From Prevotellaceae bacterium (GTDB lineage: Bacteria; Bacteroidota; Bacteroidia; Bacteroidales; Paludibacteraceae), in assembly GCA_031271465.1 (NCBI GenBank), contig JAISVR010000014.1:1-64000 (forward strand): a stretch of DNA of 64,000 nucleotides. Direction: 5' to 3'. The position numbers and the translations under genes are program-made. How positions within the stretch are numbered: position 1 is the stretch's first letter; every line of letters begins with the position of its first letter. This document shows positions 1 through 64,000 of this stretch, piece after piece. The notes under the pieces were generated by a model. It searched no databases. It was given only the letters and a program-made list of their open reading frames with translations, and was not told where the DNA came from.

Positions 1-773
1 TCCAATCCATTGCAAGGATATACATCGCCATAAGGTTCTACAAAGAAGTTGACCATTCCGGCTTCGCAGGGTAACATACGCCTGTTTCCTTCAATGTAGT
101 TAATCAATCCCATATTGAAAAAGGCACGAAACCATGATTTTGGATGTTTTTCCTGCAACTGCATATTGACTAATTTTTCAAAATTTCCGCAAACCTCTTC
201 TTTGTTTGTAATTACATTATCATCTTTGTGAAAATAATACGAATTATGAAAAGTGGCAGTGGCAAATTCCATTCCAAGCGATTTGCTAAGTTGGTAAAGC
301 GAAAGCATATCGGCGCTGTTGTTATTGGAAACGGTACAGCCAAAACCTATGTCTTTTACACCCATTTTTTTGAGTGTAAGCAGCGTGCTCAATCCCTTGT
401 CGAAACCGCCTGTGTGTCCGCGCAGTTCGTCGTTTTTGCAGGCAAGCCCTTCGATACTGATACGAATTCCGATATTGGGGAATTTCTTTGCCAGAGCAAT
501 CACTCTGTCTTCGTACCAACCCGAAGTAGAAATAACCACACGGGGTGCTTTGGTAAAACAAACTTCTACAATTTTATCCAAATCTTCGCGAATAAAAGGT
601 TCGCCTCCAGTGAGATTGATAAATTTTACATTCGGAAGTAGTTTTATTTCTTCGGGTGTAATTTCTTTACTTTTTTCGGTAGGATTTTCCCAGATATTAC
701 ACATTTTGCAGCGCATCGGACAACGGTAAGTTGTAATGATGCACATATCGGTGGGTTGCGGTCTTTTGTTCAT
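1..773 (-). CDS. Radical SAM/SPASM-like protein, C-terminus off the window
   Basis: Reading in from 773, the protein has the radical SAM cluster motif CxxxCxxC at C18, C22 and C25, and TGGEP at about residues 55-59 (SAM-binding GGE motif). Near the left edge Cys residues in the contexts PCEAG and PCNG suggest a SPASM-type auxiliary Fe-S region. Such enzymes do radical chemistry or maturation; the substrate cannot be told. It is the last visible gene of the polysaccharide cluster. Its start (ATG at 771-773) lies 77 bases inside the end of the preceding glycosyltransferase frame; the next Met, at residue 10, would still overlap. The 3' end of the gene is cut off. Confidence 0.85.
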   Translation of the reverse strand, partial: MNKRPQPTDMCIITTYRCPMRCKMCNIWENPTEKSKEITPEEIKLLPNVKFINLTGGEPFIREDLDKIVEVCFTKAPRVVISTSGWYEDRVIALAKKFPNIGIRISIEGLACKNDELRGHTGGFDKGLSTLLTLKKMGVKDIGFGCTVSNNNSADMLSLYQLSKSLGMEFATATFHNSYYFHKDDNVITNKEEVCGNFEKLVNMQLQEKHPKSWFRAFFNMGLINYIEGNRRMLPCEAGMVNFFVEPYGDVYPCNGL

Positions 774-1941
774 ATTTTTTTAAGATTTCGTCGTAATATT
801 TTTCTGCCGAATAACGATTTTGTGATTCTGCTGCTATTCTCTTGTAATCAAATGCTGTTGCAAACATTTGCTCTATTTTCTCTTTTAAATCCGATACATT
901 ACGCGATTCGAACAGCATTCCTGTTTTTCCGGCTTCAATGAGTTCGGGGATACCGCCGATATTTGCGCCCAAAACAGGTGTGCCCAAACATTGTGCTTCA
1001 ATAACCGAAAGCGGATTGTTTTCGTACCATTCGCTTGGAATAACTGAAAAACGAGCTTTGCCGACGATTTCTTTGCTTTCGTCCCAATTTTTGTGTCCGA
1101 CAAATTCAATATTATCATTTGCTTGCGCCATTAATTCCTTTTTCAAATCGCCGGTGCCAATAATTTTCAATTTATAAGGCAATTTCTTTGCTGCTTCAAT
1201 CAGCGTTTTCACTCCTTTTTCGTGTGAAAGGCGACCTATAAAACAGTAGTAATTTTCTTTGTTGTAGTTTTCTTTGTTAGTTTTTTCTACATCAATAAAA
1301 TTATGCAACGATATTATTTTATTTTTATCAAATCTTCCCTGTAGCATTTTGCTTGCCATAAATTGGCTTGGACAAACAAACACATCGGTATATTGTTCCA
1401 ATTTTTCGCGTGTCCATTTTTGTGCTTCTTTGTATGCCAATATGCTTGCAAACAGGGAATTTTTCATACAGCGATTTTTCAAAACTTGCTTTTTATCCGT
1501 AAAACAGAGTTCACAAACCTGTTCGCCACGCAGCAAGCAATCGTAACGCGGACAAAGTAACTTGTAATCGTGTAAAGTCCAAATCACTCGTATGCCTCGC
1601 TTGTGTGCAATTTGTGCAATAACGGGCGATAGTTGTGTATGAATATTATTTAAATGGACTACATCGGGCTTAAAATCATCGAGCAGGGCATTGAATTTCT
1701 TTTTCACTTCCGAAGTTCCAAACGGTCGCAATATTGCTTCCAATGTACTCAATCCGGGAGAAAATTTTACTTCCGAAGGAAAATATTTACTCGATTTACT
1801 TGGCAGATTTTCCGGATATTGCATAGCAAAAACGGCTGTTTCGTGCCCATGTTGTTGCAACAGTTGTTCGAGATTGATGGTATAAATACAGTCGCCACCG
1901 CGAGGATAGTAAAATTTATTGGAGAGAAGGATTTTCATCAT
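697..1941 (-). CDS. GT4-type glycosyltransferase
   Basis: A 414-residue GT-B glycosyltransferase. The N-terminal half begins with a Rossmann strand and glycine-rich loop (KILLSNKFYYPRGGD). The C-terminal nucleotide-sugar domain has GRLSHEKG near residue 235 and the NNPLSVIEAQCLGTPV / GGIPELIEAG segment typical of GT4 at about 305-335. It probably adds one sugar of the surface polysaccharide at the cytoplasmic face. The gene follows the polymerase gene by 9 bp. The last 25 residues are read through the start of the radical SAM gene in another frame, so the true C-terminus may be shorter, or a small indel may be present. Donor and linkage are not predictable. Confidence 0.88.
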   Translation of the reverse strand: MMKILLSNKFYYPRGGDCIYTINLEQLLQQHGHETAVFAMQYPENLPSKSSKYFPSEVKFSPGLSTLEAILRPFGTSEVKKKFNALLDDFKPDVVHLNNIHTQLSPVIAQIAHKRGIRVIWTLHDYKLLCPRYDCLLRGEQVCELCFTDKKQVLKNRCMKNSLFASILAYKEAQKWTREKLEQYTDVFVCPSQFMASKMLQGRFDKNKIISLHNFIDVEKTNKENYNKENYYCFIGRLSHEKGVKTLIEAAKKLPYKLKIIGTGDLKKELMAQANDNIEFVGHKNWDESKEIVGKARFSVIPSEWYENNPLSVIEAQCLGTPVLGANIGGIPELIEAGKTGMLFESRNVSDLKEKIEQMFATAFDYKRIAAESQNRYSAEKYYDEILKKYEQKTATHRYVHHYNLPLSDALQNV

Positions 1942-1950
1942 TACTGTTTT

Positions 1951-3165
1951 TTATACCATTTTTTTTCTGCCATATACAAACATACATACTAACAGGAAGA
2001 GCAACATAATTTCTAATCGTCCCAAAAATAAATCTACGGCAAAAATCAAAGAAAATAGAAGGGCAATTTTAAGATAAGCCGTTTTACTATTGTCAATCAG
2101 CATTCCATAGATGGAATGTACTATCCAAAGCCATATTGCTAATCCAATAAAATTGTAATATCCAAAATTTATAAACATGGAGAATGGTGTAGAGATTGGC
2201 GTTCCTCCCCCATCAAATTCATATCCTATTAAGTTTTTCAGTGTATAATCAAAACTTAATGGTTTATCTTTCCATAAAAAGCGAGGAATGAATTTCACTA
2301 ATCCTGCTACATATTGTTCTCCCCAATAAAAATTACTTCCCGATTCAAAATATCGCATTACGGCTAATGTATTGGCTTCGAACAAAACTGTTGAATAATT
2401 TGTATAAAATATTATATGTTCTACAAAATTATTTGTCCCTTGCCTGATGGTTTGCAATAAACCTGCAAAAACAGGCATTACAGAATAATAGGCTGCAACT
2501 TCATACCATTTTAGGTTACGATAAGAACTGCAAAAGTAAAAAGTAAAAAGTAATGCTGCATCCCAAAAACCGGCTTTATGTCCTGTTACCAGAAAAGAGA
2601 ACACGGCAAAACTTAAGCAGATAAAAGCCGCTTTTACAATCTTTTTTCTACAATACGATATTAAATAAACCAATAGTATTACATTGATTCCCACCAATGG
2701 GATATCGCGCAGAAAACCAATCCCAATTTCAGACGAACGGCGTAAATCTTCTACATCAGCTCCTGTCAATAATCCTTTTGTTACTCCTGTTATCAGTCCT
2801 GTGAGCAGAAAAATACCGGCTAATACTATGAAAAAGACTTTTCGTCTGAAAACATATTTGTTTGTTGTCCAAATTTCAGGGATATCAAGAGTAACTCTGT
2901 TTTGAGTACTAAACTGTTTGTAATATAAAAGCAAAAAAATTACATATACTGCAATGGTAGATATGAGTACATATTGAACATTATCGGGCAATGCATCGGT
3001 TCTTGCGTAAAATAGAGCGGGCAATAAATCTCCCGTAATAAACGGGACATAAATTATTAACAGAGGGGATAATAGAAAAAAGCCTCCTTTTCTTGCTGTT
3101 AATACAAAAAAAAGAAACACAATTACGATATACGAAACACAAAATGTATAACAAAGAGTTGTCAT
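1951..3165 (-). CDS. Oligosaccharide repeat unit polymerase (Wzy-like)
   Basis: A 404-residue, strongly hydrophobic protein with about ten or more membrane segments and a long periplasmic-type loop in the second half (around FEANTLAVMRYFESG to FIPRFLWKDKPLS). That is the usual architecture of Wzy / O-antigen polymerases. It would join lipid-linked repeat units in the periplasm after flipping by the Wzx encoded at 8594-10114. Wzy proteins are poorly conserved, so the call rests on topology, length and position between glycosyltransferase genes. Its start overlaps the end of the next upstream gene by 4 bp (ATGA type), implying translational coupling. Confidence 0.72.
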   Translation of the reverse strand: MTTLCYTFCVSYIVIVFLFFVLTARKGGFFLLSPLLIIYVPFITGDLLPALFYARTDALPDNVQYVLISTIAVYVIFLLLYYKQFSTQNRVTLDIPEIWTTNKYVFRRKVFFIVLAGIFLLTGLITGVTKGLLTGADVEDLRRSSEIGIGFLRDIPLVGINVILLVYLISYCRKKIVKAAFICLSFAVFSFLVTGHKAGFWDAALLFTFYFCSSYRNLKWYEVAAYYSVMPVFAGLLQTIRQGTNNFVEHIIFYTNYSTVLFEANTLAVMRYFESGSNFYWGEQYVAGLVKFIPRFLWKDKPLSFDYTLKNLIGYEFDGGGTPISTPFSMFINFGYYNFIGLAIWLWIVHSIYGMLIDNSKTAYLKIALLFSLIFAVDLFLGRLEIMLLFLLVCMFVYGRKKMV

Positions 3166-4268
3166 AAGTGCAAAAATAATAATTTAAATTTTATTAGTTC
3201 CTCTGCTGTCGATTTAGTGGATAATTTTTCTCGAAACGCGATACAATTTTCCACATAAACGGTATTGTTTTCTACTATGTCTTGCAAATCGTTTTCATTC
3301 CAATTGGTTTTGGCTATGCCAAGTTGATGTTTTTCTATCATGACTGCCGTATATGGCACAAGATTAATTAATACAGGTGTTCCGGAAACAACAGATTCGG
3401 GGACGGATACCATATTCAAATCCTGTTTTGTATCAATAAGCATTGCCATTGATTCGGCAACCAATATATTAAGTTCCGAATGTGGCTTAAATCCGATAAA
3501 CTGTACATTGTTGGTAATATTCAATTCTTTGACTTGTGCTTTTAGTTTGTTTTCCAACTCTCCGCATCCGGCAATAATCAGTTGAAAATCGGCATACTCG
3601 GGTTTCGCAATAAAACGACTGAATTTTTCTATAATGCTTTCAATGTTTTTTCGTGCTATTAACTGACTGACAACAATAAATTGCCGTTTTTTATTTTTTG
3701 AAAAATTAAATTTTTGCAAGTTAACACCGTGTTCAACCGTTTCTTCGGCAACATTTTTCAAATATCTTGAAATAAATATTTTCGCACTTTCGGAACGGGC
3801 AATAATTGGCGTTTTTCTAAAAAAAAGTCGTGCCATAACATTATACCAAAAATGCGAGGGAATGCCTTTCATTTTTCGATTATGCACTGCCAATTCTTGC
3901 CAAACAACCGTTTTTTCAGGAGCAATAATTGATGCTAACAAAGACGGAAACGCAAAAACTTCGCTCGAGATGATTATATCAAATTTATTTTTGTTTTTCT
4001 TCAAAAAACGCCACAATTCGGGTTGAAAAGGCAAAACGCTCGGTGGTAATATTTTTTTCATTACCGACGGCAGGAAAACTACTTCAAATTCGTATTTTTC
4101 TTCTTTTACCGGCTTGTATTCCGAAGCAGCAACAAGCGTTACATTATGCCCTAATTCGCGAAAACCTAAACCAAGATTATAAATCATACAATCTTTAATG
4201 CTTTCGGCGGGAGGTATGATATTGTTTTGCGCCGTGCGAAGTATGGAGTTTAATAGAACTATGTTCAT
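3162..4268 (-). CDS. GT4-type glycosyltransferase
   Basis: A 368-residue GT-B family protein. The N-terminal domain includes GLGFRELGHNVTLVAASE. The C-terminal domain has VVSQLIARKNIESIIEKF and IAGCGELENKLKAQ followed by VQFIGFKPHSEL, the usual strand-loop pattern of GT4 enzymes. The expected ExxxxxxxE-type acidic motif is seen only in degenerate form (MVSVPESVVSGTPVLI). It lies between two other cluster genes with 4 bp overlaps on both sides. It is probably a cytoplasmic enzyme building the lipid-linked repeat unit; sugar specificity is unknown. Confidence 0.82.
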   Translation of the reverse strand: MNIVLLNSILRTAQNNIIPPAESIKDCMIYNLGLGFRELGHNVTLVAASEYKPVKEEKYEFEVVFLPSVMKKILPPSVLPFQPELWRFLKKNKNKFDIIISSEVFAFPSLLASIIAPEKTVVWQELAVHNRKMKGIPSHFWYNVMARLFFRKTPIIARSESAKIFISRYLKNVAEETVEHGVNLQKFNFSKNKKRQFIVVSQLIARKNIESIIEKFSRFIAKPEYADFQLIIAGCGELENKLKAQVKELNITNNVQFIGFKPHSELNILVAESMAMLIDTKQDLNMVSVPESVVSGTPVLINLVPYTAVMIEKHQLGIAKTNWNENDLQDIVENNTVYVENCIAFREKLSTKSTAEELIKFKLLFLHL

Positions 4269-5347
4269 AAACCGTAAAGTTTGAAATAATCATTCATCAG
4301 TGTTTTTTTCGAATAATTTCTATCATAAAAAGAGGCATTATTTCTATGTTCTTTTTTTAAAACGGCTTCGAGTTTTTTGCTTAAATCTTCCACATTGCCG
4401 GGTTCAAAGGTCAAAGTTTCATTTTTATCAATATTTTCCAAAAAGAATGGAACGGCAGAAACCAGTATTTTTTTATTGAAATAGTATGCCAGTGACAATA
4501 CTCCCGACATTGTAGCCGACCGGTAAGGATAAACCACACAGTTTGCTTTTTCAAACAGCATTTTTATTTCCGAATCATGAATAAATCGATTTATTCTGAT
4601 AATTCCTGCTTCGCTATCTGTATATTCAATTCCTTTTCCGGCAATAACCAACTGATGATTTTTCTTATCCGTAAGCTGCTTATAGGCTTGTATCAACAAA
4701 TCAACGCCTTTATAGGCATCTACAAATCCGAAAAACAATATATAATTAGAAATTCCCAAGATTTCTTCCGGGCAATCGTTTCCTTCTTCGATACCTTTTG
4801 TTATCAAAGAAGGAAAGTGTGTAAATACGATTTTCTTTTCAGGATACATTGTCTTCAATGTATCTATTTGTTGCAGAGAATTTGTTGTAATATTTTTTAT
4901 TGTTTCCCGGTTTGATTTAACGCCCCATCTAATATATTTATCTATCAATGAATCAAAAAACTTTTTTTTCTCCACTTGGTGAGGTGTTAAATCGTGAACC
5001 GTGTAATATAAATCATATTTTTTTCTTGAAAATTTTGTATATAATGCCAATATAAATTCCCCTGTCAGGTAATGTACAATATCAATTTTTTCTTTTTTAC
5101 AGACTTTTTTGATGGATAGAATTAACTTTATTGGAAATAATTTGAAAAGCAATGCACCTAATTTTCCTTTGGGCATTTCAATAAAAGTATATCTGTCATT
5201 TTTTTCAACAATATTATGATAATTGTGTTTGCCTTTGGAAACAAAAATAGCATACACATTCTCGCCTTTCATTGTGTTTACAATATTCGCTCCGTAGGGA
5301 ATCATTCCCGGCGAATATTCGGAACAGATATATAGGATTTTCTTCAT
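4265..5347 (-). CDS. Glycosyltransferase family 1/4-like protein
   Basis: A 360-residue protein with a GT-B outline. It starts MKKILYICSEYSPGMIPYGANIV, has an acceptor-domain YTVHDLTPHQ segment, and later ILFFGFVDAYKGVDLLIQAY and VIAGKGIEY, the GT4 nucleotide-sugar domain pattern. VVYPYRSATMSGVLSLAYYFNKKILVS replaces the classical E-x7-E segment, so this is a divergent member. The stop overlaps the next gene by 4 bp, and a 56 bp gap separates it from the upstream GT14-like gene. The likely role is transfer of a sugar to the repeat unit. Confidence 0.78.
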   Translation of the reverse strand: MKKILYICSEYSPGMIPYGANIVNTMKGENVYAIFVSKGKHNYHNIVEKNDRYTFIEMPKGKLGALLFKLFPIKLILSIKKVCKKEKIDIVHYLTGEFILALYTKFSRKKYDLYYTVHDLTPHQVEKKKFFDSLIDKYIRWGVKSNRETIKNITTNSLQQIDTLKTMYPEKKIVFTHFPSLITKGIEEGNDCPEEILGISNYILFFGFVDAYKGVDLLIQAYKQLTDKKNHQLVIAGKGIEYTDSEAGIIRINRFIHDSEIKMLFEKANCVVYPYRSATMSGVLSLAYYFNKKILVSAVPFFLENIDKNETLTFEPGNVEDLSKKLEAVLKKEHRNNASFYDRNYSKKTLMNDYFKLYGL

Positions 5348-5403
5348 TTAATTACTTGTAACCGACTTCAATGGTAAATCTACAAATAGTATAAATCATT
5401 CGT

Positions 5404-6294
5404 TTAAAACAACTTCTTTCGTAATAAATCAATTAATTTTATTGATATAGAAGGATGTATTTTTCTGCAAAAAATAACAGCGGACGATACAATATCGTCA
5501 TATTCTCTTTCATCTAAAATAACAGGCAATGTTTCAGCTTCTCTTTTAGGATACCATTCAATATATCTTAAAGCATTATATTTTTCAATGTTTAATTCTT
5601 CAGCTTTGTCGTAAAGCATTGTATGAAAAAATAACTCATCCACTAATTTCGTGTTTTTAAATCGACCAACATATAACGGATTATCGTTTACAAAAGTCAA
5701 TACATATTCAACAACTTTTCGATGCCACGAAAACCATTGCCAGCCTGCATAAATAGTTAGTATTGATTTTCGTTTATATATTTTTGCTACTCTGTTAAGC
5801 CCTCCATTAAATAGTTTCAATATTTTATAGGGCAAAAATGGTATATGCAAATCTGTAAAATTAAAGTAATTGACTCGAGAAGGGTATTTTTGTTTTCTCC
5901 ATTCAATAATTTCTTCCGGCGAATCAAAATGCATATAGCTTTTTTCTTCACATTCAAATTTGGCATCAAGATCGGTATTAGATACGCATGGATAATCTTG
6001 CCCGCTAATCAAATGAAAATAATCCATTTTTTCAGAGCTTTTATATGCTTCTTCCAACAGCTTTAAAGTAGCAGACACTTGACTAAATCCACCGTGATTT
6101 ACTCTAACAGGCTCTATAAAAAAAACATTTTTGCTTTTTTGCAAACGCGAAATAGCATCGGTAAACCATATTTCCTTATTTTTCTTGTCAATATTTATGA
6201 AAAAATAATGATTGGAAGCCATCAGTAAATTAACAATGTCTTCTAATAGTTCCGGATAAGCGTGAGCTATTATTAAAAAAGCGTGGTTTTTCAT
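5404..6294 (-). CDS. Core-2/I-branching-type N-acetylglucosaminyltransferase-like protein (GT14)
   Basis: A 296-residue protein starting MKNHAFLIIAHAYPELLEDIVNLL, with the IDKK, NHGGFSQVSATLKLL and HLISGQDYP motifs characteristic of the Branch/GT14 family (beta-1,6-GlcNAc or xylosyl transferase type). The later WQWFSWHRKVVEY and DELFFHTML segments also fit. In bacterial capsule and exopolysaccharide loci these proteins are assigned as glycosyltransferases by similarity only. It is 8 bp downstream of the pyruvyltransferase-like gene and transcribed with it. The acceptor is unknown. Confidence 0.82.
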   Translation of the reverse strand: MKNHAFLIIAHAYPELLEDIVNLLMASNHYFFINIDKKNKEIWFTDAISRLQKSKNVFFIEPVRVNHGGFSQVSATLKLLEEAYKSSEKMDYFHLISGQDYPCVSNTDLDAKFECEEKSYMHFDSPEEIIEWRKQKYPSRVNYFNFTDLHIPFLPYKILKLFNGGLNRVAKIYKRKSILTIYAGWQWFSWHRKVVEYVLTFVNDNPLYVGRFKNTKLVDELFFHTMLYDKAEELNIEKYNALRYIEWYPKREAETLPVILDEREYDDIVSSAVIFCRKIHPSISIKLIDLLRKKLF

Positions 6295-6302
6295 GATTTT
6301 TC

Positions 6303-7214
6303 TTAAAATGATTTTTTCACATCATCTATTTTCTTCGCTATTTTACTGTCAATATCGTGTATTAATAAATTGTCGGAACAATAATAGTTTTTGTTTTTCT
6401 CTAACCTTTGCAGCAAAGGTTCTAAAAAAATCCTTTGATTAAAAATTGTTTTAGAACCCACTCTTTGTGTTTTATCTTTTATGAAATTAATCATATTATT
6501 TCCTGTATAAAAATGGTTTTTTACAGGTTCTACATGTGTCATTTGCAACGATAAAAGCCAGTCGCTCCATTTAAATTCCGATATGTAAGAGTATTCATTA
6601 TAATAGGTAGAAAAAATAAATCTCTGCCAGGGAATTCTTAATGCGTCTGCTACAATTGCACCGTGCATGGCTTCTGTAATGATTTTTTTTGAAGCGGCAA
6701 TTTCTTTAATCGTATATTCTACTCCTTGTTCCGATAACGGCGATATGTAGTGAAAACCCGAGTCGTTACAAAACTTTTCCCAATCAAAATATTTTAATGA
6801 CCCAAAATATGGCATGAAACTAATTTCATATTTTTTAGGTGCTTGTACATAATTTTCAAAATGCTTCAATTGCCTTATTGCATAAGCTGCATCGGTAATA
6901 TATTCATATTTGTTATCTAAATAGTTGGCAGACAACGGTCCTCGTAAAAACTCGACATCCCAATTTTTATCCAATTTTAATTTAGACAATAGAACCGGAT
7001 GTTTAATAGAAGGTCTTACCCCTGTACCAAAAACGATTTTTCTTTTATACGAGTTTAATTCTGCCACAAGTTCTCGAGTAAGGATACTTCCTATCCCTAC
7101 TAAACAACAAGAGGTATCCGCATCATCAATATTATCGAATAGTTGTTTCCACAACCATTCATTCAAATCGTCGCCAAAATTTGAAATATCTCCTTTCCAA
7201 GCGTAAATTTTCAT
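6303..7214 (-). CDS. Polysaccharide pyruvyl transferase family protein
   Basis: A 303-residue protein starting MKIYAWKGDISNFGDDLNEWLW, with GIGSIL, FGTGVRPS, RGPLSANYL, and a C-terminal TEAMHGAIVADALRIP segment. The NFGDxL and MHGAIxADALRIP motifs are hallmarks of the WcaK/CsaB-like family, which transfers pyruvate from PEP to sugar residues or acts as a related transferase. A pyruvyl ketal would make the polymer acidic. Its start overlaps the upstream gene by 4 bp. The family is functionally broad, so ketal formation here is an inference. Confidence 0.82.
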   Translation of the reverse strand: MKIYAWKGDISNFGDDLNEWLWKQLFDNIDDADTSCCLVGIGSILTRELVAELNSYKRKIVFGTGVRPSIKHPVLLSKLKLDKNWDVEFLRGPLSANYLDNKYEYITDAAYAIRQLKHFENYVQAPKKYEISFMPYFGSLKYFDWEKFCNDSGFHYISPLSEQGVEYTIKEIAASKKIITEAMHGAIVADALRIPWQRFIFSTYYNEYSYISEFKWSDWLLSLQMTHVEPVKNHFYTGNNMINFIKDKTQRVGSKTIFNQRIFLEPLLQRLEKNKNYYCSDNLLIHDIDSKIAKKIDDVKKSF

Positions 7215-8005
7215 AACAGTTTTTTCATTAATCTATTCCACATTATTTGAAATATCTGCACACAAGTCAATCGTGGTATAAAATCACTGTCGGCAATAGT
7301 TGTAATATTTTTTGGAATTAGTGACAAAGCACAATCGAATTTGCGGGCGAAAGAATTTAATGTTAACAGCTTATTTTTTTCTCCCGGAAGATGCAAAATA
7401 AAATGGTCTTCAATCGAATTTGTATATTCGTACTTTCTAGAGTTCATTAAATTATGATCGATAATTTTTACTCCTTCCCAATTATTCTTATCGCAACTGT
7501 AAATAATAGAATCTTGGTCGCCATTTGTCCAAAAACCATATTTCGATTCATCGTAATATAATTTTATTTGCTCCAATGGAGTAAGCAAAATTTCGTCGAG
7601 AAAAGCAAATGCTTTTTGCGTGTTTTTTATCAAAAAAACTCCTGAATTTACTATGGGGGATTTTCGATTAGCCAATTTTGGCGAATCGGCAATTATTAAC
7701 CAATTATCTTCTGCTGTAGCAATTAACTCGGAAAAGCAAGAAGAAGAAAAATCTGTAAAAAAAGTATCGTTATCAAGCCATACTACCCATTCATAACTTG
7801 GAAGAATTTCCTTGACGGCTGCTATTTTGAAAAAATAAGGTTTTTGCAGGTTGGAATAAGATTTATTTATACATAAATAGTTATATCCATGTTCCATTGC
7901 GTAACAATTATGATTTGTTCGCGACGCAACTCGGTCTAAACTATCTTTGCTGTATTGTCCACCGGATACTAAACAAATGCTGTTGTTGGATATTGATTGG
8001 GTCAT
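7211..8005 (-). CDS. GT-A glycosyltransferase (galactosyl transferase GMA12/MNN10-like)
   Basis: A 264-residue protein with VSGGQYSKDSLDRVASRTNHNCYA near the N-terminus and WVVWLDNDTFF at about residues 73-83. The DxD metal/nucleotide-sugar motif is D78-N79-D80. Downstream are NSGVFLIKNT, NGDQDSIIY and FILHLPGE, in the order seen in GT34-like (GMA12/MNN10) enzymes. It is a likely cytoplasmic or membrane-associated sugar transferase of the cluster. 4 bp overlaps with the genes on both sides indicate a translationally coupled operon. Specificity is unknown. Confidence 0.78.
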   Translation of the reverse strand: MTQSISNNSICLVSGGQYSKDSLDRVASRTNHNCYAMEHGYNYLCINKSYSNLQKPYFFKIAAVKEILPSYEWVVWLDNDTFFTDFSSSCFSELIATAEDNWLIIADSPKLANRKSPIVNSGVFLIKNTQKAFAFLDEILLTPLEQIKLYYDESKYGFWTNGDQDSIIYSCDKNNWEGVKIIDHNLMNSRKYEYTNSIEDHFILHLPGEKNKLLTLNSFARKFDCALSLIPKNITTIADSDFIPRLTCVQIFQIMWNRLMKKLL

Positions 8006-8583
8006 GATGTTTCATGTAAGTTACTCGAAATATACCGTCTTATATCTGTTCTCGTTTTCCCTTCCTTTTTTAGCTTTAGGTAAATATTCCCTTCCTCTAA
8101 ATTTTTCTTGTAATTCTCAATATCTCTATATTTTATAAGTTTGGCTGGGTTACCTCCTACGACACTATAAGGCGGAATATTTTCTGTTATTACCGAACAA
8201 GCCGCAACAACACATCCTTCTCCGATTTCTACACCCGGCATAATAGACACATCTGCACCAATCCAAACATTTTGTCCTATATGCACATTTTTTACAATAC
8301 ATTCATCATTATAAGGAAGCATATTGCTTTCGTAATTATGATTAGATGTATGTACTTTTAATCGCGGACCTATTATTGTTCCACTTTCAATAGTTAATTT
8401 TCCTTCTAAACTCAAAATAGAATCGGGTCCTATATAAATATTTTCTCCGAGTATCAAATTCTCTTTATTATGGTAAATTATAAATGGCATCTGCAATTGA
8501 ACATTGTGTTTCAATAATGTTTTTATATATCTATAGTTTTGAATTACAGACAATCCCGAATGTACTGTTTTCATTAATCCCAT
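8002..8583 (-). CDS. Hexapeptide-repeat O-acetyltransferase (maltose/colanic acid acetyltransferase type)
   Basis: A 193-residue left-handed beta-helix acyltransferase. Imperfect hexapeptide repeats run from about residue 45 (ILGENIYIGPDSI) to about 160 (VVGGNPAKLIKYR). The HTSNHNYES segment near residue 95 matches the catalytic His region of the maltose O-acetyltransferase/WcaF group, and VWIGADVSIMPGVEIGEG is the classic repeat face. It probably O-acetylates a sugar of the repeat unit using acetyl-CoA. It lies 10 bp downstream of the flippase gene and overlaps the next gene by 4 bp. Confidence 0.88.
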   Translation of the reverse strand: MGLMKTVHSGLSVIQNYRYIKTLLKHNVQLQMPFIIYHNKENLILGENIYIGPDSILSLEGKLTIESGTIIGPRLKVHTSNHNYESNMLPYNDECIVKNVHIGQNVWIGADVSIMPGVEIGEGCVVAACSVITENIPPYSVVGGNPAKLIKYRDIENYKKNLEEGNIYLKLKKEGKTRTDIRRYISSNLHETS

Positions 8584-8593
8584 AATAACATTT

Positions 8594-10114
8594 TTATTTG
8601 TGTAATTTTTTCATTACTAAATTCCATCCTTTGTTTCTTAGTTCTTTATTTATCCCCAAAAAATATGTAGATATAACAATCATACATGTGGAACTGATAC
8701 AGATTAAAAGAAATCTTGTCCAGCCTTCATTCAAATGATAATATACATATACGGGCAATAAAGAAGAAATTAAAGCAATAAATATACACAAAAAAATAAC
8801 TTTCGTAAAGAATTTTGAAACAGAAAAATCAGGCACTAACGATTTCAGTATATACAGATTGCTTATATAACCTATAAATAATAAAACAATATTAACTACA
8901 AATGGTATTTCCGGTGAGAATCCTCTTTTTAACAATATGTAAGAAAACGGAATAACTAAAATATAAATTGTACTTGATATAATGCTCCAAAATTTAAGTT
9001 TTCCGGTAGCATAAATAGCAGTTGTTATTATTGTAAACATGCCTGTCAACAATCCTGAAATTAAATTCAATTTACAAAAAACAACAACATAGTCGGGAAC
9101 ATTTTTCAACCATAATTGAACTATAAATTGAGTTTCGATAATCACAGGCAAGGAAATTGCGAAAAGCAATAGGAAGGAAAATTTTGCCACATTAACTATT
9201 AAATCCTGCATTTTTCCCATTTCGTTGGCTGCATAGTATTTTATAACCTGTGGATTGGCTGCTGTAATAAAATTAGCAGAAAAAGCCTGTATTGCACCTT
9301 GCACTTGCGTTGCAATTCCATAAGCAGCATTAACAACAACGCCAAAAAATGAATTCAAAAGGATATTCACTCCTTGTGTTTTTACGGTAAATGCAAATGT
9401 CCCATATAAATTCCATCCCGAAAAACTCAACATGGGCTTTACTATTTCCTTATCCCAAACAAACCTATAGTGAGATTCGGCAAAATTTTTAGTGCAGTAT
9501 AGTTTGTAAACAATCGTAATAATAATTGTTACACATAACATAAGGATTGCATACAGAATTAGCCTGTCAAAATTTCCAATCAACAATAATAACACGATAC
9601 CAAGCTGCAATAATTTATTCAGAATTTCCACAAAAGCAAAAACTCCCATTCGTTCATGTGCAATAATCATTGCATTATAAGGCACCTGTGTAATACCAAC
9701 TACGACACCTAAAATAGAAAGCTGATAAATCCACCGTGCTGCAGGCATTCTTTCTGCGGGTATCACTAATTTATTTTCGAGCCACCACAAGCCAACGGTT
9801 TCTCCCAAAATCAAAATAATTGCTGCTATAATAAAATGGATTGTAAGGGCGGTAGAAAAAATTTCTCTAAGCTTTTCGTAATTACCTTGTCCAAGCTCAA
9901 ATGTCAAAAAACGCGAAGTAGCCCCACTCATAGAGGTGTTTAAAAAACTAAATATAGCAACCACACCACCAACAACACCATAAATTCCAAAATCCTCAAC
10001 GCCCAATATTTCCAACACAACACGGGAAGTATATAAACTTACCCCCATTGTAAATAACATCCGGAAATATAAAAAAACCGTATTCTTCGCTATTCGTTTA
10101 TTATTACTTTCCAA
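8594..10114 (-). CDS. Wzx-like polysaccharide flippase (MOP superfamily)
   Basis: A 506-residue polytopic membrane protein with about 12-14 hydrophobic segments. The N-terminal stretch FLYFRMLFTMGVSLYTSRVVLEILGVEDFGIYG is typical of Wzx/RfbX-type lipid-linked oligosaccharide flippases. As the first gene of the cluster in transcription order, it fits export of undecaprenyl-linked repeat units to the periplasmic Wzy encoded at 1951-3165. The start is 58 bp downstream of the THUMP methyltransferase gene on the same strand, and no strong promoter stands out in that gap, so some read-through is possible. Confidence 0.88.
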   Translation of the reverse strand: MESNNKRIAKNTVFLYFRMLFTMGVSLYTSRVVLEILGVEDFGIYGVVGGVVAIFSFLNTSMSGATSRFLTFELGQGNYEKLREIFSTALTIHFIIAAIILILGETVGLWWLENKLVIPAERMPAARWIYQLSILGVVVGITQVPYNAMIIAHERMGVFAFVEILNKLLQLGIVLLLLIGNFDRLILYAILMLCVTIIITIVYKLYCTKNFAESHYRFVWDKEIVKPMLSFSGWNLYGTFAFTVKTQGVNILLNSFFGVVVNAAYGIATQVQGAIQAFSANFITAANPQVIKYYAANEMGKMQDLIVNVAKFSFLLLFAISLPVIIETQFIVQLWLKNVPDYVVVFCKLNLISGLLTGMFTIITTAIYATGKLKFWSIISSTIYILVIPFSYILLKRGFSPEIPFVVNIVLLFIGYISNLYILKSLVPDFSVSKFFTKVIFLCIFIALISSLLPVYVYYHLNEGWTRFLLICISSTCMIVISTYFLGINKELRNKGWNLVMKKLHK

Positions 10115-10172
10115 AACTTACTTTTCTCTCAATTTGCAAATTCCAATTTTGTTGTTTATTCACAAAAATCTA

Positions 10173-11342
10173 TTACTCCCCTTCCCGTTTTTTACGAATA
10201 AAATCATTGCGCTTACCCGAAAAAATCTCGTAGCAACAAAACAGGCAGTCCAAATCGCCGTTCATCAAGCTTATTTTTCGCGAAGGTTTCATGCCGATGC
10301 GCCACAAGCATTCCTCGTCCGAAGAAATCACCCAAGCCTTATTACCGGCAAAACGATGTTTCAACATGCGTCCAAGGTCGGCATAAAGCTCGTAAAGCGT
10401 TTCGCTTTGCAGTCGCTCACCATAAGGCGGATTTGTTACCATCAACGCCTTGTTGTCCGAAGGCTGCAAATCTTTTACATTCATTCTTTGCAACTGAATA
10501 TATTTGCTTAAACCGGCATTTTTGATGTTCTTTTCGGCAATAGCCAACGCGCGTGGCGAAATATCCGAGCCATAAATTCGATGTGTAAATTCGCGCTCGT
10601 AGCTGTCGTCGTTGTATAGCGTATCGAAAAGTTCGCGGTCAAAATCCTTCCACTTTTCAAAACCAAATTCCTTGCGGAAAATTCCCGGCGGAATGTTGAG
10701 CGCAATCAAAGCAGCCTCAATAAGCAGCGTGCCCGAACCACACATCGGGTCGATAAAATCCATCTTTCCGTCCCAGCCTGCAAGCAACAACATTCCGGCA
10801 GCAAGCACCTCGCTTATCGGAGCTTCGGTTTGCTCGCTGCGATAACCGCGTTTGTGCAGCGATTCGCCCGAACTGTCGAGCGACACTGTGCAGCGTGTAT
10901 GCGAAATATGTACATTTATCATCAAGTCGGGATTCGAAATGCTCACCGAAGGGCGTTTACCTTTACGCTCGGTGAAGCGATCGACAATGGCATCTTTTGC
11001 TCGATATGCCACAAACTTGGAGTGTGTAAATTGCTCTGAATATACCGTGGAAGCAATAGAAAACGAAGTATCTTCGCCCATATATTCTTCCCAACGGATT
11101 TTTTTTACTCCCTCGTAAATCTCATCGGCATTCCGCGCCTGAAACGAAGCGATGGGGACTAAAAAGCGTACCGCCGTACGGCAATGCAGGTTAGCTTTAT
11201 AAAGTAATGCCTTGTCGCCCGTGAAACTCACAGCGCGGCGTTCCAATTGTATTTCGTCGGCACCCAACGCGACAAGTTCCGCGGCAAGCACTTCTTCCAA
11301 GCCTTTGAATGTTTTAGCTATTATCTGAAATGTTTTTTTCAT
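10173..11342 (-). CDS. THUMP-domain class I rRNA methyltransferase (RlmL N-terminal/YpsC type)
   Basis: A 389-residue RNA N2-guanine methyltransferase. An N-terminal ferredoxin-like/THUMP region covers about residues 1-155 and a Rossmann methyltransferase domain the rest. SAM motif I region DPMCGSG is at 198-204 and the catalytic NPPYGER at 304-310. It is the length of the stand-alone THUMP-MTase (B. subtilis YpsC type), lacking the second RlmK domain of E. coli RlmL. The expected target is a guanine of 23S rRNA, by family. It is 50 bp downstream of the serine acetyltransferase gene, same strand. Confidence 0.92.
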   Translation of the reverse strand: MKKTFQIIAKTFKGLEEVLAAELVALGADEIQLERRAVSFTGDKALLYKANLHCRTAVRFLVPIASFQARNADEIYEGVKKIRWEEYMGEDTSFSIASTVYSEQFTHSKFVAYRAKDAIVDRFTERKGKRPSVSISNPDLMINVHISHTRCTVSLDSSGESLHKRGYRSEQTEAPISEVLAAGMLLLAGWDGKMDFIDPMCGSGTLLIEAALIALNIPPGIFRKEFGFEKWKDFDRELFDTLYNDDSYEREFTHRIYGSDISPRALAIAEKNIKNAGLSKYIQLQRMNVKDLQPSDNKALMVTNPPYGERLQSETLYELYADLGRMLKHRFAGNKAWVISSDEECLWRIGMKPSRKISLMNGDLDCLFCCYEIFSGKRNDFIRKKREGE

Positions 11343-11392
11343 AAAATTCTATCCTCTTTGGGGTTGCAGCAAGCGTGCAATTCACCTTTCAA

Positions 11393-12271
11393 CTATTTTT
11401 TCTGCAAAACTTTCGACCCCGCAGGCAAATCGTTGTCTATCCACACATTGCCGCCGATAACGGAACCGCGTCCTACGGTTATCCGCCCCAAAATAGAAGC
11501 ATTAGAATAAATTATCACATCATCCTCAATAATCGGATGGCGGTTGATACCTTTAATAGGATTACCATCTCGGTCGAGCGGAAAACTCTTTGCTCCGAGT
11601 GTAACACCTTGATAAAGTTTCACATTTTTTCCGATAACAGCCGTTTCACCGATAACTACGCCCGTTCCGTGGTCGATAGTAAAATACGCTCCGATACGCG
11701 CTCCCGGATGAATATCAATTCCGGTTTCGGAATGCGCCATTTCGGTGATAATACGAGGTATAAGCGGCACTCCGAGATGCAATAATTCGTGTGCCATACG
11801 GTAATTGCTTATCGCACGAATTGCAGGATAACATAAAATAACTTCGGCATAGCTTTTGGCGGCAGGGTCGCCGTTATAAGCAGCAATCACATCGGTGGTG
11901 AGCAATTCGCGCAGCTGAGGCAAACAGGTAATAAACTCGGCTGCCAAGCGCTGCGCACGCTCAAGCTTTGTTTGATAATTATCGGCAGGGTCAAAACACA
12001 AGCCTGCATAAATTTGTTTTTCGAGCAAATTGAAAAGCCGTTTCACATGCTGTTCGATATGCAAAGCGAGATTCTCGGAATTGACTTCCGAATTACCAAA
12101 ATATCCGGGAAACACTATTGCCCGCGTAATTGTTACTACCTCTTCCAACTCGTGTACCGACGGCAATGGAGATGTTTCGTTGCAACTATGATAAATTATC
12201 CCGTGCGTTTCCCGTTGTACTAATTGCGATATGCTTTGATTGAGTAAATCTCTATTTTTCTGCTGCATCAC
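11393..12271 (-). CDS. cysE: Serine O-acetyltransferase (EpsC type)
   Basis: A 292-residue protein. The N-terminal helical region ends with YPAIRAISNYRMAHELLHLGVPLIPRIITE, the serine acetyltransferase signature. A left-handed beta-helix follows with IDIHPGARIG, FTIDHGTGVVIGETAVIG and YQGVTLGA. His in IDHGTG and in DIHPG are the expected catalytic residues. It makes O-acetylserine for cysteine synthesis. The long form with the insert after the N-terminal domain matches the EpsC/Bacteroidota branch. A minus-strand -7 box TATCTTTG lies at 12300-12307. Confidence 0.9.
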   Translation of the reverse strand: MMQQKNRDLLNQSISQLVQRETHGIIYHSCNETSPLPSVHELEEVVTITRAIVFPGYFGNSEVNSENLALHIEQHVKRLFNLLEKQIYAGLCFDPADNYQTKLERAQRLAAEFITCLPQLRELLTTDVIAAYNGDPAAKSYAEVILCYPAIRAISNYRMAHELLHLGVPLIPRIITEMAHSETGIDIHPGARIGAYFTIDHGTGVVIGETAVIGKNVKLYQGVTLGAKSFPLDRDGNPIKGINRHPIIEDDVIIYSNASILGRITVGRGSVIGGNVWIDNDLPAGSKVLQKK

Positions 12272-12299
12272 TTTCTTAGATTGCTTATAAATAAGTCGG

Positions 12300-12307
12300 C
12301 AAAGATA
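12300..12307 (-). promoter_or_regulatory. -7 promoter box for cysE
   Basis: TATCTTTG on the minus strand, 28 bp upstream of the cysE start; matches the Bacteroidota -7 consensus TAnnTTTG. No perfect TTTG is seen at the -33 distance. It is back to back with the rnr box at 12354-12361. Confidence 0.55.
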
Positions 12308-12353
12308 GGAAAAATTTAATCGTCAGAAAATAAAAGAGATAAGGATTTGTTTT

Positions 12354-12361
12354 TATCTTTG
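12354..12361 (+). promoter_or_regulatory. -7 promoter box for rnr
   Basis: TATCTTTG on the plus strand, 22 bp upstream of the rnr start codon, matching TAnnTTTG. It forms a divergent promoter pair with cysE. Confidence 0.55.
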
Positions 12362-12383
12362 CGGAATACAAAATATTAACACT

Positions 12384-14534
12384 ATGATCAAAAAGAAGTT
12401 TAAAAATACAAAACCTCAACGCCAAAAAAAAGGAGATTTAATAAACAAAGTGCTGGAAATTATGCGTACCAACCCGCATGAACCCCTTAATTATAAACAA
12501 TTAGCTGCCCGCATCGGACTAAAAACCACACCTGAAAAACAATTGCTTATTGCCGCGCTCGACGAATTGCATTTGCGAGAAGACATAATCGAAGTAGATA
12601 AAGGAAAATACAAACTCAACATGCGCGGAGGACTTGTTGAGGGCATTATTGAACGACATTCGAACGGCAAAAGCTACCTTATTCCCGACGATGGAGCTGC
12701 ACCTGTTTTCATTGCCGAACGCCGCCTGCGCCAAGCCATGAACAACGACCGGGTGCGCGTGTTCCTCTACGCCAAACGCCCGGGAAGCGAACCCGAAGGT
12801 GAAGTAACAGAAATACTCAAACGCGCCCGCGAAGAATTTGTAGGTATATTGCAGGTTGGACACAATTATGCATTTCTCAGGGTAGATAATAAAATTTTGA
12901 CGAATGATATTTTTATCCCAGCCGATAAACTCAAAGGCGGCAAAAACGGGCAAAAAGCCATTGCAAGAATCGTTGAATGGAACCCGCAGGATAGAAATCC
13001 GGTAGGCGAAGTGATTGATGTGTTGGGCGATACCGGCGACAACAACACCGAAATGCACGCTATTTTAGCAGAATTTGGTTTGCCTTACAAATATCCCGAA
13101 GCCGTAGAGCGAGCCGCCGATGAAATTGCCGACGATACCACTACTGCCGACGAAATTGCCCAACGAATAGATATGCGCAACACCGTAACTTTTACCATCG
13201 ACCCGCGCGATGCTAAGGATTTTGACGATGCGCTTTCCATCAAGCCGCTTGAAAACGGGTTGTGGGAAGTGGGCGTACACATTGCCGATGTTACGCATTA
13301 TGTAAAAACGGACAGCATCATCGAACAGGAAGCCGAAAAGCGGGCGACTTCCATCTATTTGGTAGACAGAACTATACCGATGCTTCCCGAACGATTGAGC
13401 AACGAGTTGTGTTCGCTTCGCCCGAATGAAGATAAACTTTGTTTCTCCGTTATTTTTCAGATAGATGAATTTGGCGATGTGAAAAACTACGAAATTTGTC
13501 GCACCGTAATTCGTTCCAACCGGCGATTCACCTACGAAGAAGCACAATTAATTATCGAAACCGAAGAAGGTGATTTTAAAGATGAGATATTGAAATTAAA
13601 CGAATTGGCAAAAATTCTTCGCACACGGCGATTTGCCAAAGGAGCAATTGCTTTTGAGCGAGTAGAAGTGCGCTTCGAGATTGACGACAAGGGCAAACCG
13701 CTCAGCGTTTTCTTCAAAGAAGCAAAAGATTCCAATAAATTGATAGAAGAGTTTATGCTTTTGGCAAACAGAACCGTTGCCACGCACATAGGCAAACCCG
13801 ATAAAAAAGGGACTAAGCCAAAAACCTTTGTTTACCGCATACACGACGAGCCAAATCCGGACAAATTGCGCGTTTTCTCCGATTTTATCCGCAAATTCGG
13901 TTACAAACTAAAAGTTACCGGCAAAAAAAGCGAAATATCGTCGTCTATCAATCATCTGCTCGACGAAGTGCAAGGGCACAAGGAACAAAATCTTATCGAA
14001 ACCATCGCTATCCGTTCGATGGCAAAAGCCGTATACAGCACTACCAATGTGGGACACTACGGCTTAGGGTTTGAATATTACACACACTTCACCTCTCCTA
14101 TCCGCCGTTACCCCGACATGATGGTGCATCGTTTGCTGGAGCGATATTTAGCCGGCGGACGAAGCGTAAATCAGCAAGAATATGAAGAAAAATGCGAACA
14201 CAGCTCCAATATGGAGCAAATTGCCGCCAATGCCGAGCGGGCTTCCATCAAATACAAGCAAGTGGAATTTATGGCTGATAAAATAGGTATGGTGTACGAC
14301 GGCGTGATTTCGGGCATTACCGAATGGGGCATTTATGTGGAGCTGAACGAAAATAAATGCGAAGGAATGATCCCTATTCGTACGCTCGACGACGACTATT
14401 ACCTCTTCGACGAAAAGAATTATTGCCTTATCGGACGGCACAGCCACAGGAAATTCCAGCTTGGCGATGACATTACCGTGAAAATTGTGAAAGCTAATTT
14501 GGAGAAAAAACAATTGGATTTTAAATTGATGTAG
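12384..14534 (+). CDS. rnr: Ribonuclease R
   Basis: A 716-residue RNase II/RNB superfamily exoribonuclease. A basic N-terminus and winged-helix-like segment (about 15-70) come first, then cold-shock domains (about 70-240). The RNB catalytic domain has DPRDAKDFDDA near residues 272-282 (the Asp cluster that binds Mg2+). A C-terminal S1 domain (about 635-716) includes GVISGITEWGIYVEL. It degrades structured RNA 3' to 5' in the cytoplasm. It converges on the GNAT gene with only 5 bp between stop codons. Confidence 0.95.
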   Translation: MIKKKFKNTKPQRQKKGDLINKVLEIMRTNPHEPLNYKQLAARIGLKTTPEKQLLIAALDELHLREDIIEVDKGKYKLNMRGGLVEGIIERHSNGKSYLIPDDGAAPVFIAERRLRQAMNNDRVRVFLYAKRPGSEPEGEVTEILKRAREEFVGILQVGHNYAFLRVDNKILTNDIFIPADKLKGGKNGQKAIARIVEWNPQDRNPVGEVIDVLGDTGDNNTEMHAILAEFGLPYKYPEAVERAADEIADDTTTADEIAQRIDMRNTVTFTIDPRDAKDFDDALSIKPLENGLWEVGVHIADVTHYVKTDSIIEQEAEKRATSIYLVDRTIPMLPERLSNELCSLRPNEDKLCFSVIFQIDEFGDVKNYEICRTVIRSNRRFTYEEAQLIIETEEGDFKDEILKLNELAKILRTRRFAKGAIAFERVEVRFEIDDKGKPLSVFFKEAKDSNKLIEEFMLLANRTVATHIGKPDKKGTKPKTFVYRIHDEPNPDKLRVFSDFIRKFGYKLKVTGKKSEISSSINHLLDEVQGHKEQNLIETIAIRSMAKAVYSTTNVGHYGLGFEYYTHFTSPIRRYPDMMVHRLLERYLAGGRSVNQQEYEEKCEHSSNMEQIAANAERASIKYKQVEFMADKIGMVYDGVISGITEWGIYVELNENKCEGMIPIRTLDDDYYLFDEKNYCLIGRHSHRKFQLGDDITVKIVKANLEKKQLDFKLM

Positions 14535-14539
14535 AAAAA

Positions 14540-15667
14540 TCAATCCAATGCCTTAATATATGCCCGCCGTTTTTTGTGGTTCTCGTACTCGAAGCTGCCC
14601 CATTGGGCAGTAATCTTTACATTCGTTTCGAGTTCGGGATTGCTTTCCGCCTGTTTAAAACCGCGTTTCACAAACTTGGGAATCAAATCGCCAAAGAGCA
14701 ATGCAATGGCTCCTTTGTTTTGGTACTCGGGATGAATGCCCACAATGAGTAAATCTACCGTATCGTTTTTCTTCAAAGCGCGCAGCAAATGGATAAAACC
14801 AAACGGGAAAAGTCGCCCGTTAGCTTTACGCAAAGCTTTGGTGAGGCTGGGCAGCGACACACCGAAACCAACCACCTCGTCGTTATTATCTACAATGAGC
14901 GAAAGCGTATCGAGACAAATAAAATTGAGATATATTTTAATGTAATGGTCAATTTGTCGTTGAGTAAGCGGCGAAGCGCCATAAAGTTCGGAGTAACAAA
15001 TATTCCACAAATCGAAAATCTTTTTACCGTATTTTGTTACCAGTTCCCTCCGACTACGCAACTCTACCGAACGCAAACCGTATTTCTTTTTAATGAGCTC
15101 TACACCGCGGGTAAAACGCTCGGGCACAACATCGGGAACTTTAATAAGATATTCGTTCCAATCCACCTCTTTGCTGTAACCCAAGTTTTCGAGATGTTGC
15201 AGATAATAAGGATAATTATAGATAGTAGCCATGGTACTCATGCGGTCGAAACCCTCGATAAGCATCCCTTCGCAGTCGAGATCGGTAATACCCATAGGTC
15301 CCACAATAGCTTTCATGCCTTTTGCCTTTACCCATGCTTCGGCGCGGGCAAGGAGAGCGGCAGATACTTCGGGGTCGTCAATAAAATCGATCCAGCCGAA
15401 ACGACCATATTCAGTGTTGTTGTATTTATTTGCCGAGTAATTAACAATTGCCGCTATACGCCCTGCTATTTCACCGTTTTTGTAGGCAAGAAAATACGCA
15501 GTTTCGCAAAAATCAAAAGCCGGATTTTTCTCTCTGTCAAGCGTGCTCATTTCGTCCACAATAAGCGGAGGAGCCACAAACTCATTATGTTTGTAAAGGT
15601 CTAAGTTAAATTGGATAAAGCGTTTCAAATCCCGCTTGGTAAGCACTTCTCTGATTTCAATCGACAT
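14540..15667 (-). CDS. GNAT-fold N-acetyltransferase-like protein (YghO-like)
   Basis: A 375-residue protein. The C-terminal half contains a recognisable GNAT core: LSLIVDNNDEVVGFGVSLPSL, then VDLLIVGIHPEYQNKGAIALLFGDLI, where the Q-x-x-G-x-A-like segment is the acyl-CoA pyrophosphate loop. The N-terminal half (AYFLAYKNGEIAGRIAAIVN) looks like a second degenerate GNAT half. Related full-length proteins are common in Bacteroidota and resemble E. coli YghO; the substrate is unknown. A minus-strand -7 box TATCTTTG is at 15695-15702. The 3' end converges with rnr. Confidence 0.8.
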   Translation of the reverse strand: MSIEIREVLTKRDLKRFIQFNLDLYKHNEFVAPPLIVDEMSTLDREKNPAFDFCETAYFLAYKNGEIAGRIAAIVNYSANKYNNTEYGRFGWIDFIDDPEVSAALLARAEAWVKAKGMKAIVGPMGITDLDCEGMLIEGFDRMSTMATIYNYPYYLQHLENLGYSKEVDWNEYLIKVPDVVPERFTRGVELIKKKYGLRSVELRSRRELVTKYGKKIFDLWNICYSELYGASPLTQRQIDHYIKIYLNFICLDTLSLIVDNNDEVVGFGVSLPSLTKALRKANGRLFPFGFIHLLRALKKNDTVDLLIVGIHPEYQNKGAIALLFGDLIPKFVKRGFKQAESNPELETNVKITAQWGSFEYENHKKRRAYIKALD

Positions 15668-15694
15668 GATATTTATTTTTCAAAAATAAAAGTG

Positions 15695-15702
15695 CAAAGA
15701 TA
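15695..15702 (-). promoter_or_regulatory. -7 promoter box for the GNAT gene
   Basis: TATCTTTG on the minus strand, 27 bp upstream of the start codon; matches TAnnTTTG. Confidence 0.5.
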
Positions 15703-15793
15703 AAACTTTTCTGCTAATTTGTTACTAAAAACCCTTTTATATAACGGTGAACAAGCAAAGTAGAAGAAAGACCAAAAAACTTTCAATTATCCA

Positions 15794-17449
15794 TTACTTC
15801 TTGTCTCCTTCCCGAATTTCTACCCGGCGTATTTTTCCGCTGATGGTTTTAGGGAGTTCATCTACAAACTCGATAATACGCGGATATTTGTAAGGAGCGG
15901 TTACTTTTTTGACATGTTCCTGAATTTCTTTTACCAAGGCTTCGCCTGCTTTATCCTTATAATCTTTAGCAAGAATAATGGTAGCTTTCACTACCTGTCC
16001 GCGCACATCGTCGGGCACGCCGGTGATGGCGCATTCTACTACAGCAGGGTGTGTCATCAGCGCGCTTTCCACCTCGAAAGGTCCGATACGGTAACCCGAA
16101 GATTTAATTACATCGTCGTTGCGTCCTACAAACCAATAATAGCCGTCTTCATCGCGCCAAGCCACATCGCCGGTATAATAAATATTGTCGTGGTAAACGC
16201 TTTTTGTTTTTTCTTCGTCGCGGTAGTAGCCTATAAATAAACCGACCGGTTTGCCGTTTGGCGTGCGCATCACGATTTCGCCTTGTTCGCCGTCTTCTGC
16301 CGAGCGACCGTCGGGCGTTAATAAATCCATATCGTACAGCGGATTGGGCAGTCCCATGGAGCCGGGTTTCGGCTCGTTCCATTGTGTGGTAAGGATGATG
16401 GGCATATTTTCCGTTTGTCCGAAAGCTTCGCGTAATTTAATGCCTGTTAATTGATAGAATTGCTCGTACACAACCGGATTTAAGGCTTCGCCGGCAATGG
16501 TGCAGTATTCAAGCGCCGACAGGTCGAATTTCGTTAAATCTTCGCGTATCATAAAGCGGAAAATGGTGGGAGGCGCGCAAAATGAAGTTACTTTGTAGTC
16601 GGAAATCATTTTAAGCATATCGGCGGGCGTGAATTTGTCGTGGTCGTACACAAATATACTTGCGCCTACAATCCATTGTCCGTAAATTTTTCCCCACGCG
16701 GCTTTTGCCCAGCCCGTATCGGCAACGGTTAAGTGCAGGCTTTTTTCGTGCAATGTGTGCCAATATTTTGCGGTAACGATGTGTCCCAGCGGATAGGTAA
16801 AATCGTGGATTACCATTTTCGGATTTCCCGTTGTGCCGGAAGTGAAGTAAAGCAGGAAAATATCGTTGTTTGTATTTACATTTTCGGGGCGGACAAAGGG
16901 TTTTGCGTTTGCCAATTCCGCATTAAAATCGTCCCAGCCTTCGGGGATGATGTCGCCGACTGAAATTACTTTTTTTACCGTCGGGCACTCGGGTAGGGCT
17001 TTGCTTATATGGTCGATTACCGTTTGCTCACCTACCGTTACAATGGCTTTGACGGTGGCTGCCTCGCAACGGTAAATAATGTCTTTTGCGGTCAAAAGGT
17101 TAGTAGCTGGGATTGCTACCGCGCCTATTTTGTGTAGCCCCACAATGGCGAACCAAAATTGATAACGGCGTTTGAGTATCAGCATTACTTTGTCGCCCTT
17201 GCCGATGCCGAGCGATTGAAAGTAAGAGGCGGCTTGGTCGCTGTAGGTTTTGATGTCAGCAAAAGTAAAATCGCGATGCGCGCCTTTGTCGTTTGTCCAG
17301 CACATGGCGCGTTTGTTCGGTTCTTTTTCCGCCCATGCATCTACTACATCGTAGCCAAAGTTAAAATTTTCGGGAACTATTATTTCGAGATTTTTTTTGA
17401 AGTCTTCGTAGGAAGAGAAGTCTATTTTTTTTAAATATTTTTCGAGCAT
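15794..17449 (-). CDS. AMP-forming acyl-CoA synthetase
   Basis: A 551-residue ANL-superfamily ligase. Adenylate P-loop TSGTTGNPK is at 203-211, AFGQTEN (A5 motif) near 345, the [22 protein letters not shown] / [10 protein letters not shown] hinge region near 430-460, and the C-terminal catalytic Lys in ISGKIRR near 540. It activates a carboxylic acid to its acyl-CoA via acyl-AMP; length and motifs fit the medium-chain/acetyl-type group, but chain length is not determined. The HTH-cupin regulator gene lies upstream on the same strand, 301 bp away across an inverted-repeat element. This pairing is common in Bacteroidales and suggests control of this gene by that regulator. Confidence 0.9.
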
Positions 17450-17750
17450 AGATATGAAATTACAGAAGCTACAAGAAGTTACGGAAGTTAGACGAAGTTA
17501 TGGTTTTGTTTCTTCGTACATTTTTTTACAGTAACTGTTTAATGATTTACTTGTTTCTTCCAATTGGTTATTCAAATTATTATATTGTTTACATTATTTG
17601 CAAGACATAGAAACTGCGGTTTTGCGAAGTTGGGAAGCTTAATAGAAATAACAAATTCGTGTGATTTTTGCCACACACGCAAATCTGTACATGTATTTGT
17701 CTTGTTTTCCATTCTCTAACTTCTGTAACTTCGCTTAACTTCCGTAACTT
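17450..17750. other. Intergenic region with inverted GAAGTTA arms
   Basis: No gene seen. The left arm (17464-17503) is four GAAGTTAnnn-type 9-10 bp units. The right arm (17716-17751) is the reverse-complement unit AACTTCnnnT repeated four times and touches the TAG stop of the HTH-cupin gene. The roughly 210 bp between them is AT-rich and has no ORF with a plausible start. The arrangement suggests a MITE-like insertion between regulator and target gene. Confidence 0.6.
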
Positions 17751-18302
17751 CTAAATAATCATTGCCAAAAATCGCACAGATTCACCGTTTAATGCTTTCA
17801 TTCCATGCGGTTTGGAAGCATCGAAATAAATACTGTCGCCTTCTTCGAGAATAATATCTTTACCTGCTATACGAAGTAACATTTTTCCTTTTGTTACAAG
17901 GTTAAATTCCTGCGTAGGATGTGTGTTGAGGTTGATTTCGTCGCTATTGTTTGGTTCTACGGTTACGAAAAAAGGCTCAGCTTTGGCGTTTTTAAAACCG
18001 CTTGCTAACGCGCGATATTTATATGCTTTTGTGCGTTCAACGGCAATGCCTTGCCCCTTGCGGGTAACAAAATAACTTGCCATGTGTGCATCATCGCCCG
18101 AAATAAGTGAAGAAAGCTCAATGTGAAACGCTTTAGCTACTTCAAAGAGGAAACTCATCGGAATATCGGTATTACCGCTTTCATATTTTTCGTAATCGGC
18201 AAGCGAAATTCCTGTCTTTTCAGCTATTTGTGCCGATGATAAATCGAGTGCATCGCGTAGACCTTTCAATCGCTCGGCTATTTGCTTAATTTGGTTGTTC
18301 AT
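17751..18302 (-). CDS. XRE-family HTH regulator with C-terminal cupin domain
   Basis: The ATG at 18300-18302 (MNNQIKQIAERL) is preferred over an in-frame Met 46 codons upstream, because that extension is Phe/Tyr-rich and crosses the promoter region. The 183-residue product has a lambda-repressor-like HTH (about 8-62, with SSAQIAEKTGISLADYEKYESG) and a cupin barrel (about 110-180, with THPTQEFNLVTKGKMLLRIAGKDIILEEGDSIYFD). Such proteins sense a small ligand in the cupin. Its genomic partner is the acyl-CoA synthetase, so an acyl or CoA-linked signal is plausible but unproven. A minus-strand -7-like box TACTTTTG is at 18333-18340. Confidence 0.87.
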   Translation of the reverse strand: MNNQIKQIAERLKGLRDALDLSSAQIAEKTGISLADYEKYESGNTDIPMSFLFEVAKAFHIELSSLISGDDAHMASYFVTRKGQGIAVERTKAYKYRALASGFKNAKAEPFFVTVEPNNSDEINLNTHPTQEFNLVTKGKMLLRIAGKDIILEEGDSIYFDASKPHGMKALNGESVRFLAMII

Positions 18303-18404
18303 AGAGTTAAAATAAAAAAGATGAATTGGCGGCAAAAGTAATGAATTTGTCGGAAAAAACACCAAATTATTTTCGAAATGAAATTTTTTTATCGTGAAAT
18401 AATA

Positions 18405-18440
18405 AAAAATGAAAGACGAAAAATTAATTTCGCCTTTCAA
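18405..18440 (-). terminator. Rho-independent terminator after proC
   Basis: On the minus strand the stem GAAAGGCGAAA / TTTCGTCTTTC with a short AT loop is followed by ATTTTTTATT. It sits just downstream of the proC stop (18466). Confidence 0.6.
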
Positions 18441-18465
18441 ATAATGGAATATTTTTTTACAGAGA

Positions 18466-19236
18466 TTAGCTGTTGGCTTTCAAACCCTTGATTACCGAGT
18501 TTGTAAATCCGTGAGCTTCCATTTCGTTCAACCCTTTGACAGTCCAGCCGCCGGGAGTACATACTTTATCGATTTCCACTTCGGGATGTGCGCCGCCTTC
18601 CACCAAGCTGACGGCTCCTTTCATGGTTTGTGCTACGATTTGAGTAGCCACATCGGCACGAAAACCGAGTTCCACCGCTCCTGCCACTGCCGCGCGCAAA
18701 TAGCGTAATGCATACGCAACGCCACACGAAGCCACCGAAGTAGCCGCAGTCATCAAATTTTCGTCAATCAGCACTGCTTTTCCAAGTTGATTAAATAAAC
18801 CGAGCACTGTGTTTTCTCCCTCTTTGCTCGCATTGAAGCTTGCCACAAGAGTCATGCTTTCGCCATGCTCAATAGCGGTGTTGGGTATCACTCGGAAAAG
18901 TTGTACTTCGGGATTGTCTGTCAACTTGGCGAGACATTCAAAATCGACTCCTGCCGCAATAGATATCAATAGTTGGTCGCGGCGCAACATGGGTGCAATA
19001 TCTTCCAGCACAGCTTCAACCAGCCATGGTTTTACGGCTACTATTACGATATCGGCTTTGGGAACAATTTCTTTTGCCGAAAGGCTTACGCTTATTGTGG
19101 GCGAAAGTTGTTTCAGTTCGTCGAGGGGCAATTGAGCAATATCGGCAACCAGTAAATTGTTATCCGTTCCGTGTTTAAGCAGTCCGCGAATAATGGCGCC
19201 TCCCATATTTCCCGCTCCAATAATTGCTATTTGCAT
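18466..19236 (-). CDS. proC: Pyrroline-5-carboxylate reductase
   Basis: The start is taken at MQIAIIGAGNMGG (ATG at 19234-19236); an in-frame Met 19 codons upstream would put the promoter box inside the gene. The 256-residue product has the NAD(P)-binding GAGNMGGA at 6-13, KPWLVEAVL, RVIPNTA and the C-terminal signature region GAVELGFRADVATQIVAQTMKGAVSLVE to CTPGGWT. It reduces P5C to proline, the last step of proline synthesis. Regulation is probably by the promoter at 19264-19294. Confidence 0.94.
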   Translation of the reverse strand: MQIAIIGAGNMGGAIIRGLLKHGTDNNLLVADIAQLPLDELKQLSPTISVSLSAKEIVPKADIVIVAVKPWLVEAVLEDIAPMLRRDQLLISIAAGVDFECLAKLTDNPEVQLFRVIPNTAIEHGESMTLVASFNASKEGENTVLGLFNQLGKAVLIDENLMTAATSVASCGVAYALRYLRAAVAGAVELGFRADVATQIVAQTMKGAVSLVEGGAHPEVEIDKVCTPGGWTVKGLNEMEAHGFTNSVIKGLKANS

Positions 19237-19263
19237 ATCAGTATTTATTTTTGCGTTTACCCT

Positions 19264-19294
19264 GCAAAGGTAGGAAATGTATTTGTACGACAAA
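19264..19294 (-). promoter_or_regulatory. Promoter for proC
   Basis: On the minus strand: TTTG (19291-19294), a 19 bp spacer, then TACCTTTG (19264-19271), a full match to the Bacteroidota TTTG-N19-20-TAnnTTTG promoter, 27 bp from the ATG. Confidence 0.7.
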
Positions 19295-19373
19295 AAATTA
19301 CGGACGATAAATTATTATTCGCCGGTTTGTAAATTTTAGTTAGCATAATCGTAATTTTTAAATATTATTTCCA

Positions 19374-19381
19374 TATCTTTG
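19374..19381 (+). promoter_or_regulatory. -7 promoter box for pta-ackA
   Basis: TATCTTTG on the plus strand, 94 bp upstream of the pta start, leaving a 5' leader of roughly 90 bases with no clear structure. Confidence 0.5.
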
Positions 19382-19475
19382 CCCTGCTTTATTTCTGCCA
19401 CCTCCACTTTGCGTTTTTATTAAAGAAGTGCAATGTAGAGAAAGCAAAAAGCAAATTTATTTTAGAACTAATATT

Positions 19476-20474
19476 ATGGATATTCTTAACGAAATGTTTG
19501 CTCGTGCCAAACAGAATTTACGACGCATTGTGTTGCCCGAAGGCACAGAAGAACGCACGATTAAAGCTGCCGATATTATTTTGGCAGAAGGTTTTGCAGA
19601 AATCATCCTCATTGGCTCAAAAGCTGAAATTGAGGCAAAAGCTGCCGAGTTTGGATTGAAAAATATCGGTAAAGCAACGATTATAGACCCTGCTACCAAC
19701 TCGTCGATGCCAAACTATGCCAACTTGCTTTTCGAACTGCGCAAAAGTAAGGGCATGACTATTGAAGATGCATCAAAATTGGCACAAAATCCTCTTTATC
19801 TTGCTTGTTTGCTTATTAAAAACGGTGATGCCGACGGCGAAGTTGCCGGTGCGATGAATGCTACGGGCAATGTGCTTCGTCCTGCATTCCAAATCGTGAA
19901 AACCTTGCCCGGAATCAATGTCGTTTCGGGTGCATTTCTGATGTTTACCCAAACGCCCGAATACGGCGAAAACGGATTGTTGATCTTTGCCGATTGTGCC
20001 GTACACCCAAATCCTACGGCTGCCGAATTGGCACAAATCGCCGTGTGTACCGGACAGACTGCGCGCAATATTGCCGGCTTCGAGCCAAAAATTGCCATGT
20101 TGAGTTTCTCTACCAAAGGTTCGGCTAAACATGAATTGGTAGACAAAGTGGTAGAGGCAACTAAACTTGCCAAAGAAATGGCTCCCGATATGCAGATAGA
20201 TGGTGAGCTTCAAGCCGATGCGGCTTTGGTTCCTTCGGTGGGACAAAGCAAAGCTCCGGGCAGTGCAATTGCCGGACAGGCAAATGTGCTTATTTTCCCC
20301 GACCTGCAAGCAGGAAACATCGGTTATAAACTTGTGCAGCGATTTGCCGGAGCCGAAGCAGTGGGTCCTATCCTGCAAGGGATGGCAGCACCTGTAAACG
20401 ATCTTTCGCGGGGCTGTTCGGTAGAAGATATTGTGAAACTTGTGGCTATTACTGCCAATCAGGCAATAAAATAA
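19476..20474 (+). CDS. pta: Phosphate acetyltransferase
   Basis: The ATG at 19476 (MDILNEMFARAKQNLRRIVLPEG) is chosen; an in-frame Met 16 codons earlier adds only unrelated leader residues. The 332-residue product is the short class of Pta with a single PTA/PTB domain (RIVLPEGTEERT, GEVAGAMNATGNVLRPAFQ, NVLIFPDLQAGNIGYKLVQRFAGAEAVGP). It interconverts acetyl-CoA and acetyl phosphate, and with ackA, 26 bp downstream, yields ATP and acetate. They form one operon. Confidence 0.95.
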   Translation: MDILNEMFARAKQNLRRIVLPEGTEERTIKAADIILAEGFAEIILIGSKAEIEAKAAEFGLKNIGKATIIDPATNSSMPNYANLLFELRKSKGMTIEDASKLAQNPLYLACLLIKNGDADGEVAGAMNATGNVLRPAFQIVKTLPGINVVSGAFLMFTQTPEYGENGLLIFADCAVHPNPTAAELAQIAVCTGQTARNIAGFEPKIAMLSFSTKGSAKHELVDKVVEATKLAKEMAPDMQIDGELQADAALVPSVGQSKAPGSAIAGQANVLIFPDLQAGNIGYKLVQRFAGAEAVGPILQGMAAPVNDLSRGCSVEDIVKLVAITANQAIK

Positions 20475-20500
20475 TTTTTCAACTTTTAATTCTTACATTT

Positions 20501-21703
20501 ATGAAAATACTGGTATTAAACTGTGGAAGCTCGTCTATCAAATACAAAATGTTTGACATGGACAGCAAGGAGGTAATTGCTCAAGGTGGTATAGAGAAAA
20601 TCGGCTTGTCAGGCTCTTTTCTTAAATTTACTCAGCCAAACGGTGAAAAAGTACAGCTAAACAAAGATATTGTAGAACATACTGCCGGTATTGAGTTTAT
20701 TCTCAGCACTTTGGTTGATGCAAAGTATGGTTGCATTAAATCGATCGATGAGATTAACGCGGTAGGTCATCGTGTGGTACATGGCGGCGAAAAATTTAAT
20801 GCTTCGGTATTGATTACCGATGAAGTGATTGCACAGGTAGAAGAATGTATTGAACTGGCTCCTTTGCACAATCCTGCCAACTTGAAAGGAATAGCTGCAA
20901 TAAGCAAAATTCTTCCTTCGGTGCCACAAGTAGGTGTGTTCGACACGGCTTTCCACCAAACGATGCCACCAAAAGCTTACATGTATCCGTTGCCCTACGA
21001 AGCATACGAAAAATACGGCGTTCGCCGTTATGGTTTCCACGGTACAAGTCATCGCTATGTGAGTCGTCGTGCTTGCGAATTTTTAGGCTTAGACCACAAC
21101 AACTCGAAAATTATTACTGCTCACATCGGCAACGGTGGTTCGGTAACTGCTGTTAAGAACGGAAAATCGATTGATACCTCCATGGGTATGACGCCTGTGG
21201 AAGGATTGATGATGGGTACTCGTACCGGCGACTTAGACCTCGGCGTGGTAACTTACCTGATGGAAAAAGAACACTTGGATTTGAAAGGTTTTACGGAATT
21301 GGTAAACAAAAAGAGCGGTTTGCTGGGCATTTCGGGTGTATCGAGCGATATGCGCGACTTACACAATGCTATTGCCGAAGGTAACGAGCGTGCCAAACTC
21401 GCAATGGATATGTTTATCTACCGCGTGTTGAAATATGTAGGTTCATATATTGCGGCGCTCAATGGCGTTGATGCTGTGATTTTCACGGGTGGTATCGGCG
21501 AAAACGACGAAGTGGTGCGCGAAGGCGTATGCGAAGGCTTGAGTTATGCAGGCGTAGAAATAGACAAGGAATTGAACAACAAAGTGCGCGGGATAGAGGT
21601 AGAACTTTCTACCAAAAACTCGAAAGTGCGCGTAGCCATCATTCCTACCGACGAAGAATTGATGATTGCTTCGGACACAATGGAAATTGTTTCAAAAAAA
21701 TAA
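20501..21703 (+). CDS. ackA: Acetate kinase
   Basis: A 400-residue ASKHA-fold kinase, the normal family length. The N-terminal signature is NCGSSSIKY (7-15). GHRVVHGGEKF, FDTAFHQTMP, RYGFHGTSHRYV, HIGNGGSVTA and FTGGIGEND follow in the usual order, including the substrate-binding Arg/His residues. It makes acetate and ATP from acetyl phosphate. It is co-transcribed with pta. A terminator-like hairpin follows at 21778-21810. Confidence 0.96.
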   Translation: MKILVLNCGSSSIKYKMFDMDSKEVIAQGGIEKIGLSGSFLKFTQPNGEKVQLNKDIVEHTAGIEFILSTLVDAKYGCIKSIDEINAVGHRVVHGGEKFNASVLITDEVIAQVEECIELAPLHNPANLKGIAAISKILPSVPQVGVFDTAFHQTMPPKAYMYPLPYEAYEKYGVRRYGFHGTSHRYVSRRACEFLGLDHNNSKIITAHIGNGGSVTAVKNGKSIDTSMGMTPVEGLMMGTRTGDLDLGVVTYLMEKEHLDLKGFTELVNKKSGLLGISGVSSDMRDLHNAIAEGNERAKLAMDMFIYRVLKYVGSYIAALNGVDAVIFTGGIGENDEVVREGVCEGLSYAGVEIDKELNNKVRGIEVELSTKNSKVRVAIIPTDEELMIASDTMEIVSKK

Positions 21704-21721
21704 GTTTTTAAACATACGAAG

Positions 21722-21776
21722 AATTAAAAAAGGATTTCGTCATACCCGCTTGACGGCACGCTTGAAAAAGTGAAAA
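21722..21776. repeat. Partial copy of the CGTCAT..TTGACG repeat found near 43880
   Basis: AAAAAAGGATT(T)CGTCAT followed by a TTGACG-containing stretch resembles the left part of the element at 43880-44036. It lies between ackA and its terminator hairpin. Confidence 0.4.
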
Positions 21777-21777
21777 G

Positions 21778-21810
21778 ACTTCGAAATCATCTCGGTTTCG
21801 GAGTTTTTTT
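21778..21810 (+). terminator. Terminator after ackA
   Basis: The stem ACTTCGAAA / TTTCGGAGT (one wobble pair) around a 9-base loop is followed by a run of T residues. Confidence 0.65.
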
Positions 21811-21856
21811 GTTTTAAAATTTTTCCTACATTTGCCGGCTCAGAAAAATATCGTTT

Positions 21857-22675
21857 ATGAAAAAAATACTTGTTTCTTTTGTATTTCTGCTTTGCGCAGT
21901 TGTAATGCAGGCGCAAGATGCCGAAAAGCTTGTGCAAAAAGGTATTGTCAAAGGTAAAAAAGGCGATGTCGAAGCAGCTATCGAACTGTTTGAAAAAGCC
22001 ATGGCTGCCGATTCTACCTATCCGCAAGCCTATTTCAACCGCGGATATGCAAATGATATGATGGATAATCCCAAAGAAGCCATTGTCGATTTCAGTAAGG
22101 CAATTGAACTGGATTCTACATATATAAATGCATATTTCAATCGTGGATTGGCATACGCCGAAGATAAGGACAACCGTGCCGCTATTGCCGATTTTACAAA
22201 AGTGATAGAGTTGGATAGTATCAACGCCGAAGCGTATTATTACCGCGGCGTTGCCAAGTATTTTTTGATAGAATTTGATGCTGCCATTGCCGATTTCGAT
22301 GCTGCTATTACGCTCGATTCGCTTTATGCCGAGGCGTTTTACAACAAAGCTCTTGTTGTAACCCGGCAGGGCAATCTTCAAGAAGCCGTTAAACTTTATT
22401 CCGAAGCTATTGCCATCGACCCCTACGATGCCGATTTTTGGAACAACCGCGGCAATGTAAAATATGTACTCAAAGACTACAAAGGTGCTGTGGGCGACTA
22501 CAATCGCGCTCTTTATCTGGCACCCGATATGCCGCGTATTTACTGCAATCGCGGCAATGCTTTTTATTTTATGAAAGATAAAATAGGTGCCTGCGAGAAT
22601 TGGACTATTGCCTACGACATGGGGTTTGAATATGCCAAAGAGATGCTCGATTTATTTTGCCAGGCGCCGAAATAA
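21857..22675 (+). CDS. Secreted TPR-repeat protein
   Basis: A 272-residue protein with a Sec signal peptide (KKILVSFVFLLCAVVMQAQ, cleavage near residue 20). About seven tetratricopeptide repeats follow, with the recurrent patterns AYFNRGYAND, AIVDFSKAIELDSTY, AYFNRGLAYAEDKDNRAAIADF, and so on. It is a periplasmic scaffold or binding protein by family; its partner is unknown. A -7-like box TACATTTG lies at 21827-21834. A second, shorter TPR protein gene follows after 70 bp, so the two may act together. Confidence 0.88.
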   Translation: MKKILVSFVFLLCAVVMQAQDAEKLVQKGIVKGKKGDVEAAIELFEKAMAADSTYPQAYFNRGYANDMMDNPKEAIVDFSKAIELDSTYINAYFNRGLAYAEDKDNRAAIADFTKVIELDSINAEAYYYRGVAKYFLIEFDAAIADFDAAITLDSLYAEAFYNKALVVTRQGNLQEAVKLYSEAIAIDPYDADFWNNRGNVKYVLKDYKGAVGDYNRALYLAPDMPRIYCNRGNAFYFMKDKIGACENWTIAYDMGFEYAKEMLDLFCQAPK

Positions 22676-22745
22676 TACTAAGTGCCAACAATTGAAGCAT
22701 CGTCCCTCGATTAACCGGTTCACGATTTAACATGTAAACAATACT

Positions 22746-23267
22746 ATGAAACGAATTATTGCCCCGTTTTTTTTCCTTTTTATTGCCGTAGGCGCGAATG
22801 CGCAAAGTGCTGCCGAGTTTTACAAAAAAGCTATGTCGCGTGTGGAGTATGGCGATTTTCAGGGAGCCATCGAAGATTATACCAATTGCCTGCGGGTAGA
22901 CCAGTTTTTTCTCGATGCCTATATTAACCGCGGATTGCTTTATCAGCAAATCGGCGACAACAAATCGGCTCTTATCGATTTTGATATGGCTATTGCTATC
23001 GACAGCACTTTTGTGCGCGCCTACAACAGCAGGGGACAGCTGCTTACAGCAATGAAGCAATACCGCGAGGCGTTGGAAGATTTAAACAAAGCCCTTACGC
23101 TTTATCCCAATTATGTGAACGCTGTAATCAATCGCGGAGCTTTGAAACGCGAAATAAAAGACAGCACCGGAGCCTGCAACGATTTCAATGAAGCACTCGC
23201 TCTCGACCCGCGTTCTTCGCGCGCCAAAGAAATGTTGCGTAAATATTGCAGGGAACAGGGAAAATAG
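22746..23267 (+). CDS. Secreted TPR-repeat protein
   Basis: A 173-residue protein with a signal peptide (MKRIIAPFFFLFIAVGANAQ) and about four TPR units (GDFQGAIEDYTNCLRVDQ, AYINRGLLYQQIGDNKSALIDFDMAIAID, AYNSRGQLLTAMKQYREALEDLNKAL, AVINRGALKREIKDSTGACNDFNEAL). It resembles the preceding protein in repeat style and ending (both finish with a Cys-containing capping helix, ACENW / ACNDF), suggesting an ancient duplication. No catalytic domain is present. Confidence 0.87.
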   Translation: MKRIIAPFFFLFIAVGANAQSAAEFYKKAMSRVEYGDFQGAIEDYTNCLRVDQFFLDAYINRGLLYQQIGDNKSALIDFDMAIAIDSTFVRAYNSRGQLLTAMKQYREALEDLNKALTLYPNYVNAVINRGALKREIKDSTGACNDFNEALALDPRSSRAKEMLRKYCREQGK

Positions 23268-23295
23268 CATCAGTCTTTTGCTCAAACAGGAATTG

Positions 23296-23328
23296 AATCC
23301 CGCTTTTTTAGAAATTAAAAGCGGGATT
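23296..23328 (+). terminator. Terminator after the TPR gene pair
   Basis: AATCCCGCTTTT / AAAAGCGGGATT inverted repeat with a short loop, 28 bp after the second TPR gene. The T-run after the stem is weak, so this could be bidirectional or partly Rho-aided. Confidence 0.5.
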
Positions 23329-23351
23329 TATCAATTATATAAACTTTTTAT

Positions 23352-23370
23352 ATTCTACAAATTGTAGAAT
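23352..23370. repeat. Short palindrome
   Basis: ATTCTACAA-ATTGTAGAAT, a near-perfect 19 bp palindrome in the gap before the DUF59 gene. A degenerate second half-match (ATTCTGCAGATTGTAG) occurs about 25 bp further on. It could be an operator; there is no direct evidence. Confidence 0.35.
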
Positions 23371-23477
23371 CGTAAAAAATATTCCCGTAATGATTCTGCA
23401 GATTGTAGCGATATAAAATCACACAATATCTTGCTTTTTACTTCCCCAAATTTACAGTTGAGACGAGTATTCATGTG

Positions 23478-23509
23478 TTTGTAGAGATTGAATAAAAACT
23501 TTATCTTTG
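23478..23509 (+). promoter_or_regulatory. Promoter for the DUF59 gene
   Basis: TTTG (23478-23481), a 20 bp spacer, then TATCTTTG (23502-23509): a full Bacteroidota promoter match 37 bp upstream of the start codon. Confidence 0.72.
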
Positions 23510-23546
23510 TGCGTTTTCAATTTTTTTAAAACAAAATTAAACTCCA

Positions 23547-23852
23547 ATGCTTGAAAAAGAAGAAAAAATAGTGAAAATGCTCCGCACAGTGTTCGACCCC
23601 GAAATCCCTGTGAATATTTACGATCTTGGGTTGATTTACAACATAGAAATCGATGATGCCGGCGTGGCAATTATCGACATGACACTTACAGCGCCCAACT
23701 GTCCCGCTGCCGATTTTATCATGGAAGATGTTCGAATGAAGGTAGGAAGCGTGGAAGGCATCACCGGGGTGAAAATCAATCTGGTATTTGAGCCGGAGTG
23801 GCATCGCGACATGATGAGTGACGAGGCAAAACTCGAACTGGGATTTTTATAA
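23547..23852 (+). CDS. DUF59/MIP18-family protein (SUF-associated, SufT-like)
   Basis: A 101-residue single-domain protein. VFDPEIPVNIYDLGLIYNIEID and the MTLTAPNCPAADFIMEDVRMKV segment, with the conserved Cys in APNCP, identify the DUF59 (MIP18) family, implicated in Fe-S cluster maturation together with SUF. The closing EPEWHRDMMSDEAKLELGF motif is typical of stand-alone Bacteroidota members. No suf genes are in the window. It is cytoplasmic and has its own promoter. Confidence 0.9.
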   Translation: MLEKEEKIVKMLRTVFDPEIPVNIYDLGLIYNIEIDDAGVAIIDMTLTAPNCPAADFIMEDVRMKVGSVEGITGVKINLVFEPEWHRDMMSDEAKLELGFL

Positions 23853-23854
23853 TG

Positions 23855-23950
23855 GGAAGTTACAGAAGTTAGATGAAGTTATGGAAATTCTTAGACTTCG
23901 CCTAACTTCGCTTAACTTCGCCTAACTTCGCTTAACTTCGTCTAACTTCG
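23855..23950. repeat. 10 bp tandem repeat with inverted arm
   Basis: 23891-23950 is six units of an exact 10 bp period, consensus CYTAACTTCG. 23855-23880 is the reverse-complement arm (GAAGTTACAG, AAGTTAGATG, AAGTTA). Together they could form a long imperfect hairpin. The same unit makes up the arms at 17464-17503 and 17716-17751. Confidence 0.75.
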
Positions 23951-23974
23951 CTTCAAATTCAAATCCTCCAAGCT

Positions 23975-24703
23975 ATGAAAAAAATATACTTTCTTTCCGA
24001 TGCACACCTCGGTTCGTTGTTGATACCCAACCACAAAGCACACGAGCAACGGTTACTGCGTTTCTTAGACAAAATCAAACACGATGCTGCAGCGGTATAT
24101 TTGCTGGGCGATATGTTCGATTTCTGGTTCGAATACCGCAATGTGGTTCCTAAGGGCTTTGTTCGTTTTCAGGGCAAACTTGCCGAACTGGCGGACAGGG
24201 GGATTGAAGTGCATTTCTTTACCGGCAACCACGATATTTGGACATTCGGCTACCTCGAGCAGGAAATCGGTTTGCAAGTGCATTCGAAGCCCGAAGAACT
24301 TGAAATTTTGGGCAAGCGTTTTTTTCTTGCTCATGGCGATAATCTGGACGGACGAAATTTGGTAAACAATCTCTTTCATAATCGTTTTCTGCAACAATGC
24401 TTTACGCTTATACCTTCGCGTATCGGGGTGAAGCTCGGCTATTGGTGGAGTAAAAAAAGTCGTCTGAACGACCAAGGTAAAGATTTCTCCTACAAAGGAG
24501 AAAACTGTGAACCGCTGGTACTTTTTGCCAAAAATTATTTGCAAAAGCATCCAACTGTCGATTATTTTGTATTCGGACACCGGCATCTCATGCTCGATTT
24601 GCAGCTTGTAAACCGCAGCCGATGCCTGATTATCGGCGACTGGTTCGAACATTTTTCCTGCGCCGTGTTCGACGGCAAGGATATGTGGCTCGAAAATTGT
24701 TAA
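23975..24703 (+). CDS. lpxH: UDP-2,3-diacylglucosamine diphosphatase (LpxH-type metallophosphoesterase)
   Basis: A 242-residue calcineurin-like phosphoesterase with all metal motifs in order: SDAHLG (D9, H11), LLGDMFDFW (45-51), GNHD (84-87), AHGD near 107 and GHRH near 192. The FWFEYR following GD and the overall length match LpxH, which cleaves UDP-diacyl-GlcN to lipid X in lipid A synthesis at the inner membrane. LpxH-type assignment over a generic phosphatase is fairly secure from these features. The start follows the 10 bp tandem repeat by 24 bp. Confidence 0.85.
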   Translation: MKKIYFLSDAHLGSLLIPNHKAHEQRLLRFLDKIKHDAAAVYLLGDMFDFWFEYRNVVPKGFVRFQGKLAELADRGIEVHFFTGNHDIWTFGYLEQEIGLQVHSKPEELEILGKRFFLAHGDNLDGRNLVNNLFHNRFLQQCFTLIPSRIGVKLGYWWSKKSRLNDQGKDFSYKGENCEPLVLFAKNYLQKHPTVDYFVFGHRHLMLDLQLVNRSRCLIIGDWFEHFSCAVFDGKDMWLENC

Positions 24704-24742
24704 TAAACGGAATATCCTTTTTGTATTCTAAAATAAACGCTC

Positions 24743-24824
24743 CGTCATTGCAAAGAAGAACGACGAAGCAATCTTAATATGAAACAATAAGGATTCTGAG
24801 ATTGCTTCCTTCCTCGCAATGACG
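24743..24824. repeat. Inverted-repeat element, copy A
   Basis: CGTCATTGCAAAGAAG ... CTTCCTCGCAATGACG with an inner GAAGCAATCTT / GAGATTGCTTC pair: a degraded copy of the recurrent intergenic element, between lpxH and trmD. Confidence 0.75.
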
Positions 24825-24900
24825 GGTAAGACAAAAAAGCGGTCGACATAACGAAGTTTTTTATCATCAATTAGCAACTTAAATTAGCTATTTAATTATT

Positions 24901-25581
24901 ATGCGAATAGATATCATAACCGTGCTTCCCGAACTGCTCGAAAGCCCCCTTTCACATTCCATTGTAAAGCGGGCGCAAGATAAGAGTTTGGTAGACATAC
25001 ATATACACAACCTGCGCGATTACGCTGTTGGCAAGCATAGGCGCGTAGACGATTATGCTTTTGGTTTTGGTGCGGGAATGGTGATGCAGATTGAGCCGAT
25101 TGACCGTGTGATAAGTAAATTGAAAGCCGAACGCAACTACGATGAGGTAATTTTTACTACGCCCGACGGCGAACAGTTTGACCAACCGATGGCAAACAGG
25201 CTTTCGATGGCAGAAAACCTGATTATCCTTTGCGGACATTACAAAGGCGTGGATTATCGCGTACGCGAACATTTAATTACCAAAGAAATATCCATCGGCG
25301 ACTATGTGCTCACGGGCGGCGAACTGCCCGCGGCTATTATTACCGATGCCGTTATACGCCTTATCCCCGGTGCGATTGGCGACGAGCAGTCGGCACTTTC
25401 GGACAGTTTTCAGGATAATTTGCTTGCCCCGCCCGTATACACCCGTCCGGCAGAATACAAAGGCTGGCGTGTGCCCGAAATTTTTCTCTCGGGACACGAG
25501 CGAAAAATCCACGAATGGGAAATGCAGCAAGCATTGGAACGAACAAAAAAATTGCGCCCTAATCTTTTAAATGAGAAATAA
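24901..25581 (+). CDS. trmD: tRNA (guanine-N1-)-methyltransferase
   Basis: A 226-residue SPOUT-class methyltransferase. It starts [17 protein letters not shown], has YGFGAGM-like [12 protein letters not shown], and the knot segment [27 protein letters not shown] near 130-155. Its C-terminal ends [30 protein letters not shown], the family signature. It makes m1G37 in tRNAs with G36, preventing +1 frameshifting. It is slightly short relative to E. coli (255 aa), as in other Bacteroidota. The downstream gene starts 2 bp after its stop. Confidence 0.95.
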
Positions 25582-25583
25582 TT

Positions 25584-26618
25584 ATGAAAAAAATATCCCT
25601 CACTTTCGTTGCTCTCATTATCGGAACTTGTTCCTCAGTCCTTGTTTCCCAATCTTCGAAAATAAAACCCGAGTGGCAAGTAGAACTATCGCCGTTTTTT
25701 GATAATACGGAGTTTGCCCGTTCCCGCGTGCAGCACGACCAAACCATGGCGGCAGTACGCCTTTCGCCTGAAATAGGGTTGAGTTTCGATACCGTGCACC
25801 GCGTACGCGTGGGCATTTCGCTTTTGCAGGAATTTGGCAGCACCCAAGCTGTAGACAACTACACGCCGATTGCCTATTATGAATACAACAAGGCTCCTTA
25901 CCGTTTTCTCATGGGAGCTTTTCCACGCACAGAACGGTTGAAAGAATATCCACGGGCGTTTTTTCAAGATTCCGTGCTGTGGTATCGTCCTGTGCTAACA
26001 GGTTTTTTGTGGGAAGTGTACAACGACCTTTCGTATTTTAATCTGTGGCTCGACTGGACGGGGCGGCAAACGGAAACACAGCGCGAGGCATTTTTTGCAG
26101 GTTGGAGCGGACGGTATCAAAAAAATATCTTTTTTGCACAACTGTTCGGTTACATGTTTCATTATGCCAAAACGAAAAATCCTCCCGTCGACCAGTTTAT
26201 TCACGATAATGGATTAGCCCAGCTCTCGGTCGGATTAGATTTTAAAGGACGGACACCGTTGACGGAACTGAAATTTTCGGCAGGTTATCTCGGTGGACTG
26301 GAAGATAATCGTGGCACCACCTCATGGTTACGACATGATGCTTTTGTTGCCGATTTACAGCTTGAATACCGTCGCTTGGGATTGCAAAACTCGTTTTATG
26401 CAGGCGACCCGCAAATGTATTTTTATCCCGCCGAAGGCAATCATCTCTATTGGGGCGACCCGTTTTACCGAAGCGACATTTACAACCGCAGCGACATTTA
26501 TCTCAAACTGATTGATTCGCCTCGCGTGAAAACAAAACTCCAATGCAGCCTGCACGCAACCGAAGACGGATTGTTTTTTGAACAAGGTTTATTCGTTCAA
26601 GTGAAAATTGGAAATTAG
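25584..26618 (+). CDS. Predicted outer-membrane beta-barrel-like protein, function unknown
   Basis: A 344-residue protein with a signal peptide (MKKISLTFVALIIGTCSSVLVSQ). Many alternating hydrophobic/aromatic strands (for example WQVELSPFFDNTEF, VRVGISLLQEFGS, LTELKFSAGYLGGL) end with GLFVQVKIGN, a barrel-like pattern. It is not recognised as a named family. It starts 2 bp after trmD, so it is almost certainly co-transcribed with it. Its role at the outer membrane is inferred only from the signal peptide and strand pattern. Confidence 0.7.
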   Translation: MKKISLTFVALIIGTCSSVLVSQSSKIKPEWQVELSPFFDNTEFARSRVQHDQTMAAVRLSPEIGLSFDTVHRVRVGISLLQEFGSTQAVDNYTPIAYYEYNKAPYRFLMGAFPRTERLKEYPRAFFQDSVLWYRPVLTGFLWEVYNDLSYFNLWLDWTGRQTETQREAFFAGWSGRYQKNIFFAQLFGYMFHYAKTKNPPVDQFIHDNGLAQLSVGLDFKGRTPLTELKFSAGYLGGLEDNRGTTSWLRHDAFVADLQLEYRRLGLQNSFYAGDPQMYFYPAEGNHLYWGDPFYRSDIYNRSDIYLKLIDSPRVKTKLQCSLHATEDGLFFEQGLFVQVKIGN

Positions 26619-26737
26619 AAAAAGTTAAGAATATTTGACAATCCAAGCTAAGTAAATAATACAGTTTGCTTTTTATTTCTTCCATAATTTTCATTACTTT
26701 TGATGCCTCAAAAAAAATATTCAGCATTTTCTTGTGT

Positions 26738-28726
26738 ATGAAAACCATTTCCCGATTTTATTGCCTCGCATTCTTTCTCCTCGTTACTACTGCCGTTAAT
26801 GCACAAATTGATACCGCCACCATACAAAAACGGGCAGCGCAAGTATCAAGCAAAGGCAAAAGCGTGGAACAACTTGCCGAAAGCTTGAGTGCAGACAATT
26901 TCAACGAAACCTCCAAGGTAATAGCCATAAGCTACTGGGTAGCAACAAACATAAGCTACGACTACAAAGGCTATCTCGAAGGTCGTCCAGAAGTATGGAC
27001 CCCCGAAGAAGTGCTCCGCAAACGCAAAGCCCTTTGCGGCGAGTATGCCGAACTGTTTAAACAACTCTGCACCTTTGCCGGCATGCAAGCCGAAGTGGTG
27101 GGAGGATATGTGAAAGAAGAAGATTTTATCGAAGGCGATACCCTGTTTCGCTCCAACCATGCGTGGAATGCCGTAAAAGTTGATGGCGTGTGGCAACTTT
27201 TCGACCTTACATGGGCGGCAGGAAAAATACAACCTGCAAAGCAAACATTTAAGAAAAATACCGCCGGATTATTTGGCATTCCCTACCGGCAAAAACTCGT
27301 TTATCGAAAACAATTCAATCCCGAATGGATTTTTGCACAACCGCAAAAAATGATTTTCACGCATTTGCCCGAAATGCCGGCATTTCAGATGCTCGAAGAA
27401 ACGCTCACCTACTCCGAGTTTGTAGAAGGCGATAGCGTGATAGCCGATTTTTTGGGCGAAGAGCCGGCTATTGCCGTACCCAATACCGAACTCGACGAAT
27501 TTATTGCAAAAACACCCGTTGAAAAACTCACTATCAATGCCGAAGATGGAATTGAAGACAATCCTTTCAACAATGCTATGCGAGGCTATCGATACTTGCA
27601 GGCACTCGGTTTTATGTACGAAAATCTTTACGAAAGCAAAACACGCAGCATCAATGCCGACCGTGCCACGCTGCTACAAATGAGGCGTTATGCACAACTC
27701 TCCGATTCGCTGCTCAAACAGTCGATGCGCGATAACGACTTCGAATTTGTTCGCATGCAGAAGCGTAGCCAATCGTGGAAAGAATTGCTAAAATCGAGCA
27801 ACCGACAACATATTGCTACCTTGAAAGCCCGAGTAAAACACAACGGGGCTAACACTAAGACTATAAATCGCGTAGATAAAAAAGGTAAATCGATGGAAGA
27901 ATATTTTGATGCTCGCCATAAACAATACATGCGTACACCTGCTCTGGATTCACGCCGTCCGCGTACACCCGATTCTACCGCCGCCCGTTTAAGTCGAATG
28001 CAATTGCATCAACAAGATTCAATTTGGAAGCTCGTCTGCCTCAAGTATTTGGTCAATTTGTATAGCGTCAATGATCCATACAAATACGATGCAGTAATGA
28101 GTAAAGTGCAAACCGAGCCGCAAGCACTCGACATTTATGAAAAAAGCCTCGCGAAGGTTAAAATCGACGATGCCCAGTATGCCGAAGGCGTTCCTATGGC
28201 GCATACCAGTCGCGATTTTATCCGCAAAGAATGGCTCACCCAAAAACTTTATTTAGCCGACAGTATCAAACACGAAAATGTAGATAGCCTGACCGGCAAT
28301 ATGTACAACGACCAGATGAAATTTTTCGATTATACCAAACAATATACAAGGTCGACCAAAGACCGGTTGACACTTATCAAAATGGCAAAACGAAATTCGG
28401 GCATCGACCAGCAGGAAGATTCCATTTTTGTAGAAGCAATTCGTCGATATATAAGCGACTTAGATAATTTTCAACTATACCTCAAACCATATATGGCAGG
28501 ACATAATGAATTAAAAAAACAGTTCGACCTTCAAAACGACTGTATGAATGCCATCATGAAGCGGCTCAAAAAAGAAAGCGATGTGGAAAACTTTCGACAC
28601 AACCACTATGTTGCCTATCGGCAAAAAATTCGTCAAGCCGAAAACAATCGTGCCAAGCTTGCCATCAAACAGATTATTGCCTATTTGCCTGCAATAGAAC
28701 GAAGCTTGCTTACTAAAAAACAGTAA
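26738..28726 (+). CDS. Secreted transglutaminase-like protein
   Basis: The start is taken at MKTISRFYCLAFFLLVTTAVNAQ (ATG 26738), which gives a clean signal peptide; an upstream in-frame ATG at 26666 would precede it with 24 unlikely residues. The 662-residue product has a transglutaminase core: SYWVATNISYDY, then KALCGEYAELFKQLC (catalytic Cys), then SNHAWNAVKVDGVWQLFDLTWA (His and Asp), within about residues 65-165. The remaining ~490 residues are helical, Lys/Asp-rich and unassigned. The fold acts as protease or amidase in many bacteria; the substrate is unknown. Confidence 0.85.
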   Translation: MKTISRFYCLAFFLLVTTAVNAQIDTATIQKRAAQVSSKGKSVEQLAESLSADNFNETSKVIAISYWVATNISYDYKGYLEGRPEVWTPEEVLRKRKALCGEYAELFKQLCTFAGMQAEVVGGYVKEEDFIEGDTLFRSNHAWNAVKVDGVWQLFDLTWAAGKIQPAKQTFKKNTAGLFGIPYRQKLVYRKQFNPEWIFAQPQKMIFTHLPEMPAFQMLEETLTYSEFVEGDSVIADFLGEEPAIAVPNTELDEFIAKTPVEKLTINAEDGIEDNPFNNAMRGYRYLQALGFMYENLYESKTRSINADRATLLQMRRYAQLSDSLLKQSMRDNDFEFVRMQKRSQSWKELLKSSNRQHIATLKARVKHNGANTKTINRVDKKGKSMEEYFDARHKQYMRTPALDSRRPRTPDSTAARLSRMQLHQQDSIWKLVCLKYLVNLYSVNDPYKYDAVMSKVQTEPQALDIYEKSLAKVKIDDAQYAEGVPMAHTSRDFIRKEWLTQKLYLADSIKHENVDSLTGNMYNDQMKFFDYTKQYTRSTKDRLTLIKMAKRNSGIDQQEDSIFVEAIRRYISDLDNFQLYLKPYMAGHNELKKQFDLQNDCMNAIMKRLKKESDVENFRHNHYVAYRQKIRQAENNRAKLAIKQIIAYLPAIERSLLTKKQ

Positions 28727-28746
28727 ACGGAAGAGAAAATAATCAT

Positions 28747-28777
28747 TTTGTCGATAAAAATTTATTTTGTTCCTTTG
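28747..28777 (+). promoter_or_regulatory. Promoter for glnA
   Basis: TTTG (28747-28750), a 19 bp spacer, then TTCCTTTG (28770-28777), a near-consensus -7 box, 40 bp upstream of the glutamine synthetase start. Confidence 0.55.
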
Positions 28778-28817
28778 CAGGCGATAAACAATCGCTTTTT
28801 AGAAAAAAGAAATCACT

Positions 28818-29840
28818 ATGAGTAAATCAAAATTAGAATATATTTGGTTAGACGGCAGTCAGCCTACACAAGCGTTACGCAGCAAAACCCGTATTGTCGA
28901 AAATTTCAGCGGCAAATTAGACGATTGTCCAATGTGGTCGTTCGATGGCTCGTCAACTTATTTGCTTGCAGGTAATATCTCCGATTTGTTGCTCAAACCG
29001 GTGTTTATCTGTCCCGATCCGGCACGAAAACACAACGCCTATTTAGTAATGTGCGAAGTGCTTAATCCCGATGGAACGCCTCATCCAAGCAATGCTCGCG
29101 CTACCATCGACTCAGACGACGACGATTTTTGGTTTGGTTATGAACAGGAGTATTTTCTTTACGACCCTTGCACAAATATGCCGCTTGGTTTTCCTGTGGG
29201 CGGACAACCTGAACCACAGGGACCTTACTACTGCGGAGTAGGCGCAAAATATGCTTTTGGACGCAATATCGTTGAAGAACATTTCGACCTTTGTATCGAG
29301 GCGGGGTTGAACATCGAAGGCATTAATGCCGAAGTAGCTCCCGGACAATGGGAATTTCAAATATTTTCCAAAGGGGCAAAACTTGCGGGAGATGAAATTT
29401 GGGTAGCTCGTTATTTGCTCGAGCGTGTTGCCGAAAAATACGGAATAATAGTGGAATTGCATCCAAAACCTCTCGGACGCGATGCAGACTGGAATGGATC
29501 GGGAATGCACGCCAATTTCTCTAACGGGAAGATGCGTAGCTGTGGCGATAAAAAAGTTTTCGACGAAATTTGCATGGAGTTTGGCAAACATGTTGCCGAA
29601 CACATTGCTGTGTATGGGGCGTATAACGACCAGCGTCTTATCGGCAAACACGAAACTGCTTCAATCAACGATTTTTCGTGGGGTGTATCAAATCGGGGAG
29701 CCTCTATCCGAATCCCTGTAGGTACGGTAGACGATGGCTGGTGTGGTCGCCTTGAAGACAGGCGTCCTGCTTCAAACAGCGACCCTTATAAAGTTGGCTC
29801 CATCATTGTGCAATCGGTAAAAGCATCGGGGCATTTTTAA
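28818..29840 (+). CDS. glnA: Glutamine synthetase, eukaryote-like type II (GSII)
   Basis: At 340 residues it is much shorter than GSI (about 470) or GSIII (about 730) and matches GSII. A beta-Grasp N-terminal part has MWSFDGSST (39-47). The catalytic part has GYEQEYFLYD, GPYYCGVGA, INAEVAPGQWEFQI, NGSGMHANFS and EDRRPASNSDPY, the glutamate/ATP/ammonia-site motifs in GSII spelling. It makes glutamine from glutamate, ammonia and ATP. GSII is known in plants, animals and some bacteria, including Bacteroidota. It is monocistronic, with a promoter upstream and a terminator downstream. Confidence 0.93.
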   Translation: MSKSKLEYIWLDGSQPTQALRSKTRIVENFSGKLDDCPMWSFDGSSTYLLAGNISDLLLKPVFICPDPARKHNAYLVMCEVLNPDGTPHPSNARATIDSDDDDFWFGYEQEYFLYDPCTNMPLGFPVGGQPEPQGPYYCGVGAKYAFGRNIVEEHFDLCIEAGLNIEGINAEVAPGQWEFQIFSKGAKLAGDEIWVARYLLERVAEKYGIIVELHPKPLGRDADWNGSGMHANFSNGKMRSCGDKKVFDEICMEFGKHVAEHIAVYGAYNDQRLIGKHETASINDFSWGVSNRGASIRIPVGTVDDGWCGRLEDRRPASNSDPYKVGSIIVQSVKASGHF

Positions 29841-29859
29841 TACTTTCTTTTTGAATAAA

Positions 29860-29891
29860 GAGCCGAATGAAAATCTTTTTATTCGGCTTTC
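29860..29891 (+). terminator. Terminator after glnA
   Basis: AGCCGAAT (29861-29868) pairs with ATTCGGCT (29881-29888) around a 12-base loop, followed by a short T-rich tail. Confidence 0.65.
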
Positions 29892-29938
29892 CTTAAAAAT
29901 GGCATTATAAATTTTTTCTCTATCTTACATAAAAAACA

Positions 29939-30901
29939 ATGATAAAGACAGGAATCATAGGTGGGGCAGGTTATACTGCCGGCGAATTGCTCCGCATTTT
30001 GCTCAACCATCCGGAAGTGGAAATCGCGTTTGTAAATAGCAACAGCAATGCGGGTAACAAAATTTCGTCTGTGCATGGTGGATTGATTGGTGAAACCGAT
30101 CTGGAATTTACCGACCAATTGCCGCTTACCGAAATTGATGTGCTTTTTTTCTGTACGGCACATGGCGATACGAAAAAATTTATCGAATCAAATAAGTTGC
30201 CCGCAAACTTGAAAATCATAGATTTATCGACCGATTATCGCAACGAAAACGATGGTTTTGTCTACGGTTTGCCCGAACTAAATAAATCGCGCATTGCAGC
30301 TGCACAAAAAATTGCCAACCCGGGTTGCTTTGCTACGGCAATTCAAGTGGCATTACTGCCTTTGGCAAATGCGGGTTTGCTAACTAACGAAGTACATATC
30401 AATGCCATTACAGGTTCTACCGGCGCGGGACAAAAACCAAGCGAAACTTCGCATTTCAGTTGGCGTAACGATAATATTTCGGTTTATAAAGCATTTGAGC
30501 ACCAGCATTTAACGGAGATTACGCAGAGTATTAAACAATTACAACCGAATTTCGATAAATCGATTAATTTTATTCCTGTACGAGGAAATTTTGCACGAGG
30601 TATTTTCGTTACTGCTTATACCGAATGCAATTTAAGTCTCGAAATGGCAACGAATCTGTATAACGATTTTTACAAAAATGCAGCATTTACCTTTGTTACT
30701 GAAAAAAATATCGACCTCAAACAAGTAATAAACACTAATAAAGCTATTGTGCACTTGGAAAAACACGGCAATAAATTATTCATCATTTCAATAATAGATA
30801 ATTTGTTGAAAGGTGCTTCGGGACAAGCAGTACAGAACATGAATATTATTTTCGGATTGAATGAATGTGCGGGTTTAAACTTAAAATCAATTGGCTTTTA
30901 G
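29939..30901 (+). CDS. argC: N-acetyl-gamma-glutamyl-phosphate reductase
   Basis: A 320-residue protein. NADP-binding GGAGYTAGE is at 8-16, and the active-site Cys is C130 in NPGCFATA. HINAITGSTGAGQKPSET and VRGNFARGIFVTAY are family segments, and the C-terminal KGASGQAVQNMNIIFG is the standard closing motif. It makes N-acetylglutamate semialdehyde in arginine synthesis. No other arg genes are adjacent, unlike many Bacteroidota where argC sits in a long cluster. Confidence 0.94.
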   Translation: MIKTGIIGGAGYTAGELLRILLNHPEVEIAFVNSNSNAGNKISSVHGGLIGETDLEFTDQLPLTEIDVLFFCTAHGDTKKFIESNKLPANLKIIDLSTDYRNENDGFVYGLPELNKSRIAAAQKIANPGCFATAIQVALLPLANAGLLTNEVHINAITGSTGAGQKPSETSHFSWRNDNISVYKAFEHQHLTEITQSIKQLQPNFDKSINFIPVRGNFARGIFVTAYTECNLSLEMATNLYNDFYKNAAFTFVTEKNIDLKQVINTNKAIVHLEKHGNKLFIISIIDNLLKGASGQAVQNMNIIFGLNECAGLNLKSIGF

Positions 30902-30920
30902 CCATCGAACCGTTAAAAAT

Positions 30921-30976
30921 ATGTTATAAAACATGTTTTTAACATTCTTTAACTCGAAAAATATGTTTTATAGCAT
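30921..30976. repeat. Pair of inverted AT-rich operator-like sites
   Basis: ATGTTATAAAACAT (30921-30934) and ATGTTTTATAGCAT (30963-30976) are reverse complements of each other with one mismatch, and each is itself nearly palindromic. The second overlaps the -33 region of the promoter at 30987-30994, a position expected for a repressor or activator site. Confidence 0.5.
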
Positions 30977-30986
30977 AAAAGTAGCT

Positions 30987-30994
30987 TATCTTTG
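30987..30994 (+). promoter_or_regulatory. -7 box of a candidate small RNA
   Basis: TATCTTTG on the plus strand, a perfect TAnnTTTG match; the next downstream annotated gene (recJ) is on the opposite strand, so this box serves no mRNA that can be seen. Confidence 0.6.
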
Positions 30995-30999
30995 TACTG

Positions 31000-31068
31000 T
31001 GTTTTTCATAGTATTAGATTTAAGGTAGCAAAACGGACAAGCAGGAGTGCTGTCCGTTTTGTTATTTT
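31000..31068 (+). ncRNA. Candidate stand-alone small RNA (about 65-70 nt)
   Basis: A promoter box (30987-30994) is followed by about 30 unstructured bases (TTTTTCATAGTATTAGATTT within them) and then a strong intrinsic terminator hairpin (31030-31060). The hairpin has stem AAAACGGAC / GTCCGTTTT, continued past an A bulge by AGCA / TGCT, around a GGAG tetraloop, then GTTATTTT. No ORF fits. The 5' segment looks like a leader I recall recurring in Bacteroidales genomes; that is memory, not a search. The region sits between argC (plus) and recJ (minus, ends 31096). Confidence 0.55.
31030..31068 (+). terminator. Intrinsic terminator of the candidate small RNA
   Basis: A 13 bp stem with one bulged A at 31039, GGAG loop at 31044-31047, and a T-rich tail. 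Because the arms are A/T at the ends it could also terminate recJ transcripts from the other strand. Confidence 0.7.
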
Positions 31069-31095
31069 AATGAAAATCGTTTATATCTATCGCCT

Positions 31096-32844
31096 CTATT
31101 TTTGAGTTTCCTCAACAGTATTTTCGCTCAATTTTATATCTCTTATCATCAATTGAATGGATGTGTTTCCATTAAAAGTATTTTCTTCGAGTGTATAACA
31201 AATATCGAGCGGATTAAGAGCTTTCAAATCGTTGTTAAACTCAAACATGCGGAAAGCTATACCATTCATTACATTTTTACAGCTGGCATCTACCAAATCC
31301 ATTTTGAGATGCTCGTGGTCTTTGCCAACGAGGCGCGAACTGCCGTAATCGAATACCTGCCGTGAGCAGAAAACGGGTTTCATATTGTCGGGTCCGAAAG
31401 GACTAAACTGCTTCAGTATGCGAAAAAATTTAGGCGTAATGTCACGGAAAAGAATTTCTACATCAATATCTATCTGAGGTTCCGTTTGGTCGGGTAGAAT
31501 GTTTGCGCGTACAAAATCATCGAACCTGCAACTGAATTCCTCTACATTTTCTTCCCTCAAAGTCAAGCCTGCCGCATACATGTGTCCTCCAAAATTTTCG
31601 AGCAAATCTTTACACGATTCGATAGCCTTATAAATATCGAAACCGGGTACCGAACGCGCCGAGCCGCTCACCATTCCATTAGAATGAGTGAGCACTACCG
31701 CAGGACGGTAACAATATTCCGCCAAACGAGAAGCCACAATACCAATAACACCTTTATGCCAATCGGGATTGTATATCACCACCGAATTGCGCCGAGCATG
31801 TTCTTCATCTTGTTCCAATTGAACAATGGCTTCGTCGGTAATCGATTTATCCAAATCTTTCCGAATTTGGTTGTGCTGGTCAATTTCTTCGCAGCGCTTA
31901 TGAGCGAAATTCAAATCGTTGGTTACGAGCAACTCTACCGCTTCGCGTGCCAACTGTATACGCCCCGAAGCATTGATACGAGGACCTATTTTGAACACAA
32001 TATCGCTAACGGTTATTTCTTTATCGGCAAGTCCGCAGATATCAATAATAGTTTTTAAGCCTAAACTTGGATTTTGATTAAGTTGTTTTAAGCCGTAAAA
32101 TGTCAAAATCCGGTTTTCACCGGTAATGGGCACAATATCTGCCGCAGTGCTTACCGCAACAAGATCGAGTAAGGGATAAAGCCGCTTGGGAATATCAAAA
32201 TCGTTGTACAACGCAAAAGCTTGCATAAACTTAAACCCCACACCACAACCGCAAAGGTGCTTGTAAGGATAATTACAATCGATTTGTTTAGGATTAAGCA
32301 CGGCTACTGCGGCAGGAAGTATGCTGTCGGGCGTGTGGTGGTCGCAAATAATAAAATCAACACCTCGTTTGCAGGCATAATCTATTTTTTCTACCGCCTT
32401 GATGCCGCAATCGAGAGCAATAATAAGCGAAAAGCCGTTTTCTACAGCATAGTCAATTCCGGTATGCGAAATACCATAACCCTCGGTATAACGGTCGGGC
32501 AGATAAAAATCAACCTCGGTGTAAAATTGTTTTAAAAACTTGAAGACCAACGAAACAGCCGTAGTGCCGTCGACATCGTAATCTCCATAAATTAAAATTT
32601 TTTCCTTATTCCTTAATGCTTCGTTGAGCCGCTCCACTGCTTTGTCCATATCTTTCATCAAGAAAGGGTCGTGCAGGTCGGACAACTGAGGACGAAAAAA
32701 TCGCTTAGCCTCATCGAAGGTCGTAATGCCCCTCTGTACAAGTAGTTGAGTTAGTATTTTGCTGATTCCTAATTCATTGGCTAATTTTTCTTTTTGTTCT
32801 TTTTCTTTTTCGGTTAAGGAATATACATTCCATTTGTTTACCAT
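31096..32844 (-). CDS. recJ: Single-stranded-DNA-specific exonuclease RecJ
   Basis: A 582-residue DHH-family nuclease. DYDVDG is at 88-93 and the CDHHTP motif near 166, with LNPKQIDCNYPYKHLCGCGVGFKF and the DHHA1 domain carrying GGHMYAAGLTL around residue 420. The C-terminal OB-fold (roughly 455-560) includes SRLVGKDHEHLKMDL. It degrades single-stranded DNA 5' to 3' in recombination and mismatch repair. A minus-strand -7 box TACCTTTG lies at 32888-32895. Confidence 0.95.
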   Translation of the reverse strand: MVNKWNVYSLTEKEKEQKEKLANELGISKILTQLLVQRGITTFDEAKRFFRPQLSDLHDPFLMKDMDKAVERLNEALRNKEKILIYGDYDVDGTTAVSLVFKFLKQFYTEVDFYLPDRYTEGYGISHTGIDYAVENGFSLIIALDCGIKAVEKIDYACKRGVDFIICDHHTPDSILPAAVAVLNPKQIDCNYPYKHLCGCGVGFKFMQAFALYNDFDIPKRLYPLLDLVAVSTAADIVPITGENRILTFYGLKQLNQNPSLGLKTIIDICGLADKEITVSDIVFKIGPRINASGRIQLAREAVELLVTNDLNFAHKRCEEIDQHNQIRKDLDKSITDEAIVQLEQDEEHARRNSVVIYNPDWHKGVIGIVASRLAEYCYRPAVVLTHSNGMVSGSARSVPGFDIYKAIESCKDLLENFGGHMYAAGLTLREENVEEFSCRFDDFVRANILPDQTEPQIDIDVEILFRDITPKFFRILKQFSPFGPDNMKPVFCSRQVFDYGSSRLVGKDHEHLKMDLVDASCKNVMNGIAFRMFEFNNDLKALNPLDICYTLEENTFNGNTSIQLMIRDIKLSENTVEETQK

Positions 32845-32887
32845 TATATGTAGTTTTTGTTTATTTTCTCTCTGAAAATTTGGCTTA

Positions 32888-32921
32888 CAAAGGTATGAAA
32901 AAATAGCGAACCGACAGCAAA
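32888..32921 (-). promoter_or_regulatory. Promoter for recJ
   Basis: On the minus strand TTTG (32918-32921), a 22 bp spacer, then TACCTTTG (32888-32895). The spacing is slightly long; the -7 box is a clear match. Confidence 0.5.
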
Positions 32922-32979
32922 AATATTAGGTTGTATAACATGGAAATGTCGTTCACAGTATTCATCTGGCTTTTTACAA

Positions 32980-33010
32980 TAAAAAAGCCCAAGTAAAAAC
33001 TTGAGCTTTT
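32980..33010 (-). terminator. Terminator of tRNA-Pro
   Basis: On the minus strand AAAAGCTCAAGT / ACTTGGGCTTTTTT around TTTT, ending in a T-run, 10 bp downstream of the tRNA 3' end. Confidence 0.75.
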
Positions 33011-33019
33011 CTATTTTTG

Positions 33020-33094
33020 TCGGGATGACTGGATTCGAACCAGCGACCACGCGCCCCCCAGACGCGTACTCTAACCGGGCTGAGCTACATCCCG
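33020..33094 (-). tRNA. tRNA-Pro (anticodon GGG)
   Basis: The cloverleaf folds by eye: acceptor CGGGATG / CATCCCG with discriminator A, D stem GCTC / GAGT, anticodon stem CGCGT / GCGCG with loop CTGGGGG (anticodon GGG), and T arm GCTGG-TTCGAAT-CCAGT. The 3' CCA is not encoded. It has its own promoter (33111-33142) and terminator, so it is a single-gene transcription unit. Confidence 0.95.
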
Positions 33095-33110
33095 CTCTTA
33101 AAATCGGGCG

Positions 33111-33142
33111 CAAAGATATTTCGTTTTTTCGTTTTTTGCAAA
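33111..33142 (-). promoter_or_regulatory. Promoter for tRNA-Pro
   Basis: On the minus strand TTTG (33139-33142), a 20 bp spacer, then TATCTTTG (33111-33118): a perfect Bacteroidota promoter, 16 bp before the tRNA. Confidence 0.75.
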
Positions 33143-33174
33143 AAAAATATATGCTCTTGCAAAATTATTTCGGG

Positions 33175-33310
33175 ACTATTCCTTTCAGGCTTGCAAAGCA
33201 AATACCACCGCCGTCATTGCGAGGAGGTACGACGAAGCAATCTAAATACGAGTATCCAAGATTGCTTCGTTCCTCGCAATGACGAGCACGCCTCAACGGG
33301 ATAATTCCGA
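33175..33310. repeat. Inverted-repeat element, copy B
   Basis: The core runs from CCGTCATTGCGAGGAGG to CCTCGCAATGACG (33212-33284), with an inner GAAGCAATCT / AGATTGCTTC pair. Degenerate outer ends are CTATTCCTTTCAGGCTTGC and GCCTCAACGGGATAATTCC. The right end runs into the ribD reading frame. Confidence 0.8.
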
Positions 33311-34357
33311 ATATTTTCCCTGTCGAAAATATTCTATTTTATTTTCGCCGAAAAATTTGGTTTCCGTGAGAGAATTTTGCGCCAATTGTGGTGCAGAAAC
33401 ACCTTGTTGAAGTTGTATCGGAGCAGTTTCCACGCGAGCTTCGTCCCATAAACCGTCAGAGATAAAACTTTGCAATAACTTAGCACCGCCTTCTACAACC
33501 AGCGACAAGATATTGCGTCGATGAAGTTCGGCAAGCAATTGGGGAATGATATTTTTTGAAAAATCGAGCTGCAAAAACTCTGTATGTATGGTATTTTCCC
33601 GATGTTTTTCTGTAAAAATCAAAGTATCGATACTGTCGTCGAGCAAATGGAAATCGGCAGGGATTTTTCCATTTCGGTCAATAGCGATGCGTAGCGGATT
33701 TTTGCCCATGCCACTGCGATTAGTAAGACGAGGATTGTCGAGCAGCACCGTATGCGTACCCACTAAAATAGCGGCTTCTTCCGTGCGCAACTGTTGATTT
33801 AACTGTTGTGTTTCGGGAGTAGAAAATTGCACGGGAGAAGAATGTCGGTCATTACGCAGTTTGTCGATAAAACCATCGGAAGATTGTGCCCATTTGAGAA
33901 TAATATACGGGCGATGTTTTTCATGGAAACAGAAAAACCGACGATTCAATTCTCGTCCCTCTTGCTCCAAAACACCTGTAACAACTTCAATTCCTGCTTC
34001 TTGCAACATTCGTATGCCGCGTCCTGCAACTTTCGGGTTTGGGTCTCCGTTGGCTATTACTACGCGAGGAATTTGTTTTTCGATAATCAAGGCAGCACAA
34101 GGTGGCGTTTTGCCAATATGCGAGCAAGGTTCAAGATTGACATATAAAGTGCTTTTTTTTAGCAAGGAACTGTCGTTCACCGAATTAATAGCATTTGGTT
34201 CGGCATGAGCTTGCCCGTATTTTTCGTGAAAACCTTCGCCGATTATTTTGTTGTCATATACAATAACTGCTCCCACCATGGGATTGGGAGCTACCGAACC
34301 CGCACCCCGAACAGCAAGTTCGAAACAGCGGCGCATGTATGTTTGGTGCGTAGTCAT
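33293..34357 (-). CDS. ribD: Bifunctional diaminohydroxyphosphoribosylaminopyrimidine deaminase / reductase
   Basis: A 354-residue two-domain enzyme. The N-terminal cytidine-deaminase fold has the Zn site H51 (HAEPNA), C78 (EPCSH) and C87 (TPPCAAL). The C-terminal reductase domain has KWAQSSDGFI, VGTHTVLLDNPRLTNR and VVEGGAKLLQSFI. It performs the second and third steps of riboflavin synthesis. The last ten or so residues and the stop codon are encoded by the outer end of repeat copy B. It is 6 bp downstream of xseB. Confidence 0.95.
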   Translation of the reverse strand: MTTHQTYMRRCFELAVRGAGSVAPNPMVGAVIVYDNKIIGEGFHEKYGQAHAEPNAINSVNDSSLLKKSTLYVNLEPCSHIGKTPPCAALIIEKQIPRVVIANGDPNPKVAGRGIRMLQEAGIEVVTGVLEQEGRELNRRFFCFHEKHRPYIILKWAQSSDGFIDKLRNDRHSSPVQFSTPETQQLNQQLRTEEAAILVGTHTVLLDNPRLTNRSGMGKNPLRIAIDRNGKIPADFHLLDDSIDTLIFTEKHRENTIHTEFLQLDFSKNIIPQLLAELHRRNILSLVVEGGAKLLQSFISDGLWDEARVETAPIQLQQGVSAPQLAQNSLTETKFFGENKIEYFRQGKYSELSR

Positions 34358-34363
34358 TGGCGT

Positions 34364-34564
34364 TTAATCCTCTATTTCATCGAGGATTTTTTGCACTTCC
34401 CGGTCGGTTTTTTGGAGTTTTTCTTTGCAGAATTTTATCAATTCGGCTGCGCGATGTATTTGTTCGCTGAGGGTGTCGATATCGGGTGTTTCATGTTCAA
34501 TTTCCGACAGGATTTTTTCCAATTCTTCCATTGCTTTGGAGTAACTTTTGTTTTGTTTTGCCAT
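34364..34564 (-). CDS. xseB: Exodeoxyribonuclease VII small subunit
   Basis: A 66-residue protein of two helices with YSKAMEELEKILSEIEHETPDIDTLSEQIHRAAELIKFCKEKL, the XseB signature. It forms exonuclease VII with XseA. The usual upstream xseA is absent: the 5' neighbour is the divergent uxaB promoter region. A minus-strand -7 box TACCTTTG at 34590-34597 supports an xseB-ribD transcript. Confidence 0.9.
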   Translation of the reverse strand: MAKQNKSYSKAMEELEKILSEIEHETPDIDTLSEQIHRAAELIKFCKEKLQKTDREVQKILDEIED

Positions 34565-34589
34565 GGTAATTTTTCGAAAATATTTTTTG

Positions 34590-34597
34590 CAAAGGTA
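34590..34597 (-). promoter_or_regulatory. -7 promoter box for xseB-ribD
   Basis: TACCTTTG on the minus strand, 25 bp upstream of the xseB start. Confidence 0.5.
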
Positions 34598-34700
34598 TCA
34601 TTTTTTTTATTCTGCCACGGTTATCACAAATTTCAGTTGCTTTTATTGTAAATATTCCGAAAAAATACAGATTTGTTTTTCATAAATCAAAAGAAAATAA

Positions 34701-34720
34701 TATTTTTGTGAGCCTTTTGA
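34701..34720 (+). promoter_or_regulatory. -7 box and leader shared with uxaC
   Basis: TATTTTTG (34701-34708) is the -7 box. The 13-mer TATTTTTGTGAGC is identical to that at 62577-62589 in front of uxaC, and a TTTGAAAAAA-like stretch follows in both. Confidence 0.6.
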
Positions 34721-34762
34721 AAAAATAGAAATTTTTATTTTACAAAATATTTTTAAATACTT

Positions 34763-36205
34763 ATGAAAAAATTAAATCGGACGACGGCTCAGGGCGTTAA
34801 AACCTATCCTGAGAGAATTATTCAATTTGGTGAAGGAAACTTTTTGCGCGCGTTTGTAGACTGGATTATCTGGAATACAAATAAAAAAACTAATTTCAAC
34901 AGCGGCGTAGTTGTGGTGCAACCTATTGCCAAAGGGATGGTTGACATGTTGAATGCTCAGGATAATCTTTATCATGTAAACTTGCAAGGATTGGACAAAG
35001 GCAATGTGGTAAACAGCCTCGATTTGGTTGATGTTATCAGCCGCTCGATGAATCCTTATGAGCAATTTGACGAATATATGAAATTAGCCGAAAATCCAGA
35101 AATGCGTTTCGTTATTTCAAATACTACCGAAGCCGGCATCGCTTTTGATCCTGCTTGTAAATTGGACGACAAGCCTGCATCTTCTTATCCGGGTAAACTT
35201 ACGCAGTTGCTTTATCATCGTTTTAAAACTTTTAATGGCGACAAGAGCAAAGGTTTTATCATTTTCCCTTGCGAATTGATTTTCCACAACGGAAAAGTAT
35301 TGAAAGAAACTATTTATCAATACATCGAACTGTGGAATCTTGGTGCTGAATTCAAAACTTGGTTTGAAGAAGCTTGCGGTGTATACTCTACTTTGGTAGA
35401 CAGAATTGTTCCCGGTTTCCCGAAAAAAGATATAGATGCTATCAAAGAAAAACTCCAATTCGACGACAATTTGGTTGTTCAAGCGGAAATTTTCCACCTG
35501 TGGGTTATCGAAGCTCCAAAATCGGTTGCGAAAGAGTTTCCTGCAGACCAAGCCGGATTGAATGTTCTCTTTGTTGATTCTGAAGCTCCTTATCACGAAC
35601 GCAAAGTTACTTTGCTCAACGGACCTCACACCGTATTGTCGCCCGTGGCATTTCTATCGGGCTTGAATATCGTACGCGAAGCATGCCAACACGAAGTAAT
35701 AGGCAAATATATCCACAAAGTGATGTTCGACGAATTGATGGAAACTCTTAACTTGCCGAAAGACGAGTTGAAACAGTTTGCCAACGATGTATTGGAACGA
35801 TTCAATAATCCGTTTGTCGACCATGCAGTTACTTCGATTATGCTTAACTCTTTCCCAAAATACGAAACTCGCGACTTGCCCGGACTGAAAACTTATCTTG
35901 CTCGTAAAGGTGAATTGCCGAAAGGGTTGGTATTGGGTCTTGCCGCAATTATCACTTACTATAAAGGGGGTAAACGCGCCGACGGAGTAGAAATTACTCC
36001 AAACGACGACCCAAAAATCATGTCGTTGCTTACCGAATTGTGGGCTACGGGCAACACTACAAAAGTTGCCGAAGGTGTTCTTGCTGCCGATTTCATTTGG
36101 AAAGAAGACTTGAACAAAATTCCGGGACTGAAAGATCTTGTAGTAAAATACCTTGATGCGATTCAGGAAAAAGGAATGCTTGAAGTCGTTAAAACTATCG
36201 TATAA
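34763..36205 (+). CDS. uxaB: Tagaturonate reductase
   Basis: A 480-residue long-chain mannitol/uronate dehydrogenase-family protein. It starts MKKLNRTTAQGVKTYPERIIQFGEGNFLRAFVDWII (FGEGNFLRAF is the NAD-binding start of UxaB). Further segments are VISNTTEAGI, YPGKLTQLLYHRF and VTLLNGPHTVLSPVAFLSG. It reduces tagaturonate to altronate with NADH in galacturonate catabolism. uxaA follows after a 96 bp gap containing an inverted repeat. Confidence 0.93.
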   Translation: MKKLNRTTAQGVKTYPERIIQFGEGNFLRAFVDWIIWNTNKKTNFNSGVVVVQPIAKGMVDMLNAQDNLYHVNLQGLDKGNVVNSLDLVDVISRSMNPYEQFDEYMKLAENPEMRFVISNTTEAGIAFDPACKLDDKPASSYPGKLTQLLYHRFKTFNGDKSKGFIIFPCELIFHNGKVLKETIYQYIELWNLGAEFKTWFEEACGVYSTLVDRIVPGFPKKDIDAIKEKLQFDDNLVVQAEIFHLWVIEAPKSVAKEFPADQAGLNVLFVDSEAPYHERKVTLLNGPHTVLSPVAFLSGLNIVREACQHEVIGKYIHKVMFDELMETLNLPKDELKQFANDVLERFNNPFVDHAVTSIMLNSFPKYETRDLPGLKTYLARKGELPKGLVLGLAAIITYYKGGKRADGVEITPNDDPKIMSLLTELWATGNTTKVAEGVLAADFIWKEDLNKIPGLKDLVVKYLDAIQEKGMLEVVKTIV

Positions 36206-36216
36206 TATTAATCATT

Positions 36217-36283
36217 GACTATTGACTATTTACAATTTACAATTTTACGATAGTAGAATTAAAATAGTAAATGGTCAATGGTC
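36217..36283. repeat. Inverted repeat between uxaB and uxaA
   Basis: GACTATTGACTATTTAC (36217-36233) pairs with GTAAATGGTCAATGGTC (36267-36283) at 15 of 17 positions, with a 33 bp AT-rich middle. It could form a hairpin in the uxaB-uxaA transcript and modulate its stability. Confidence 0.6.
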
Positions 36284-36301
36284 TAATAGTAAATGGAATA
36301 A

Positions 36302-37792
36302 ATGGCTAACTATCTAAAAATTAATCCTGCCGACAATGTTGCTGTAGCTATTGTAGAGCAGCCAGCCGGAACAAAAGTAAATGTGGGAGGCGTAGAAATC
36401 ACGCTTACCGAAACTATTCCTGCCGGACATAAATTTGCATTAAAAGCATTAGCTGTAAATGACAATGTAATCAAATACGGCTATCCTATCGGACACGCCA
36501 TCAGTGCCATTGCACAAGGCGGATGGGTAAACGAAACAAATATTAAAACTAACCTTGCCGGCTTGTTGGAGTATAAATATGAGCCGGTAAAGGTAGAATT
36601 AAATATCCCTAAAAGGGATTTAAAATTCAACGGTTACAAACGCAAAAGCGGCGAAGTAGGTATTCGCAACGAAATTTGGATTGTGCCTACTGTTGGCTGC
36701 GTAAACGGTATCGGGCAAACAATTATCCGCGAATTCAAAAAAGAAATCGGCGAACTGAAAGGCGTTGATGCGATGGAAGTGTTTGTACATAACTATGGCT
36801 GCTCTCAATTGGGCGACGACCACGAAAGCACTCGCAAAATTCTTCGCGACATTGTGCTCCACCCCAATGCTGGCGGTGTATTGGTGCTTGGTTTGGGTTG
36901 CGAGAACAACCAACCCGATTTGTTCCGCGAATTTTTGGGCGAGTTCGACGAATCGCGGGTTAAATTTATGGTTACGCAAAAGGTACACGACGAAATTGCC
37001 GAGGGTGTTAAGTTATTGAAAGAACTCTATAACCTTGCGTCGCAGGATAAACGCGTGGAATGTCCCATTTCCGACCTTCGCGTAGGGTTGAAATGCGGTG
37101 GTTCGGACGGTTTCTCCGGCATTACGGCTAATCCGTTGTTGGGCGTATTTTCCGACTTTTTGGTAGCACAGGGCGGAACAACCGTTTTGACGGAAGTGCC
37201 TGAAATGTTCGGCGCGGAAACTATCCTGATGAATCGTTGCGAAACGGTTGAAATGTTCGACAAGACTGTTCATTTGATTAATGATTTCAAAGAATATTTT
37301 ATCAAGAACGAGCAGCCTGTGTACGAAAACCCATCGCCGGGCAACAAAGCGGGCGGTATTTCTACCTTGGAAGAAAAATCGCTGGGCTGTACGCAAAAAT
37401 GCGGTAAATCGTATGTAAAAGATGTGCTGATGTATGGCGACCGCTTAAAAACCCGTGGTTTGAACCTGTTAAGTTCTCCGGGCAACGACTTGGTTGCTGC
37501 TACTGCTCTCGGTTCGTGCGGTTGTCAAATGGTGTTGTTCACTACCGGTCGCGGTACGCCGTTCGGAAGCTTTGTGCCTACGATGAAGATTTCTACTAAC
37601 ACGCCGTTGTACGAAAACAAACCAAACTGGATTGATTTCAACGCAGGCAGCTTGTTGCAAGGGAAATCGATGGAAGACTTGAACGAAGAGTTTATCCAAT
37701 ATGTAATTAAAGTAGCTAACGGCGAGTGGGTTAATCACGAAAAATCAGACTCCCGCGAAATAGCTATCTTTAAAACCGGTGTTACACTGTAA
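36302..37792 (+). CDS. uxaA: Altronate dehydratase
   Basis: A 496-residue protein. The N-terminal SAF domain (about 1-95, with GHKFALKAL and YGYPIGHAI) is followed by the large dehydratase domain with RNEIWIVPTVGCVNGIG, HNYGCSQLGDD, LGLGCENNQ, GLKCGGSDGFSGITANPLLG and NLLSSPGNDLVAATALGSCGCQMVLFTTGRGTPFG. These Cys residues bind the Fe cofactor. It dehydrates altronate to 2-keto-3-deoxygluconate. A good terminator follows at 37823-37857. Confidence 0.95.
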   Translation: MANYLKINPADNVAVAIVEQPAGTKVNVGGVEITLTETIPAGHKFALKALAVNDNVIKYGYPIGHAISAIAQGGWVNETNIKTNLAGLLEYKYEPVKVELNIPKRDLKFNGYKRKSGEVGIRNEIWIVPTVGCVNGIGQTIIREFKKEIGELKGVDAMEVFVHNYGCSQLGDDHESTRKILRDIVLHPNAGGVLVLGLGCENNQPDLFREFLGEFDESRVKFMVTQKVHDEIAEGVKLLKELYNLASQDKRVECPISDLRVGLKCGGSDGFSGITANPLLGVFSDFLVAQGGTTVLTEVPEMFGAETILMNRCETVEMFDKTVHLINDFKEYFIKNEQPVYENPSPGNKAGGISTLEEKSLGCTQKCGKSYVKDVLMYGDRLKTRGLNLLSSPGNDLVAATALGSCGCQMVLFTTGRGTPFGSFVPTMKISTNTPLYENKPNWIDFNAGSLLQGKSMEDLNEEFIQYVIKVANGEWVNHEKSDSREIAIFKTGVTL

Positions 37793-37822
37793 TTAATAAA
37801 ACTTGGAATAATATGAATGAAA

Positions 37823-37857
37823 AAATCCGCTGAATGTTTAAGTCAGGCGGATTTTTT
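37823..37857 (+). terminator. Terminator after uxaBA
   Basis: AAATCCGCTGA pairs with TCAGGCGGATTT (one bulge), then a T-run; 30 bp after the uxaA stop. Confidence 0.75.
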
Positions 37858-37858
37858 T

Positions 37859-37989
37859 GGAATAATCCCTTTGAGGCTTGCTTCGTCATTGCGAGGAACG
37901 AAGCAATCTTGGAGTTGCACCTTATTGGAGATTGCTTCGTTCCTCGCAATGACGGATAGTGTTTGCCTTGCAAGCCTCAAAGGGATTCC
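37859..37989. repeat. Inverted-repeat element, copy C (131 bp)
   Basis: The outer ends GGAAT(AAT)CCCTTTGAGGCTTGC and GCAAGCCTCAAAGGGATTCC are inverted copies differing only by a 3-base insertion. The inner pair GTCATTGCGAGGAACGAAGC / GCTTCGTTCCTCGCAATGAC is a perfect 20 bp inverted repeat. This is the best-preserved copy in the window. Confidence 0.85.
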
Positions 37990-38032
37990 GGATTTTTTTT
38001 GTAGTACATTTGTCGATTAAAATTTTAATAAA

Positions 38033-38926
38033 ATGAAAAAAATAAGAGCCGCCATAGTTGGATATGGTAATATTGGAAAGTTTGTGTTGGAAGCATTGAG
38101 TGCTGCGCCCGATTTCGAGGTTGCAGGCATTGTGCGTCGCAGTCCGGAAAAAACGGTAGAAACTGCCCATTTGGAAATAGTAGATAATATAGCAAAACTA
38201 AAGAATGTAGATGTAGCCATATTATGCGCGCCTACGCGCAGCATAGAGCAATATGCCAAAGAAATATTGTCAATGGGTATCAATACGGTGGATAGCTTTG
38301 ATATTCACGGCGGCATTGTAGAGTTGCGTCGCGAATTGGATAAAGTTGCCAAAGCAAACAATGCTGTGTCTATTATCTCGGCTGGTTGGGATCCGGGTAG
38401 CGATTCGGTGGTGCGTGCACTGCTCGAAGCTTGTGCTCCCAAGGGTATTACCTATACCAATTTCGGACCGGGCATGAGCATGGGACACACTGTTGCCGTG
38501 AAAGCAATTGAAGGCGTAAAAAAAGCGTTATCGATGACTATTCCGCTGGGTACGGGTGTGCATCGCCGTATGGTATATATCGAGATAGAAGACGGCTACG
38601 ATTTTCAAACCGTTGCTGCGGCTATTAAAGCCGACGATTATTTTGTGCACGACGAAACGCATGTTTTCCAAGTGCCTTGTGTAGACGATTTAAAGGATAT
38701 GGGACACGGCGTAAAGCTTATCCGTAAAGGTGTGTCCGGTTCTACTCAAAATCAGATTTTCGAGTTTAATATGACTATCAATAACCCTGCATTGACGGCG
38801 CAGGTATTGGTATCGGTGGCTCGTGCCAGCACGCTACAACAAGCCGGCGCTTATACGATGATTGAAATTCCGCTGATTGATATGCTTTATGGCGAGCGCG
38901 ATGAATTAATTAAGCGATTGGTTTAA
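38033..38926 (+). CDS. ddh: meso-Diaminopimelate D-dehydrogenase
   Basis: A 297-residue NADP-dependent dehydrogenase. It starts MKKIRAAIVGYGNIGKFVLEAL (Rossmann GYGNIG at 9-14), then GIVRRSPE, CAPTRSIEQYAKEIL, NTVDSFDIHGGI, SAGWDPGSDSVVRALLEACAPKG and GPGMSMGHTVAVKAI, the Ddh-specific substrate region. It aminates tetrahydrodipicolinate directly to meso-DAP, a one-step bypass in lysine and peptidoglycan synthesis. A -7-like box TACATTTG is at 38005-38012. Confidence 0.93.
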   Translation: MKKIRAAIVGYGNIGKFVLEALSAAPDFEVAGIVRRSPEKTVETAHLEIVDNIAKLKNVDVAILCAPTRSIEQYAKEILSMGINTVDSFDIHGGIVELRRELDKVAKANNAVSIISAGWDPGSDSVVRALLEACAPKGITYTNFGPGMSMGHTVAVKAIEGVKKALSMTIPLGTGVHRRMVYIEIEDGYDFQTVAAAIKADDYFVHDETHVFQVPCVDDLKDMGHGVKLIRKGVSGSTQNQIFEFNMTINNPALTAQVLVSVARASTLQQAGAYTMIEIPLIDMLYGERDELIKRLV

Positions 38927-38958
38927 CAAACTATCCTGCTAAGGTTTATACAACAATG

Positions 38959-39145
38959 GCTTTTCAACTCGGAGCAATGGTTTTCCGGCTCAGAGCAATG
39001 ACTTTCAGCTCGGAGCAATGACTTTCCGGCTCAGAGCAATGCTTTTCCGATTCAGAGCAATGACTTTCCGGCTCGGAGCAATGCTTTTCCGGTTCAGAGC
39101 AATGCTTTTCAGCTCGGAGCAATGACTTTCCGGTTCAGAGCAATG
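38959..39145. repeat. Tandem array of nine 20-21 bp units
   Basis: Nine head-to-tail units tile 187 bp exactly (seven of 21 bp, two of 20 bp). The plus-strand unit consensus is YTTTTCCGGCTCRGAGCAATG. Each unit contains a small palindromic core GCTCnGAGC (some units have GTTC or ATTC as the left half). The two 20 bp units lack the same base (TTTCAGCTC instead of TTTCCGGCTC) and break any reading frame, so the array is non-coding. It starts 32 bp after the ddh stop, ends in an oligo-T tract, and stops 49 bp before the gene at 39195. Confidence 0.93.
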
Positions 39146-39194
39146 GTTTTTTTTGAAATTTCTTTATTTTTTCAATCTATAAATTTTAATTATT

Positions 39195-39845
39195 ATGGGA
39201 ATAAATCAATCATTAACAGCAAGAATGGCTCTTATCGGGCAGGGAATTAACGGCGCAATGGCGAATCCCGACATTATGAACCGCCTGAAAGACTTTGGTT
39301 ACACGGAAGAGAAAATGACTGCGGGGAAAACTCTTTTTGATCAAACGCAAGTCGAAGTTATCGCACACAAGAAGGAATACGGCGAACAGTATTCTGCCTA
39401 CGAAGTGGTGGAAAAGCTTTGGGAACCGATCCAAAATGCTTATAAACAAACGCGCGACCTCTGCCGCATCGGGCTGAAAAACAAGGTGGGCGCGCTGCAC
39501 TCTCTCCGTGCTACGGGCAGCCGCAGCCGTTCAATCGCCGGTTTTATAAAAGATGCACGAATACTTTACACCAATTTGATGGAACAAGCTGAATACCTGC
39601 AAACGATGAATGGGTTCGGCATCAGCAAAGAGAAACTTACAACTGATCTTGAAGCTATACAGCAACTCGAAACTGCCTACCAAAACTACCTCAAAGAGCG
39701 TGGCGAAGCGCAGGATTCGACTGTAAAACGCGACCGGCTCCTTGACAGTCTGTACGACTGGTACAGCGACTTCCGAGCCGTAACCCGCATTGCCCTCGCC
39801 GATAACCCTCAGCTGATGGAAGGATTAGGCGTGGTAGTGAAGTGA
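39195..39845 (+). CDS. Helical protein of unknown function with internal duplication
   Basis: A 216-residue, predicted all-helical soluble protein without signal peptide or known motif. It has two related halves: residues 34-96 (FGYTEEKMTAGKTLF ... YKQTRDLCRIGLKN) and 141-204 (FGISKEKLTTDLEAI ... YSDFRAVTRIALADN) align end to end. The linker SLRATGSRSRSIAGFIKDARILY is basic. It is preceded by the tandem array and followed 15 bp after the stop by a 150 bp inverted-repeat element. The family is not recognised. A helical-bundle binding protein is possible; no function is claimed. Confidence 0.82.
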   Translation: MGINQSLTARMALIGQGINGAMANPDIMNRLKDFGYTEEKMTAGKTLFDQTQVEVIAHKKEYGEQYSAYEVVEKLWEPIQNAYKQTRDLCRIGLKNKVGALHSLRATGSRSRSIAGFIKDARILYTNLMEQAEYLQTMNGFGISKEKLTTDLEAIQQLETAYQNYLKERGEAQDSTVKRDRLLDSLYDWYSDFRAVTRIALADNPQLMEGLGVVVK

Positions 39846-39860
39846 AGCATGACCTGACAC

Positions 39861-40010
39861 AGAAGAGGTTGTCCCAAAAGAACGCAAATGACAAAAAAAC
39901 GCAAATTTTCGCAAATACAATCACAAACATTCGCTTTTAATATATTGATTTTTAGTGAAATGAAATTTGCGGCATTTGCGTTCTAAAAGACTTTTGGCAC
40001 AACCCCTTCT
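39861..40010. mobile_element. 150 bp MITE-like inverted-repeat element
   Basis: The ends AGAAGAGGTTGTCCCAAAAG and the inverse of AGAAGGGGTTGTGCCAAAAG match at 18 of 20 positions. Immediately inside, AACGCAAATG pairs with CATTTGCGTT. It carries no ORF and no obvious target duplication. The end sequence resembles transposase-type terminal repeats, so it is probably a non-autonomous derivative; no matching transposase is in the window. Confidence 0.7.
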
Positions 40011-40052
40011 TAGAACTTTGTGGTAAAAACATACTCTGACAGCTTGTTGCCG

Positions 40053-41396
40053 TTATTGATTTTCTGCACAGGGGACTTCGGCATCAGTCGGAAAATCGGC
40101 AGCATCAATAGCTTTTATTTCTTCTATTTTATCAAAAAAAACCTTTACAAACGAGGTACGCTGCTGGTCTATCGGGTCCGACTCTTCGCCGTTTTTGTCA
40201 GTAAATTTGTCGAAAAGACTTCTCAGCACCTCAATGCTTTTCATAATGCCGGAATCTATCAGTGCCTGTTTCAAGAAAGGAATCCGGTTTAAATCAATTT
40301 CAAAGAAGAAACTTATTTTGTCCATTCCCAAATATATGATGTCTTCCTTGCTCAGCGGGATAATCTTATGAAACTTTTCTCCTTCGGGAGTTTTTTCATG
40401 TATCAGCGGAAGAAAGGTATTCACAATCAGGTCGTTGTTTTGCACAAAGAAAGAGAAATATCCGAGAGGATGAGCATCATACTGCTTCGTTTGTATGGTA
40501 CACGAGAGAAACTTTTGCTTTCCGTTTGTTATCACCCTGATCCTGTTTGTGAGCGTATAATGAACCAGCAGATTTCTGTCGGCAGCTTGAAAAATGTCCA
40601 TGCGCTCCTTGAAACGATGCAGCACATGCGACTGTACATAAATATTAAAATAATACTTTTCGTCTATTCCCGGGATAATCCAGTGTTTGGGAACAGTAAC
40701 ATTATAGGGCTCAAAAATCCCATTCGGCGGATAAAAAAGTCTGAATGCTGTACGATACGCCCCTTTGTGGTTAAATGCCTTTGTTTGACACTCATCCATC
40801 GTAAAACGGATTTTCATTCGTATTGATTCCGTTTCGTTGGATGCCCATGTATATTTGAAACCATATTGCCGGAAGTTTATCTGCGAATATCTTCGCATCA
40901 GATTTTGTATATACGAATATACTTCGAAAAAACTTTCTTCGAAAATAAATAAAAAATCTTTGTCTTTAAAAAAACTGTCGTAAATAAGACGGGCAGTTTC
41001 CTGCTGGGGAGTGTTGTCGTAAGTACCTTGTTCTACCAAAATGCGGATAAAAAACAAGAAAGACAATCCGCTTGTAGCCAGTTCCATGTAGCTAAGTTTA
41101 TTCTCGGGGTCTCCCCAATAATTCTCCTTCATAAAACGATTTATCTCTGCGCGAAAAATACTTAGAAACTGACGCGGTATCGTATTTTCCTTTTCAGCCT
41201 TAATGCTTGGCACAGCCAAAGCGAACTTTATAAGTGTCTGCCGCTGTTTTTTTGTAAATGTATCTATCAAATCGGGATCGAGGTCAAAATGTTTGAGCAC
41301 TTTTTTTGCCACCAGATAGTTAGTATGCAACTGCCGTTGCGACACATCTTTAGTCAGGTTCTGCGAGTTCAAAGGAGTCTTTTTTTTCTTCATCAT
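40053..41396 (-). CDS. Conserved-looking protein of unknown function (about 447 aa)
   Basis: The ATG at 41394-41396 (MMKKKKTPLNSQNL) is preferred; the frame extends to a TTG at 41453 but the extra residues are not convincing. It is a soluble, charged protein. The N-terminal helical region (about 20-180) includes FTKKQRQTLIKFAL and a RFMKENYWGDPENKLSYMELATSG segment. A central Tyr/Phe-rich region (YYFNIYVQSHVLHRFKERMDIF) follows, and a C-terminal region has KISFFFEIDLNRIPFLKQALIDSGI. No catalytic motif is recognised. It lies convergent to the 39195 gene and downstream of thrS, in a stretch rich in repeats. Confidence 0.72.
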   Translation of the reverse strand: MMKKKKTPLNSQNLTKDVSQRQLHTNYLVAKKVLKHFDLDPDLIDTFTKKQRQTLIKFALAVPSIKAEKENTIPRQFLSIFRAEINRFMKENYWGDPENKLSYMELATSGLSFLFFIRILVEQGTYDNTPQQETARLIYDSFFKDKDFLFIFEESFFEVYSYIQNLMRRYSQINFRQYGFKYTWASNETESIRMKIRFTMDECQTKAFNHKGAYRTAFRLFYPPNGIFEPYNVTVPKHWIIPGIDEKYYFNIYVQSHVLHRFKERMDIFQAADRNLLVHYTLTNRIRVITNGKQKFLSCTIQTKQYDAHPLGYFSFFVQNNDLIVNTFLPLIHEKTPEGEKFHKIIPLSKEDIIYLGMDKISFFFEIDLNRIPFLKQALIDSGIMKSIEVLRSLFDKFTDKNGEESDPIDQQRTSFVKVFFDKIEEIKAIDAADFPTDAEVPCAENQ

Positions 41397-41473
41397 TTTG
41401 TTTAATTTTTTAGTTAACGGCACGAAAATATTATAATTTCTACGATTAGACAAAAAAACATGAAAATTTGCTG

Positions 41474-41529
41474 ATTAGACCTAACAGGTTTTAAAAACCT
41501 GTCAGGTTTGATGCTATGTTAGGTCTAAT
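41474..41529. repeat. Nested palindrome
   Basis: The outer arms ATTAGACCTAACA (41474-41486) and TGTTAGGTCTAAT (41517-41529) are perfect reverse complements. Inside, CAGGTTTTAAAAACCTG is itself a palindrome. Confidence 0.8.
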
Positions 41530-41545
41530 TTTAAGAAAACAATTT

Positions 41546-41593
41546 TACGGCACTCTGTGCCCTGTATTATGATTTCAGGTGCAGAGTACCGTA
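41546..41593. repeat. Inverted repeat
   Basis: TACGGCACTCTGTGCCCTG (41546-41564) and CAGGTGCAGAGTACCGTA (41576-41593) pair with few mismatches around an 11-base loop. The pattern resembles intergenic palindromic repeats seen widely in environmental Bacteroidota. Confidence 0.7.
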
Positions 41594-41650
41594 GTATTTG
41601 AGCTTAAAAACATAAAAAACGAACAGAGCTACAGAGTAGCAAAATATCGC

Positions 41651-41744
41651 ATAAGCCTCATCGCTTCCGGAGATTACTTCGTCGTTCCTCCTCGCAACCA
41701 ACGGTCATGACCGAAGGGAATAATGACGAAAGGGATAGTTCCGT
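41651..41744. repeat. Inverted-repeat element, copy D (degenerate)
   Basis: AAGCCTCATCGCTTCCGGAG, then TTACTTCGTCGTTCCTCCTC and the CAACGGTCATGACCGAAGGG insert found also in copies F and H, then AATGACGAAAGGGATAGTTCC. Confidence 0.65.
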
Positions 41745-41770
41745 TGCTTTCTTATGGATAACATAAAAAG

Positions 41771-41800
41771 AAATGCCCGATAATTTAATATCGGGCATTT
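41771..41800 (-). terminator. Terminator of thrS
   Basis: AAATGCCCGATA / TATCGGGCATTT hairpin with a 6-base loop, 13 bp after the thrS stop, with oligo-T on both sides in the appropriate strand. Confidence 0.8.
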
Positions 41801-41812
41801 CTTTTTATTGTT

Positions 41813-43762
41813 TTATGCATTGTATCGATTAACCATTGCTTCCACTTCGCTGTTTATCATTTGAGCGAAGTCATCAACTTTCAGGCTGCCTTTATCGCCT
41901 TCGCCCTGCTTGCGCACGGATATTTCGCCGTTTTCAGCTTCTTTTTCACCTACGATAAGCATATACGGAATACGCTTTAATTCGTTGTCGCGGATTTTAC
42001 GCCCGATTTTTTCATTGCGGTCGTCCACCACCACGCGAATATCCTGACGGTTCAATCGTTCGGCTACTTCGTTGGCGTAGTCGTTGAACTTCTCGCTGAT
42101 AGGCAAAATCACAGCTTGGTCGGGCGTAAGCCACAGCGGGAATTTACCGCCCGTGTGCTCAATAAGCACCGCCACAAAGCGTTCCATCGAGCCGAAAGGC
42201 GCGCGGTGTATCATCACAGGGCGGTGTTTTTGGTTGTCTGTGCCGGTATATTCAAGGTCGAAACGCTCGGGCAGGTTATAATCCACCTGTATTGTGCCAA
42301 GTTGCCAGCGGCGACCGATAGCGTCTTTAACCATAAAGTCGAGCTTTGGTCCGTAGAACGCCGCTTCGCCGAGTTCTACGCGAGCTTTCAAGCCTTTTTC
42401 TTCGCAAGCTTCCACAATGGCGCGTTCGGCTTTTTCCCAATTGTCGTCCGAGCCGATGTACTTTTCCTTGTTTTCTGGGTCGCGAAGAGATATTTGCGCT
42501 TCAAAATTTTCAAAATTCAATGCCTTGAAAATGATGAAAATAATATCCATTACTTTCAGAAATTCATCTTTAAGCTGGTCGGGGCGGCAAAAAATATGCG
42601 CATCGTCCTGCGTAAAGCCGCGTACCCGCGTAAGCCCGTGCAATTCGCCGCTCTGTTCGTAGCGATATACCGTACCGAATTCCGCCAAACGCAGCGGCAA
42701 ATCCTTGTACGATTTGGGCGTAATTTTATACATCTCACAGTGGAAAGGACAGTTCATCGGTTTGAGCAGAAACTCCTCGCCCTCCTGCGGCGTATGGATT
42801 GGCTGGAAAGAATCCTTGCCGTATTTTGCATAATGCCCCGAAGTTACCCACAACTCTTTTTGCCCGATATGCGGCGTCATTACCTGCTGGTAGCCAAAGC
42901 GTTTTTGTATTCTTTTCAAAAAATCTTCCAAGCGGGTACGCAGTGCCGTTCCTTTGGGGAGCCACAACGGCAAGCCCGGTCCGATGGCTTGCGAAAAGGC
43001 GAACAGTTCAAGTTCGCGCCCGATTTTGCGGTGGTCGCGCTTTTTTGCCTCTTCGAGAAAGGCGAGATATTCGTCCAGCAGTTTTTTCTTCGGGAACGAA
43101 ATGCCGTAAATGCGGGTAAGCATTTTGCGCTTTTCGTCGCCGCGCCAATATGCCCCGGCAACGGAAGTGAGTTTTATCGCCTTGATTTCGGAAGTATCGC
43201 GCAAGTGAGGTCCGCGGCATAAATCCGTAAAACTACCCAGGGTATAAGTAGTAATCGTACCGTCCTGCAATTCGCTAATCAGCTCGCATTTGTATTCTTC
43301 GCCTTTTTCGCCGAAAAATTTCAGCGCGTCGGCTTTCGATATTTCATAGCGCACGAGTTTTTCTTTTTTGGCTGCCAACTCGTACATTTTTGCCTCAATC
43401 GCCGCGAGGTCGCCTTCTTTAATAACAACGCCTTCGGGCGTGTCGATGTCGTAGTAAAAGCCGTTTTCGATAGCAGGACCGATGCCAAAATGCGTACCCG
43501 GATACAAATCCGTGATGGCTTGGGCAAGCAGGTGCGATGAAGTATGCCAGAATGTATGCTTCGCTTCCGGGTCGTCCCACTTATGCAGTTTGAGGCTGCT
43601 GTTTTCGTTGATTGGGCGGTCTAAGTCCCATGCTTCGGTATTAACTGTTGCGGCGAGGACTTCCTGCGCCAGACGAGGGCTGATGCTCTCAGCAATTTGG
43701 TAGGGCGTTGTGCCATTGGCATATTCGCGCACCGAACCGTCGGGGAAAGTGATTTTAATCAT
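41813..43762 (-). CDS. thrS: Threonyl-tRNA synthetase
   Basis: The ATG at 43760-43762 ([24 protein letters not shown]) gives the canonical TGS domain start; 45 extra in-frame codons upstream are discounted. The 649-residue product has the TGS domain (1-60), the editing domain with [10 protein letters not shown], and the class II core with motif 2 ([24 protein letters not shown]), the zinc Cys in [10 protein letters not shown] and motif 3 [16 protein letters not shown], then the anticodon-binding domain. A -7 box TACCTTTG on the minus strand is at 43806-43813. The usual downstream infC-rpmI-rplT block is missing. Confidence 0.96.
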
Positions 43763-43805
43763 GATTTTGTTTACCTTACAAATGGTTTTTCTGTTTTTAA
43801 GTGCG

Positions 43806-43813
43806 CAAAGGTA
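43806..43813 (-). promoter_or_regulatory. -7 promoter box for thrS
   Basis: TACCTTTG on the minus strand, 43 bp upstream of the preferred start codon, supporting that start choice. Confidence 0.55.
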
Positions 43814-43879
43814 AGCAATTTTGAGATTGATTGGATTTGCTTTGAGGAAATATTTTCGGGTGTATCTCTTTTGGGCGTA

Positions 43880-44036
43880 TAAAAAAGGATTCGTCATGTC
43901 GCGTTTGACGCGGTATCGCCCATAAAGTGATAATCGTTAGTATGCGATGCGGGTCAAGCCCGCAATTAGCAATCACGACCAACGGGAATTGTAAATCACT
44001 GACCGAAGGGAAGTAATAATGACGGATACGCCTGAA
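43880..44036. repeat. Inverted-repeat element, copy E (divergent)
   Basis: It begins AAAAAAGGATTCGTCATGTC, contains GCGGGTCAAGCCCGC (a palindrome) and the CTGACCGAAGGGAAGTAATA insert also seen in copy F, and ends AATGACGGATACGCCTG. It is related to the same family but rearranged. Confidence 0.55.
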
Positions 44037-44142
44037 ATAAAGAAGTCCGAATATTTTTATTGGGGAATCTTATTTGCACTTTTTATGCTGTACAGATTCG
44101 TTTTTCCTGTCGGGCGATAAGCAAGCGGGCGTCTGTTTACTG

Positions 44143-44988
44143 CTATGCCGTTACCGAAGCGCAAATATAATCGGGAATAATGCCCGTGGAGGCAATAAGC
44201 AGTTCGGCATCTTTTGCCTGTATGTTACCCGAAAGCACCAGGCAGGTATCGATACCGAATTTATTGCCGCCGATGATGTCGGTTTTAAGCGTATCGCCCA
44301 CCATAAGGATTTCCTGTTTGTCCACAGGCTTTTGTTCGCAAGCATGGCGGTAGGCAAAATTGAAAATCTGTGCATCGGGCTTCCCAAAGCGGATAAATGT
44401 TTTTTGCGAGAGCGATTCGAGCAACTTGGCAACACCGCCTACGGAAATCGCCACTTCGTCTTTCGAACGGGGATAGGTGGTATCGGTATTTGCCACTACC
44501 ACAGGCATGCTCCGCTTACGCAGCAGGTTTACGGCGCGGGTGAGGTCGGTATTCCAGTCGAAGCCTTCGTCGTCGAGCAGCACGAGGGCAGAAATATCGT
44601 CGACTGCCGCTAAATCTACATTGCCGATGGAAATGGTTTCAATTCCCACGCTTTCGATGTAGTGAGCCGAGCGTTCGGTGCCGAGATAAGCTACCTTGCC
44701 GTGATTTATTTTGTACGACAAGTATTCTTTGGCAATCATGCCCGATGAAATTATTTTGTCGGTGGTGATTTCGGGCAGCCCGCGTTCGACGAAATTCTCG
44801 GCAAGCTGTTCGGGACTGCGCGAGGCATCGTTTGTAATGATGTAGTAGTCAATACCGTCGGCAACGAGCGACAGCAGCATTTCGCGTACGCCTTCGTAAA
44901 CACCCTGATAGTTGCGCAACACACCGTAGGAATCGAAGAAAATGGTTTTGTATTGCCGCGATATTTCTTTGAATGTTTGAATATTCAT
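44143..44988 (-). CDS. HAD subfamily IIA sugar-phosphatase-like hydrolase
   Basis: A 281-residue HAD-superfamily protein. Motif I is FFDSYGVLRN with nucleophile D19; the +2 residue is Tyr21 instead of Asp. The IIA cap includes GVREMLLSLVADGIDYYIITNDASRSPEQLAE, then IRFGKPDAQIFNFA (motif III Lys) and ILMVGDTLKTDIIGGNKFGIDTCLV (motif IV). The layout fits NagD/TIGR01459-like members, where the +2 position is often not Asp. Substrate unknown. It is probably cytoplasmic. Confidence 0.88.
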   Translation of the reverse strand: MNIQTFKEISRQYKTIFFDSYGVLRNYQGVYEGVREMLLSLVADGIDYYIITNDASRSPEQLAENFVERGLPEITTDKIISSGMIAKEYLSYKINHGKVAYLGTERSAHYIESVGIETISIGNVDLAAVDDISALVLLDDEGFDWNTDLTRAVNLLRKRSMPVVVANTDTTYPRSKDEVAISVGGVAKLLESLSQKTFIRFGKPDAQIFNFAYRHACEQKPVDKQEILMVGDTLKTDIIGGNKFGIDTCLVLSGNIQAKDAELLIASTGIIPDYICASVTA

Positions 44989-45089
44989 CGTGTTTTTAAT
45001 ATGATAATTGGGAAATGAGTTAATTTGAAAATGCCGAAGATTAATGATGTTTTTTCCACATTCTTATATTTTCATATTCTCTTATTTTG

Positions 45090-45800
45090 TTATTTAATTG
45101 CGTTTGCAAAGCTATCAAAAACCTTATAATTCCCTGCATATTCGGGCAACATTCTTTCGGGATGAAACTGCAGTCCTACTACAAAGCGTTTGTCGGGATT
45201 GTATATTGCTTCAATCAATCCGTCGGCAGAAAACGCCATGGGAACGAGCTTGTTGCCGAGCTTTTTTATGCCCTGATGGTGATAGGAATTTACACGAATT
45301 TCGTGCTCGCCATACCATGCATACAGGGGCGTATTTTCTTCAACCCGAAGCGGGTGACGCAGCGTATCGTAGTTTTCGTAGTCTATATGGAGAAGTTGGT
45401 GGTGGTTGTGCTCGTGCACATCGTTGAGAAGCGTTCCGCCGTGCGCCACATTAATAATGTGCATTCCGCGGCAAATACCCAATATTGCTTTGTCGTGCTC
45501 GAGGGCGTGGCGGCAACAGGCAAGTTCGATTTCGTCTTTGATCGGGTCGAGTTCTTCAAGCGCGGCGAGCTGATAGTTTTCGCCGTAACGGGCAGGGTTT
45601 ACATCGCCGCCTTCGGTTAAGAGCAAGCCTGCATAATCTGCCAGATAATTGGTGAGTATCAATTTGGTGGCTTCGGCAACGGGTACGATAACCGGCATCA
45701 GCCCTCTTTCGGCGAGCAGTTGCAAATATATTTCCGACACCCAGTTTACCGGCTTGTTTTTTCGCTCGAGACGACGCGAAACGATGAGGACTTTTTTCAT
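45090..45800 (-). CDS. Gamma-glutamyl-gamma-aminobutyrate hydrolase family protein (peptidase C26)
   Basis: A 236-residue class I glutamine amidotransferase-like hydrolase. LLLTEGGDVNPARYGE is near 59-74, the nucleophile is C110 in LGICRGMHIIN, and the catalytic His/Glu pair sits in GLQFHPERM near the C-terminus. This family includes PuuD, which cleaves the gamma-glutamyl bond in putrescine breakdown; no putrescine genes are adjacent, so the substrate is open. A minus-strand -7 box TATCTTTG is at 45817-45824. Confidence 0.88.
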   Translation of the reverse strand: MKKVLIVSRRLERKNKPVNWVSEIYLQLLAERGLMPVIVPVAEATKLILTNYLADYAGLLLTEGGDVNPARYGENYQLAALEELDPIKDEIELACCRHALEHDKAILGICRGMHIINVAHGGTLLNDVHEHNHHQLLHIDYENYDTLRHPLRVEENTPLYAWYGEHEIRVNSYHHQGIKKLGNKLVPMAFSADGLIEAIYNPDKRFVVGLQFHPERMLPEYAGNYKVFDSFANAIK

Positions 45801-46190
45801 AGTGTTAAATTTCCTCCAAAGATAATCCTTTTTCCTAAAACCGACACAACGCTGTTTGTTGTTCGTGCCTGCCCGGTATAGTTTTCGGCTTTCCTGTTAC
45901 GATGCCTGCTTGTTTATTTCGAATTTATTCTTTTTAGGCTTGTAAAGCAAACATTATTCGTCATTGCGCGGTACGAAGCACCATTCTCTGTACTGAGATT
46001 GCTTCGTTCCTCGCAATGACGAACTCGCCTCAACTGAGATTGCTTCGTTCCTCGCAATGACGAACTCGTCTCGACTGAGATTGCTTCGTCGTTTCTCCTC
46101 GCAACCAACGGTCATGACCGAAGGGAATTGTAAATCACAGACCGAAGGGAAGTAATAATGACGAACTCGCCTCAGAGGGATTGTTTCGTT
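45801..46190. other. Intergenic region filled by repeat copy F
   Basis: No gene seen apart from the promoter box at 45817-45824 (minus, TATCTTTG). Nearly all of 45920-46188 is repeat copy F. Confidence 0.65.
45920..46188. repeat. Inverted-repeat element, copy F (expanded)
   Basis: The left end is CGAATTTATTCTTTTTAGGC and the right end GCCTCAGAGGGATTGTTTCG. Inside, a 41 bp unit (CTGAGATTGCTTCGTTCCTC ... AACTCG) is tandemly repeated from 45993, 46034 and 46075, the third copy being interrupted by the GACCGAAGGGAA-type insert. The right end lies 2 bp from the stop codon of the repeat-protein gene. Confidence 0.8.
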
Positions 46191-46607
46191 TTATTTAAAG
46201 AAGAACCAGTATCCTGCTTCCTGCGGGTTACTCGAATTGCCGGTTGTGCCGATTTTGCGACCCGATGCGTCGCGCACATCACCGTTGCTGTGTATGCTTC
46301 CGATTTTTCTGCCCGATGCATCGCGCACATCGCCATCGCTTTCTATTTTGCCCACTTTCCTGCCCGAGGCATCGCGTACATCGCCGTCGCTCTCTAATTT
46401 ACCTGCTTTCCTGCCCGATGCGTCGCGCACATCGCCGTCGCTTTCTATTCTGCCCACTTTCCTGCCCGAGGCATCGCGCAGATCGCCATCGCTTTCTATA
46501 GTGCCCACTTTGCGACCCGAGCCGTCGCGTACGGTACTGTTATTTTGGGCATTGGTGTATCCGCACAATAATAATACGGAAACTGCAATTACAACTGTTT
46601 TTTTCAT
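46191..46607 (-). CDS. Small secreted protein of 17-residue repeats
   Basis: A 138-residue protein with a signal peptide (MKKTVVIAVSVLLLCGYTNAQ) followed by five and a half 17-residue repeats of consensus RDASGRKVGKIESDGDV and a short tail ending GYWFFFK. The Gly/Asp-rich short-period pattern suggests a beta-solenoid or beta-hairpin stack outside the cytoplasm. The 51 bp DNA repeat is nearly identical between units, so copy number may vary by slippage. The gene is flanked on both sides by inverted-repeat elements F and G. The family is not recognised. Confidence 0.82.
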   Translation of the reverse strand: MKKTVVIAVSVLLLCGYTNAQNNSTVRDGSGRKVGTIESDGDLRDASGRKVGRIESDGDVRDASGRKAGKLESDGDVRDASGRKVGKIESDGDVRDASGRKIGSIHSNGDVRDASGRKIGTTGNSSNPQEAGYWFFFK

Positions 46608-46629
46608 AAGATTTTGTTTTTTTGTTTTC

Positions 46630-46820
46630 GGAATTATCCTTTTTTAGGCTTGTGAAGCAAGTATTATTCGTTATTGCGAGGTGCGAAGCAATCCATTCTC
46701 TGTACTGAGATTGCTTCGTTCCTCGCAATGACGAACTCGTCTCGACTGAGATTGCTTCGTCGTTCCTCCTCGCAATGACGGCGGTGATGGTTGCTTTGCA
46801 AGCCTAAAAAGGATAATTCC
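46630..46820. repeat. Inverted-repeat element, copy G (191 bp)
   Basis: The ends GGAATTATCCTTTTTTAGGC and GCCTAAAAAGGATAATTCC are near-perfect inverted copies. The interior has ATTGCGAGGTGCGAAGCAAT and two copies of the CTGAGATTGCTTCGT unit. The left end is 22 bp upstream of the start of the repeat-protein gene. Confidence 0.85.
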
Positions 46821-47032
46821 ATTTGTTTTTAATTAAAATGATTTGGCAATAAGTTTAAATTTCTTCCGGTTTCGGGATACGAAAATAACGGTATTTTGTC
46901 AGATTACTTTTAATGCAAATGGTTTAATGAGGTTAAGAAAATATGTTTCCCGGAAAGTTGCCTGTACGCCACGCGATGTATTTGTGCAACAGCAACGGAA
47001 GGCAGATTTTACGCCGAGCTGAGGGGGATGAA

Positions 47033-47112
47033 TTTTCCTCAAGTGGTACGAAAATTTTCCTCAAGTGAAAAAAATATTTTCCTCAAGTGGAAAATTTTCT
47101 TTCCTCAAGTGG
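47033..47112. repeat. Four-unit 22 bp tandem array
   Basis: TTTTCCTCAAGTG begins at 47033, 47055, 47077 and 47099 (the last with one change), an exact 22 bp period. The best unit is a partial palindrome TTTTCC-TCAAGT-GGAAAA. It shares the TTTTCC start and near-identical period with the array at 38959-39145, but not the rest of the unit. Confidence 0.85.
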
Positions 47113-47223
47113 AAAATTCATCATCGATTTGGCGCATTTTATGACTGATGCTTTTGTTGGTATGAAATGCTTTTGTGTAACTCCTCTGTTTTGGGGTTCT
47201 CATTTATTACCCTTAATTATTTA

Positions 47224-47316
47224 ACTCCTCGCCCTTCGGGCACTCCCCTTGAAATTAACCGCTCCGCTTCGCTCGTCCCCTTTAAAAAAGGGGTGTACTC
47301 CAACGGGAGGAGAGGT
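47224..47316. repeat. GC-richer inverted-repeat stretch
   Basis: The outer arms AACTCCTC / GAGGAGAGGTT enclose GCCCTTCGGGC and a CCCCTTTAAAAAAGGGG hairpin (47277-47293). Base composition differs from its surroundings. It resembles a non-autonomous intergenic repeat. Confidence 0.5.
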
Positions 47317-47442
47317 TATATAAGCAGAGAACAGGCAAAGCAAAGGGGGGTTTATTAACAGGAACTTGAAGATAAAGCAACTTTCGCAATCTTTGTTATA
47401 GATGCTGCAGTGCCGTAAGAGGGTTGTCCGTTATTTTTTAAA

Positions 47443-47475
47443 TTGCTCAAGTTAGCAGAAAATGTTTTATCTTTG
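47443..47475 (+). promoter_or_regulatory. Promoter for the queuosine operon
   Basis: TTG (47443-47445), a 22 bp spacer, then TATCTTTG (47468-47475), 26 bp upstream of queC. The leader is too short for a riboswitch. Confidence 0.55.
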
Positions 47476-47501
47476 CGCCTTCAATCGATAATTTTTCATT
47501 C

Positions 47502-48206
47502 ATGTCGAAATCCAACCATAAGGCTTATTTATTGCTTTCGGGCGGGCAAGATTCGTTTGTATGCTTAGTGTGGGCGCTGCAACATTTCGCAGAAATAGAA
47601 GCCATAAGCATTGCTTACAATCAGCGGCACGCGCGTGAGTTGGACTATGCGGCTCGGATAGCGGCACATTTTGGTGTACCACACACGGTATACAATATTG
47701 GCGATTTCCTCGTTGCTACGGCAGATAGCACCCTGCTCGACCACGGTAATCATAACGCTCAACATCAGCAGGCGGCAAATCTTCCTGCAAGTTTTGTTCC
47801 CAACCGCAACGGATTGTTTCTTACTATCATATCCAACCATGCTTTTCGTCGCAACGAGCCACATATACAAATAGTTACCGGTACATGTGAAACCGATTTT
47901 TCGGGCTATCCCGATTGTCGCGACAGTTACATCAAGGCAAAGGAAGTGGAGCTTTCTCTGGGCTTAGACCGCCCTGTGAGTATACATACTCCCTTGATGT
48001 GGAAAAGCAAAGCGGAAACCTTTGAGATGGCAGCAGAGGCTGGTAAGTTGCAAGAGCTTATTGAAATAACTCTTAGCTGCTACAACGGCGACGAAACGCT
48101 GCACGAATGGGGTCGCGGTTGCAGCGAATGTCCGGCATGCGTACTGCGGGCAAAAGGTTTTTATTCTTTTAATAAAGATTTGAAAAACACATCAATATCA
48201 TATTGA
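47502..48206 (+). CDS. queC: 7-cyano-7-deazaguanine synthase
   Basis: A 234-residue PP-loop ATPase. The ATP loop SGGQDS is at 13-18 and FVPNRNGLFLTIISNHA is a family segment. DFSGYPDCRDSYIKAKEVELSLG precedes the C-terminal zinc site LSCYNGD ... GCSECPACVLRAKGF with four Cys. It converts 7-carboxy-7-deazaguanine to preQ0 using ammonia and ATP. It is the first gene of the queC-queE-queD-queF run, all on the plus strand with gaps of 3-70 bp. Confidence 0.94.
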   Translation: MSKSNHKAYLLLSGGQDSFVCLVWALQHFAEIEAISIAYNQRHARELDYAARIAAHFGVPHTVYNIGDFLVATADSTLLDHGNHNAQHQQAANLPASFVPNRNGLFLTIISNHAFRRNEPHIQIVTGTCETDFSGYPDCRDSYIKAKEVELSLGLDRPVSIHTPLMWKSKAETFEMAAEAGKLQELIEITLSCYNGDETLHEWGRGCSECPACVLRAKGFYSFNKDLKNTSISY

Positions 48207-48237
48207 AAACCATTAGTTAAACATAATCTTAATCTAT

Positions 48238-48936
48238 ATGAATGATTTGTATTATCTCACGGAAACATTTATGTCTGTCCAGGGTGAAGGGAATTGTGCC
48301 GGAATACGGGCATTATTCGTTCGTTTTCAGGGCTGCAATTTGCGCTGCTCGTGGTGCGACAGCAAATATACCTGGGGAAAAGATGAAAGTTTACAAGCTC
48401 TTACTGCCGGCGAAGTGAAATCGATAATTTCCAATTCGTCGGCTCATAATGTAATACTAACAGGTGGTGAGCCTACGCTGTACCGGTTGGATAAACTTGT
48501 TGTGGAAGGAAAAAAATACCATGTTGAAACCAACGCTACTATAATTCCCACCAAACCGCTCATTGCCACTCTGCCCGACGGAAGCCGTTTCTCTCGCGAT
48601 GCAATGGACGAGGATGTGATACGCCATTTCAACTGGGTTGTATCGCCCAAAGCAACGAATGCCGGACAAAAGATTTGCGAACCGGCACTGCGTTTTTGGG
48701 CTGCACAAGAGTATTGTGTATTTAAATTTATCGTTCAAAGAACCGAAGATTTGCAGGAAGTGGAAAAACTTGTTATCCTTTTCGGGATAGACAGGAACAA
48801 GGTGTATGTTGGCATAGAAGGATGCACGCTTAAAACGCAGCTTCGTCCCACACTGGTAGAAGAAATAATACACCGGGGCTTTAATTTTTCACCACGATTA
48901 CACATTTTGCTTTGGAAGCAAGAGCGGGGAAGATAG
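48238..48936 (+). CDS. queE: 7-carboxy-7-deazaguanine synthase
   Basis: A 232-residue radical SAM enzyme starting MNDLYYLTETFMSVQGEGNCAG. The cluster motif is CxxxCxxC at C33, C37 and C40 (GCNLRCSWC), the SAM motif TGGEPTL near 76, and VVSPKA near 140. It converts carboxytetrahydropterin to carboxydeazaguanine. It is 31 bp downstream of queC. The length and N-terminal spelling match the longer QueE type of Bacteroidota. Confidence 0.92.
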   Translation: MNDLYYLTETFMSVQGEGNCAGIRALFVRFQGCNLRCSWCDSKYTWGKDESLQALTAGEVKSIISNSSAHNVILTGGEPTLYRLDKLVVEGKKYHVETNATIIPTKPLIATLPDGSRFSRDAMDEDVIRHFNWVVSPKATNAGQKICEPALRFWAAQEYCVFKFIVQRTEDLQEVEKLVILFGIDRNKVYVGIEGCTLKTQLRPTLVEEIIHRGFNFSPRLHILLWKQERGR

Positions 48937-49006
48937 TATGTCTGTATGATACTATTTTTTATACTTTAATCTTTCCTCTTTCGTTTAACAAATTACTCAA
49001 ACAGCC

Positions 49007-49426
49007 ATGAAATACCAAATCAGCAAAGATTTTTCGTTCGAAGCAGCGCATCGTCTTATCAAAAACTACAGCGGGAAATGCTCCAATAACCACGGGCATT
49101 CTTATCGCGTGCGACTCACATTGGAAGGCGAGCAGCTCGAAACCACCGATATGCTCTTCGATTTCCATGAAACAAAGCGTTTGCAGGCTTGGCTCGACGA
49201 TAAGTTTGACCATGCTACCATTCTTTGGCATGAAGACCCTATGCTTGAAATGCTACAAAACTTTGGGAACAAAGTGTTTATCACCGAAAAAAATCCTACT
49301 GCCGAACATATTGCCGAACTGATTTTTGCACAGGCGCAAGCCTTGTTCGAAAACGAAAGCGTGAAAGTATACTGCGTAGAAATAGGCGAAACCTGTAGTT
49401 CGACAGCGAGAATAATGCGACAATAA
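49007..49426 (+). CDS. queD: 6-carboxytetrahydropterin synthase
   Basis: A 139-residue PTPS-fold protein. The zinc ligands are H15 (EAAHRL), H29 and H31 (CSNNHGHSY), with catalytic Cys C25 in CxxxHGH as in QueD. DFHE, KFDHATI, NPTAEHIAELI and VEIGETCSSTARI follow in the usual order. It makes 6-carboxytetrahydropterin from dihydroneopterin triphosphate, the first committed queuosine step. It is 70 bp downstream of queE. Confidence 0.93.
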   Translation: MKYQISKDFSFEAAHRLIKNYSGKCSNNHGHSYRVRLTLEGEQLETTDMLFDFHETKRLQAWLDDKFDHATILWHEDPMLEMLQNFGNKVFITEKNPTAEHIAELIFAQAQALFENESVKVYCVEIGETCSSTARIMRQ

Positions 49427-49461
49427 AATATTTTTCATCACTTTGTAATTTTACAAACTTT

Positions 49462-49836
49462 ATGAATTCATTTCAACATCTTGGACATAAAAGCAACGCG
49501 CCCACCAAGCAGTTAGATACTTTTCCTGCTCCTGCAAATGTAGGCTTGGTACGCTTCGAGAGCGACGAATTGACAAGTTTTTGTCCCGTAACGCATCAAC
49601 CCGATTTTAATCATATTACAATAGAATTTTGCCCCGACCAACGCTGCGTGGAAAGCAAGAGTTTGAAACTCTACCTGTGGTCGTTTCGCGAAGAGGCGAA
49701 GTTTGCCGAAGCTCTTGCAGGCGAAATTGCCGAAGATATTTTCCTGGCTCTCGAACCTCATTGGGTGAAAATTACTCTTAAGCAAAATGTCCGTGGCGGA
49801 CTGCAACTTACTGCTGTAGCGGAACGAAAGAAATAA
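49462..49836 (+). CDS. queF: NADPH-dependent 7-cyano-7-deazaguanine reductase
   Basis: A 124-residue single-domain (unimodular) QueF of the T-fold family. The catalytic Cys is C41 in SFCPVTHQPDF, with the general-acid Asp at 48. The family motif ESKSLKLYLWSF is at 64-75. The usual CPVTGQPDF has His in place of Gly here, and the C-terminus is shorter than in B. subtilis QueF. It reduces the preQ0 nitrile to preQ1. It is 35 bp after queD; the next gene starts 3 bp after its stop. Confidence 0.9.
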   Translation: MNSFQHLGHKSNAPTKQLDTFPAPANVGLVRFESDELTSFCPVTHQPDFNHITIEFCPDQRCVESKSLKLYLWSFREEAKFAEALAGEIAEDIFLALEPHWVKITLKQNVRGGLQLTAVAERKK

Positions 49837-49839
49837 CCT

Positions 49840-50574
49840 ATGACATTTTATAAGCAGATACAAGCCGCTGCAACAGCAGGGAAAAAACTTTTTGCTGTGT
49901 TGGTCGACCCCGACAAATGTGCAGGCAATTCCTTGCCGCATTTCGCGGAGCTTGCCTGCACAACACGCCCCGATTTTATTTTTATCGGCGGTAGCCTCAC
50001 TGCCGAGAGCACGGACAAGGCTATTGCCATTATCAAGCAGCACTGCGATATTCCGGTGATACTTTTCCCCGGAAGCGCGGCGCAGTTCTCGCCTGTGGCA
50101 GATGCCATACTCTACCTGTCCCTTATTTCGGGGCGCAATGCCGATTTCCTTATCGGGCAACATGTGTTGTCGGCTCCGTTTATTCGCCATTCGGGTATCG
50201 AAACCATTTCCACAGGCTATATGTTGATAGAAAGCGCTTCCGTTACTGCGGTGGAATATATGAGCAACACGCGCCCTATTCCGCGCGACAAACCGGATAT
50301 TGCCGTAGCTACTGCAATTGCGGGCGAACTGCTCGGCAATCGTCTTATTTACCTCGAAGCGGGCAGCGGAGCATCGTTGCCCATACCTGCCGAGGTGATT
50401 TCGGCAGTAAAGAAAAATATCTCCGTGCCGCTTATTGTAGGTGGCGGGTTACGCTCGGAAAGCGATATTCGCAATGCTCTCGGCGCAGGAGCCGATATTA
50501 TTGTGGTGGGAAATATGCTGGAAAAGCAGCCTGAAATGATGCTGCGATTCAGCAAGATAATTCACGAATTTTGA
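49840..50574 (+). CDS. Geranylgeranylglyceryl phosphate synthase family protein (PcrB-like)
   Basis: A 244-residue TIM-barrel prenyltransferase. LFAVLVDPDKC is near residue 20, FIFIGGSLTAES near 47, and VILFPGSAAQFSPVADAILYLSLISGRNADFLIG next. The phosphate-binding end is YLEAGSGASLPIPAEVI and PLIVGGGLRSESDI ... GADIIVVGNMLE. Family members attach a polyprenyl chain to glycerol-1-phosphate; Bacteroidota homologues are known, but no glycerol-1-phosphate dehydrogenase gene is in the window. It is translationally adjacent to queF and followed by a strong terminator. Confidence 0.88.
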   Translation: MTFYKQIQAAATAGKKLFAVLVDPDKCAGNSLPHFAELACTTRPDFIFIGGSLTAESTDKAIAIIKQHCDIPVILFPGSAAQFSPVADAILYLSLISGRNADFLIGQHVLSAPFIRHSGIETISTGYMLIESASVTAVEYMSNTRPIPRDKPDIAVATAIAGELLGNRLIYLEAGSGASLPIPAEVISAVKKNISVPLIVGGGLRSESDIRNALGAGADIIVVGNMLEKQPEMMLRFSKIIHEF

Positions 50575-50580
50575 GATTAA

Positions 50581-50614
50581 AAAAAACGCTCTTGGTTTCA
50601 AGAGCGTTTTTTTT
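50581..50614 (+). terminator. Terminator of the que operon
   Basis: AAAAAACGCTCTTG / CAAGAGCGTTTTTT, a perfect 14 bp stem with a GTTT loop and T-run, 7 bp after the GGGP synthase stop. Confidence 0.9.
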
Positions 50615-50618
50615 AATC

Positions 50619-50786
50619 GGAATTATTCCTTTTCAGGCTTGCAAAGCAAACACTATCCGTCATTGCGAGGAACGAAGCAATATTGGAGTTGCACCTTATT
50701 GGAGATTGCTTCGTCGTTTCTCCTCGCAACCAACGGTCATGACCGAAGGGAATAATGACGAAGCAAGTCTCAAAAGGATAATTTCG
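50619..50786. repeat. Inverted-repeat element, copy H
   Basis: The ends GGAATTATTCCTTTTCAGGC and GTCTCAAAAGGATAATTTCG flank a CCGTCATTGCGAGGAACGAAGCAAT core, the middle GGAGTTGCACCTTATTGGAG shared with copy C, and the CAACGGTCATGACCGAAGGG insert shared with D and F. Confidence 0.8.
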
Positions 50787-50809
50787 TATTAATGATGATG
50801 ATTATTAAT

Positions 50810-51415
50810 CTATTTCATCAAATTAATAATTTCTGTAATGCTTGCTTTCTCATAGGTATATGTTACATGCAAAACCGACACAGACGATTGTCCAAACAGC
50901 GAGCCGAGAATATTACTCACCGTACCCAAAGCATTGGTAACACCTGTTGGAGTTTTATCTTCGGTTAAAGTCATCGTAGAACCTTCAATATGATAACTAT
51001 ACTCCTGCTCCAATCCTGTTTTCGATGTCATAATAATAACACCATCTGTTGTGTTTCCGCTGTAAGTGAATGTCCCTGCCGAGAGATAATCGCTCCAAGA
51101 AGAAGCTATATCTTCGCTTCCTCCACTTAGCAAACCCGTAACACTCGATACATCAGTCGAAATCTCGCCTGAGCCTGTACGCGCATATCCGCCAACGCCC
51201 ATACCGCCACCGTATACAACACTCAAAAGGTTGAGGGCTTGATTTTCTAACTCGGGAGTACTAAGCGCTCCATTCAAAGCACCACCACTAACACCCGTAC
51301 ACTGCCAGGCTCCGGTCATGGGAGCAATTATCGGCATAGAATCATCGCCGTTACACCCAGTAAGCAGCACAACTGCACTAAACAAGGTCAACATCATTCT
51401 TGCAAGCTTTTTCAT
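50810..51415 (-). CDS. Lipoprotein of unknown function
   Basis: A 201-residue protein with a lipoprotein signal: hydrophobic MMLTLFSAVVLLTG then C21 (lipobox LLTGC), followed by NGDDS. The mature part begins with GAWQCTG, a lipocalin-like entry, then strands such as GTFTYSGNTTDGVIIMTSKTG, YSYHIEGSTMTLTEDKTP and VLHVTYTYEK. A lipocalin-like beta-barrel is inferred; the ligand is unknown. It is downstream of recA on the same strand with a 24 bp gap. Confidence 0.78.
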   Translation of the reverse strand: MKKLARMMLTLFSAVVLLTGCNGDDSMPIIAPMTGAWQCTGVSGGALNGALSTPELENQALNLLSVVYGGGMGVGGYARTGSGEISTDVSSVTGLLSGGSEDIASSWSDYLSAGTFTYSGNTTDGVIIMTSKTGLEQEYSYHIEGSTMTLTEDKTPTGVTNALGTVSNILGSLFGQSSVSVLHVTYTYEKASITEIINLMK

Positions 51416-51439
51416 TTCATCTAATTGTTTAATTCGTTA

Positions 51440-52450
51440 TTATTTTTTCGCCATTTCTGCGGCAATCTTTTCCGAAAGTTCTGCCGACAATTCGGGATTA
51501 TCTTTGATAAGCTGTTTTACTGCATCACGCCCCTGTCCGAGTTTGGTATCTCCATAGCTGAACCACGAACCGCTTTTTTTGACAATGCCGTAATCGACAC
51601 CCAAATCGACAATCTCGCCCGCAAGCGATATGCCTTCGCCAAACATGATGTCGAACTCAGCCTTGCGGAAAGGCGGTGCTACTTTATTTTTCACCACCTT
51701 CACACGGGTTTGGTTGCCTATTACCTCGTCGCCATCTTTTATCTGTCCCGTTTTACGAATATCCAGACGCACCGAAGCATAAAATTTCAGCGCGTTACCG
51801 CCCGTGGTAGTTTCGGGGTTGCCAAACATTACACCGATTTTCTCGCGCAACTGGTTGATAAAGATACAGGTAGTATTCGTTTTGTTGATATTGGCAGTAA
51901 GCTTGCGCAACGCTTGGCTCATCAGGCGGGCTTGCAAACCCATCTTCGATTCGCCCATATCGCCTTCAAGTTCGGCTTTGGGCGTAAGAGCAGCCACGGA
52001 GTCAATCACCACCAAATCGACCGCTGAAGAGCGAATAAGCTGGTCGGCAACTTCGAGAGCCTGTTCACCGCTATCGGGCTGCGAAATGAGAAGATTTTCT
52101 ATGTCAACACCAAGTTTTTCGGCATAAAAACGATCAAAAGCATGCTCGGCATCAATAATAGCAGCAATGCCACCCTGTTTTTGCACCTCGGCAATAGCGT
52201 GAATAGCCAATGTGGTTTTACCCGACGACTCGGGACCGAAAATTTCCACCACCCGTCCGCGCGGATAACCACCTACACCCAAAGCAGCATTCAATGCTAT
52301 AGAGCCTGTAGGTATCACTGAAATATCTTCTATTTTATTTTCGCCCATTTTCATAATAGTACCTTTGCCGTGGTCCTTGTCTATTTTATCCATGGCAAGT
52401 TGAAGGGCTTTGAGTTTATCAGCCGAAGGCTTTTTGATTTCCTGTTCCAT
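51440..52450 (-). CDS. recA: Recombinase A
   Basis: A 336-residue protein of the usual size. Walker A GPESSGKT is at 72-79, Walker B-like [12 protein letters not shown] near 155, and the [43 protein letters not shown] segment carries loop L2. It catalyses strand exchange and SOS coprotease activity. A minus-strand -7 box TACCTTTG is at 52568-52575, 117 bp upstream. No LexA box was recognised in the leader. Confidence 0.97.
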
Positions 52451-52567
52451 AATCGAAATTTATAAAGTTTGTAAAGTTAAAAAAGTATGTAAGTTTGGTT
52501 ATTGAGCATTTCCGCAGTATATCCCGCAATTGCTTTTTCGAGAAAAAAATTTATTTCAAAAAACTTT

Positions 52568-52575
52568 CAAAGGTA
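52568..52575 (-). promoter_or_regulatory. -7 promoter box for recA
   Basis: TACCTTTG on the minus strand, implying a leader of about 110 bases. Confidence 0.5.
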
Positions 52576-52618
52576 AATATTTTTTCGAATTAGAAAAAAC
52601 AAGCATTCTTAAAAAATA

Positions 52619-53197
52619 TTAGCGCACATATTTCTTATACTCGGTAGCAGTAAGTTCCAATTCCCGATACCATTCCGCACCAAATTTCCCAATAAGAGCT
52701 TCTTTCAAGAATTTGTATACGGGCACAGCTGCACGCTCACCAAGTTGCTCGGCACAACGGCAAATATGCCAGCGATGGTAATTCACCGCCGAATAAGACG
52801 CATATTTATCTACCCGAACAGGATAGAGATAGCACGAAATCGGCTTGCGAAAAGCTGTTTTTCCTTCCAAAAATGCCTTTTCAATAGCGCATTTGGCATA
52901 GCCGTTTTCATCGGTGTATACAAACACACATTCGGCACCGTTTACTATCGAAGTTACAGGCTCACCGTCGCGGTCAATGTAGGAAACGCCCTGTTTATTA
53001 ATTACCGTTTTTGATTCCTCAGGCAAATCGTCCCACACAATAGGCAGCACTTTTTCGAGCTGTTCTATTTCGTCCGCTTCGAGCGGTGCGCCCTCTTCAC
53101 CTTCCACGCAACATTCGCCGCGACAAGCGGCAAGGTCGCAAACGAATTTTCGCTCGAGCAGGTCGAGGCTTACTATGGTATCTTGTATTTGCAGCAT
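52619..53197 (-). CDS. DUF3109-family Cys-rich protein
   Basis: A 192-residue protein. A Cys cluster CDLAACRGECC places C20, C25, C29 and C30 near the N-terminus. Further Cys are in the CAIEKA, SCYLYPVRV and HICRCAE segments. The spacing fits a metal- or Fe-S-binding protein as in DUF3109, whose role is unknown. It sits 5 bp downstream of mutS on the same strand and is probably co-transcribed with it. Confidence 0.85.
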   Translation of the reverse strand: MLQIQDTIVSLDLLERKFVCDLAACRGECCVEGEEGAPLEADEIEQLEKVLPIVWDDLPEESKTVINKQGVSYIDRDGEPVTSIVNGAECVFVYTDENGYAKCAIEKAFLEGKTAFRKPISCYLYPVRVDKYASYSAVNYHRWHICRCAEQLGERAAVPVYKFLKEALIGKFGAEWYRELELTATEYKKYVR

Positions 53198-53202
53198 AAA
53201 AA

Positions 53203-55812
53203 TTATTTTCCCTTCACAATTCGTTTTATTTCGCTCAATTTGTTGAGCGCCTCAAGGGGTGTAAGGTTATCTACATCAATATTGATAATTTCGTCGCGTA
53301 TTTGCGAAAGCACAGGGTCATCAAGCTGAAAAAAGCTCATTTGGTAACCTTCGCGATGGCTGGCTATTTCGCCTACGGGTTTGGCACTAACGCCTTCGCG
53401 TCGATTATCGCTTTCAAGTTGCAACAGAATTTCGTCGGCGCGACGCACAATGCTTTGCGGCATTCCCGCCATTTTTGCCACATGAATACCGAAACTGTGT
53501 TCGCTGCCGCCACGCACAAGTTTGCGTAAGAAAATCACCCGCTTGTCCACTTCTTTTACCGATACATTGTAGTTTTTTATGCGTTTAAACGATTTTTCCA
53601 TTTCGTTTAATTCATGGTAGTGGGTAGCAAAAAGCGTTTTTGCCTTTGCCTGAGGATGTTCGTGAATATGTTCGACAATAGCCCAGGCAATAGAAATGCC
53701 GTCGTAGGTACTGGTGCCGCGTCCGAGTTCGTCAAAAAGAATCAGGCTGCGGGTAGACATATTGTTCAAAATACTTGCCGCTTCGTTCATTTCAACCATA
53801 AAAGTCGATTCCCCTACCGAAATATTATCGCTTGCGCCCACACGGGTAAATATTTTATCCACCGTACCGATTGTAGCACTATCTGCCGGCACAAAACAGC
53901 CCACCTGCGCCATGAGTACGATTAGAGCTGTTTGCCGCAACAATGCAGATTTACCCGCCATGTTCGGACCGGTAATAACGATTATCTGCTGCCGCTCATC
54001 GTCCAGATACACATCGTTGGCAATGTAGCTTTCACCGGCAGGCAACAGTTTTTCTATCACGGGGTGTCGACCGTTTTTGATGTCGATTACTGTTCCTTCG
54101 TCTACCACCGGACGGTTGTATTTGTTTTCTGCCGATATTTTGGCAAACGACAGTAAACAATCTACCTGTGCCACCAAATTACAATTGAGCTGAATGGCAG
54201 CGATATATTCCGTTAAGCTTTGTACCAAATCGGCAAACAAAGCCGCTTCGAGGACAAGTATTTTTTCTTCTGCTCCAAGTATTTTTTCTTCATATACCTT
54301 CAATTCCTGCGTAATGTATCGCTCTGCCTGCGTAAGGGTTTGTTTGCGTATCCAGTCGGCAGGTACACGATTTTTATGCGCATTGCGCACCTCGATGTAG
54401 TAGCCAAACACATTGTTGAAACTCACCTTCAGGCTTGGAATACCTGTGGCTACGCTCTCGCGCTCCTGAATTTGCTGCACATAATCCTTGCCGCTATTCA
54501 TCAGGTTACGCAGTTCGTCAAGCTCGGCATTGAACCCGCTTCGAATAGCACCGCCCTTGTTGAGTTGGGCAGGCGGATCGTTTTCGAGCTCGCGCTCTAT
54601 GCGGCTGCAAAGTTCGGGACATGGGTTGAGCTGTTCGCCAATGCGACGCAGGTAGCCGTTTTCCGACTCGTTGCAAGCCTGTTTAATCGGTTGCAGGGCA
54701 TAAAGAGCTGTTTTGAGCTGTGCCACCTCGCGCGGTGAGATACGCCCCACAGCAGCCTTACTGACAATTCGCTCCAAATCGCCGACAATCGCAATCTGTT
54801 GTTCCAGCGAGGCTTTTAATTCGGGTTTTTTGAAAAAATATTCCACCACACTGAGGCGATCGTTTATTGCCTTCATGTTTTTAAGCGGGAATGCTATCCA
54901 GCGGCGCAACATACGCGCACCCATCGGACACGATGTGCGGTCGATGATATCTATCAATGAGCGTGCACCTTCGTTGCTGCTGCCGGTAAGTTCAAGGTTG
55001 CGCACGGTGAAACGGTCGAGCCACACAAAGCGGTCTTCTTCAATACGGCTCAACGCAGAGATATGTCCCAGTTGACTGTGGTGCGTGTGGTCTAAATAAT
55101 AAAGCACAGCTCCTGCGGCAATGATACCGTTTTCGAGCTTATCCACTCCGAATCCTTTCAGTGTTCGGGTTTCGAAATGCTTCAACAAACGGTCGTTGGC
55201 AGCATCGGAAGTATATACCCAGTCGTCTTGCCCGAAGGTGAGAAATTTTGTACCGAAAGCTTCTTCAAATTGCTTACGGCGTGTGCGCTCAAAAAGCACT
55301 TCTTTGGGAGCAAAACTGCTCAACAACTTGTCGGCATATTCGGCATTTCCCTCGGCGGTAAGAAATTCGCCCGTAGAAATATCGACAAAAGCAACGCCAA
55401 CCGCCGTTTTTCCAAAATGAACTGCGGCGAGAAAATTATTTTCTTTGTGATTGAGAATATTGTCGCCGATGGTTACTCCCGGTGTAACCAGCTCGGTGAT
55501 ACCGCGTTTAACCAGCTTTTTGGTGAGTTTCGGGTCTTCAAGCTGGTCGCACACCGCAACGCGCATACCTGCGCGAACGAGCTTTGGCAAATAAGTATCG
55601 AGTGCATGATGTGGGAAACCCGCCAATTCGTTTTGTGCCGAACCGTTGTTGCGTTTTGTGAGTGTAATACCGAGTATCTCGGCAGTTTTTATCGCGTCTC
55701 GACCAAAGGTTTCGTAAAAATCGCCCACCCGAAACAGCAAAATCGCATCAGGATGTTGCGTTTTCATTTCGTTGTATTGGCGCATCAGCGGCGTTTCGGA
55801 TTGGATATGCAT
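53203..55812 (-). CDS. mutS: DNA mismatch repair protein MutS
   Basis: An 869-residue protein with the N-terminal mismatch-binding domain ([32 protein letters not shown]; the Phe-x-Glu of DFYETFG contacts the mismatch). It has connector, lever and clamp regions, then the ATPase domain with Walker [14 protein letters not shown] near 625 and the [19 protein letters not shown] Walker B/signature. It recognises mismatches. A minus-strand -7 box TAACTTTG is at 55841-55848. Confidence 0.97.
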
Positions 55813-55840
55813 CGAAAATTATTTTTTATATTGAAAACGC

Positions 55841-55848
55841 CAAAGTTA
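55841..55848 (-). promoter_or_regulatory. -7 promoter box for mutS
   Basis: TAACTTTG on the minus strand, 28 bp upstream of the mutS start; suggests mutS is transcribed separately from menE. Confidence 0.5.
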
Positions 55849-55901
55849 CACACTTAGCCCGAAATCGGAAAACAGACAAAGAAAAGATTATCAACAAAAA
55901 T

Positions 55902-56945
55902 TCACAAAGTGGCGCGAATACCTTTTCGGTCGAGTTTTCCATTCGGTGTTTTAGATAAATCGGCAAGATAATATACTGCGTGAATACGGTGATAAGTTGG
56001 CAACAGTGCATTGATAACATCGAGTTGTTCCGGTGAAACAAGTTCTTCGGCAACAAGTACAAGGCGTTCGCCCAGTCGCTCATCGGGCAAGGAAGTTACG
56101 GCGTAAGGGTGTGTAAAAAACGACGCTATCTGTGCTTCAATTTCTTCCGGTTGAATTTTTATTCCACCCGAATTTATCACATTGTCTATCCTGCCGCGAA
56201 TGCGGAAACGGTGGTCGGGCAACAACTCGACAATATCGTTGCTGTGTAGCGTTTGGGATAAAAAGCCGGGTTCGGAAATCGTTAAACAATCGCGCTTGTC
56301 AACCGAAACTTCGATGCCTTTCATCGGTATAAAAAAATCCTGCCTGTTCTTGCCGTTAATTTTCCGCAAGGCGATGTGCGACACGGTTTCGGTCATACCG
56401 TAGCTTTCATAGCAGGTGCATTCCACGCTTTGCAAAGCTGCCTGTAACTTGGACGATACAGCTCCGCCTCCGATAAGCAGCGTTTTTACGCGATTGAGCG
56501 GTTTATCTGTCTTCATTACCTCGAAAACCTGCATAGGCACCATGGCTGCAAAATCTATTTCTTGTGAAATATTGTTCAACGGCTCGGAATTCGGTTCGAC
56601 TGCCAACAGCCGTAAACCGCCTTCGATAGCGCGTACTACCATCATTTTTCCTGCAATATAATCGATAGAAAGACAGAGTAAGGCAGTATCACCGGGTTTG
56701 AGTTTGAAGAAATCGAGCGTTTTCTGTGCCGATAGGCGCATCATTTCTTTATTCACCATAATAGTTTTTGGCGCACCCGTGGAACCCGATGTGTGTAACT
56801 CAATCGTTGTAGCAGGCGAATACCAGTCTGCCACAAATTGCCAAAGGCTTCTTTCCCAGCTTGCCAAACGAGGCAATGTAAGTTTCTCAATGGCGATTTT
56901 TTGCCATTCGGAAAGCGATTGTTGTGTGAACGAGAGGGAGAGCAT
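55902..56945 (-). CDS. menE: o-Succinylbenzoate-CoA ligase
   Basis: A 347-residue ANL ligase, short as in Bacteroidota MenE. P-loop LHTSGSTGAPKT is near 51-62, YGMTETVSHIALR near 195, GRIDNVINSGGIKIQPEEIE near 255, and the catalytic Lys segment TPNGKLDRKGI at the C-terminus. It activates OSB in menaquinone synthesis. It ends a minus-strand run 7 bp after the HAD phosphatase gene. No other men gene is in the window, so the assignment over another acyl-CoA ligase rests on length and motifs. Confidence 0.84.
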   Translation of the reverse strand: MLSLSFTQQSLSEWQKIAIEKLTLPRLASWERSLWQFVADWYSPATTIELHTSGSTGAPKTIMVNKEMMRLSAQKTLDFFKLKPGDTALLCLSIDYIAGKMMVVRAIEGGLRLLAVEPNSEPLNNISQEIDFAAMVPMQVFEVMKTDKPLNRVKTLLIGGGAVSSKLQAALQSVECTCYESYGMTETVSHIALRKINGKNRQDFFIPMKGIEVSVDKRDCLTISEPGFLSQTLHSNDIVELLPDHRFRIRGRIDNVINSGGIKIQPEEIEAQIASFFTHPYAVTSLPDERLGERLVLVAEELVSPEQLDVINALLPTYHRIHAVYYLADLSKTPNGKLDRKGIRATL

Positions 56946-56952
56946 TATTTAA

Positions 56953-57642
56953 TTAATGAGTTAAATTATCCCACGCATCGTACAATTCTTTCATCGAATT
57001 GAACATCAGCGAAGCTCCTGCCTCACTCAACACTTCGCTGCGGAGAATGCCCGTATTGACGGCAATAGTAAAAATACCTGCTGCCACACCGGCTTCTACA
57101 CCCAAGGGTGCGTTTTCTATCACCACGGCTTCGTAGGATTGCACGCCGGCTTTTTCAAGGGCTTTTAGGTAAGGTTCGGGGTGAGGTTTGCCCCTGATAA
57201 CATCGTAGGCGGTAACCATTTGTTCGCGATCGAAAATACCGGGGAAAGATTGCTGCACGCGGAGGAACATCTCCGTTTCGCCCGAACCCGTAACAACGAG
57301 CGTCTGCAAGCCCTGAGTCTTGATTTTTTGTGCCAACTCGAGGGCAAAAGGCACTACCGGTGCCGGCGGATATTGCTGAAAAAGTTCACTCTTACGACTG
57401 TAAATCCGCTGCTGTTCGGCTTGGCTGCTTGGGCGACCGTAAAACTTAACAAACTCGGTATCGATAGTCGATGCGCCGGTGCGTCCTTCGTTGAGGTAAG
57501 CCTCGTATTCGTTAAAGGGCAGCCCGACTTCGGTCATTGCCTGTGTCCATGCGCGAGCGTGATATGGCATGGTATCGAACAGTACGCCGTCCATATCGAA
57601 CAACACGGCTTTAAGCGTATTTTTGGGAAAAGATAGTTGCAT
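56953..57642 (-). CDS. HAD hydrolase (beta-phosphoglucomutase-like)
   Basis: The start is at MQLSFPKNTLKAVLFDMDGVLFDT (ATG 57640-57642); an upstream in-frame Met at 57714 is discounted because a minus-strand -7 box TATCTTTG (57663-57670) lies in between. The 229-residue product has motif I FDMDGVLFD, helical cap, motif II VVTGSGE, Lys in GKPHPEPYL and motif IV VIENAPLGVEAGVAAG. The family includes beta-phosphoglucomutases and small sugar-phosphate phosphatases. Substrate unknown. Confidence 0.88.
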   Translation of the reverse strand: MQLSFPKNTLKAVLFDMDGVLFDTMPYHARAWTQAMTEVGLPFNEYEAYLNEGRTGASTIDTEFVKFYGRPSSQAEQQRIYSRKSELFQQYPPAPVVPFALELAQKIKTQGLQTLVVTGSGETEMFLRVQQSFPGIFDREQMVTAYDVIRGKPHPEPYLKALEKAGVQSYEAVVIENAPLGVEAGVAAGIFTIAVNTGILRSEVLSEAGASLMFNSMKELYDAWDNLTH

Positions 57643-57662
57643 CTTAATATTTCTTCTGGCGG

Positions 57663-57670
57663 CAAAGATA
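57663..57670 (-). promoter_or_regulatory. -7 promoter box for HAD-menE
   Basis: TATCTTTG on the minus strand, 20 bp upstream of the chosen start of the HAD gene. Confidence 0.5.
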
Positions 57671-57842
57671 GGTTTTTTGATTCGATTACACTGTGTTTTT
57701 ACATAACCAAACAAACTTCAATTAATCAAAATAAACAATGTAAGGTGAAGTTCAATGTTACTAAGCCTTCATCATGTCAACTGAAAGTGACTCGTGTAGT
57801 TTTCACTATACAGTGCAATGGATTAACTGCGAAGGTTGCTCT

Positions 57843-58241
57843 TTATTTTTGAATCAATTCATCGAGTTCGGCACAACATCCAAGCTTCCCGTTGATAAGT
57901 GCTACAGTATCTACCCGTGCACGAATGCAGAGTTTTTCGTCTGCTGCCCGAAAAATATCTTGATAAAACACATATTTTATTCCTTCTTTTCTCACAAAAA
58001 GTCGCGACAGGAATTCATCACCCGGATACAATGAGTTTTTAAAAGCGATTTCGATACGCGCCACTACAGGGTCGATGCCTCGCTTGTGCAACTCGGGAAA
58101 ACTTTTTCCGCGAGCAATTAAAAATTCGTGTCGCGTGTGCTCCAAATAATTTTGATACACAGAATTGTTTACAATACCTTGAATATCGCACTCGTAGTCG
58201 CGTACTTTCATACGCATTTCGTAGTCATATTGTTGTTGCAT
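57843..58241 (-). CDS. Hotdog-fold acyl-CoA thioesterase
   Basis: A 132-residue 4-hydroxybenzoyl-CoA thioesterase-type protein. VRDYECDIQGIVNNSVYQNYLEHTRHEFL carries the catalytic Asp in the D-x-QGIVNN motif, and the central strands include VARIEIAFKNSLYPGDEF. It hydrolyses an acyl-CoA. It sits 200 bp upstream of the HAD-menE pair on the same strand, so a role as the DHNA-CoA thioesterase of menaquinone synthesis is conceivable but not shown. Confidence 0.85.
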   Translation of the reverse strand: MQQQYDYEMRMKVRDYECDIQGIVNNSVYQNYLEHTRHEFLIARGKSFPELHKRGIDPVVARIEIAFKNSLYPGDEFLSRLFVRKEGIKYVFYQDIFRAADEKLCIRARVDTVALINGKLGCCAELDELIQK

Positions 58242-58262
58242 AAGAAATATGGTTTGTAAAAA

Positions 58263-58889
58263 CTATTTTTTTCGAATCACCGTCAACCCATCGCGCAGAG
58301 GCAGTATTACGGTTTCTACCCGTGGGTCGGTAGCTACAAGGTTGTTGAACGCTTGAAGAGCAATTGTTTGCGCATCGCGCGGATCGGGCGTGTGCAGCAC
58401 TTTGCCGTCCCACAAGGTATTATCGGCAAGCAAATATCCGCCCGCTTTTAATTTGTCGAATACAGCACGATAGTAGTCCGTATACTCGCGTTTATCGGCA
58501 TCAAGAAACACCAAATCGAACTCACAATCGAGCGTCTGTATCACATCGAGAGCCTTTCCGATATGCTGCACAATTTTGTGTCCATATTCGGAACGATGGA
58601 AAAAATCCCGGGCAAAATCTTCCAGTTCATCGTTTTCTTCAACGGTATGCAGCACTCCGTCGTCGGGCAATCCTTCGGCAAAACAAAGCGCAGAATAACC
58701 CGTGAATGTACCGAGTTCCAATATCGTACGGGCTTGACACATTTGCGTAAGCATTTTCAATATTCGCCCCTGCAAATGTCCGGAAAGCATTCTCGGATTA
58801 ATGATTTTCTGATGCGTCTGACGGTTGAGTTGTCGCAGCAATTCCGGTTCCGGCTCAATATGTGCAAGTATGTATTCTTCTATGGTCAT
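58263..58889 (-). CDS. Class I O-methyltransferase (caffeoyl-CoA OMT family)
   Basis: The ATG at 58887-58889 (MTIEEYILAHIEPEPELLRQL) avoids overlap with rnc; an in-frame Met 19 codons upstream would reach into it. The 208-residue product has motif I LELGTFTGYSAL, VEENDELEDFAR, FDLVFLDADKREY and GGYLLADNTLWDGKVL, typical of the metal-dependent OMT family (including TrmR-like bacterial proteins that modify tRNA). The substrate is not certain. It is 21 bp upstream of the thioesterase gene, same strand. Confidence 0.88.
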   Translation of the reverse strand: MTIEEYILAHIEPEPELLRQLNRQTHQKIINPRMLSGHLQGRILKMLTQMCQARTILELGTFTGYSALCFAEGLPDDGVLHTVEENDELEDFARDFFHRSEYGHKIVQHIGKALDVIQTLDCEFDLVFLDADKREYTDYYRAVFDKLKAGGYLLADNTLWDGKVLHTPDPRDAQTIALQAFNNLVATDPRVETVILPLRDGLTVIRKK

Positions 58890-58923
58890 TATTTTTCCCA
58901 ACAGTGCGTAATTGATACGAATT

Positions 58924-59685
58924 TTATTCCGGAGTCCAATTATCATTTATTTTTTGCAAAGCAATATAAGCGGCTTTTTGCTGCGATTCGCGTTTAGATA
59001 AACCCGTTGCAATGGCTACAGCTCTATTATTTAAATAAAGGCAGCAGGTAAACTGATGCCGGTTTCCCGAAGCAGTATCTTCCTCCTGTAACTCGAAATG
59101 CAATTCGATTTTATGCTTTTGGCAATATTCGAGCAAGCGCGATTTGAAATTTTCTTCACTGTGGGCAATACTTTCCATATCGAGCAGCCGGTTTATCACA
59201 CGCTGCTCTACAAACTGACGACATTTATCGTACCCGCGGTCTAAGTAAATAGCTCCAACAAATGCTTCGAAAGCATTCCCATAAATACTTGTACGAGCAA
59301 TATTTGTTGTTCTTGGAGAGACCAAAACCAACGGAGCAATTCCCACTTCCATTGCCAGGCGATTAAGCGATTTGCGATTCACTATACGCGAGCGCATGTT
59401 GGACAGGAAACCTTCCGACCTTTCGCCAAACCGGTGAAAAAGAATATCGCTCACAATGGCACCCAGCACCGCATCGCCCAAATATTCGAGCCGTTCGTTG
59501 TGTGTTTTATCCTTTTGCTTATGACTTCTTACTACCGATTTGTGCCGCAATGCCCGCTGGTAAAGCTTCGGGTTGTAAGGATAAAACCCTAATATTTTCC
59601 GGTATTGCAAATAAGGCTCTCTGCGGAAATTTGCAAAGAGCCTTATTAGATTGTAGATTTTCTCAATCACCGTTTTATTTTTCAA
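58924..59685 (-). CDS. rnc: Ribonuclease III
   Basis: A 253-residue protein. The RNase III signature ERLEYLGDAVLGAI has E67 and D71; the second acidic set is in FEAFVGAIYLDRG. A dsRBD is at about 183-253, with QFTCCLYLNNRAVAIATGLSKRESQQKAAYIAL. It processes double-stranded RNA and rRNA precursors. Its start overlaps the end of fabF by 11 bp, consistent with the acpP-fabF-rnc operon that is common in Bacteroidota. Confidence 0.95.
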   Translation of the reverse strand: MKNKTVIEKIYNLIRLFANFRREPYLQYRKILGFYPYNPKLYQRALRHKSVVRSHKQKDKTHNERLEYLGDAVLGAIVSDILFHRFGERSEGFLSNMRSRIVNRKSLNRLAMEVGIAPLVLVSPRTTNIARTSIYGNAFEAFVGAIYLDRGYDKCRQFVEQRVINRLLDMESIAHSEENFKSRLLEYCQKHKIELHFELQEEDTASGNRHQFTCCLYLNNRAVAIATGLSKRESQQKAAYIALQKINDNWTPE

Positions 59686-60937
59686 ATTTCTTTACAATCA
59701 AGCTTGCATTGTGTCCACCAAAACCAAAGGTGTTGGACAACGCTGCCCTCACTTCGCGTTTTTGCGCCTTATTGAAAGTAAAATTCAACTTGTAGTCGAT
59801 ATTTTCGTCATCATCGCCCTCTTCGTGGTTGATGGTTGGCGGCACAATACTATTTACTACCGAGAGTACGGCTGCAATAGCTTCGGCTGCGCCGGCTGCA
59901 CCAAGCAGGTGTCCGGTCATCGATTTAGTCGAACTGATATTCAACTTATAGGCATGCTCACCAAATACATCTTTTATTGCTCGGGCTTCCGAAATATCGC
60001 CCACAGGAGTCGATGTGCCATGCACATTGATATAATCAATTTCGTCGGCTTTCATACCTGCATCTTTGAGAGCGCGGCTCATCACTAATTTCGCTCCCAA
60101 GCCTTCGGGATGAGTAGCTGTAAGGTGATAAGCATCTGCCGATAAACCTCCACCGGCAACTTCGCAAATAATATTTGCTCCGCGTGCAATAGCATGTTCC
60201 AATTCTTCCAAAATAAGACAAGCGGCTCCTTCGCCCATCACAAAGCCATCGCGACTTTTGCTAAACGGACGAGAGGCTTTTTCCGGCTCTTCGTTGCGGG
60301 TCGAAAGCGCAGTGAGCGCATTAAAACCACCCACTCCCGAAGGAGTAATGGCAGCCTCGGCTCCACCGGCTACAATAGCCGTTGCCTGACCTAAGCGGAT
60401 ATAATTAAATGCATCAATCAATGCGTTGGTCGAAGAGGCACAAGCCGATGCGGTAGAAAAGTTCGGACCTCGAAAGCCGTAAGCAATAGATATTTGCCCG
60501 GCAGCAATGTCTGAAATCATTTTCGGTATAAAAAACGGATTGAACTTCGGACCCAGTTCTTTATTGGCATAATAGTAGCCCACTTCTTGCTCAAAAGTAC
60601 TGATACCACCAATACCGGCGGCAAAAATCACACCTATTTCATCCTTGTTTTCGTGTTCCAAATCTAATCCCGAATGTTCGATAGCTTCGCGAGCTGCCGC
60701 AAAAGCCAATTGAGCATATCGGTCAACTTTACGCACTTCTTTCCGGTCGAAATATTGCGCAGGATCGAAATCTTTTACTTCGCAAGCAAAGCGAGTCTTA
60801 AATGCAGAAACATCAAAATGAGTAATGGGTCCTGCCCCACTAACCCCATTGAGCAACGCATTCCAAAAATCGGAAACATTGTTGCCCAGTGGCGTTATTG
60901 CGCCAAGACCCGTTACTACTACTCTTTTCAATTCCAT
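59675..60937 (-). CDS. fabF: 3-oxoacyl-[acyl-carrier-protein] synthase II
   Basis: A 420-residue thiolase-fold condensing enzyme. The catalytic Cys is C166 in STASACASSTNA, with His in INVHGTSTPVGD (about 307) and GHLLGAAGAAE (about 344). VVVTGLGAITPLGN opens the protein and the C-terminal SNTFGFGGHNASLIV closes it. It elongates acyl-ACP in fatty acid synthesis. It is 27 bp downstream of acpP and overlaps rnc. Confidence 0.96.
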   Translation of the reverse strand: MELKRVVVTGLGAITPLGNNVSDFWNALLNGVSGAGPITHFDVSAFKTRFACEVKDFDPAQYFDRKEVRKVDRYAQLAFAAAREAIEHSGLDLEHENKDEIGVIFAAGIGGISTFEQEVGYYYANKELGPKFNPFFIPKMISDIAAGQISIAYGFRGPNFSTASACASSTNALIDAFNYIRLGQATAIVAGGAEAAITPSGVGGFNALTALSTRNEEPEKASRPFSKSRDGFVMGEGAACLILEELEHAIARGANIICEVAGGGLSADAYHLTATHPEGLGAKLVMSRALKDAGMKADEIDYINVHGTSTPVGDISEARAIKDVFGEHAYKLNISSTKSMTGHLLGAAGAAEAIAAVLSVVNSIVPPTINHEEGDDDENIDYKLNFTFNKAQKREVRAALSNTFGFGGHNASLIVKKFEK

Positions 60938-60964
60938 AAAAAATAGAATGTTGAAGAATTAAAA

Positions 60965-61201
60965 TTATTTCGCTACAGCTTCAATGTGAGCAATGGCATC
61001 ACCTACGGTAGTGATTTTCTCTGCCTGATCGTCCGGAATAGAGATGCCGAATTCTTTTTCAAATTCCATAATCAGCTCTACAGTGTCGAGCGAATCTGCG
61101 CCTAAATCGTTTGTAAAGCTCGCTTCGTTAGTAACTTCTGATTCTTCTACACCAAGTTTATCAACGATGATAGCTTTTACTTTTGATGCAACTTCTGACA
61201 T
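60965..61201 (-). CDS. acpP: Acyl carrier protein
   Basis: A 78-residue acidic protein with the phosphopantetheine site S37 in [15 protein letters not shown], normal length and fold pattern. It carries acyl chains for FabF and lipid A synthesis. It is the first gene of acpP-fabF-rnc; a minus-strand near-consensus -7 box TTCCTTTG is at 61253-61260. Confidence 0.97.
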
Positions 61202-61252
61202 AATTTTAAGTTTTTAGTGAATAATAAAAATTTAATTTTAATTTTGCGGTTG

Positions 61253-61260
61253 CAAAGGAA
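61253..61260 (-). promoter_or_regulatory. -7 promoter box for acpP-fabF-rnc
   Basis: TTCCTTTG on the minus strand, 51 bp upstream of acpP; near-consensus. Confidence 0.45.
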
Positions 61261-61354
61261 TAAATTTTTTCCGAATTAGAACAATTTTTTAATAAGAAAA
61301 TGATTTTTTCTGCTCACAATTTATAAAAGTGTGCAATATTCAACCCCAAAAAAC

Positions 61355-61927
61355 ATGCCGACAAAAGTAGCTATATTTGCCTCAGGTTCAGGCTCAAACG
61401 CCGAAAACATCATTAATTATTTCGCACAAAATGAAACTATTAAAATTTGCCTCGTGCTAAGCAACCGCTCCGATGCTTTTGTACTCGAAAGAGCCAAAAA
61501 ATATCAAATTCCATCGGCAGTGTTGGGCAAAAAAGATATTGAAGAGGGCAGCAAACTTATCGAAATGCTAAATTTTTACGATATTGATTTTATTGTGTTA
61601 GCCGGTTTTCTGCTCAAAATACCGGAATACCTTATTAATATGTATCCCAATCGGATTGTGAATATTCATCCTGCATTGCTTCCCAACTACGGCGGCAAAG
61701 GTATGTATGGGCATTTTGTACACGAAGCCGTGGTTGCGGCACGCGAAACGGAAAGCGGCATCAGCGTTCATTTCGTAAATTCAAATTACGACGAGGGCGA
61801 TATTATTTTCCAAGCCAAATGTCCGGTGCTTCCTTTCGACACGCCCGACGATGTTGCAGCCAAAGTGCACGAATTGGAATATATACATTTTCCACAAGTG
61901 ATTGAACAGGTTATACGCACCTTATAA
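61355..61927 (+). CDS. purN: Phosphoribosylglycinamide formyltransferase
   Basis: The ATG at 61355 (MPTKVAIFASGSGSNAENII) is chosen over an in-frame GTG 8 codons upstream. The 190-residue product has SGSGSNAENI, VLAGFLLKIPEYLI, the catalytic VNIHPALLPNYGGKGMYG segment with Asn and His, and the Asp in DEGDIIFQ. It transfers formyl from 10-formyl-THF in purine synthesis. Divergent from acpP and convergent with purE. Confidence 0.94.
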   Translation: MPTKVAIFASGSGSNAENIINYFAQNETIKICLVLSNRSDAFVLERAKKYQIPSAVLGKKDIEEGSKLIEMLNFYDIDFIVLAGFLLKIPEYLINMYPNRIVNIHPALLPNYGGKGMYGHFVHEAVVAARETESGISVHFVNSNYDEGDIIFQAKCPVLPFDTPDDVAAKVHELEYIHFPQVIEQVIRTL

Positions 61928-61930
61928 TAT

Positions 61931-61963
61931 AAGGAGGTTTTTCTTATTAAAAAAAACCTCCTT
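61931..61963. terminator. Bidirectional terminator between purN and purE
   Basis: AAGGAGGTTTTT / AAAAACCTCCTT hairpin with T-rich tails on both strands, between the convergent stops. Confidence 0.8.
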
Positions 61964-61987
61964 ACATTTCAATATTTCTTTCTTCTG

Positions 61988-62494
61988 CTAATTTGTTTTG
62001 TAGGGATAGCTAATTTTTCTCAACTCTTCGTTGGCTTCCACAATTTTGGTTTTCAGGCTTTCCTTATAGGCAGCAAGTTTGGTTTTCAACTCGGCATTAT
62101 CGGCAGAAAGCATTTGTATGGCAAGGATTGCGGCGTTTTGTGCAGCATTAATCCCAACCGTTGCCACAGGAATTCCCGGAGGCATTTGCACTATGGCAAG
62201 CAACGCATCCATACCATCGAGCGTAGCATTGACAGGCACTCCGATAACCGGCAAAATTGTCATCGAAGCAATTACGCCGGGCAAGTGGGCAGCCATACCT
62301 GCAGCAGCAATTATCACTTTGATGCCGCGCGCCTGCGCATTTTTGGCAAAAAGTTCTACCTCTTGCGGCGTTCGGTGTGCCGACAATGCGTTGATTTCAA
62401 ACGGGATTTGAAATTCGTTGAGCAACTGAGCGGCTTTCTCCATCACCGGAAAATCGGAAGTGCTACCCATAATAATACTTACTACTGGAGTCAT
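61988..62494 (-). CDS. purE: N5-carboxyaminoimidazole ribonucleotide mutase (class I PurE)
   Basis: A 168-residue protein. [14 protein letters not shown] near residue 5 and the [10 protein letters not shown] segment with catalytic His come first, then [28 protein letters not shown], and [23 protein letters not shown] at the C-terminus. It moves the carboxyl group of N5-CAIR to give CAIR. A minus-strand -7 box TATTTTTG at 62526-62533 sits in the uxaC promoter region. Confidence 0.96.
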
Positions 62495-62525
62495 AATTTT
62501 TATATTGATAATATTTTGTTCGGCA

Positions 62526-62533
62526 CAAAAATA
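62526..62533 (-). promoter_or_regulatory. -7 promoter box for purE
   Basis: TATTTTTG on the minus strand, 31 bp upstream of purE. Confidence 0.45.
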
Positions 62534-62554
62534 AATATTTTTTTTCTCTGATTT

Positions 62555-62595
62555 TTTGAGGAATTAAAAAAAAGCGTATTTTTGTGAGCGTTTGA
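62555..62595 (+). promoter_or_regulatory. Promoter for uxaC, sharing a motif with uxaB
   Basis: TTTG (62555-62558), an 18 bp spacer, then TATTTTTG (62577-62584) and GTGAGC. TATTTTTGTGAGC is identical to 34701-34713 upstream of uxaB, and TTTGAAAAAA follows closely in both. Confidence 0.65.
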
Positions 62596-62645
62596 AAAAA
62601 GGAGAATAATTAATTTCAATATAAACTTAAATCTTTTACAGACTT

Positions 62646-64000
62646 ATGAAAAAATTCATGGATGAAAATTTCGTGCTCGACACGAAGACTGCGCAGGATT
62701 TGTATCACAAACACGCGAAAAAAATGCCAATCATTGATTACCACTGTCACTTAAATCCGGCTTGGATAGCAGAAGATCATAAATTTGACAACCTGGGTGA
62801 AATCTGGCTTGTGGGCGACCACTACAAATGGCGTGCAATGCGTACGAATGGTGTAGACGAAAGATATTGCACAGGCAAAGATACTTCTTGGTACGAAAAA
62901 TTCGAGAAATGGGCAGACACCGTTCCTCATACAATGCGTAACCCGCTTTACCACTGGACGCACTCAGAGTTGAAAAGCGCTTTTGGCGTAGAAAAAATAT
63001 TGAAACCTGAAACGGCTCGCGAAATTTACGACGAGTGTACTGCAAAATTGCGTACTCCCGAATATTCAGCCCGCGGATTAATGCGCAAATTCAATGTAGA
63101 AGTAGTTTGTACAACTGATGATCCTGTTGATACTTTGGAACACCACATCGCGTTGAAAAAAGAAGGTTTTGAAATTAAAGTGCTTCCAACTTGGCGTCCG
63201 GATAAAGCAATGGCAGTAGAAGTGCCGGCAGAATTCCGCGCTTATGTGGAAAAATTATCGGAAATGTCGGGCGTGAAAATCAGCAAATATGCCGATTTAT
63301 TAGCCGCTCTTCAAAATCGCCACGATTTCTTCGCACAGGTAGGTTGTAAATTGTCTGACCACGGTATCGAAGAATTCTATGCAGAAGACTATACGCTATC
63401 GGAAATCAACGCTATTTTCGACAAAGTATATGGAGGAAAAGAATTGACAAAAGAAGAAATTTTGAAATTCAAATCGGCGATGATGTACGAAGGTGCTATT
63501 ATGGACCACGCAAAAGATTGGACGCAACAATTCCATTATGGCGCTATCCGTAATAATAATACTCGCTTATTCAAACAGCTTGGACCTGATACAGGTTTCG
63601 ACTCTATCGGCGACTTTACGGTAGCAAAAGCCATGTCGAAATTCTTAGACCGTATGGATACTGAAAACAAATTGGCAAAAACCATCCTTTATAACTTGAA
63701 CCCTCGCGACAATGATTTGATTACAACCATGATTGGTAACTTCCAAGACGGTAGCGTTGCCGGTAAAATCCAGTTCGGTTCAGGTTGGTGGTTCCTCGAC
63801 CAAAAAGTAGGTATGGAAGCGCAAATGAACTCGCTTTCCGTACTTGGCTTGTTGAGCCGCTTTGTAGGTATGTTGACCGATTCCCGTTCATTCCTGTCAT
63901 ATCCGCGCCACGAGTATTTCCGCCGCATTCTTTGTAACTTGCTCGGAAATGATGTAGAAGCAGGATTGTTGCCAAGCTCCGAAATGGAAACTTTGGGCAA
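62646..64000 (+). CDS. uxaC: Glucuronate isomerase, C-terminus off the window
   Basis: 451 residues are visible of about 470 expected. It starts MKKFMDENFVLDTKTAQDLY. The metal-binding motif DYHCHLNP is near residue 30; WLVGDHYKWRAMRTNG, CTTDDPVDTLEHH and the late SRFVGMLTDSRSFLSYPRHEYFRRILCNLLG segment are UxaC hallmarks of the amidohydrolase superfamily. It isomerises glucuronate to fructuronate and galacturonate to tagaturonate, feeding UxaB/UxaA encoded at 34763-37792. Confidence 0.96.
   Translation, partial: MKKFMDENFVLDTKTAQDLYHKHAKKMPIIDYHCHLNPAWIAEDHKFDNLGEIWLVGDHYKWRAMRTNGVDERYCTGKDTSWYEKFEKWADTVPHTMRNPLYHWTHSELKSAFGVEKILKPETAREIYDECTAKLRTPEYSARGLMRKFNVEVVCTTDDPVDTLEHHIALKKEGFEIKVLPTWRPDKAMAVEVPAEFRAYVEKLSEMSGVKISKYADLLAALQNRHDFFAQVGCKLSDHGIEEFYAEDYTLSEINAIFDKVYGGKELTKEEILKFKSAMMYEGAIMDHAKDWTQQFHYGAIRNNNTRLFKQLGPDTGFDSIGDFTVAKAMSKFLDRMDTENKLAKTILYNLNPRDNDLITTMIGNFQDGSVAGKIQFGSGWWFLDQKVGMEAQMNSLSVLGLLSRFVGMLTDSRSFLSYPRHEYFRRILCNLLGNDVEAGLLPSSEMETLG

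Follow-up and report, generated by a model that had tools for sequence, protein, structure and literature searches.

Does the short interval between argC and the oppositely oriented recJ hold a small RNA gene of its own and, if so, to which family does the RNA belong, what does it pair with and what controls it? We addressed these questions within a 64,000-nucleotide stretch of DNA (hereafter the window). An initial annotation, made from the letters alone, had placed a free-standing unit of promoter and hairpin here, flanked by these two genes and lacking an ORF. The identities of both neighbours are borne out by their Pfam domains, and the ORF list contains none of at least 50 amino acids inside the unit. 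The same argC-fopS neighbourhood recurs in four relatives (G001, G002, G018 and G026). The genes and the parts of the unit itself are as follows.

29939-30901, plus strand: argC, the upstream neighbour (Pfam PF22698, PF01118)
30987-30994, plus strand: -7 promoter box TATCTTTG, read from the sequence (consensus TAnnTTTG) and kept in relatives
30999-31071, plus strand: FopS-family small RNA gene by homology (RF04319 model positions 1-71)
30999-31025, plus strand: single-stranded 5´ part carrying the R1' seed GUGUUUUUCAUAGUAUUAGAUUUAAGG, matched to the Rfam consensus
31022-31068, plus strand: terminator hairpin with a bulged A, a GGAG tetraloop and a U-rich end, from folding; its form is kept in relatives
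31096-32844, minus strand: recJ, the convergent downstream neighbour (Pfam PF01368, PF02272, PF17768)

The perfect -7 box of that annotation is thus present. Its placement of the unit's start at 30963 held less well: this position falls inside a conserved regulator site (30962-30977), and the unit reaches further upstream, with a second site at 30920-30935. DNA searches found conservation among relatives starting at 30960, 40 nt before the RNA. The TTTG expected at -33 is absent from the window's fopS promoter, where the -33 region coincides with the nearer of the two regulator sites. A sigma-70 promoter scan of the locus was set aside, as it is unsuited to this phylum.

By sequence comparison, the 30999-31071 RNA is a homologue of FopS that falls below the curated cut-off, and not a certified Rfam member. 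The match to RF04319 covers the full model at 49.9 bits (E 6e-7), under the Rfam gathering cut-off of 56, and the deficit arises because the hairpin sequence differs. The first 27 nt agree with the RF04319 consensus at all but one position, an A/G that is variable within the family; the 5´ end at 30999 is itself taken from the Rfam alignment. The 20-mer that the initial annotation suggested might recur in Bacteroidales genomes does so, and corresponds to the published R1' seed of FopS (RF04319; PMC11697453). The 2025 description of FopS, from B. thetaiotaomicron, counts 14 paralogues that base-pair at the start regions of SusC mRNAs to repress translation, an activity that the RRM protein RbpB antagonises (PMC11697453). 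The proposal of a free-standing gene from a dispersed Bacteroidales sRNA family is therefore supported, both by RF04319 homology and by the copies in relatives, but the family is one already described, of which the initial annotation was unaware, and two upstream boxes for the regulator Cur had also been missed. GibS (RF04182) has its first ~21 nt (R1) in common with the window RNA, but differs in its length of ~142-145 nt, its second seed R2 and its promoter motif PM2; the RF04182 model scores 37-38 bits here, its cut-off being 115, and the RNA ends at about 31071, so it is not a GibS by these measures. Other Rfam matches below cut-off, including SurA on the minus strand, were treated as chance.

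The predicted structure agrees with this assignment. The fold of the RNA (30998-31070) has an energy of -29.1 kcal/mol, compared with -10.9 for shuffled sequences (z = -7.3; equalled by 0/200 shuffles). No stable structure was found from 30999 to about 31021, as had been proposed for the 5´ segment, although a weak 4-bp hairpin appears there when the full length is folded. Directly 3´ of this segment stands the Rho-independent terminator hairpin, as in FopS (RF04319), with the bulge and GGAG tetraloop that the initial annotation had read from the letters. The initial proposal was to fall if this hairpin were not conserved in relatives, and it passes that test. Its form is kept in 137/138 copies, which among them contain 45 different inner stems, while seed columns are mostly 95-100% conserved across 137 distinct copies; the hairpin thus varies in sequence and not in form. 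A near-invariant seed beside a hairpin conserved only in form is the pattern predicted for a base-pairing RNA with a terminator. These hairpin counts come from folding each copy separately, which replaced alignment-based folding; RNAalifold on a plain MAFFT alignment was dropped since it paired the seed with the linker, hairpins of differing length being misaligned.

Two readings would dispense with a base-pairing RNA altogether. The hairpin could be a two-way terminator between convergent argC and recJ, or the end of the argC 3´ UTR, with no free small RNA produced. The convergent arrangement invites this explanation, as does the strong fold of the hairpin on the opposite strand. However, a terminator would not account for a -7 box of its own, the near-invariant 5´ seed or the conservation upstream of the promoter, nor for copies in many unrelated gene contexts, and the family is known to be transcribed in B. 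thetaiotaomicron (PMC11697453), leaving this explanation very improbable. We attach next to no weight to a tiny leaderless ORF of nine codons running from GTG at 30999 to TAG at 31026. The frame is open in the window copy, but its third codon positions show no more variation than the first two, most copies have AAGGTTAA in place of the TAG stop, and small ORFs were excluded by the FopS authors (PMC11697453).

The family is dispersed in the order. Copies of fopS were present in 40/61 sampled genomes, comprising 35/37 from Paludibacteraceae, the window's family, and 5/24 from the order's other families. The window was assigned to Paludibacteraceae because recJ finds its best matches in unclassified Bacteroidia and Paludibacteraceae, and because G036, a genome of the window's family, has its fopS copies at almost identical contig coordinates to those of the named Paludibacter sp. 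MAG_BO7 (reached through L029). A count of copies per genome, one of the checks that had been suggested, gave 6-10 in named Bacteroides and 13 in Parabacteroides faecis, compared with one in the window's own genome and two in genomes of the same genus. In an even sample of 297 genomes across the phylum, strong matches occurred only within the order, the remainder being marginal. Besides Bacteroidaceae, the family's range therefore takes in Paludibacteraceae and further families of the Bacteroidales. In five genomes (L141 in G035, L142 in G004, L145 in G021, L146 in G013 and L147 in G016) two to four copies lie clustered, 200-350 bp apart, which suggests local duplication. Among the weak hits to RF04319 or the seed pattern in the window's own genome, at least L002, L003, L006, L007/L018, L010, L012, L013, L019 and L022 were rejected as RNA copies; they read as gene starts on the opposite strand and may be antisense targets.

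We also noted the FopS seed in 48 IMG/VR viral contigs (L349-L396; for example L350, L359, L364 and L370). A -7 box precedes 22 of these copies. Many of the viral seeds have no promoter and lie 12-140 nt past an ORF stop, followed by a hairpin and T-run, resembling mimics derived from 3´ UTRs; in one contig (L352) the seed directly follows a tRNA-Arg. Terminase or primase genes support a viral origin for L353, L358 and L385, and L365 and L381 look incidental. One phage is mentioned in the FopS paper (PMC11697453).

What, then, might control this gene? Three elements lie upstream of the -7 box, none of them assigned to a strand.

30920-30935: far Cur (BT4338) box TATGTTATAAAACATG, one mismatch to TATGTTnTAnAACATA, ending 51 nt before the -7 box, centre at about -71.5
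30939-30952: TTAA-N6-TTAA, a direct repeat lying between the far and near boxes, its spacing shared by 19/43 near-box copies
30962-30977: near Cur (BT4338) box TATGTTTTATAGCATA, one mismatch, 9 nt before the -7 box, centre at about -29.5, over the -33 region

The palindrome TATGTTnTAnAACATA was published as the consensus site of Cur/BT4338, a regulator of the CRP type (PMC3878776, PMC6989115), and both boxes fit the pattern for Cur regulon promoters, wwwTATGTTnTAnAACATAwww, with one mismatch each. The 64-kb window contains exactly two sites with at most one mismatch, where 0.03 were expected; both lie just upstream of the RNA, 42 bp apart centre to centre, and 0/100 shuffles contain two. The association extends to the family. 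At up to 3 mismatches, 76/127 dereplicated fopS copies have a Cur box, whereas 300 permuted boxes averaged 5.1 (the largest count was 54, some permutations staying close to the real box), and at up to 2 mismatches the comparison is 64/127 with 0.6. Distances from the -7 box cluster at 7-11, 29, 40 and 50-51 nt. The nearest class, 7-11 nt, accounts for 43/127 copies, and the 40-nt distance predominates in named genomes, mostly Bacteroides. Ten copies, including those of the window, G002, G003 and G018, have both a near and a far box. In 49/127 no Cur box could be recognised at the positions usual for the others, which speaks against Cur control. Recurrence of the box at fixed distances in dozens of copies, including those of Bacteroides, makes Cur a candidate regulator of FopS.

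Several further observations bear on whether Cur itself would bind these boxes. A different regulator of similar specificity could occupy them, with Cur uninvolved: the consensus match is one of sequence, bile salts induce FopS in Bacteroides, and the adjacent TTAA-N6-TTAA suggests a second regulator. Two TTAA motifs 10 nt apart occur in 19/43 near-box fopS copies, compared with 1.2 in shuffles, most often with a start 62-63 or 47 nt from the -7 box; the repeat may be bound by a second regulator or act like an UP element. However, only one CRP-family protein was found in the genome, with cNMP-binding and HTH_Crp_2 domains that make it a candidate Cur, and its gene (L258, on contig C19) carries a weak box of its own, with three mismatches, 41 nt upstream of a -7 box; this agrees with a prediction that BT4338 regulates itself (PMC3878776). 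By eye, the same box also stands upstream of fusA2-like and pflB-like genes in relatives, which are known or predicted Cur targets, and upstream of gap in the window's own genome. We therefore consider a regulator other than Cur unlikely. In the window's own genome, two other loci, L200 (C11:28639) and L199 (C6:6209), have a Cur box at a distance of 8 and 13 nt, respectively, from a -7 box, and we read their genes as gap and pdxS; the near position is thus not limited to fopS.

Whether Cur would repress or activate fopS is a closer call. For the window's copy we lean, by a small measure, towards repression from the near box. Near boxes lie over the -33 region at variable spacing and in this resemble repressor sites. 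In B. thetaiotaomicron, FopS is ~3-fold lower on N-glycan than on glucose (PMC11697453), and Cur is silenced by sugars (PMC10294740), which together fit net repression by Cur. Furthermore, 140 Cur-bound genes with changed expression are repressed and 35 are activated (PMC6989115). The same RNA could instead be activated by Cur, the far box acting from about -71.5 and the near box replacing the -33 contact, such that FopS would be made in carbon shortage and would trim SusC synthesis when the cognate glycan is missing. Far boxes (29, 40 and 50-51 nt) are spaced by about one helical turn and the -33 element is kept at 30/33 far-box promoters, both as at activator sites. At near-box promoters the -33 element is missing in 18/35, which suggests dependence on a bound activator and not repression. 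Activation also has precedents in MasB (PMC10994844) and in fusA2 (PMC6989115), whose counterparts in relatives have boxes 32-33 nt from the -7 box. Set against these points are the repressor-like placement of the near box, the fall of FopS on N-glycan, where Cur should be more active, and the preponderance of repressed genes, and we judge activation possible but the less probable direction. The reported response of FopS to bile salts is left unexplained by Cur and counts against Cur control.

On the output side, the seed can base-pair with start regions that end in TATGAAAAA. The genome has only one SusC above the TIGR04056 cut-off, and its start region AACCTTTAAATTTAATTCTATGAAAGAAAAA pairs with the seed at a computed -22.3 kcal/mol, second among the 345 genes ranked, which cover about one fifth of the genome. 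None among 153 genes from unselected stretches equals this energy, and only 1/2000 control seeds that retained the anti-start part did as well on SusC as the real seed. From these computed pairings, SusC is a supported target of FopS, and other genes are only candidates, among them a phosphate acetyltransferase gene in the window (19476-20474; -19.7 kcal/mol). A general excess of targets, 15 genes at or below -18 kcal/mol against 4.5, was withdrawn, since the choice of many stretches had itself been guided by those hits. Among the 153 genes of unselected stretches the excess vanishes (3 vs 2.1); beyond SusC, these gene starts showed no more seed pairing than the anti-AUG part provides, and only the SusC result survives.

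Taken together, we consider it likely, on comparative sequence evidence, that the locus is a FopS-family RNA gene with a -7 promoter, Cur control through two boxes and a seed that blocks SusC translation. An RNA of ~70 nt would be transcribed from the Bacteroidota -7 promoter and ended by the hairpin, with the CRP-type carbon regulator Cur binding both boxes to control fopS. The exposed 5´ seed would pair with the start-codon regions of certain mRNAs, SusC being the best supported, and translation would presumably be blocked. The genome contains one RRM protein, of the RbpB type, which probably modulates FopS. With Cur repressing from the near box, FopS would be produced under an ample supply of preferred sugar, with Cur silent. 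More tentatively, and with somewhat less than even confidence, we propose that carbon catabolite control in Bacteroidales acts in part through a small RNA, FopS, whose function would correspond to that of Spot 42. In several families, Cur would bind directly to the promoters of fopS, turning off near-box copies and tuning far-box copies, and SusC translation would follow the same master regulator as PUL transcription. If so, glycan-uptake genes of major gut bacteria would be both transcribed and translated under the control of a single regulator.

The regulator of the FopS family was left open in the paper that described it, which does not name Cur, Crp or BT_4338 (PMC11697453). We found no paper treating FopS and BT4338 together in the searchable literature, which misses most subscription papers, and a 2025 regulatory-network paper does not mention FopS. 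Within that scope the link between Cur and FopS is new, but it may already be contained in a published table.

Comparison with known systems places the locus closest to FopS of B. thetaiotaomicron (RF04319). The two have in common the 5´ end GUGUUUUUCAU..., the R1' seed, a single-stranded 5´ part followed by a terminator, the -7 promoter box, a length of ~70 nt, dispersed copies and an RRM protein in the genome. They differ in copy number (12-15 compared with one in the window's genome), in the position of the window's copy outside Bacteroidaceae, and in the two Cur boxes, such boxes going unmentioned in the FopS paper (PMC11697453). The Cur (BT4338) regulon and its small RNA MasB are built on the same palindromic consensus, and MasB shows that Cur can control a small RNA (PMC6989115, PMC10994844); however, it is a different RNA with another target, and FopS is listed as a Cur target in none of the papers examined. 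Finally, Spot 42 and CyaR of enterobacteria depend on Hfq, and we claim no sequence relation between them and FopS, but the circuit proposed here for FopS works in a like manner: a small RNA regulated by a CRP-family protein base-pairs with mRNAs that encode uptake or outer-membrane proteins (PMC4098024).
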